A DNA stretch of 25,863 nucleotides from the IMG/VR virus record IMGVR_UViG_3300013101_000077, positions 1-25,863 of that record; one strand, given 5' to 3'. Below the pieces are notes generated by a model. That model was not told the DNA's origin, searched no databases, and saw nothing but the letters and a program-made list of their open reading frames with translations. This DNA comes from a virus. The position numbers were made by a program, and so were the translations under genes. Below, piece after piece: positions 1 to 25,863 of this stretch (positions within the stretch are counted from its first letter, which is position 1; each line of letters starts with the position of its first letter).

Positions 1-5
1 GCTTG

Positions 6-21
6 GGAGCGTTGACGCTCC
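6..21. repeat. Short perfect hairpin at window edge
   Basis: GGAGCG and CGCTCC form a 6-bp stem around a TTGA loop. No T-run follows, so it is not a convincing terminator. An open frame ending at the TAG at 29-31 also runs through it and may be the tail of a preceding gene that lies outside the window. Confidence 0.35.
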
Positions 22-39
22 GAGCGACTAGGAGGTAGC

Positions 40-330
40 ATGGCGGAGCTTGTGACCATGGAGACATACGCTTCATGGAGTCCACAAGCTAGGACAGAGT
101 TCGACCTTTGGCTCCGCCTCACGACGGGGCTAGAGGTTGGGTCTGTCCAAGTGTTTGAGGTCATCATCACAGACCGCCTCATCATTACATCGCATTGGCT
201 CAAGTGGGAGGGCGGCATCTTCGCAGCGACAGACGAGGACGGCAAGCCCTATTGGTTCGCTCAGACATTCGACAGACAGCTTGGGCAATGGAAGCAATCC
301 CCTCCTATCCTCCTACGTTCGGAGACATAA
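40..330 (+). CDS. Hypothetical protein, 96 aa
   Basis: I do not recognise this protein. The start is well supported: AGGAGG sits 5-6 bases before the ATG. The product is soluble, rich in Trp and Thr, with no signal peptide, membrane segment or obvious motif; the C-terminal half alternates hydrophobic and polar residues as in a small beta-rich fold. Its TAA stop lies inside a copy of the AGACATAAACAAC motif at 323-335, so its end and the control region of the next gene overlap. Its position directly before the small terminase suggests a packaging-region or late accessory gene, but this is inference from context only. Confidence 0.75.
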   Translation: MAELVTMETYASWSPQARTEFDLWLRLTTGLEVGSVQVFEVIITDRLIITSHWLKWEGGIFAATDEDGKPYWFAQTFDRQLGQWKQSPPILLRSET

Positions 331-335
331 ACAAC
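323..335 (+). promoter_or_regulatory. Recurrent late motif, copy 1
   Basis: AGACATAAACAAC, first of six near-identical copies in the window. It ends 29 bases before the start of the probable small terminase gene and overlaps the stop codon of the gene before it. Its role, either late promoter or 5'-UTR element, is inferred from recurrence and placement. Confidence 0.5.
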
Positions 336-364
336 AGGACAGCTTACCACCCCGGAGGCCCGCC

Positions 365-850
365 ATGGGCGACAACATTCCATTCAGAACGGCGGGCGCT
401 ACATGCAATGCCCGCCTTCAACGTAGCGATGGTGTCTACTGCGAGAACCCCGCAGGCGCAGACACCGACCACCCCGGTACGGGACGCTGTAGGATTCACG
501 GCGGGTACACGGGCGACATTCATACGGACGGCCCCGAAGACCTCTACCGAGAGGCAGGGCTTGACGGCATCATTGACCTCGCAGAGTCCATGGCTCAGGG
601 GGACCAAGAGTACCTCATGGAGGTCGGCAACAACGCCCTCGTAGTGACACGCTCAGGCATCCTCGGCAGACTCAACGACCCGACACTCACACCGAAAGAA
701 CTCAACGACCTTACGAGCGCACTCACCCGAGTAGACAACATGATTGCGAAGCATCCTATCATCGACAAGCCCGCCGAGGAGTTCGCTTCCAAGGAGGCTA
801 CCGACGAGCTTGAAAGACTACGAGCTATCAAGGCACAGCGAACCGCTTAA
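365..850 (+). CDS. terS: Probable terminase small subunit
   Basis: This 161-aa protein is probably the DNA-recognition subunit of the packaging terminase. Near the N-terminus is a Cys/His cluster (C14, C26, C42, H45) inside a pattern of the type C-x(11)-C-x-NPAG...HPGTGRC-x2-HGG, which I know from small-terminase-like proteins of siphoviruses; the cysteines could bind zinc. The rest is acidic and helical, as expected for an oligomerising subunit. I chose ATG 365 because GGAGG lies about 7-9 bases upstream; an in-frame ATG at 137 would run through the upstream gene and the 323-335 motif. The large subunit lies 2.1 kb downstream, separated by a reductase gene, which is unusual. It could instead be another zinc-containing packaging-region protein. 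Confidence 0.6.
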   Translation: MGDNIPFRTAGATCNARLQRSDGVYCENPAGADTDHPGTGRCRIHGGYTGDIHTDGPEDLYREAGLDGIIDLAESMAQGDQEYLMEVGNNALVVTRSGILGRLNDPTLTPKELNDLTSALTRVDNMIAKHPIIDKPAEEFASKEATDELERLRAIKAQRTA

Positions 851-856
851 CCATTC

Positions 857-903
857 GGGACGGGCGGGGGGCTTCGTGGGCTGACCTCCGCCCTCCCTTC
901 TTG
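857..903 (+). terminator. GC-rich hairpin with T-rich tail
   Basis: A 9-bp stem (862-870 with 885-893, one G-U pair) is extended by GGG/CCC at 857-859 and 895-897, and followed by TTCTTGT. It has the shape of an intrinsic terminator after the small terminase gene. The rest of the gap to 953 holds no clear promoter; TATAGAA at about 936 is a weak -10-like match without a -35. Confidence 0.5.
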
Positions 904-953
904 TAACACAACCGCACCCCCACGGACTCTACCTATAGAACCAACGGAGCATA

Positions 954-2936
954 ATGACCCTTCTCTCAGACGACTTCCTTGACCCCTACATCCGAGCAGA
1001 AGAGACCGGCAAGCATCCGCTCTTTGATTCCTTCAACGGCCTCGGCTACCTCGTATACCGGCGCACCTATTCCCGCCCCATCTACTACGACGGGCAGTAC
1101 ATCCGCCACGAAGATTGGTGGGAGACTGTGACCCGAGTGGTCAACGGGGCCAACGAGATTGGTGCGGACTACACAGAGGCAGAGGCCGAGAAGCTCTTTG
1201 ACCTCATATGGAATGCCAAGGCGCTTCCGGGCGGGCGCATGTTGTGGCAGCTTGGCACAGACAACGTACAGCGGCTAGGCTCGGCGAGCTTGGTCAATTG
1301 CTACTACACAGAACTCACAGACCCCGCCGACTTCCGCTACCTCTTTGAGATGCTCATGCTTGGCGGTGGCGTTGGCTTCAACGTGACGAAGGATAGCGTT
1401 GCCCAACTCCCCGACGTTAACGGCGGCAAGCTCACCCTCAAGGAGGGCTTTGACGTTGACTTCGTTGTACCGGACAACCGAGAGGGATGGGGCACGCTCC
1501 TTGAGATGGTCCTTGAGGCAGGCTTCGGAATGAACGGGGCCAAGCATCTCACCTATTCAGTAGATGCAGTCCGCCCCGAGGGCACACCTATCAAGACCTT
1601 CGGCGGTACGGCGAGTGGCCCCGGCATCCTCGTTGACGGCATCAAGCTCATTGAGGACATCTTTGAGAACGCAGTACGCAGGGACATGGAGATTCCCGGC
1701 GACGAGAGGACCGGCCCTCGGCTATCCACGGTTGACGTTCTTGACATCGCCAACATCGTCGGCAGCATTGTGGTCTCAGGCAACGTGAGGCGCTCCGCGC
1801 AAATTGCCCTCGGGGACCAAGACGATATTGAGTACCTCACGGCGAAGCGGTGGGATGATGACACACCCCGCTACCGAGCGATGAGCAACAACACGGTCTT
1901 CGTATCAGACCCGGACAGTCTGCCTACCGAGTTCTGGAATGGCTACGACGGCAAGGGAGAGGCGTATGGTCTCTTCAACGTGGACTACGCACAGACCCAC
2001 GGGCGGACGGGCGAGCTACGTCCCGATTGGAGTATTGAGGGCGTGAACCCATGCGGCGAGATTCCCCTAGCCAACCGAGAGTCTTGCAACCTCACCGAGC
2101 TAGTCCTCTCCAAGTTTGACAACCTCTACGAGATGATGGAGGCAAGCGAGCTACTCTACAGGATGCAGAAGGCTATCGCAGCCCTACCTCATGTTGACCC
2201 CGAGACCGAGCATATCACCAAGCGGAACATGCGCCTCGGGCAGGGCGTGACCGGCGTGGCGCAGGCTACCCCGGAGCAACTCAAGTGGCTCTCACCGACG
2301 TATGAGAACCTCGTCAAGTTTGACAAGTATTGGAGTCAAGCGAAGGGGTGGCCTACGAGCATCAGGCTCACGACGGTCAAGCCCTCGGGCACTCTGTCAC
2401 TTCTCGCAGGCGTGACACCCGGAGTCCACGGCGGGTACTCGCAGTACCACATCCGCAGAGTCCGGGTAGCGTCCAACGATGCCGTCTTTCAATGGGCGAA
2501 AGACCAGAGCATCCCGTGGGAGTTCTTAGAGGAGTTTGACGGCACCGTAGACACACGCACAGCGGTCTTGGAGTTCCCATGCGAGTTCCCCGAAGGAACG
2601 TCCCTAGCGAGCCATGAGAGCGCCCTCCATCAACTACGGAGGCATCAGGCCATGCAACGGCTGTGGGCGGACAATGCGGTATCGGTTACCGTGACGTTCA
2701 AGCCCGAGGAGATGCCGGGGATTAGGGACTACCTCCGAGAGGAGTGGTCAACGATGAAGAGTGTGAGCTTCCTCCCGTATCACGACCACGGATACAAGCA
2801 AGCGCCTCTCACACCGATTGACGAGAAGGAGTACAAGAGCCGTCTTCGTGACCTCAAGCTAGAGAGTGGGCATGTCCATGGCGAGTCCTTCATTGGTGAC
2901 GAGGAATGCGAAGGCGGCGCATGTCCCGTAAGATGA
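954..2936 (+). CDS. nrdJ: Class II (adenosylcobalamin-dependent) ribonucleotide reductase
   Basis: This enzyme reduces ribonucleotides to deoxyribonucleotides, using coenzyme B12 to make the thiyl radical, and would feed phage DNA synthesis in the cytoplasm. All family catalytic residues are visible: C116 in NCYYTEL and C378 in SCNLTEL as the active-site redox pair, N365, C367 (thiyl radical) and E369 in NPCGE, and a C-terminal C652-x4-C657 shuttle pair ending ECEGGACPVR. The NPCGE-to-second-Cys spacing of 11 and the Cx4C tail match the monomeric triphosphate-type enzyme of Lactobacillus leichmannii. At 660 aa it is shorter than that enzyme (739 aa). No intein or intron is seen. CGGAG precedes ATG 954 by about 6 bases. 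It lies between the two terminase genes and its stop overlaps the next ATG (ATGA). Confidence 0.95.
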   Translation: MTLLSDDFLDPYIRAEETGKHPLFDSFNGLGYLVYRRTYSRPIYYDGQYIRHEDWWETVTRVVNGANEIGADYTEAEAEKLFDLIWNAKALPGGRMLWQLGTDNVQRLGSASLVNCYYTELTDPADFRYLFEMLMLGGGVGFNVTKDSVAQLPDVNGGKLTLKEGFDVDFVVPDNREGWGTLLEMVLEAGFGMNGAKHLTYSVDAVRPEGTPIKTFGGTASGPGILVDGIKLIEDIFENAVRRDMEIPGDERTGPRLSTVDVLDIANIVGSIVVSGNVRRSAQIALGDQDDIEYLTAKRWDDDTPRYRAMSNNTVFVSDPDSLPTEFWNGYDGKGEAYGLFNVDYAQTHGRTGELRPDWSIEGVNPCGEIPLANRESCNLTELVLSKFDNLYEMMEASELLYRMQKAIAALPHVDPETEHITKRNMRLGQGVTGVAQATPEQLKWLSPTYENLVKFDKYWSQAKGWPTSIRLTTVKPSGTLSLLAGVTPGVHGGYSQYHIRRVRVASNDAVFQWAKDQSIPWEFLEEFDGTVDTRTAVLEFPCEFPEGTSLASHESALHQLRRHQAMQRLWADNAVSVTVTFKPEEMPGIRDYLREEWSTMKSVSFLPYHDHGYKQAPLTPIDEKEYKSRLRDLKLESGHVHGESFIGDEECEGGACPVR

Positions 2937-3007
2937 GCTTCCCCGAACTCGTTGTGGTGGTTCTGTTAATCATAATCTTCGCCGAGGGATGGAGGCGTAT
3001 ACGGTGA
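2933..3007 (+). CDS. 24-residue single-pass membrane peptide
   Basis: A tiny frame starts at ATG 2933, overlapping the reductase stop (ATGA), and ends at TGA 3005-3007, overlapping a GTG start of the large terminase (GTGA). The peptide begins MSFPEL, continues with a run of about eleven Val/Leu/Ile/Phe residues (VVVVLLIIIF), and ends with a basic tail, EGWRRIR. This is the layout of a short inner-membrane peptide with a positive C-terminus. No good Shine-Dalgarno lies upstream, so translation would depend on coupling to the reductase. Its own 3' end carries GGAGG at 2991-2995, which serves the next gene. The double overlap argues that it is real. Its function is unknown; it is too short for a typical holin. 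Confidence 0.5.
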   Translation: MSFPELVVVVLLIIIFAEGWRRIR

Positions 3008-4647
3008 CGACTAGAATCCCCCTAAGCTCGCAGCGCAAGGTCACTCCGCAGGAGCAGGCCAAGAAGCTCCGTATGGAGATTGCCGCCGAGGGTGCCTATG
3101 CATTCGCCGAGGTCTACTTCCCCTTCCTCCTCGTAGCTCAGGATGACATCTATGACAAAGACCCGAAGGAGCATGACGATGCCAAGGTCATCATTGAGGC
3201 GGGGACGAAGATGCCCCCCTCCATCTTTCACCATGACATCTACGAGACCTTCACCATCCGCGGACAGAAGCTCCGAGAGGCTTGGATTGCTCCCCGAGGC
3301 TTCGCCAAGTCCACGGTCATCACCATCCTCGTACTGTGGCTTGCAGCCTTTGAGCTTCGTGACTTCGTACTGTGGACATCCGAAACGGCCTCCCAAGTTG
3401 AGGAGCTTGTTGCAACCATCATTGACATCATTGAGGGTGGCGGCAATCTCATAGACGACTTCCCCCACCTTCTTCCAAAGCGTGACGAGCGCAACAACTA
3501 CGTCAAGTGGACAGACCGCGACATCGTATTGACTTCCAACTTCCGCCTCTCCGCAAGAGGAGCAGGCAAGTCCACCCGTGGCCTTCGCCGTGGTAACGTC
3601 CGCCCGGACCTCATCATATGCGACGATGCCGAGGGAGAGAAGACGGTGGGCGAGACCGGCTACCCCAAGACCCGACGTTGGCTAACCCGAGTCCTTGCCC
3701 CGGCCCTCTCCCCCGGAGGGGACATCCTATGGGTCAACACGCTCATTGAGTGGCAGTCCGTGACCGGGGCCATGATACGAGGCGATGAGGATTGGGTACA
3801 GAAGTGGAACGTCCGCCACCTTCAAGCGGAGTGGAAGGAGACACCCGAGGGGGACCGAGTAGACGTAGCGAGCCTCACCTACCACGAACCAAGCAACAAG
3901 GAGATTCACGGACGGCCCTACGACGGGGACGTTGACGACCTCGTACACAAGCTCCTATGGGAGGCGTATTGGCCTCAAGAGAGGATAGACGCATTCAAGG
4001 AAGAGAACGGCATCCTTGCCTACTCGTTTGAGATGTTGAACAAACCGATGAGCGAGGGGGACAAGGTATTCGCAAATCCCGATTGGCTCAAGTGGTGTAC
4101 CTTTGAGGGCGACATGGTTTACTTTGAGGGGAGAGGCCGGGACAATTGGACGAACGCCAACCTCCTCACGCATGTCACATTCGTTGACCCCGCCTTCGGG
4201 GGACGGGACTATGCAGCGGTCGTTACCGTGGCGTTCTTCCAACATGACTTCATCGTTCGGGAGGCGTGGTGGCAGAGGGGCGCAGGCATCAGGACGGCCC
4301 AAGTTGACGAGGCGGTTCGGCAGGCCGAGTATTGGGATAGCAAGGTCATAGGTATTGAGAACGTGGCGGCGCAAATCATGGTTGCCGACGAGACCGTGAG
4401 GAAGTCCCGTATCCCGGTAGAGCCGGTTCACCCGAAGGGGAAGAACAAGGTTGACCGCGCACTCCCGGTTGCCATCAGGGCATCGCAAGGGCATGTCTTC
4501 TTTGAGTCGGGAGGGAAGGGTCTACCCCCGCTCATGCAAATCCTTCGGGACTTCCCCGGCACGATGATAGATGACCCCGTAGATGCGTTCGTATATGCGA
4601 TAGAAATGGCAGCGGCAATCCGTTCCAAGTTCATCGTAGCTAGTTAG
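3004..4647 (+). CDS. terL: Terminase large subunit (ATPase-nuclease)
   Basis: This is the motor that packages DNA into the prohead and cuts the concatemer. With GTG 3004 as residue 1 (547 aa), the ATPase shows Walker A APRGFAKST at 96-104 and Walker B LIICDDAE at 203-210; between them lies a second P-loop-like ARGAGKST, common in this terminase type. The RNase H-like nuclease shows D395 (VTFVDPAFGG), E452 (VIGIENVAAQ) and D527 (DDPVDAFVYA) as likely metal ligands. An upstream in-frame ATG at 2989 is possible, but it lacks a ribosome site, whereas GTG 3004 has GGAGG at 2991-2995 with 8-base spacing and a GTGA overlap with the small gene before it. A copy of the AGACATAAACAAC motif follows the stop. 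Confidence 0.95.
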   Translation: MTTRIPLSSQRKVTPQEQAKKLRMEIAAEGAYAFAEVYFPFLLVAQDDIYDKDPKEHDDAKVIIEAGTKMPPSIFHHDIYETFTIRGQKLREAWIAPRGFAKSTVITILVLWLAAFELRDFVLWTSETASQVEELVATIIDIIEGGGNLIDDFPHLLPKRDERNNYVKWTDRDIVLTSNFRLSARGAGKSTRGLRRGNVRPDLIICDDAEGEKTVGETGYPKTRRWLTRVLAPALSPGGDILWVNTLIEWQSVTGAMIRGDEDWVQKWNVRHLQAEWKETPEGDRVDVASLTYHEPSNKEIHGRPYDGDVDDLVHKLLWEAYWPQERIDAFKEENGILAYSFEMLNKPMSEGDKVFANPDWLKWCTFEGDMVYFEGRGRDNWTNANLLTHVTFVDPAFGGRDYAAVVTVAFFQHDFIVREAWWQRGAGIRTAQVDEAVRQAEYWDSKVIGIENVAAQIMVADETVRKSRIPVEPVHPKGKNKVDRALPVAIRASQGHVFFESGGKGLPPLMQILRDFPGTMIDDPVDAFVYAIEMAAAIRSKFIVAS

Positions 4648-4650
4648 GAG

Positions 4651-4663
4651 AGACATAAACAAC
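4651..4663 (+). promoter_or_regulatory. Recurrent late motif, copy 2
   Basis: AGACATAAACAAC, 3 bases after the large terminase stop and 43 bases before the portal start. A small GAGC-ATA-GCTC hairpin follows directly. Confidence 0.5.
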
Positions 4664-4706
4664 ATGAGCATAGCTCGCAATTGCAACCTTTGGAGGATTC
4701 CTACCG

Positions 4707-6182
4707 ATGGCCTCGTACACGGCTGACGAAGTATGGGATGAACTCGTTGCGCTCAACGTAGAGCGCCGAACATCTTGTGAAGTCTACTACTCATATTGGA
4801 TGGCGCAGCAAGACCTAGCCATTGACCCCGCAGAACTCAACTCCCGCTTCGGCGAGACCTTGGCATTGTTCCGCGACAACCTCACCCGCCCCGTTGTAGA
4901 GTCGGCGGAATCTCGCGTCCGGGTTACAGAGTTCGGCCCTAACGTGGGCGAAGATGCTACCGCACTTTGGAACGAGCTTGACATGCCCAAGAAGTCTCGC
5001 AGGGTTCACACTCAGGCGATGGTCAAGGGCGACGGCTTCGTTATCGTTCTTCCCGACGAGGAAGGCAACGCAAACATATGGCCCCAAATCTCCGATAGCA
5101 TGTCTCTCCTCTACTCAGTCGTTGATGACAATATCAAGGTAGCGGGGTTCAAGTTTTGGGTTGACGAGATACAGCGAGCAGGCAAGCAAACCTCCGAAGA
5201 TTACGTCCGAGTCAACCTCTACTTTGAGGACCGCATTGAGCGGTACATCTCCAAGAACTCTACCAAGGCGTTCAATAAGGAGTTTAGCGATTACGAGATA
5301 TACGACGAGGAAGGAGCTTGGGAGACCACGCATTCAGTCGGGGAGGTTCCGGTCTTTGAGTTCAATGTCAACTACGACCTTGACGAGTCCCGAGGCCGCT
5401 CAGACCTCGCAGACGCTACGAGCTTCATTGACGCAATCAACAAGACCTTCCTTGACATGCTCACGGCCTCCGAGTTCACGGCGGCTCCCCAGCGTTGGGC
5501 TACCGGCGTTGAGATTCCATTGGACCCGAAGACGGGTGAGCCGATGGAACAATTCAAGAGCGGAAGCCACAAGCTATGGACCGCACCGAACGAGTCGGCG
5601 AGCTTCGGGCAATTCTCTCCCGGCGACTTGACGGCCTACACATCTAGCATAGACACCCTCGTTGAGCATCTCGCATTCGTGACGAGGACACCGAGCTACT
5701 CCCTTATGAAGACGGTACAGTACCCGAGCGGCGAAGCTCTCCGCTCCGCAGAAGCCCCGCTCCGCTCCCGAGTATCGGACCACCAAATTGACTTCGCACC
5801 GACATGGCGAGACATCATGGCGGCGGCTCTCAAGCTCAACAAGATTACGGTATCGGACGATGAGCTTAAAGACCTCATGCCCCGATGGCTCCCGGTCAAC
5901 GCCCCATACGCAACGACCGAACTCCTTGAAGAGTTGACGGTCTACGCAGAGACCCTCGGCGTTCCCGAGGAGATGTTGTGGCGCTTGGCAGGATTCACGG
6001 CGGAAGAGATTGAGGAGATGAAGGAGATGAGAGAAGAGGAAGCGGTCCTCGGAGAGGAAGCCCTCGCAGCGGCATCCGCAACGGCAGTCCTTGACGGAGC
6101 GCAGCCCGAGGGCGGACTCGCGCAAGACGGCCTAGTACCACCCCCCGCCCCCGCAGAGCCACCGATTGACGCAGGCTTCTAA
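4707..6182 (+). CDS. Portal protein, SPP1 gp6-like
   Basis: This forms the dodecameric ring at the capsid vertex through which DNA enters and leaves, and which binds the large terminase and later the neck. The 491-aa size suits the SPP1 gp6-like family. The best signature is the stretch around residues 330-355, TPSYSL...YPSGEALRSAE, the S/G-x-AL-x3-E element typical of the family, followed by the helical stem and crown region. The C-terminus is acidic and helical, then Ala/Pro-rich, ending in PPPAPAEPP. GGAGG lies about 11 bases before the ATG. The stop overlaps the next ATG (TAATG), as is usual for a portal-MuF pair. Confidence 0.92.
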   Translation: MASYTADEVWDELVALNVERRTSCEVYYSYWMAQQDLAIDPAELNSRFGETLALFRDNLTRPVVESAESRVRVTEFGPNVGEDATALWNELDMPKKSRRVHTQAMVKGDGFVIVLPDEEGNANIWPQISDSMSLLYSVVDDNIKVAGFKFWVDEIQRAGKQTSEDYVRVNLYFEDRIERYISKNSTKAFNKEFSDYEIYDEEGAWETTHSVGEVPVFEFNVNYDLDESRGRSDLADATSFIDAINKTFLDMLTASEFTAAPQRWATGVEIPLDPKTGEPMEQFKSGSHKLWTAPNESASFGQFSPGDLTAYTSSIDTLVEHLAFVTRTPSYSLMKTVQYPSGEALRSAEAPLRSRVSDHQIDFAPTWRDIMAAALKLNKITVSDDELKDLMPRWLPVNAPYATTELLEELTVYAETLGVPEEMLWRLAGFTAEEIEEMKEMREEEAVLGEEALAAASATAVLDGAQPEGGLAQDGLVPPPAPAEPPIDAGF

Positions 6183-7747
6183 TGGCAGGGGCCGACGCTA
6201 TCGGCGCGGTGGCAGTCTCACGGGCCGAGGTTCGTAAGTCTGTTGACCGGCTAGAGAGTCACCTTGCGCGAGGCGCTAAGGGAGGCCGAGGAGTGCGTAG
6301 GGAGATTAACTTCCTCAACGCCCTACATCGGCAGACCGTCCGCCTCTCAGGCGTAGCCACGGGGAACCCCTACACATCGGCCCCGAGTGTCTTCGGACAG
6401 AAGGCGGCGGAGGGATTGGCCTCGGGCAACACCCGGACGATTGGCAGAGTCAAGTCCTCCATCCTCGCAGACTTCTCAAGCGACGGCCTACAACCGGCGA
6501 GAGATTGGACGCTCACGGGCGGGGGCGTATGGACATGGCAGGCGAACTCCTCGGCGTGCCCCTCATGTCTCTCGGCTCACGGCGGGCGCAACACGGGACC
6601 ATTCGTACCGAAGCATCCGTCTTGCCTATGCATCCCCATCCCCAACGGAGAGGCGCAGGCCAACGGCGTAACCTCCCTCACCCCCAACACCATCGGAGAC
6701 CAAATCCTCGCATACGGAGACCCCCGCTATTACAAGATGGCGAGAGGACTCAAGAGCGGGACGAACTCCCTCGGCGATGCGGCGGCGGTAGAGAACGTCA
6801 ACGGGCAGGCCCGAGGGTTCCGAGCATGGCGAGACCACATGGCGAAGCAAGAGGTAACCCCGGTCGGCACGCCGACAGTCCCCGGAGCGGGCGGAGTGGT
6901 TCCCACCCCGGCCCCGATTCCCACGGCGGTTGTCGCTCCCCCTCCGGCCCCCGCCCCCACGACGGCGGCTACCAAGTTGCCATCTATCGACAGTCTCACG
7001 AACAAGCCCGTCTACAAAGACCCCGCTAGGCGCGCCCTCATAGACGATGCCTTCGCCAAGTTGGACGGCCTACCGAAGGAAGCGAGAGAGCTTTACATTC
7101 GACTCCTCAAGGAGTTTGACGGAGACATTGTATTCAGGGTGGCAACGAAGTCTACGAGGTCAATCCGAGAGATGGGCAAGGTCTCGTATCGGATAAGCCG
7201 ACAGACGAGGCAACCCATCCCCGGCTCTCAGAAGTTGAAGCTACATCTCAGTCGGCAGTCCGATGAATATGACGAGAGGGTTCTTCGCCACAACGCCCAC
7301 TCCAAGACGGTACAGCGCAGCGGCGAGAAGATGCGGCAATGGATAGCGGACAACCCCGAGCCGGTCCAATGGAGGTTGGCTACCCCCGATGAGTTGTTCA
7401 ACACCCTCGTACACGAACTCGGGCACGCTAACGAAGTCTCGCGCGCGCTCGCAGGGAACCACTTGGTTCTCCCACAGAATCTCGTAGACGAGTATTGGAA
7501 CATGGCCTACAGCGGCAACGCCAATTGGCGCGCCTCACTAGATGGAGTCAAGCTCATTGAGTACGAGTACGGCCTTACGAACAAGCCCGAGATGATTGCA
7601 GAGTTGTATCGGTTCTACCTCGCGGGCGTGCCCGCAGGGTCGGTACCGGGGGAGACAATCGGCGTGGCATCAAAGGTGCTTACCGCTGCCGAGTGGCGAG
7701 CGAAGAATCCACAACTAGCCCAATGGGTGAAGGAGAATCTAGTATGA
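6182..7747 (+). CDS. MuF-like head protein fused to a C-terminal HExxH metallopeptidase domain
   Basis: The N-terminal ~200 residues resemble MuF-type minor head proteins, which bind the portal and may be ejected with DNA. The family Cys/His cluster is visible: C126-x2-C129, then HPSCLC with H145, C148 and C150. A Pro/Ala-rich linker follows at roughly 226-265. The C-terminal ~250 residues carry a zincin motif, H411-E412-L-G-H415, in NTLVHELGHANE, and downstream PEMIAEL (E470, E474), a candidate for the third zinc ligand. The whole is 521 aa, far longer than a minimal MuF protein. MuF proteins with variable effector domains at the C-terminus are known from phages and prophages, and this has that shape. 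It might instead be a maturation protease: no separate prohead protease is visible. Coupled by TAATG to the portal and by ATGA to a 64-aa gene. Confidence 0.85.
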   Translation: MAGADAIGAVAVSRAEVRKSVDRLESHLARGAKGGRGVRREINFLNALHRQTVRLSGVATGNPYTSAPSVFGQKAAEGLASGNTRTIGRVKSSILADFSSDGLQPARDWTLTGGGVWTWQANSSACPSCLSAHGGRNTGPFVPKHPSCLCIPIPNGEAQANGVTSLTPNTIGDQILAYGDPRYYKMARGLKSGTNSLGDAAAVENVNGQARGFRAWRDHMAKQEVTPVGTPTVPGAGGVVPTPAPIPTAVVAPPPAPAPTTAATKLPSIDSLTNKPVYKDPARRALIDDAFAKLDGLPKEARELYIRLLKEFDGDIVFRVATKSTRSIREMGKVSYRISRQTRQPIPGSQKLKLHLSRQSDEYDERVLRHNAHSKTVQRSGEKMRQWIADNPEPVQWRLATPDELFNTLVHELGHANEVSRALAGNHLVLPQNLVDEYWNMAYSGNANWRASLDGVKLIEYEYGLTNKPEMIAELYRFYLAGVPAGSVPGETIGVASKVLTAAEWRAKNPQLAQWVKENLV

Positions 7748-7938
7748 CATTCCAAGAGAGACTTGAGGAGCTTGAAGTCCTCGCAATCCGAGTGGGCGTA
7801 ATCCACAAGGTTGACAACATTGACCCCTACTCAAGAGCGTCGGCGCTTGCCGATGTCCTCGGGCTTGCCCTCCCCGATGCGTTGGACCCGGACCTACCGC
7901 TCATAACGAGGCGTGGAAGAATCGAGATAAACCCCTAA
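7744..7938 (+). CDS. Small protein coupled to the MuF-metallopeptidase gene, 64 aa
   Basis: I do not recognise this protein. ATG 7744 overlaps the stop of the preceding gene (ATGA) and has GAAGGAG about 8 bases upstream; an in-frame ATG at 7693 would overlap more and lacks a ribosome site. The product starts with an acidic amphipathic helix (FQERLEELEVLAIRVG) and a second helix, then a Pro/Asp-rich stretch (LPDALDPDLPL) and a short basic end. There is no membrane segment. Its place directly behind a MuF protein with an enzymatic C-terminal domain is where immunity or inhibitor genes sit in MuF polymorphic effector systems, so a role as inhibitor or partner of the metallopeptidase is a fair guess but unproven. 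A sigma-70-like promoter begins 7 bases after its stop. Confidence 0.7.
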   Translation: MTFQERLEELEVLAIRVGVIHKVDNIDPYSRASALADVLGLALPDALDPDLPLITRRGRIEINP

Positions 7939-7944
7939 AGGTTG

Positions 7945-7972
7945 TTGACTAGCGTGCCGATGTCTGTATAAT
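7945..7972 (+). promoter_or_regulatory. Sigma-70-like promoter A of the accessory cassette
   Basis: TTGACT (7945-7950), a 16-base spacer and a perfect TATAAT (7967-7972). It lies in a block of about 45 bases repeated almost exactly at 9121. GTTGTT (7941-7946) and AACAAC (7974-7979) form inverted half-sites around it, a possible operator. It should start transcription near 7979, upstream of the gene at 8004. Confidence 0.85.
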
Positions 7973-8003
7973 GAACAACATGAACACCAACGAAAGGCAC
8001 ACC

Positions 8004-8273
8004 ATGACCCGCACAGACATCGTTAAGGCCAAGGCAATCAACGCCCCGAAGTTCGACGCTCATGGTTGGTTCGGCAGCTACCACCCCAACCGCCCCGAGA
8101 CCAATTGCAACTCCCTCTATTGGGGAATGACGACCGCCGACAAGCTCGTTGCAATCTCCTTCCGTCAAGCAACGACCGAAGCCCCGAAGTGTGACCGTTA
8201 CTTCGGCCTCCCATTCTGCGACCTCCCCGCCAACTCCCATCTTTGCCACGACGGCGAAGCAATCCACGTTTAG
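8004..8273 (+). CDS. Hypothetical accessory protein, 89 aa
   Basis: I do not recognise this protein. ATG 8004 is preferred because GAAAGG lies about 6 bases upstream; the in-frame ATG at 7971 lies inside the -10 box of promoter A and cannot be on its transcript. The product is rich in His, Cys, Asn and aromatic residues, with several scattered cysteines (PETNCNSLYW, PKCDRYFGLPFC, SHLCHDGE), so metal binding is possible but no standard zinc pattern is clear. No membrane segment. It is the first gene of a cassette with its own host-type promoter set among capsid genes, the usual arrangement of a moron. That placement suggests expression independent of late control, perhaps early or in a lysogen. 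Confidence 0.75.
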   Translation: MTRTDIVKAKAINAPKFDAHGWFGSYHPNRPETNCNSLYWGMTTADKLVAISFRQATTEAPKCDRYFGLPFCDLPANSHLCHDGEAIHV

Positions 8274-8286
8274 GAAGTAGGACAAC

Positions 8287-9108
8287 ATGACCGTCACCTT
8301 CACCAACACCCCCGAATGGTCCGAGGTTCTCTCGGGCCTCAAGCACACGGCAATTCAGAAGTCCATCACCGAGGCGCAGGCCAAGCTCAAGGGCGAAGAA
8401 GTCCTCAAGGGCAAGAAGCTACAGCAAGCGATATGGCTCGGCGAGTCCGCTGCCCTCCAATTCGCCATCAAGCAAGAGTCCATTGACGGCGTTCCTAACC
8501 CAACATGGAATGACCCGGAGTGGGGCAACGGCGCAGTCAAGGTACAGGACGTTCCCGAGGCCGAGGACATCACAGACCTCATCGCCTTCCTTGAGGGAAT
8601 GGATTGGTCAGACTTCGCCAAGAGTCTTGTTACGCAATACAATAACACCGGCTCACTCTCCCGCAAGCAAATCGCAAGCGGTCGCAAGATGCAAGCGACC
8701 ATGGCGGCGAAGGCCAAGGCCAAGAAGTCCGAGGCAGTCGTCAAGTCCAACAAGCCAACCTCCCTAGACCTCACCGACCTCCCAAGCGGTTACTACGCAG
8801 TCCCTAACGGAAGCTCCCGCCTCAAGGTTCGGGTAGCCCGCCCGACGAAGGCGAGCAAGTGGTTCGGTTGGACGTTCGTATCGGACGGAGCGGCTTACGG
8901 GCAGCGCACCAACTACGGACGGCAAGCACCGAGCGGCAAGTATCAGGGCGACATCACCGAGGCCATTGAGGCCATCCTCGCAGACCCCTACGAGGCGATG
9001 GTTGCCTACGGCAAGCTCACCGGCTCATGCGGTAATTGCGGGCGCATCCTAGAAGACGAGTCCTCCATCGCAGCGGGCATCGGTCCCGTCTGTGCGGCGA
9101 AGTGGTAG
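8287..9108 (+). CDS. DUF6011-like protein with C-terminal zinc-finger motif, 273 aa
   Basis: The C-terminus has the pattern C-x2-C-GR-x-L-x4-SI-x2-GIGPVC (GSCGNCGRILEDESSIAAGIGPVC), a three-to-four ligand zinc-binding element common in actinophage and other phage proteins grouped as DUF6011. Before it lies a beta-rich region (about residues 165-240: GYYAVPNGSSRLKVRV...WFGWTFVSDGAAYG). The N-terminal half is helical and charged, including a Lys/Ala-rich stretch (MAAKAKAKKSEAVVKS) that could be a flexible or nucleic-acid-contacting linker. The biochemical role of the family is not known to me. ATG 8287 follows AGGAAGTAGG. It probably shares the transcript from promoter A; the second promoter begins 20 bases after its stop. 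Confidence 0.8.
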   Translation: MTVTFTNTPEWSEVLSGLKHTAIQKSITEAQAKLKGEEVLKGKKLQQAIWLGESAALQFAIKQESIDGVPNPTWNDPEWGNGAVKVQDVPEAEDITDLIAFLEGMDWSDFAKSLVTQYNNTGSLSRKQIASGRKMQATMAAKAKAKKSEAVVKSNKPTSLDLTDLPSGYYAVPNGSSRLKVRVARPTKASKWFGWTFVSDGAAYGQRTNYGRQAPSGKYQGDITEAIEAILADPYEAMVAYGKLTGSCGNCGRILEDESSIAAGIGPVCAAKW

Positions 9109-9128
9109 AGAGGAATCGCTAAAGGTTG

Positions 9129-9156
9129 TTGACTAAGCTACCGATGTGTGTATCAT
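9129..9156 (+). promoter_or_regulatory. Sigma-70-like promoter B of the accessory cassette
   Basis: TTGACT (9129-9134), a 16-base spacer and TATCAT (9151-9156). The surroundings from 9119 match promoter A with only a few changes, including the spacer element CCGATGT. GTTGAC (9128-9133) and GTCAAC (9158-9163) form an inverted pair flanking the core. Transcription should start near 9163, upstream of the gene at 9188. Confidence 0.78.
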
Positions 9157-9187
9157 GGTCAACATAAGCAACGGCGAAGGAGCCACA

Positions 9188-9589
9188 ATGAAGACAGCAA
9201 CCTACCTCCAAGGATACGACTTCCGCACAGCGGGCGATTGGAACCCCGAGACTCAGAGCGAAGAGAACGTCACGACCTTTGAGACCATGCCCGACTACAT
9301 CATGTGGGGCGGACCCAAAGCGGGATTCTCGGCAGCTTGGGAATTGGCAGCAGGCTATCGCAAGGTTCTCTCTTTCGACATCCCCGAAGAGGGCGATGTT
9401 GAGACAGCTTACGCAATGACGCAGAACGGCTTTGAGGGTTCCGTCACAGACGGCCTCAAGGTTCGCTCGGCAGTCATCGGCGATGTCTACGTTATCGACG
9501 GCGATGCTTTCGCCATCATGCCTTGCGGATGGTCGAAACTCACGGCAGCGGACCTCGGCAACATCCTCGCACGATTGGAGACCAAATAG
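9188..9589 (+). CDS. Hypothetical accessory protein, 133 aa
   Basis: I do not recognise this protein. ATG 9188 has GAAGGAG about 7 bases upstream; the in-frame ATG at 9146 lies in the spacer of promoter B and is rejected. The product is soluble and acidic (DWNPETQSEENV, DIPEEGDVETAY), with several aromatic residues in the first half and a mixed alpha/beta look; no catalytic or binding motif stands out. It is the last gene of the cassette, driven by its own promoter and followed by a strong terminator at 9608-9640. TCGA, scarce in most structural genes here, occurs at least three times in this short gene (9381, 9496 and 9533 region), a hint of different ancestry. Confidence 0.75.
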   Translation: MKTATYLQGYDFRTAGDWNPETQSEENVTTFETMPDYIMWGGPKAGFSAAWELAAGYRKVLSFDIPEEGDVETAYAMTQNGFEGSVTDGLKVRSAVIGDVYVIDGDAFAIMPCGWSKLTAADLGNILARLETK

Positions 9590-9607
9590 ATATAGTCAAC
9601 TCGCTAA

Positions 9608-9640
9608 GACGGCCCCTTCCCTCGGGAGGGGGTCTTCTTC
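9608..9640 (+). terminator. Intrinsic terminator closing the accessory cassette
   Basis: A stem of about 9-10 bp (CCCCTTCC with GGGAGGGG, extended by GAC/GTC) around a CTCG loop is followed by TTCTTCGTT. It ends the two-promoter cassette and separates it from the scaffold gene; a copy of the late motif begins 6 bases later. Confidence 0.8.
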
Positions 9641-9645
9641 GTTGT

Positions 9646-9658
9646 AGACATAAACAAC
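9646..9658 (+). promoter_or_regulatory. Recurrent late motif, copy 3
   Basis: AGACATAAACAAC, directly after a terminator and 47 bases before the scaffold start. A CCGCA-AG-TGCGG hairpin follows it. A copy placed right behind a terminator is what a re-initiation site would look like. Confidence 0.55.
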
Positions 9659-9705
9659 GTAGGCCGCAAGTGCGGTCTGTCACATAGCGTACTCAAGGAG
9701 GCGAC

Positions 9706-10260
9706 ATGCCCACAGACGAAGGAACCAACGAAGACGGCTCAGAATCCACCGAGGATGAAGAGGACGCATTCGACAAGGACCGCGCACTTAAGACCATCCG
9801 TGAACAGCGGAAGGTTGAGAAGGCTCAAGGCAAAGAACTTGCGGAACTCCGCAAGTACAAAGAGGCGGCAGACGCAGAGGCACTAGCCAAGGCGGAAGCC
9901 GACAAGGATTTAGAAACGAAGTTGGCAGAAGCAAAGGCAGAACTCAAGGAGGTCCGAGCGGGCCAAACGAGCGCCGATGTCAAAGCGGACTTCTTGCGAG
10001 TGGCATCACTCCGGGGCTATGAAGACCCCGAGCTTGCCTACCTCGCAGCCAAGGCGGCAGACGTTCTTGGCACCCCGAAAGACGGGAAAGTGGGAGACCA
10101 CGATTTCGACGTTCTGGAAGAACAGTACCCAAAGCTCGCAAGCGAGGCTGGCGACAAGAGGGGGTTCGGGTCAGGCGATGCATCCAAGAAAGGACGCAAA
10201 GCCGGGACGACGGTGAACGACCAATTCAACTCCGTTGTCCGTAGACAAATGAACCGCTAA
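9706..10260 (+). CDS. Capsid scaffolding protein
   Basis: This protein should fill the prohead interior and guide assembly of the major capsid protein. Position directly before the capsid gene, 184-aa length, extreme charge, a very acidic N-terminus (about residues 4-25), a long coiled-coil region (about 25-90, RALKTIREQRKVEKAQGKEL onward, rich in Lys, Glu, Ala) and a short basic C-terminus ending NSVVRRQMNR all fit phage scaffolds, in which the C-terminal segment contacts the capsid protein. There is no protease signature. AAGGAGG precedes the ATG by about 6 bases, and the capsid gene follows after 21 bases. Confidence 0.88.
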   Translation: MPTDEGTNEDGSESTEDEEDAFDKDRALKTIREQRKVEKAQGKELAELRKYKEAADAEALAKAEADKDLETKLAEAKAELKEVRAGQTSADVKADFLRVASLRGYEDPELAYLAAKAADVLGTPKDGKVGDHDFDVLEEQYPKLASEAGDKRGFGSGDASKKGRKAGTTVNDQFNSVVRRQMNR

Positions 10261-10281
10261 CTACCCCGGAGGGTATACAAC

Positions 10282-11292
10282 ATGGCAAACAGAGTACAGA
10301 GAGGCGACGTTGCCTCTATCATTCTCCCCGATGAAGTCTCAGAGGAACTCCTCCGAGGCGCAAAGGAGAGTTCGGTTGTGCAAGCATACAGCCGAGGCAT
10401 TCCCATGCTCGCTCAGAACAAGGTTATCACGGAGGCGGAAGTCAACCAAGCTAACGTGTTTTGGGTTGGAGAGGTAAACCGTAAGAGTACCGATGCTCCT
10501 ACGATGACACAGAAGACTTGGACGATGAGCGCAGGCGAGCTTGCAGTCATCATCCCGCTTGACGAGGACGTACAGGACGACGCTACTGTAGACCTCTTTG
10601 AGCTTTACAAGGTTCCAATTGAGACCGCCATTGCGAATGCGCTAGACGCTGCCGCTCTGTTCGGTACCACGAAGCCTACCTCTTGGGGTACGCTTGGAAC
10701 GGACATCATCCCTAATGCCGTTGTCGCAGGACACGGGTTTGAGGAAGACGCTACCCCAACGGATGCCGAACTCCTCACACTCATCTCGGGTTCCGGTCTC
10801 GTACCGGGAACACCGGACGGCGCAATGCAGGCGCTTGAAGAGGATGGCTACGAGGCTACTGCCGCCGTTGCTCATACTCGTTTCAAGAGCCGCCTTCGTA
10901 ATGTCAAGGACTTGGACGAACGCTACATCTTCGGCGATGCCGTAAGTGCAGGCGTGCCGGGGTCACTCTTCGGAATGCCCCTGTCCTTCGTCAAGAACTC
11001 GGTGTGGCCCGCGCCTACCGGCGTGGCGGGCGATGCTCACCTTGTCATTGGCGATTGGTCGCAGTCGTTCCTTGGTACCCGTAAGGGCATCAAGTACAAG
11101 GTCTTTGACCAAGGTACAATCACAGACGGCGCAGGCAATGTCATCTACTCCCTCATGGAGCAGGACATGGTTGCCCTTCGTGTGACCGCGCGTTATGGCT
11201 TCAAGGTCATCGCAGACGATACGGCGGACGGCGAGACTCTCGCAGCCGGGGAACCATTCCCCTTCGCCATCGTACAACCGGAGATTGTCTAG
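10282..11292 (+). CDS. Major capsid protein, HK97 fold
   Basis: This is the shell subunit of the icosahedral head. The 336-aa sequence shows the expected order for an HK97-fold protein of the phage_capsid type: an N-terminal arm (VSEELLRGAKESSVVQAYSR), the E-loop region (GEVNRKSTDAPTMTQKTW), the P-domain spine helix region (ELYKVPIETAIANALDAAALFG), and the C-terminal A-domain with DWSQSFLGTRKGIKYKV and the closing RVTARYGFKVI. There is no long N-terminal delta domain, in line with a separate scaffold gene. CGGAGGG precedes the ATG by 8-9 bases. GC-rich hairpins lie directly downstream, as expected for limiting read-through from a very highly expressed gene. Confidence 0.95.
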   Translation: MANRVQRGDVASIILPDEVSEELLRGAKESSVVQAYSRGIPMLAQNKVITEAEVNQANVFWVGEVNRKSTDAPTMTQKTWTMSAGELAVIIPLDEDVQDDATVDLFELYKVPIETAIANALDAAALFGTTKPTSWGTLGTDIIPNAVVAGHGFEEDATPTDAELLTLISGSGLVPGTPDGAMQALEEDGYEATAAVAHTRFKSRLRNVKDLDERYIFGDAVSAGVPGSLFGMPLSFVKNSVWPAPTGVAGDAHLVIGDWSQSFLGTRKGIKYKVFDQGTITDGAGNVIYSLMEQDMVALRVTARYGFKVIADDTADGETLAAGEPFPFAIVQPEIV

Positions 11293-11306
11293 CACAATCT
11301 TGAACG

Positions 11307-11329
11307 GGGGAGGGCACCGGCCCTCTCCC
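11307..11329 (+). terminator. GC-rich hairpin after the capsid gene
   Basis: GGGAGGGC pairs with GCCCTC(T)CCC around ACCG. No T-run follows, so it may slow or stabilise transcripts rather than stop them. A second C5/G5 element at 11331-11343 overlaps the ribosome site of the next gene. Confidence 0.45.
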
Positions 11330-11354
11330 ACCCCCTCGGGGGAGGAGACATAAC

Positions 11355-11630
11355 ATGGCAGGAATTGAAGGATTTGACGTTAGCCTTAACACGGGCGACC
11401 TCGTTGTAGCCGAAGGGACTTACAACGGAGCGGTCGTGGCAGGGGCTACGCTTGACGCAGCGGCACTTGCCGATGGGGTTGCTTACGCAGTCACCGACGG
11501 CGGCGCGCTCTCAATCGTTGAGGTCATCCCCGTTGGCTCGCAGGCGGTTGCATCATGCACCGTAGTCACGGGAGCCGCAACGCTTGAGACATTGGCCTTC
11601 CGAGGTCAAGACGCTTCGGCAACGCAGTAG
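11355..11630 (+). CDS. Small capsid-region protein, possible decoration protein, 91 aa
   Basis: I do not recognise the family with certainty. The protein is almost free of charge, rich in Ala, Val, Gly and Thr, with alternating beta-strand patterns (VAEGTYNGAVVAGATLDAAA, SIVEVIPVGSQAVASCTVVT). Its place directly after the major capsid gene, flanked by hairpins on both sides as a separately tuned unit, matches head decoration or capsid-stabilising proteins. GGAGGAG lies upstream of the ATG, inside a C/G-rich hairpin that could hide it, and a shortened variant of the late motif (AGACATAAC, 11346-11354) directly precedes the ATG. No signal peptide or membrane segment. Confidence 0.7.
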   Translation: MAGIEGFDVSLNTGDLVVAEGTYNGAVVAGATLDAAALADGVAYAVTDGGALSIVEVIPVGSQAVASCTVVTGAATLETLAFRGQDASATQ

Positions 11631-11650
11631 CAGACCGACACATATATAGC

Positions 11651-11696
11651 GAGAGGGTCCGGGTCCGTAACGGGCCTCGGCCCTCTCTTGTTTTAG
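11651..11696 (+). terminator. Strong intrinsic terminator
   Basis: GAGAGGG (11651-11657) pairs with CCCTCTC (11681-11687); inside, CCG/CGG and GGTCCG/CGGGCC continue the stem to a TAA loop. TTGTTTTA follows. This is the best-formed terminator in the window. It separates the capsid group from the neck genes, so the neck genes depend on read-through or an unseen promoter. Confidence 0.9.
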
Positions 11697-11705
11697 GGAG
11701 GCCGC

Positions 11706-12056
11706 ATGGCACTCACAACCGGAGAGATTCTACGCCTTCGCCGAATGGCGGGGGAGTCAAGCAAGCCCGACGAAGAGCGGATGCTTGACGACGCTACTCT
11801 ACAGGACATCGCCGACGAGGTTGGCCTTGTCCCCGACGCTGTAGACCTCACGCCCGCAGACGTTGGCTACGCCCCCACATACGACCTCTACCGGACGGCA
11901 GCGGAAGGATGGAGGGAGAAGGCCGGGATGATTGCCGAGGGCTACAACATCAAGGTAGAGGGCGCACAATTCAATCGCTCCGAAGCGTATGAACACTACC
12001 TCAAGCAAGCCACCCGCTACGCAGGCATGGCGAACAACCTCACGGTCCTCACCTAA
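11706..12056 (+). CDS. Head-tail connector (adaptor) protein
   Basis: This 116-aa protein is expected to sit under the portal as the first ring of the neck (HK97 gp6 / SPP1 gp15-like role). The N-terminal half is acidic and helical (MLDDATLQDIADEVGLVPDA) and the C-terminal part shows the family-like helix FNRSEAYEHYLKQATRYAG. Position first in the four-gene neck cluster after the capsid genes and length about 110-120 aa support the call. AGGGAGG precedes the ATG. The stop overlaps the next start (TAATG), as throughout this cluster. Confidence 0.75.
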   Translation: MALTTGEILRLRRMAGESSKPDEERMLDDATLQDIADEVGLVPDAVDLTPADVGYAPTYDLYRTAAEGWREKAGMIAEGYNIKVEGAQFNRSEAYEHYLKQATRYAGMANNLTVLT

Positions 12057-12418
12057 TGACACTCACAGACCGAGAGCTTCGGCTCATGGCGGATACGCAA
12101 GAGAGCTTCTTCCCCGAGCTTGTGGACATCCTCCGCAGGCAGACGGCGGACGATGGCTTCGGTGGCGCTACCAAGTACGACCTCATTGAGATTGACACGG
12201 GCGTACCCGCGCGAGTCACTCAGGCTCAGACTCAGGCTCTCGGCGGAGAGGCGGCGCGCGACATTGAGGTAGAGGCTTGGACAGTCCGCCTCCCCCTCGG
12301 GCGCACCATCCTAGAGAACGATTACGTCCGATGGGGTGACATCCTCATACAGGCCGACGAGGTAAAGACCCGGAGCTACGAGACCGCCATAACAGTCTCA
12401 GGCAAGGTTGTCAAGTAA
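12056..12418 (+). CDS. Head closure protein
   Basis: This 120-aa protein is probably the second neck ring, which closes the portal channel after packaging (SPP1 gp16-like role). The sequence is a compact beta-barrel type: VPARVTQAQTQALGGEA, then VEAWTVRLPLGRTILENDYV and ILIQADEVKTRSYETAITVSG, where the 'LP.GT.I...D.V...' line is the usual signature of this fold. It is translationally coupled on both sides (TAATG overlaps). Identification rests on this pattern, on size and on synteny between adaptor and gp10-like genes. Confidence 0.78.
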   Translation: MTLTDRELRLMADTQESFFPELVDILRRQTADDGFGGATKYDLIEIDTGVPARVTQAQTQALGGEAARDIEVEAWTVRLPLGRTILENDYVRWGDILIQADEVKTRSYETAITVSGKVVK

Positions 12419-12843
12419 TGGCACGCACCTATGGAAGTGGCCCCGTGAGCATAGAGGTCATCGGCGGACAGAAGCTCAAGTCCAACTTCAAGAAGTACAA
12501 GAAGGGTGTCCTCATCGCAGGCCCAACCATCGCAGGGGCGGTGGCGAAGAACATCGCCGAGGTAGCGAAAGACCTCGCGCCCTTTGACCCGGAGAACACA
12601 TCAGAGCCACACGTTCGGGACAACATACACATCCGCAAGATTGCAACGGGGGCGGAGGTCTTCGTCAACCGTGGCGGTACTCGGGATGATGTCCCGGCCT
12701 ACCTAGAGTTCGGCACCTACAAGATGGCTCCGAGGCCATTCCTACATCCCGCCCTCAACCTCGTACTCACGACGTTCGGCGTACAGCGAGGGGCACGCAA
12801 GGTTGGCGGGCTTCTCTCACCTAAGCGGGGAGGCATCTTCTAA
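12418..12843 (+). CDS. Neck / tail completion protein, HK97 gp10-like
   Basis: A 141-aa protein of the HK97 gp10-like family, which joins head and tail. Its hallmark is the C-terminal line YLEFGTYKMAPRPFLHPAL (about residues 98-116), preceded by the helix GPTIAGAVAKNIAEVAKDLAPFD and the strand pattern DNIHIRKIATGAEVFVN. It is coupled to both neighbours by TAATG overlaps. Position third in the neck cluster is typical. Confidence 0.9.
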   Translation: MARTYGSGPVSIEVIGGQKLKSNFKKYKKGVLIAGPTIAGAVAKNIAEVAKDLAPFDPENTSEPHVRDNIHIRKIATGAEVFVNRGGTRDDVPAYLEFGTYKMAPRPFLHPALNLVLTTFGVQRGARKVGGLLSPKRGGIF

Positions 12844-13262
12844 TGCAGAACAAGGCACATTGGCAAGCACTCTATGACGCAATGAGAGAAGCCCTAGACG
12901 ACGACGGGCAAGACCATGTACCCATATTCCACGTTACCTCTGTGGACACGCAGACGGGCAAGGGAGCAACCGCTCCGTTCATTGTGTACCGGCAAGACGT
13001 AGAGCGCAGCATGGGCACCATGGGCGGCGGAGAGCTTACCGTCCTTGACTCGGGATGGGTCATTACGTCCTACGCATTCGACCTCGGGGACGGCCTAGAC
13101 TACCTCTCCCTCATTGAGACCGCTCTCGCAGACACAACCATCACGACGGGCGACGGCTATACCACGACGGCCTTTGAGGTCATTGGCGTACAGACACTCT
13201 ACGACGATGAGTACAAGGTTTACGGAACTCACATGCGGGCCATGTGGCAGCGTTCAACGTAG
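12843..13262 (+). CDS. Tail terminator protein
   Basis: This 139-aa protein probably caps the tail tube and fixes its end (lambda gpU / SPP1 gp17-like role). It has an N-terminal helix (WQALYDAMREAL) followed by alternating strands, with FIVYRQDVERSM and VITSYAFDLGDGLDYLSLIE as the family-like core, and a C-terminal strand (DEYKVYGTHMRAMWQRST). Synteny after the gp10-like gene is strong support. Its stop TAG lies inside the 20-bp repeat 13255-13274. Normally the tail tube gene follows at once; here it is displaced by 5.2 kb. Confidence 0.8.
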   Translation: MQNKAHWQALYDAMREALDDDGQDHVPIFHVTSVDTQTGKGATAPFIVYRQDVERSMGTMGGGELTVLDSGWVITSYAFDLGDGLDYLSLIETALADTTITTGDGYTTTAFEVIGVQTLYDDEYKVYGTHMRAMWQRST

Positions 13263-13274
13263 ACATAAACAATG
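13255..13274 (+). repeat. 20-bp direct repeat, left copy, containing late motif copy 4
   Basis: CAACGTAGACATAAACAATG occurs here and again, identically, at 18360-18379. It contains AGACATAAACAAT (13261-13273) and the TAG stop of the upstream gene. The two copies bound a 5.1 kb block of genes. The motif part probably also serves as a control site for the gene at 13320. Confidence 0.8.
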
Positions 13275-13319
13275 CAGACAATACACCCCGCCCCGCATCA
13301 ACACGGAGATTCTTAACTC

Positions 13320-15008
13320 ATGGCAATGGTAGACGCAGACTGGACAATTGACAGAGCCACGGGCAACATCCGTTACGGCGGTGCAGACCACAACGGCGCA
13401 GCGACCTATGCAACGGTGATTCAATTCAGGCGTTGGCTTGGCGAGAAGGCGGATGACGCTTCCTCGGGTACCTCGGATGACGAGTACGATATCACCGACC
13501 CGACAGCCGCCGACCGTAAGACCGATAACTTCGTACAGCTTCTCGGCAACTACAACATCACTCAAGCCGAAGCGGAGCATCTCTTCGACGGTTCAATTAT
13601 CCAAGGGACGGGAGGTACCGAGGTCTTCTTCGACGGCATCATTAACTTCGGGAACTCCGACGTACAAATCCAAATCATCCAAGATGGCGCAGTCCTCGCA
13701 GACGATTGGTGGAACGAAGCGGGCGCAGGACTCAACCCCGACGCAGCGCAGGGCATCTCCCATCGCTTCCTTCTTGAGACCAAGACGGCGGGCGCGGATA
13801 TTGACGGGCGTAGGCTCATCGGTACCACTCGCACGTTCGGCAATACCTACGGCGAGTTCACCATCAACGGCACATCAAGAGGCAACAACGTCCTCGCGCT
13901 CGTTGACTCTGCCGACCTCAACAACGGAACGATAGAGGGAACCGTTGCGGGTTGGACGGGCATCACTCTTACGACCGAGGGCTTCGCACCTATCACCATC
14001 GGCGGCGTTGTGTATGACTTCTACTCGGAGTGGAATACGAACCAACCGACGAGGAGCATCAACGACTTCTACGAGCGCATGAAGTGGACGCAGAGGGACG
14101 GCTCAACCGAGACTCTTTGGGGACTCAACGGCGAACTCTTCCGGGGCATTACCCATGAGTGGGATGTTGACGGTGGAACGGGTACGTTTAGCGCCTTTGA
14201 GCTTCTCACCTTCACCAACGGAACGGCACAGCTTCTCGCAGTAGACAACGTGACCACGCCTACGAAGATGTGGGTACAGCTTCTCACCGGAACTCTACCG
14301 GGAGACAACGACCTCATCACGGGCGTTTCAACAGCGACGGCGTTGGCAGAGTTCACGGGCGGACAGTCACTAGCCCGCCCCATCTCAACACCGGCAGTCG
14401 GTGTGTCAACCGGAACGGCGCTCATCGGCGCTTACGGCTTCGGCGTAGAGGCAGACGACTTGACGGCGAACGATAAGGTATTTGACCTTACCAACACGCT
14501 CCGCACCCCGCCGAACAATGTAACCTTCACGGTCTTCGGAACGGAGAACGGCGAAGACCGCCTCCTCGTTACGAATGACAATGCGGGCGATATTGACTAC
14601 GCACAATTCACACTCAACGGCCTCCTCTCGGGTCCAACCGTTACGACTGTCACAGTCAACGGGGCCATCCCCGGAGACACCCCAACCTCGGGCACCATCC
14701 GAGTTCTACGGGTCTCGGGCATATACTCGTTGCATGATTACTCGGTATGGTCCGGGTCTGACTTCACGATTACATCGCACAACTTCTCAACGGACAATGC
14801 GATTAACGGAGCCAACACATTCATCTCCTACCTTGACCTCTTGGTTGGGGCAAGCGACCCATCCTTCACGGGGGTCTACGGTTCGGACAGAACGTACTTT
14901 ATCCGAGATAGGGATGGTGGCGGTACACCTATCAAGTCCTTTGAGACCACGGGTATCGGCGGCGCAAACGGAGGCTCGGCTACTGTCATTCGTACCTCTG
15001 ATGAGTAG
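13320..15008 (+). CDS. Large virion structural protein, 562 aa
   Basis: The N-terminal ~200 residues (VDADWTIDRATGNIRYGG..., FRRWLGEKADDA, YDITDPTAADRKTDNFVQLL, then HLFDGSIIQ, IDGRRLIGTTRTFG and GTSRGNNVLAL) resemble a large virion protein I know from many environmental phage genomes, usually annotated only as structural. The rest is Thr/Gly/Asn-rich and beta-strand-like, as in fibres or surface proteins. No enzyme motif or membrane segment. It opens the repeat-bounded block between tail terminator and tail tube. An in-frame ATG at 13326 is an alternative start; CGGAGA lies 11 bases before 13320. It may be a head or neck fibre or a baseplate component; I cannot tell which. Confidence 0.75.
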   Translation: MAMVDADWTIDRATGNIRYGGADHNGAATYATVIQFRRWLGEKADDASSGTSDDEYDITDPTAADRKTDNFVQLLGNYNITQAEAEHLFDGSIIQGTGGTEVFFDGIINFGNSDVQIQIIQDGAVLADDWWNEAGAGLNPDAAQGISHRFLLETKTAGADIDGRRLIGTTRTFGNTYGEFTINGTSRGNNVLALVDSADLNNGTIEGTVAGWTGITLTTEGFAPITIGGVVYDFYSEWNTNQPTRSINDFYERMKWTQRDGSTETLWGLNGELFRGITHEWDVDGGTGTFSAFELLTFTNGTAQLLAVDNVTTPTKMWVQLLTGTLPGDNDLITGVSTATALAEFTGGQSLARPISTPAVGVSTGTALIGAYGFGVEADDLTANDKVFDLTNTLRTPPNNVTFTVFGTENGEDRLLVTNDNAGDIDYAQFTLNGLLSGPTVTTVTVNGAIPGDTPTSGTIRVLRVSGIYSLHDYSVWSGSDFTITSHNFSTDNAINGANTFISYLDLLVGASDPSFTGVYGSDRTYFIRDRDGGGTPIKSFETTGIGGANGGSATVIRTSDE

Positions 15009-15019
15009 GGCGGTAACGC

Positions 15020-16873
15020 ATGGCAGCGACGGTTACGTTTGACGGGACAAGAGTTAATGACGCAGACTCCAATACCAATTGGGGGCATTGGGGCGGTGGT
15101 GGACCGGCTCCCGCATCGGAACCCCAACTCCGGTATCAGTATTCCGGTTCGGGTTCGGTAGGGGCGGTCAACAAGAAGGCGACGGGTACAGGCACGACGT
15201 ACAACGGCATTGACTATGACCCCGGCTCGGGTGCGATTGACATGACGGCGGCGGCGTTCCCGCTGTGGTTCCTCAAGACCTATGTATCGGACTTCTCGGA
15301 CCTCAACGCAGCGTATGGCGTAAAGGCGGCAGCGGGTAGCGCACTCGGCGACAAGTACGACTTCAACATGGCGGGCACCGACGCAAACCGCGCACCCTTT
15401 GACGAGGGCTACCCAGCGCAAGGCGGCTACCTCTTTGCTTCCATCAACCCGAACATCGCAGCTTGGCGAGAAGGGACCACCGGCACACCCTCCCTCTCGG
15501 CTGTAGATTGGTTCGGCGTGCAAGTCCTCTTCGTCAACGGTGGTGCCAAGGATGTCAACTTTGCCATTGACGCAATCGACATAGGGCGGGGGTTGTTTGC
15601 CGTGGGAACGGCATTCGACTTGAGTGCCCTCATCACCACAGACCAGAACACCATAGCGAACCGTTGGGGAGTCGTTGCAGGCGCACCGGGAGCATTCGAT
15701 TGCATCGGCCTCGTCACCATCGGTAGGGACTCGGGCGGGACGGCTCAGGCCACGATGGACGACTTCTCTATCATCACCTTCCCCGATGGCTACCAAGGTC
15801 CGGGGGATGTCGGGTTCCTCGCAGACCTAGACACGGCCTCTAGTGATATCGCATTCTCGGGCCTCTACATCAGCGACGGGGCACTAGCTACATCGGACAC
15901 TCGGGCGGACCTCGTATTCTCTGGAACGACCGGAGTGGGCGGCATCTTCGGGACGGTTCGTAACTTCCGCAACGTGACCCTTACCTCGGTCACTCCGATA
16001 CTCAACGCCGATATAGAATGCCAACTCCTTACCCAAGCCTCGGCAGACATCTCCGCTTCGGTCATCCGCACTAACTCGTTGACCTCGGTAGCGACTCTCC
16101 AAGACCCAACCTTCGGAAGCACGACGGACCTCTTTGATGTTGAGTTCATACAGGCAGGCGCAGGGCACGCAATCGAGATTGACACGGCAGGGAGCTACGA
16201 CTTCAATGACCTCATCTTCACGGGCTACAACGTGGCGGATGAAGAAGACGATTCAGCCCTAGACATCACAGAGACAACCGGCACCGTGACCATCAACATC
16301 AACGGCGGCTCTACGCCAACCTTCAAGTCGGCAGGCGCTACCGTGGTCATCGTTGCGGGCGCAGTAACGCTATCCTTCCATGTCATTGAGAGCGACCCAC
16401 CGAGGGCAGACATACAGGACGCTCGGGTACTCGTTCAAGCGGCAGCTACAGGACCGCTCCCCTATCAAGAGTCTGTCACCATCACTCGGGTAACCACTAC
16501 GGCAAGCGTGGCGCATACGGCTCACGGTCTAGCCAACGGGCAGAAGGTCAATATCCAAGGCGCAGTACAACCCGAGTACAACGGCGTACAGACCATATCA
16601 AACGTCACCACCAACGCCTACGACTACACGGTAGCGGGAAGCCCGACAACCCCGGCTACCGGAACCATTGAGTCTACGGCGGTCATCATTGAGGGTCTCA
16701 CGAATGTTGCCGGGGTCATCTCTGACACCCGGACATACGCAGCGGACCAAGACTACGAGGGGAGGATACGCAAGTCCACGGCATCTCCCTACTACAAGAA
16801 CTCTCCGCAGACGGGGACGATAGACAAGGACATTGGACAGTCCGTTACCGTAGGAATGATAAGCGATGAGTAG
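15020..16873 (+). CDS. Large beta-rich virion protein, 617 aa
   Basis: A second large structural-type protein. The first ~260 residues look like a Gly/Trp-rich surface domain (NWGHWGGGGPAPASEPQLRY; AFPLWFLKTYVSDFSDL; TQATMDDFSIITFPDGYQ), possibly lectin-like. Residues about 265-450 show repeated short strands and Thr/Ser/Asp turns (LYISDGALATSDTRADLVFS, VTLTSVTPILNADIECQLL), as in a parallel beta-helix. Near the C-terminus, AHGLANGQKVNIQGAVQPEY followed by NGVQTI...TTPATGTI is a small beta domain recurrent in phage structural proteins. A receptor- or surface-binding role is plausible but inferred. It starts 11 bases after the previous gene with only a weak ribosome site, so coupling is likely. 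Confidence 0.72.
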   Translation: MAATVTFDGTRVNDADSNTNWGHWGGGGPAPASEPQLRYQYSGSGSVGAVNKKATGTGTTYNGIDYDPGSGAIDMTAAAFPLWFLKTYVSDFSDLNAAYGVKAAAGSALGDKYDFNMAGTDANRAPFDEGYPAQGGYLFASINPNIAAWREGTTGTPSLSAVDWFGVQVLFVNGGAKDVNFAIDAIDIGRGLFAVGTAFDLSALITTDQNTIANRWGVVAGAPGAFDCIGLVTIGRDSGGTAQATMDDFSIITFPDGYQGPGDVGFLADLDTASSDIAFSGLYISDGALATSDTRADLVFSGTTGVGGIFGTVRNFRNVTLTSVTPILNADIECQLLTQASADISASVIRTNSLTSVATLQDPTFGSTTDLFDVEFIQAGAGHAIEIDTAGSYDFNDLIFTGYNVADEEDDSALDITETTGTVTININGGSTPTFKSAGATVVIVAGAVTLSFHVIESDPPRADIQDARVLVQAAATGPLPYQESVTITRVTTTASVAHTAHGLANGQKVNIQGAVQPEYNGVQTISNVTTNAYDYTVAGSPTTPATGTIESTAVIIEGLTNVAGVISDTRTYAADQDYEGRIRKSTASPYYKNSPQTGTIDKDIGQSVTVGMISDE

Positions 16874-17126
16874 CCCATCACCACAGCTAGAAGTAATTGA
16901 GTACGACGATTGGAGGCAGTCCCTCCTCGCGCGCAATGCGAACGCCGTCATGGAAACGATAGAAGCTCACCGGCAGCATGTCGATAGCTTGGAAACGAAT
17001 GTCAAACTACAGAACGCCAAGATTGCAACCTTGGAGGCGGAGCTTCGCGCTCTCACTCACCGATTCAATCTCTTCTTCATTGAGGCCCAAGGGACGGGCG
17101 CAACCACGACGGACGACGGAGGGTAA
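16866..17126 (+). CDS. Small coiled-coil protein, 86 aa
   Basis: I do not recognise the protein by family. Residues about 28-70 form a continuous heptad-like helix (METIEAHRQHVDSLETNVKL and NAKIATLEAELRALTHRF), so an oligomeric coiled coil is likely. The ends are short and disordered-looking (MSSPSPQ; GTGATTTDDGG). The start lies 8 bases inside the preceding gene, showing coupling, and the next gene follows after 2 bases. A structural linker or chaperone for the neighbouring virion proteins is a fair guess from context. Confidence 0.72.
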   Translation: MSSPSPQLEVIEYDDWRQSLLARNANAVMETIEAHRQHVDSLETNVKLQNAKIATLEAELRALTHRFNLFFIEAQGTGATTTDDGG

Positions 17127-17128
17127 GG

Positions 17129-17716
17129 ATGGCCCTAACCGTTGACTACCTCACGTTGACCATTGCAGTACCCAAGATAGACCTCACCCTCGTATCGGGG
17201 ACGGTCTACAAGTACAGCATTGGTGACACGATGCGCGCAGACATGAAGGCGCAAGAGGCTAGTGAGGAAGGCATCACCTTCCAAGATATGCACCAACACA
17301 ACACCGAGGTTCTCCTCGCAGGGATTCTCTACGCCCGAGTTGTTGAGTTCATCAACGGCTTCACCGTGACCATTGAGGACGGGCAGTATGGCGTTAACCT
17401 CTTCGGAGCAAATCACAATATGGCGGATGTCATCAACCGCAACCAAGTGTCAATCGCCGTGAACAACTCGGCGGGTCTACAGACCGTACCGGGAGGCGGA
17501 CTCTCCGGGGCGCAGGACGCAACACTCACGGCAATCTCTCGGCGTACAGGAATGCGGCAGCGCATATGGATTGACGCAGGGGACAACAACGCAGTCAAGA
17601 TGACAACCTACGAGGAGGACGGACTCACCGAGTTTGAGACTCACACGCTCCTCACACTTGAAGGCAACATACCGGACATTGACATCTCCGCCATCACCGA
17701 GAGGGGGAACCCATGA
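17129..17716 (+). CDS. Virion-associated protein, 195 aa
   Basis: A 195-aa protein with a region (FTVTIEDGQYGVNLFGANHN then MADVINRNQVSIAVNNSAGL, about residues 72-112) that I recall from structural modules of many environmental and Mu-like phages, usually of unknown exact role. The rest is beta-rich (LTLTIAVPKIDLTLVSGTVY) with a final acidic strand. No enzyme motif. GGAGGG precedes the ATG, and the stop overlaps the next ATG (ATGA). A baseplate or tail-surface role fits its neighbours, including the BppU-like gene two positions downstream. Confidence 0.72.
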   Translation: MALTVDYLTLTIAVPKIDLTLVSGTVYKYSIGDTMRADMKAQEASEEGITFQDMHQHNTEVLLAGILYARVVEFINGFTVTIEDGQYGVNLFGANHNMADVINRNQVSIAVNNSAGLQTVPGGGLSGAQDATLTAISRRTGMRQRIWIDAGDNNAVKMTTYEEDGLTEFETHTLLTLEGNIPDIDISAITERGNP

Positions 17717-18018
17717 GCATTGTAGTCCGAGGACTCTCAGGAACCAACCTCGTAGTGCGGGGTTTGGCGGAGACCTTCGGCTTACTACGACCCATATCGG
17801 CTCCCTTCTTGATGACGGATGCGCTACTCGCATTCCTATTCACGACCATGGACCCCGGCGACCGAGCGACTTCGGCGACGTTGGGCGCAGCGACCATGGC
17901 ACTCGGGTCGGCGAAGTCAAGTGCGAACATAAACAACCCGAATACCGCCACACAAACGAGACCACTCACGGCGGTCGTTCACAGAACGGGAACAGCGGTT
18001 CTCGTACATGGAGGCTAG
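17713..18018 (+). CDS. Hypothetical protein, 101 aa
   Basis: I do not recognise this protein. It is coupled to its neighbour by ATGA, with GAGAGGGGG upstream. The N-terminal third is hydrophobic and strand-like (IVVRGLSGTNLVVRGLAETF), the middle has a moderately hydrophobic stretch (APFLMTDALLAFLFTTM, about 30-46) that is borderline for a membrane helix, and the C-terminus is Thr/Ala-rich. A relaxed copy of the late motif, AACATAAACAAC at 17926-17937, lies inside its coding region 85 bases before the next gene; it may be chance. A frame at 17634-18074 overlaps it but lacks a ribosome site and is not favoured. Confidence 0.65.
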   Translation: MSIVVRGLSGTNLVVRGLAETFGLLRPISAPFLMTDALLAFLFTTMDPGDRATSATLGAATMALGSAKSSANINNPNTATQTRPLTAVVHRTGTAVLVHGG

Positions 18019-18022
18019 GCAA

Positions 18023-18367
18023 ATGGCAGACGCAGTATTCTACGAGGGGGACCGGCAACCGTACTTCCGCGTGACCCTTCTTCGTGGTGGCGAAGCCATC
18101 AACCTAGAGAACGCCGAGAGTGTGGCCTTCAAGATGTGGCGCAACGGGCGCGAGATTATGCCAACGGTTGTAACGGGTGCGGCGGTCGTAATTCAGACCG
18201 GCGCAGACACAGACAAGGGCGTAGTTGAGTACCGATGGGGGGCGGCGGACCTTGCCCTCTACGGCAACTTCACGGCGGCATTCGTCATCTCATGGCCTAC
18301 GGCTCTACCGGAGACAGTACCGGACCTCGGATACATCACGGTCCTTGTCCGCCCATCAGCAACGTAG
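18023..18367 (+). CDS. BppU N-terminal-like baseplate protein, 114 aa
   Basis: The sequence follows the N-terminal domain of baseplate upper proteins (BppU_N, an Ig-like beta sandwich): DRQPYFRVTLLRGGEAINLENAESVAFKM at the start, then KGVVEYRWGAADLALYGNFTAAFVI, and a final PDLGYITVLV strand. In lactococcal phages this domain anchors receptor-binding proteins to the baseplate; here it occurs alone without a C-terminal binding part. I chose ATG 18023 because GGAGG (18010-18014) lies 8 bases upstream; ATG 18008 is in frame but overlaps the previous gene. It ends inside the right copy of the 20-bp repeat, closing the inserted block. Confidence 0.75.
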   Translation: MADAVFYEGDRQPYFRVTLLRGGEAINLENAESVAFKMWRNGREIMPTVVTGAAVVIQTGADTDKGVVEYRWGAADLALYGNFTAAFVISWPTALPETVPDLGYITVLVRPSAT

Positions 18368-18379
18368 ACATAAACAATG
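18360..18379 (+). repeat. 20-bp direct repeat, right copy, containing late motif copy 5
   Basis: Identical to 13255-13274 over CAACGTAGACATAAACAATG, and again containing the stop codon of the upstream gene. AGACATAAACAAT is at 18366-18378, 75 bases before the tail tube start. ATGGT-GA-ACCAT follows as a small hairpin. The rest of the gap to 18453 shows no other clear signal. Confidence 0.8.
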
Positions 18380-18453
18380 GTGAACCATAGAGTCCGTAAG
18401 GGGCTTGCCTTCTAGTTTGGCATGTCCGAGGCGTACCGCATACCGGAGGCAAC

Positions 18454-18852
18454 ATGCCACATTACAGAGGACGCGACGTAGTTGTTACCTACAACTCCAT
18501 TGACGTTAGCGGCGATGGTCGCTCCGTTTCGCTTGAACAAACAGCGGACACGCTAGACGATACCGTTTACGGAATGGACGAACGCACCAAGATTGCATCG
18601 CTGGAAGACGGAACCTTCTCTCTTGAAGCTCTTGACATCACCGGCACTTGGAGCGCAGCATGGAACGAGCTTAGCGTTGGCGCAAGCAACACCATGGTCA
18701 TTCAACCCGAAGGAACGAACACCGGACTCAGGGAAGTCTCATTCACCGGGGTCATCACATCCCGCTCACTTGAACTCCCCTACGACGACCTTGCCAAGAT
18801 ATCCGTATCGGGCGAGATTTCAGGGCCGGTTACAGAGGGCGTACAGTCCTAG
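18454..18852 (+). CDS. Major tail tube protein
   Basis: This subunit is expected to stack as hexameric rings to form the tail tube. The 132-aa size, beta-rich sequence and lines such as YNSIDVSGDGRSVSLEQTAD, DERTKIASLEDGTFSLEALD, and LREVSFTGVITSRSLELPYD with the ending ISVSGEISGPV fit short siphovirus tube proteins. The position before the frameshifted tail chaperones and tape measure is decisive. CGGAGG precedes the ATG. It has its own leader with a copy of the late motif and is followed by a strong hairpin, as expected for the most abundant tail protein. Confidence 0.88.
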   Translation: MPHYRGRDVVVTYNSIDVSGDGRSVSLEQTADTLDDTVYGMDERTKIASLEDGTFSLEALDITGTWSAAWNELSVGASNTMVIQPEGTNTGLREVSFTGVITSRSLELPYDDLAKISVSGEISGPVTEGVQS

Positions 18853-18860
18853 CAAACCTT

Positions 18861-18891
18861 GGCGGGCGGTAGGTTCAACCCTACCCCCGCC
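18861..18891 (+). terminator. Long hairpin after the tail tube gene
   Basis: GGCGGG and GGTAGG pair with CCTACC and CCCGCC, giving 12 bp with one bulged C and a TTCAAC loop. No T-run follows, so partial termination or mRNA 3'-end protection is more likely than a full stop. The TTCAA loop resembles a T-loop but no tRNA is present. Confidence 0.55.
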
Positions 18892-18915
18892 TCCAAACTA
18901 CCGAGGAGGTAGACG

Positions 18916-19188
18916 ATGAGTGCGGCAATTCGGACAGTAAACATTGAGGGGCATGGCCCCGTTGAGTACGATAGCGATATGCCCATGAGGGCAATCCGTG
19001 GTCTCATGTCGGGAGCCAATGACGGCGACTTCGCAGAGATGATTACAGGGCTTGCATCCTTCGTAATCTCATGGCCCTTTGAGGGCAGTCCCGCAGACGA
19101 GGAAGCGTGGGATGACCTTCGGCGCTCCGAGTTCAACGATACGGTTACAGCCGTCGTTGAGGACTTGGGTTCGTTGGGGGAAGAATAG
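18916..19188 (+). CDS. Tail assembly chaperone, short form (gpG-like)
   Basis: This 90-aa acidic protein should bind the tape measure during tail assembly, as lambda gpG does. The sequence is helical (DMPMRAIRGLMSGANDGDFA, then EMITGLASFVISWPFEG) and ends with an acidic tail (SLGEE). Its place between tail tube and tape measure is the conserved position. The -1 frame takes over at its 3' end and is open for 61 more codons, giving a longer gpGT-like product. GAGGAGGT precedes the ATG. Confidence 0.88.
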   Translation: MSAAIRTVNIEGHGPVEYDSDMPMRAIRGLMSGANDGDFAEMITGLASFVISWPFEGSPADEEAWDDLRRSEFNDTVTAVVEDLGSLGEE

Positions 19189-19361
19189 GGAGGGCGCTAG
19201 TTGTATCTAGCGTCGGTGGCGGAAGTCCTCCCTACGAAGTAGTCCGCCTACGAGTGTGCGAGAAGATGCATTGGACGTTTGAGGAGTTTGACAACACTCC
19301 CGGCGCTTCCATCTTTGAGGCGCTTGAGGTTTGGCGTTTAGAGGACGATAAGGTTGTCTAG
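18916..19361 (+). CDS. Tail assembly chaperone, frameshifted long form (gpGT-like)
   Basis: A -1 shift near 19176-19182 joins the 88 codons ending at 19179 to a second frame reading from 19179 to the TAG at 19359-19361, for about 148 aa. The extension reads GGRIGRALVVSS and later EKMHWTFEEFDNTPGASIFE followed by ALEVWRLEDDKVV, which looks like the gpT-type domain that recruits tail tube subunits; the M-x-W-T-x2-E-x3-D-TP line is typical. The -1 frame has a TGA at 19158-19160, so the shift must occur between 19161 and 19188. The +1 frame closes within about 30 bases. The second frame lacks a convincing start of its own. Long-form synthesis by programmed frameshifting is the rule for this gene pair. 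Confidence 0.85.
19176..19182 (+). other. Probable -1 ribosomal frameshift site GGGGGAA
   Basis: In the zero frame this reads TTG GGG GAA GAA TAG. Glycine tRNA on GGG can re-pair perfectly one base back. The A-site codon GAA would shift to GGA, an imperfect match, so the heptamer is not fully canonical. It is the only homopolymer run inside the permitted window 19161-19188, and a stop codon follows within two codons. Confidence 0.72.
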
Positions 19362-19385
19362 GTGTACCGACACCACTATCACCAC

Positions 19386-19428
19386 AGAAGCCCCGGAAGA
19401 CCCCTTAGCGTGGCGCTCCGGGGCTTCT
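19386..19428 (+). terminator. Perfect 12-bp inverted repeat before the tape measure gene
   Basis: AGAAGCCCCGGA pairs with TCCGGGGCTTCT across a 19-base loop. A smaller GGTGT/ACACC hairpin lies just upstream (19361-19374), directly after the chaperone stop. No T-run follows on this strand. It separates the chaperones from the tape measure gene and is followed by a copy of the late motif. Confidence 0.6.
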
Positions 19429-19442
19429 AGTGTACCAAACAC

Positions 19443-19455
19443 AGACATAAACAAC
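19443..19455 (+). promoter_or_regulatory. Recurrent late motif, copy 6
   Basis: AGACATAAACAAC, 14 bases after a strong hairpin and 36 bases before the GTG start of the tape measure gene. As with copy 3, the order hairpin, motif, gene suggests transcription restarts here. Confidence 0.55.
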
Positions 19456-19491
19456 ACGATAGCACAGCGAGGACTCCCCGGAGGTTAAGGC

Positions 19492-22014
19492 GTGCCGCAA
19501 GTTGATGAACTCACTCTAGTCGTAAAGGCCAATACCACTCAGGCGGTAGCGGGCCTTGACCGCGTAGAGAAGAAGGCAGGCGGTCTCGGCAAGAAGCTCG
19601 CAGGCAGCATCGGCAAAGCGGCGAAGCTCATGGTCAAGACCGGCCTCGTAGCGGGCGTGGTCGTTGGCGGTATTGCGGCAAAGCTCGCACTCGGCTTTGA
19701 GTCTTCCATGGCTCAGATAGAGGCGAACGTCGGCACGACCGGCGCGGACCTCCAAGAACTCGCAGACGCAGCCCTCGCAATGGGCAGCAAGTTTGGCGTT
19801 GGCGCGGACGAAGCGGCAGCGGGTCTCTTCTTCCTACAGTCAGCGGGACTCAGCGTAAAGGATTCCATAGACGCTCTTGAAGTCTCCGCCAAGTTGTCCG
19901 CCATGGGCCTCGGCGAGATGGAGGACATTGCCAACGGTCTCACCACGGCGATGCAGAACTTCGGCATCTCCTCGGAAGAGGCAGGCGACATCTTCGCCAA
20001 GGCCGTTGAGCTTGGTAAGGCGGACCCCGCAGAGATGGGGAAGATTCTCAACCAGAACGCGGCGGCGGCAGCGGCTACCGGGATGCAGTATGACACCCTC
20101 GCATCTACCACGGCATACCTCACTCGTATCACCGGGGACGCTAACAAGGCAGGCACGCAAATGGGCGGTGTCTTGAATAAGATGATTAAGCCATCGCAGA
20201 TGGCGCGCAAGGCAGTCTCAGGCATTGGCCTAGAATGGGATACCGTTGCGAACATGATTAGCAACGACCCCTTCAACGGCATCAAGGAGCTAGACAAGCT
20301 CTTCGCCGATGCGGGCGTATCCTCTAACGAATGGATGGGTCAAGTCCTAGAAGACTCCGAGGCCATCAAGGGGGGACTCGCACTTCTCAACGCTCCGATG
20401 AAGGACGTTATTGAGTTTCAAGATGGCATGGCGGACTCGGCGGGCAAGGTCAACAAGGGTTGGGATATTGTCTCCGATACTGCCAAGGTCAAATTGCAGC
20501 AAGCCCTCCAAGGCATCGCCTCGGCGCTCATACCCATCGGCCTCATCATCCTTGACATCGTTGTACCGGCAATCAAGGTACTCGGCGAATGGATACAGAA
20601 GGGCATCAAGCGGTTCGGCGAGTTCGCAGAATCCACCAAGCCAATACGGGATGCCTTCGGCAAGGTCATGGCGTTCATCATCGCTCTCTTCCAAGGAGAC
20701 TTCGGGAAGATAATTGCGACGTTCAAGGAGATGCCCGACTCCATGAAGCCCCTTGCCCCGATTGCATTGGAAGTGGTACGCAAGGTCAAGAAGGCGTTTA
20801 ACGGACTCAAGACTGTCCTAGACAAGACGACCGATGCCATAGGGTACCTCATCACGAATTGGGAGATATTGGCAGGACTCCTCGCAGGCATCGCAACCTT
20901 CAAGGCGGCTACTCTCATTCCTACACTCCTCAAGGCGGCGGCAGCGATGTGGGCTTTGGTGGCCCCGGCAATTGCGGCGGCGGCTCCCTTCCTCCTCATA
21001 GCGGCAGCGGTAGCCCTCCTCGTAGCGGGCATCATCTACGCCTACCGAAACTTTGAGTGGTTCCGAGATGGGGTGGCGACAATCTTTGAGGGCATCAAGA
21101 CGGCCTTTGAGTCTGTCCTTGCCTTCATCACGCCACTCATTGAGGACATGGCGGCGTTCATTGAGCAGACAATCGGCGAACTCATAGATTGGTGGAACGA
21201 GTCATGGCCCGAGATATCGGAGACCATTGACATCGTAATGAGCTTCATTGAGGATATCCTCAACCGAGTCATGCCCTTCATCTCAACCATCTTCGGGGCC
21301 ACATTCAAGTACATCGGAACCGTCGTAACCGTGGCATTCGACCTCATCAAGGAGATAATCCGAGGGGCGCTCAACATCATCAAGGGAGTCATTGAGGTTG
21401 TCATGGCGGTCATCCGAGGGGATTGGGGCCAAGCATGGGAGGGCATCAAGAAGATTGTTGACGGCGTAATGGACATCATCTTCGCCATCGTTGACTCGGC
21501 TCTCACCATTATCAAGGCGGCTCTTGAGGCAGCGTGGACAATCATCAAGGCCACACTCGGCGCTCTTATGACGGCGATAGCGAAGATATGGGAGACCGGA
21601 TGGCTTCGCCTCAAGGACATCGTTGGCAGCATATGGAGCAGCATCGGAGACATCATCAAGAGCGCATTTAAGGGCGCAATGAATTGGGTTATCGACAAGA
21701 TAAATTGGGCCATTGAGAAGCTCAACGGAATCATCCGCACATTCAACAGACTCCCCGTACCGGACATCCCCGAGATATCATCAGTCGCCAACCTCGCAGA
21801 CGGAGCGACTCTCACAAGTCCGGGCTTGGTCAACGTGGGCGATGCCGGGAAGGAGACAGTCTTCCTCCCGCAAGGCGCGCGCGTGGAACCCAACGCCCCC
21901 GGCTCAACCGGAGGCAGCGGTGGCATGGTCATCAACCTCAACGCCCCACAGAACGACCCCCTCGGAATCGCTAGGGAGATTGGATGGGAACTAGCTAAGA
22001 GAGGAGCAGCGTAA
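19492..22014 (+). CDS. Tail tape measure protein, TP901-like
   Basis: This 840-aa protein sets tail length and is released during DNA injection. After a Lys/Ala-rich helix, residues about 65-240 match the TP901-type core domain (SMAQIEANVGTTGADLQELA, FGVGADEAAAGLFFLQSAG, ALEVSAKLSAMGLGEMEDIA, NKAGTQMGGVLNKMIKPS). A hydrophobic region of several membrane-type helices lies at about 455-523. The second half contains repeated amphipathic helices, and the C-terminus is Gly/Pro-rich (GDAGKETVFLPQGARVEPNA). At about 1.5 angstrom per residue the tail would be near 125 nm, an inference from the general tape-measure rule. The start is GTG 19492, with GGAGG at 19480-19484. The stop overlaps the next ATG. 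Confidence 0.95.
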   Translation: MPQVDELTLVVKANTTQAVAGLDRVEKKAGGLGKKLAGSIGKAAKLMVKTGLVAGVVVGGIAAKLALGFESSMAQIEANVGTTGADLQELADAALAMGSKFGVGADEAAAGLFFLQSAGLSVKDSIDALEVSAKLSAMGLGEMEDIANGLTTAMQNFGISSEEAGDIFAKAVELGKADPAEMGKILNQNAAAAAATGMQYDTLASTTAYLTRITGDANKAGTQMGGVLNKMIKPSQMARKAVSGIGLEWDTVANMISNDPFNGIKELDKLFADAGVSSNEWMGQVLEDSEAIKGGLALLNAPMKDVIEFQDGMADSAGKVNKGWDIVSDTAKVKLQQALQGIASALIPIGLIILDIVVPAIKVLGEWIQKGIKRFGEFAESTKPIRDAFGKVMAFIIALFQGDFGKIIATFKEMPDSMKPLAPIALEVVRKVKKAFNGLKTVLDKTTDAIGYLITNWEILAGLLAGIATFKAATLIPTLLKAAAAMWALVAPAIAAAAPFLLIAAAVALLVAGIIYAYRNFEWFRDGVATIFEGIKTAFESVLAFITPLIEDMAAFIEQTIGELIDWWNESWPEISETIDIVMSFIEDILNRVMPFISTIFGATFKYIGTVVTVAFDLIKEIIRGALNIIKGVIEVVMAVIRGDWGQAWEGIKKIVDGVMDIIFAIVDSALTIIKAALEAAWTIIKATLGALMTAIAKIWETGWLRLKDIVGSIWSSIGDIIKSAFKGAMNWVIDKINWAIEKLNGIIRTFNRLPVPDIPEISSVANLADGATLTSPGLVNVGDAGKETVFLPQGARVEPNAPGSTGGSGGMVINLNAPQNDPLGIAREIGWELAKRGAA

Positions 22015-22886
22015 TGGCACTCACGGACTACCAATTCAGCTTCAATGAGCTTGACTTCGGCCTCGGTACGCTCCTCGGCGTAAAGGCGGTCTCGGGTCTT
22101 GAGGACTTTGACATGGCTATGGGAGACTCTAACCTCCCGAGGGCGTGGGGAGACATCCCCGGACTTCACACGGCGAACGCCCGCGAGGTCATCTTTGAGT
22201 TGTCCACGATTGACGACGGTACCCTCAAGTCGGCACTCAACTCCTTCCAACCTAGCGAGGCGGTTCTACCCCTCGGGTTCAAGGAGCCGAGCTTCGTTGA
22301 GAGGTTCCTCTACGCAAGGGTCGTTGGTAGGGTAATGCCCCGCAACCCCTCGCACAAGTTTCGCAAGGTCATCACTCTCCGCTTCAAGATTGCAGACCCC
22401 CGCATCTACTCGGCTACTCAGGAAGTGCAAGTCATCGCACTCTACGACTCGGGCGGTGGCGGTGGTCTTGAGTACCCCGAGGTAGAGTACCCCAAGGAGT
22501 TCGCAGGCGGAGCTACAGGCGACGAGATTGTGACCAACGACGGGAACACCGATGCCTACCCCGTAGTCACCTTCTTCGGCCCCTCCTCGGGAACGATGAC
22601 AGGGGCTACCCTCACGAACCTCACCACGGGACAGACGGCAGACTTCACCTTCACGACGGGACTCAACCCATCAGACATATTCACGGCAGACTTCCGAAGG
22701 TTGGTACAGGCCGACCCCGGAACCACGCCCTACATCCGCCTCGGCGGAACGAACCGCTACGGAGATTGGAACCTACCAAGGGAACCTTTCACCATAGCCC
22801 CCGGCGCAAATGACCTACGCTTTGAGATTACCGGGACGGGTACAGACCCTACATGCTCAGTAACCTTCCGAGACACTTGGCTCTAA
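22014..22886 (+). CDS. Distal tail protein (Dit-like)
   Basis: This 290-aa protein should form the hub ring at the tail tip onto which fibres or baseplate attach. The N-terminal half has the tube-like domain (TDYQFSFNELDFGLGT..., then MPRNPSHKFRKVITLRFKIA with DPRIYS), and the C-terminal half has the galectin-like Dit pattern: TNDGNTDAYPVVTFFGP, a TGL-x-SDIFTADFRRLVQ strand pair, and the final NDLRFEITG before a short C-terminal strand. The 'ADPRIYS' boundary is characteristic. It follows the tape measure with a TAATG overlap, the standard order. A Gly/Glu/Tyr-rich hinge (GGGGGLEYPEVEYPKE) links the halves. Confidence 0.85.
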   Translation: MALTDYQFSFNELDFGLGTLLGVKAVSGLEDFDMAMGDSNLPRAWGDIPGLHTANAREVIFELSTIDDGTLKSALNSFQPSEAVLPLGFKEPSFVERFLYARVVGRVMPRNPSHKFRKVITLRFKIADPRIYSATQEVQVIALYDSGGGGGLEYPEVEYPKEFAGGATGDEIVTNDGNTDAYPVVTFFGPSSGTMTGATLTNLTTGQTADFTFTTGLNPSDIFTADFRRLVQADPGTTPYIRLGGTNRYGDWNLPREPFTIAPGANDLRFEITGTGTDPTCSVTFRDTWL

Positions 22887-22887
22887 C

Positions 22888-24234
22888 ATGGCAACTACAA
22901 CATTCTTTGACGCAACCTTCGGAGTCCGAGCAATCGGGAACCGTACAGACAACACCGGCACTCCCACGGTAGACCTTACCGCAGAGGAGGACCGCTTTGA
23001 CAACCTTGACATCGGGGCGGGTTACATCGCGCCCATAGACTCCTTCCTCGTAGCGGCGGCTACCGTGTGGAATATCGACGTTGGCAGCGGGGCCACGGAT
23101 ACAGACCTCTACATCGTTGAGGGCAACCTCCCCGGTCAAGGCAACTACATCGTTCGTCTTGACCAAGCGGGAGCGGTCATCACCATCACGGCGGCGGACG
23201 GGTCCAACCCTCGCATAGACGAAGTGTACCTTATCGTTGCCGACGACGCATACGACGGCGGCGCTGTTTCGCTACCTAGACTCGCACTCCGTACCGGGGT
23301 AGCGGCGGCAAGCCCCTCGGCTCCCGGCGCGGATGCGGGTTGGGATGCATGGATTCTACTCGCAACTATTGACCTCCCCACGGCAGCGGCGAACATCGGG
23401 GCCACCACGATTACCGACGAGCGCACCATCGCCTCTCTTGTCATCGACGCTATCACTTTGGGCGGCAAGACGGCGGACGACTTCTCGGCTACCACTCACG
23501 ACCACGACCTCACCTACACAGACATAGCCCACGAAGATTCACGGGACGGGCACCCCCACGCAACGACCTCCCTTGACGGGATGTTTGCGGCTGTGGACAA
23601 CGCCAAGCTCAACGCCATAGAAGCGAGTGCGGATGTCAACGAGACTCCCGCCGAATTGCTCGCATCTATCAAGACGGTTGACGGCCCCGGCTCAGGCATT
23701 GACGCAGACAAGGTGGATGGCATCACCGGAGGTTCCATCTCAACGAGCGGTCACAACCACGACTCACGGTACTACACAGAGACCGAAACCAATGCCAAGT
23801 TTGCAGCCAAGTCAGACACAGACGAAGCGGTTGCCGTCTACCTCGCAGCGGTGGGGTCTGCCAACGTAGGCAATCTATCGCTCGTAGACATGGCCTTCCC
23901 CTCGGAGACTCGGGACGATTGGGGCGGGCACGCAGGCTCTAGCGGAACCATCTCGGATGACAACGCAGGCTTCTACCTCGTAGAGGCTCAAGTCCTATGG
24001 GCTTCCAATGCTACAGGCTTCCGCCAAATCCAAATCAACCACAGCGGGGACGGCGTAATTGCTCTACAGCGCATGGACGCAATCTCAGGGGACAGCACCA
24101 CAGTACGATGCTCTACCATCGTTCATATGAACGGCTCAGAGACAGTAACGGCGAAGGTCTACCAAGAGTCCGGGGGCAACCTCGCATATCACGATACACA
24201 TAGCCACTTCCGATTGACCAAGTTGGGAGGCTAG
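22888..24234 (+). CDS. Tail fibre / receptor-binding protein, paralog 1
   Basis: This 448-aa protein probably forms a trimeric fibre at the tail tip. The N-terminal ~180 residues (MATTTFFDATFGVRAIG..., VDLTAEEDRFDN, GQGNYIVRLDQAG, NPRIDEVYLIVADDAYDGG) are shared with the next two genes and likely form the attachment and shaft base. The shaft carries fibre signatures DGHPHATTSLDGMFAA and SGHNHDSRYYTETETNAKFA (about 288-308). The last ~105 residues, starting DDWGGHAG near 343, alternate strands and end HFRLTKLGG, like a C1q/TNF-type jelly-roll head. It starts 2 bases after the Dit stop with no clear ribosome site, so it is probably coupled. Confidence 0.85.
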   Translation: MATTTFFDATFGVRAIGNRTDNTGTPTVDLTAEEDRFDNLDIGAGYIAPIDSFLVAAATVWNIDVGSGATDTDLYIVEGNLPGQGNYIVRLDQAGAVITITAADGSNPRIDEVYLIVADDAYDGGAVSLPRLALRTGVAAASPSAPGADAGWDAWILLATIDLPTAAANIGATTITDERTIASLVIDAITLGGKTADDFSATTHDHDLTYTDIAHEDSRDGHPHATTSLDGMFAAVDNAKLNAIEASADVNETPAELLASIKTVDGPGSGIDADKVDGITGGSISTSGHNHDSRYYTETETNAKFAAKSDTDEAVAVYLAAVGSANVGNLSLVDMAFPSETRDDWGGHAGSSGTISDDNAGFYLVEAQVLWASNATGFRQIQINHSGDGVIALQRMDAISGDSTTVRCSTIVHMNGSETVTAKVYQESGGNLAYHDTHSHFRLTKLGG

Positions 24235-24237
24235 AGC

Positions 24238-25596
24238 ATGGCACCGACCACCACATACACAGACACCAAGATTGGCATACGTTCCATCACGGCACGCACC
24301 AACGCAGCGGGCGCGCCTCTCGTAGACCTCTCCGCAGAGGAAGAGCGGTATTCCAACTACCTTTTCTCCGAGGGATGGATTGCCCCCACCGATGCCTTTG
24401 AGCCGGTCAAGGGTTCGGCAGCTACTTGGGATGTCATTATTGGCTCAGGCGCGGCGGACGTAGACCTCTACGTTGTCCAAGGCCAAGGTACAGGGCAGGG
24501 GAACTACGTTGTACGCCTTGACCAAACTACGGACACCATCGTTGTAGACTCCTCGGACGTTAGCAACCCTCGCACCGATGAGGTTTACCTCGTTGTGATT
24601 GACGACGCATACGATTCCACGGGTCTCTCCTTGGCACGCTTCGGCTACCGGAAGGGGGACGCAGGACCGGCAGCAACGGCACCGGGACCAGACCCCGCTT
24701 GGAATGCCTATGCCCTCCTAGCCACGGTCCTCGTACCGGCTTCCTCTACGGACATCCTCGCATCTACTCTCACCGACGAGCGCATACAGTCTCAGAGTAC
24801 GGCGGACGCTCCTACCCTTGAGGGTAACGCTCCCACGGACCTCGCACTCGCAACGCATCTTCACAACTCGGACTATGCATCTCAGGCGCACGACGGCGCA
24901 ACCTCGGGGCACCCCCTCGCATCGGGAGCGGAGACCGGCTTCTTCTCGGCAGCGGGTAAGACCAAGCTCAACTCCATAGAGGCGTTGTCCGAGGTCAACT
25001 TGACACCCTCGGAAGCGCGCGCATTGCTACTCACGGTTGACGGCTCAGGCTCGGGATTGGATGCGGACACCATAGACGGAACCAACGGGGGTAGCTTCTC
25101 GTTGACCTCCCACACTCACGACTCAAGCTATTACACAGAGTCCGAGGTCAACGCAGACCTCTCACCCTTGGCTTGGAGTGCGGAGCAAGTATCAGTCCTC
25201 CGCCCCGCAGTCATTCTCACGGCCTCGGGTTTTGAGCATACTCCTCTCATGTACGCAGAGGAGCGAGATGATTGGGGCGGACATAGTACGGCGAGTGGCT
25301 CTAACCACTACATTTCTGATGACGGCGCAGGCTTCTACTTCGCCGAGGCGCAATGCGAGTTCGCATACTCGGCGGGCGGCAACATGCGCCAACTCCGTAT
25401 GGTACAGAGCGGGACGCAAATAGCGGTAGGGCGCATAGAGCCGGTCAGCACAGGCAGCGGGTCAACTATTGTCCGTTGTGCGAACTACGTCTACATGACC
25501 GGCGCGCAGGCCATCTACCTCTACGCCTATCAAGACAGCGGAGGCAACCTCAACCTCAACACCATCAGACTCAAGCTCACGAAGCTAGGAACGTAA
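24238..25596 (+). CDS. Tail fibre / receptor-binding protein, paralog 2
   Basis: A 452-aa paralog of the preceding gene with the same layout: shared N-terminal module (VDLSAEEERYSNY, GQGNYVVRLDQ, NPRTDEVYLVVIDDAYD), shaft with DGATSGHPLASGAETGFFSA and SHTHDSSYYTESEVNADLS (about 290-308), and a C-terminal beta domain beginning DDWGGHSTASG near 344 and ending LKLTKLGT. Conservation is highest in the N-terminal module and in the closing strands; the middle and the exposed part of the head differ clearly. GGGAGG precedes the ATG and the gap to the previous gene is 3 bases. The pair may form hetero-oligomers or bind different receptors. Confidence 0.85.
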   Translation: MAPTTTYTDTKIGIRSITARTNAAGAPLVDLSAEEERYSNYLFSEGWIAPTDAFEPVKGSAATWDVIIGSGAADVDLYVVQGQGTGQGNYVVRLDQTTDTIVVDSSDVSNPRTDEVYLVVIDDAYDSTGLSLARFGYRKGDAGPAATAPGPDPAWNAYALLATVLVPASSTDILASTLTDERIQSQSTADAPTLEGNAPTDLALATHLHNSDYASQAHDGATSGHPLASGAETGFFSAAGKTKLNSIEALSEVNLTPSEARALLLTVDGSGSGLDADTIDGTNGGSFSLTSHTHDSSYYTESEVNADLSPLAWSAEQVSVLRPAVILTASGFEHTPLMYAEERDDWGGHSTASGSNHYISDDGAGFYFAEAQCEFAYSAGGNMRQLRMVQSGTQIAVGRIEPVSTGSGSTIVRCANYVYMTGAQAIYLYAYQDSGGNLNLNTIRLKLTKLGT

Positions 25597-25597
25597 C

Positions 25598-25863
25598 ATG
25601 GCTACCACCACATATGATGACAACACATTCTCAGTACGGACCATCGGAGCGCGCACCAACTCGGCAGGCACCCCGGTTACCGACCTCACGGCAGAGGAGG
25701 ACCGCCTAGCAGTCTCCATGCTCACCGAGGGGTGGCTCAAGGAATCCAACTCATGCCTCGTAGCGAAGGGAGGCTCGGGTACGTTTGAGATACTCGTTGG
25801 CTCCGCAGGCGCAAGGACAGACTACTACGTTGTCCCCGGAGAGGACGCAGGCCAAGGGAACTA
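25598..25863 (+). CDS. Tail fibre / receptor-binding protein, paralog 3 (cut by window end)
   Basis: The first 88 residues of a third copy start 1 base after the previous stop. MATTTYDDNTFSVRTIGART, then TDLTAEEDRL, LTEGWL, ILVGSAGARTDYYVV and AGQGN line up residue for residue with the N-terminal modules of the two preceding genes. An AGGA ribosome site lies about 10 bases upstream. The rest of the gene is outside the window, so it is unknown whether the shaft and head are also conserved. Confidence 0.8.
   Translation, partial: MATTTYDDNTFSVRTIGARTNSAGTPVTDLTAEEDRLAVSMLTEGWLKESNSCLVAKGGSGTFEILVGSAGARTDYYVVPGEDAGQGN

Follow-up and report, generated by a model that had tools for sequence, protein, structure and literature searches.

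The window (the whole stretch of DNA analysed, 25,863 nucleotides, an IMG/VR record of an uncultured virus) holds six genes, B1 to B6, between the tail terminator gene and the tail tube gene, and the six are bracketed by a pair of exact CAACGTAGACATAAACAATG copies. In siphophages the head-to-tail gene order is considered highly conserved, with the tail terminator usually next to the tail tube. The block, its flanks and the copies of the motif within the repeat, here termed the slot motif, are as follows:

323..334, +, slot motif preceding the gene at 368 (160 aa) and the ribonucleotide reductase (RNR) gene
4651..4662, +, slot motif upstream of the portal gene
9646..9657, +, slot motif preceding the scaffold and capsid genes
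12843..13262, +, tail terminator gene (PHROG_176, E 0.004; Pfam Tail_completion_gp17, 0.009; synteny)
13255..13274, +, repeat copy 1, a promoter-like slot motif upstream of the block (exact match; core AGACATAAACAA at 13261-13272)
13320..15008, +, B1, 562 aa, beta-rich (AlphaFold pLDDT 88.6)
15020..16873, +, B2, 617 aa, beta-rich, same family as Rctr197k_179
16866..17126, +, B3, 86 aa coiled coil (coiled-coil profile matches)
17129..17716, +, B4, 195 aa, possible relative of Syn5 gp55
17713..18018, +, B5, 101 aa, without a sequence match
18008..18367, +, B6, 119 aa, putatively BppU_N-like, its stop codon falling within the second repeat copy
18360..18379, +, repeat copy 2, an exact match and the slot motif that precedes the tail tube gene
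18380..18453, +, tail-tube leader, alignable with the spacer between terminator and tube in relatives
18454..18852, +, tail tube protein gene (PHROG_10528, E 3e-8)
19443..19454, +, slot motif preceding the tape measure gene

An earlier note, made from the sequence alone, had placed six genes between the tail terminator and the tail tube, and these gene calls hold given the matches to PHROG_176, gp17 and PHROG_10528. In relatives, the gene immediately before the tube shares 37-49% identity with the tail terminator, and the tubes themselves are 50-67% identical to the tail tube of the window. The perfect 20-bp repeat described in that note at both ends of the block is exact and unique, with no third site in the window when up to three mismatches were allowed (chance expectation 0.01). 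It consists of the core AGACATAAACAA and flanking bases common to both copies. The core occurs exactly six times (323, 4651, 9646, 13261, 18366 and 19443), always on the + strand and either intergenic or at a gene edge, against a chance expectation of about 0.9 matches at up to two mismatches, and it opens the late gene groups of the window. Only the two copies flanking the block are followed by a T and share extra upstream bases, as had been noted before, the core being extended identically by six bases upstream and two downstream; every other pair of copies has at most three flanking bases in common. The probability that any of the 15 pairs would share at least eight bases by chance is 0.005, an estimate that ignores that TAG is a stop codon in both copies. 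This TAG ends the tail terminator gene in copy 1 and B6 in copy 2. The identity stops abruptly, the next base being mismatched on either side.

A scan of IMG/VR with an exact 16-mer of the motif gave 58 matches, single and scattered, and no second exact core copy was found in the fetched loci; the motif is therefore not a general element. The GC content and codon usage of the block are unremarkable relative to the window, with no compositional sign of recent entry. A transposon or site-specific integration element was rejected because there is neither a recombinase among the six block genes nor a pair of terminal inverted repeats, and the direct repeat is the slot motif itself. An assembly artefact was likewise rejected, as the genes of the block are unbroken, run on directly from their putative promoters and recur in the same order elsewhere.

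The terminator-tube junction in relatives

A megablast search of the window against phages gave no match. Eight relatives were found through the major capsid protein (MCP, 57-69% identical), and a ninth contig, L073, was added through the tail tube, for which a single-sequence search gave no match and an alignment-based search was used. The sample thus comprises eight or nine relatives, several on short contigs, with L007 and L008 apparently representing one lineage. The tail terminator adjoins the tail tube in seven of the eight relatives (L007, L008, L009, L068, L069, L070 and L072) and in L073, and between the two genes each of these eight contigs carries one copy of the phage's own motif. 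The earlier note had proposed looking for exactly this arrangement; the opposite outcome, in which all relatives carry the block in the same place with the repeat eroded or absent, was not found among them. In the remaining relative, L071, the same slot is filled by the portal gene, the gene that follows it and additional ORFs. Terminator stop and portal start overlap without a motif at their junction, and the motif is retained only before the tube. The portal and the next gene of L071 (12894-17491) have thereby shifted from their usual place after the terminase into the terminator-tube gap.

In a concatenated tree the window is sister to L069 and L073 (UFBoot 94, SH 0.99), with L068 and the rest outside. 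Because the window is nested inside the group of its relatives, the block is derived and was gained in the window's lineage; within the sampled relatives it is almost certainly an insertion. The locus is thus a natural insertion that breaks the conserved siphophage order, with an empty-site control in relatives. Deletion of an ancestral block between direct repeats would also leave a single motif copy, as the relatives have. Such a history is very improbable: it requires several independent losses on the tree, the terminator-tube adjacency is the usual siphophage order, and B1, B2 and B4 were found nowhere in the relatives' contigs over the sequence searched. Downstream of copy 2 the window can be aligned with the spacer that separates terminator and tube in relatives, so that 18380-18453 is the original spacer and copy 2 occupies the ancestral motif position; copy 1 is then probably the added copy. 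The leader at 18380-18453 and its cognate spacers in L008, L068, L069, L070 and L071 are hairpin-prone, with a partly conserved TAGTTT-like loop. Hairpins were predicted in most relatives, with energies only modestly below those of shuffles (z-scores mostly -1 to -2; -0.1 in the window), and no RNA structure is claimed for the leader.

The slot motif and late transcription

Every relative carries a motif word of its own, and the slots are the same throughout: before the scaffold, tube and tape measure genes, and also before the terminase and portal genes where these were seen. The suggestion in the earlier note that the motif acts as a linker at module boundaries is borne out by this placement in every relative. 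The words are CCAGTATTCTCTTAG, GCCAGTATACTAGAA, CGGAGCTAGGCATAAG, GGAGCTAGTAATGGATC, CCCTATA[CT]TATTGTGGT, GGGCTATAATC, GACTATAATCA and GGGGTAGAAATGG; L072 and L071 have CTATAATC ahead of several late operons. Comparison of the leaders of the scaffold, tube and tape-measure genes gave common words of 11-17 nt in six phages, where shuffles reached a maximum of 7-8. The motif core is TATAAT in just two relatives, L071 and L072, and TATACT or TATTCT in others, and the distance from motif to start codon is 33-102 nt.

A repeated element at the starts of late operons, with its position kept among relatives, is what is expected of a late promoter, and the slot motif is likely such an element, a candidate promoter with one copy per transcription unit. 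Like phage late promoters, it stands once before every late module, its slots are shared by all relatives, and two of the relatives have TATAAT. It departs from such promoters in that its sequence changes sharply between close relatives and that no conserved -35 element was seen by inspection; nor is ACATAAACAA, the motif of the window, a -10 box of the sigma-70 type. The simplest reading would be that the motif is read by a phage-specific factor differing between lineages. Fixed in its slots although its sequence changes, the promoter-like motif offers an easy means of recognising late operons in phages that have not been cultured. The late region also holds promoters of a second class, unlike the slot motif: two 84-nt copies (7924-8007 and 9108-9191, 74% identical) precede small genes, and both carry a sigma-70-like consensus promoter made up of TTGACT, a spacer and TATAAT or TATCAT.

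The motif could instead be a one-sided repressor or terminator-factor site or a translational element. Cluster A stoperators are asymmetric, in a single orientation, intergenic and repeated within one genome. The same holds for the start-associated sequences (SAS) of cluster K mycobacteriophages (PMC3203893), and the slot motif has all of these properties, being, like SAS, a short, genome-specific repeat ahead of genes. SAS, however, belong to the non-structural half of the genome and are 3-7 bp away from the start codon, whereas the slot motif lies 33-102 nt upstream of late operons. The single copy per late operon at fixed slots and the TATAAT core in two relatives (TATACT or TATTCT in others) also argue against either type of site, which is considered unlikely relative to a late promoter.

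The cassette in other phages and the Syn5 horn genes

A search with B4 led to a contig (L085) in which B1, B2, a coiled coil and B4 occur in the same order among genes otherwise unlike those of the window. Relatives of B4 were present in at least 193 IMG/VR contigs by alignment search. Among the best 80 of the 193 loci, some of them near-duplicates, B1 was found in 62 and B2 in 63, in order and upstream of B4. The order B1-B2-B3-B4 recurs in about 60 of these 80, on backbones of siphoviruses, myoviruses and others of unknown type. B1 is conserved along its whole length in about 60 loci, and in the B4 family the N-terminal 120 aa are conserved and the C-terminus is variable. The slot of B3 is kept across cassettes, as a 60-115 aa ORF in most, and its sequence is not. 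B4 is often followed by small ORFs whose size and position resemble those of B5 and B6, the B5 slot holding an ORF of 80-100 aa. The surroundings vary: portal and capsid genes flank the cassette in L152, a siphophage that also has a B6 relative downstream; sheath genes adjoin it in L102 and L122; and in L121, likewise a siphophage, it lies upstream of the tail terminator, tube and tape measure. The block is therefore a real and widespread cassette common to otherwise unrelated phages, which goes beyond what the earlier note had proposed, as does the link to the Syn5 horn genes described below.

No PHROGs or PDB match was found for B1 or B4 in any of 34-38 family members, and the only Pfam match was a marginal one to a DUF. 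Searches by tblastn with B1 and B4, including other family members, gave no match in 50,697 phage records, and B6 gave none in cultured phages. Scans of prokaryote genomes for the MCP and B4 with narrow patterns found none. With B4 in at least 193 viral contigs and neither B1 nor B4 in a PHROGs family, the inserted genes belong to a common, previously undescribed cassette, predicted to encode virion proteins.

Remote homology, with Virus Rctr197k as an intermediate, connects the cassette to the cyanophage Syn5, whose gp53 and gp54 build its capsid horn. A fold search with the B1 model gave meaningless PDB matches (TM about 0.1); its best BFVD match was Syn5 gp54 with poor superposition (TM 0.22), which was used only as a lead, and inspection of the Syn5 gene neighbourhood suggested gp53 as the counterpart of B1. 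With an HMM of the gp53 family (five proteins aligned), B1 ORFs took the top five places among 1,854 ORFs (rank P 4e-8, which treats ORFs as independent though some loci are near-duplicates), and in the reciprocal search all five gp53-family proteins ranked first among 29. Alignment of B1 with gp53 by hhalign was colinear over 175 aa with an E of 3e-4 and a probability of only 39%. The first large gene of the cassette is thus a remote homologue of the first large gene of the horn module. In Virus Rctr197k a gp53-family gene, a B2-family gene (hhalign E 5e-39) and a gp55-family gene are consecutive, so that the B2-family gene fills the position of gp54. Homology between gp54 and B2 was not detectable by hhalign (E 0.027, probability 2%), and the cassette is for this reason not filed as a member of the horn module, only as related in kind. 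Between gp55 and B4 there was no hhalign match, and a B4 was the top match of the gp55-family HMM among the 1,854 ORFs (E 0.005), a weak link.

The Syn5 horn stands at the capsid vertex opposite the tail (PMC10575957). The gp53-gp54-gp55 genes of Syn5 and S-TIP28 resemble the cassette in having two large beta-rich structural genes followed by a small one, with B1 a remote homologue of gp53. They differ in that the T7-like podovirus Syn5 lacks this insertion, gp54 has no detectable relationship to B2, and the gp55-B4 link is weak. On balance, the cassette probably encodes an appendage of the virion akin to the horn of Syn5, and would then connect to a capsid structure of unclear role.

A module attached to the tail, a fibre or receptor-binding structure, is a serious competitor to a capsid horn and was judged only somewhat short of even odds. 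The C-terminal part of B2 (503-558) is common to phage tail spike and SGNH-hydrolase proteins, and in T4-like contigs the cassette adjoins the tail sheath gene. B6, in addition, resembles a baseplate part. The AlphaFold model of B6 is poor (pLDDT 60), and its top phage structure matches are all BppU-type baseplate chains (TP901-1, 80alpha, NF5; E about 0.004-0.02). The N-terminal domain of BppU (TP901-1 ORF48; 80alpha and NF5 baseplates) is thus what the model matches first, but B6 lacks a fused receptor-binding part, has no sequence match in Pfam, PHROGs or PDB, and the E of about 0.01 comes from a pLDDT 60 model. The BppU_N-like call in the earlier note draws weak support from these fold matches and none from sequence, and B6 may tentatively be described in this way. 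Against a tail module, the cassette occurs with different tail types, and the B1 and B2 families meet Syn5 gp53-type genes, which are reported to encode capsid horn proteins.

Slot changes and the arrival of the block

A search with B6 returned only the sister contig L069, where a homologue 49% identical to B6 stands before the scaffold gene and ends inside that phage's motif; cassette genes therefore change slots. Upstream of RNR, L072 has a surface-protein ORF and a weak relative of B6 (E 0.003), and in L009 collagen-like and lyase-like genes precede g4. Surface modules occupy several slots among the relatives of the window, with the order of the head-neck core kept.

The explanation favoured here, held with better than even confidence, is that a surface-appendage cassette of the Syn5-horn kind was inserted at a promoter-bearing junction. 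The complete cassette, B1 to B6, would have entered where the head-completion operon, whose last gene is the tail terminator, meets the tail-tube operon, a junction carrying a phage-specific late-promoter element. After insertion the element would stand on both sides, copy 1 driving the cassette and copy 2 the tail tube. B1 would correspond to gp53, B2 to the protein in the gp54 position and B4 to gp55, and B6, as a BppU-like adaptor, may dock the appendage on the virion, where a surface or receptor role would be expected.

The least certain part is how two copies arose. The earlier note had proposed insertion by recombination at the motif; the insertion stands, given the empty site in relatives, and recombination at the motif is possible but unproven. 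The block may have entered by homologous or micro-homologous recombination between motifs, from another slot or from a co-infecting relative with the same motif, leaving the 20-bp repeat as a footprint. This is a sub-question of the favoured explanation, compatible with it, and was rated as plausible but rather less than evenly likely. The perfect repeat extends eight bases beyond the core (chance 0.005), and a junction of B6 with the motif exists at the scaffold slot of L069. However, 12-20 bp is short for homologous recombination, and function keeps motif copies alike anyway: a repeat of this length is expected from recombination and equally needed if inserted and displaced operons each keep a promoter. 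The slot in L071, moreover, took up a portal module at a motif-free junction where terminator stop and portal start overlap, so insertion in this slot does not require recombination at the motif. A wider proposal, speculative and held with low confidence, is that horn or appendage cassettes missing from Pfam and PHROGs are widespread and have spread among tail types, with late-promoter motifs as the joints for entry and slot change, each module bringing its own promoter. The slot motif makes such promoter-linked module exchange testable.

Several features of the window lie outside the block. The ribonucleotide reductase gene (954-2936) belongs to the late region and immediately precedes the terminase, as it also does in L072; in L071 it is near the terminase. 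Downstream of the tail tube, a possible tail-assembly chaperone frameshift lies at 19170-19370, where a 90-aa ORF starting at 18916 has GGGGGAA near its end and is followed by a start-less stretch in another frame, with a counterpart in relatives. Tandem paralogous tail genes occupy 22888-25863 (g22888, g24238 and a third cut by the window end) at a spacing of about 1,357 bp, and L073 has three copies.
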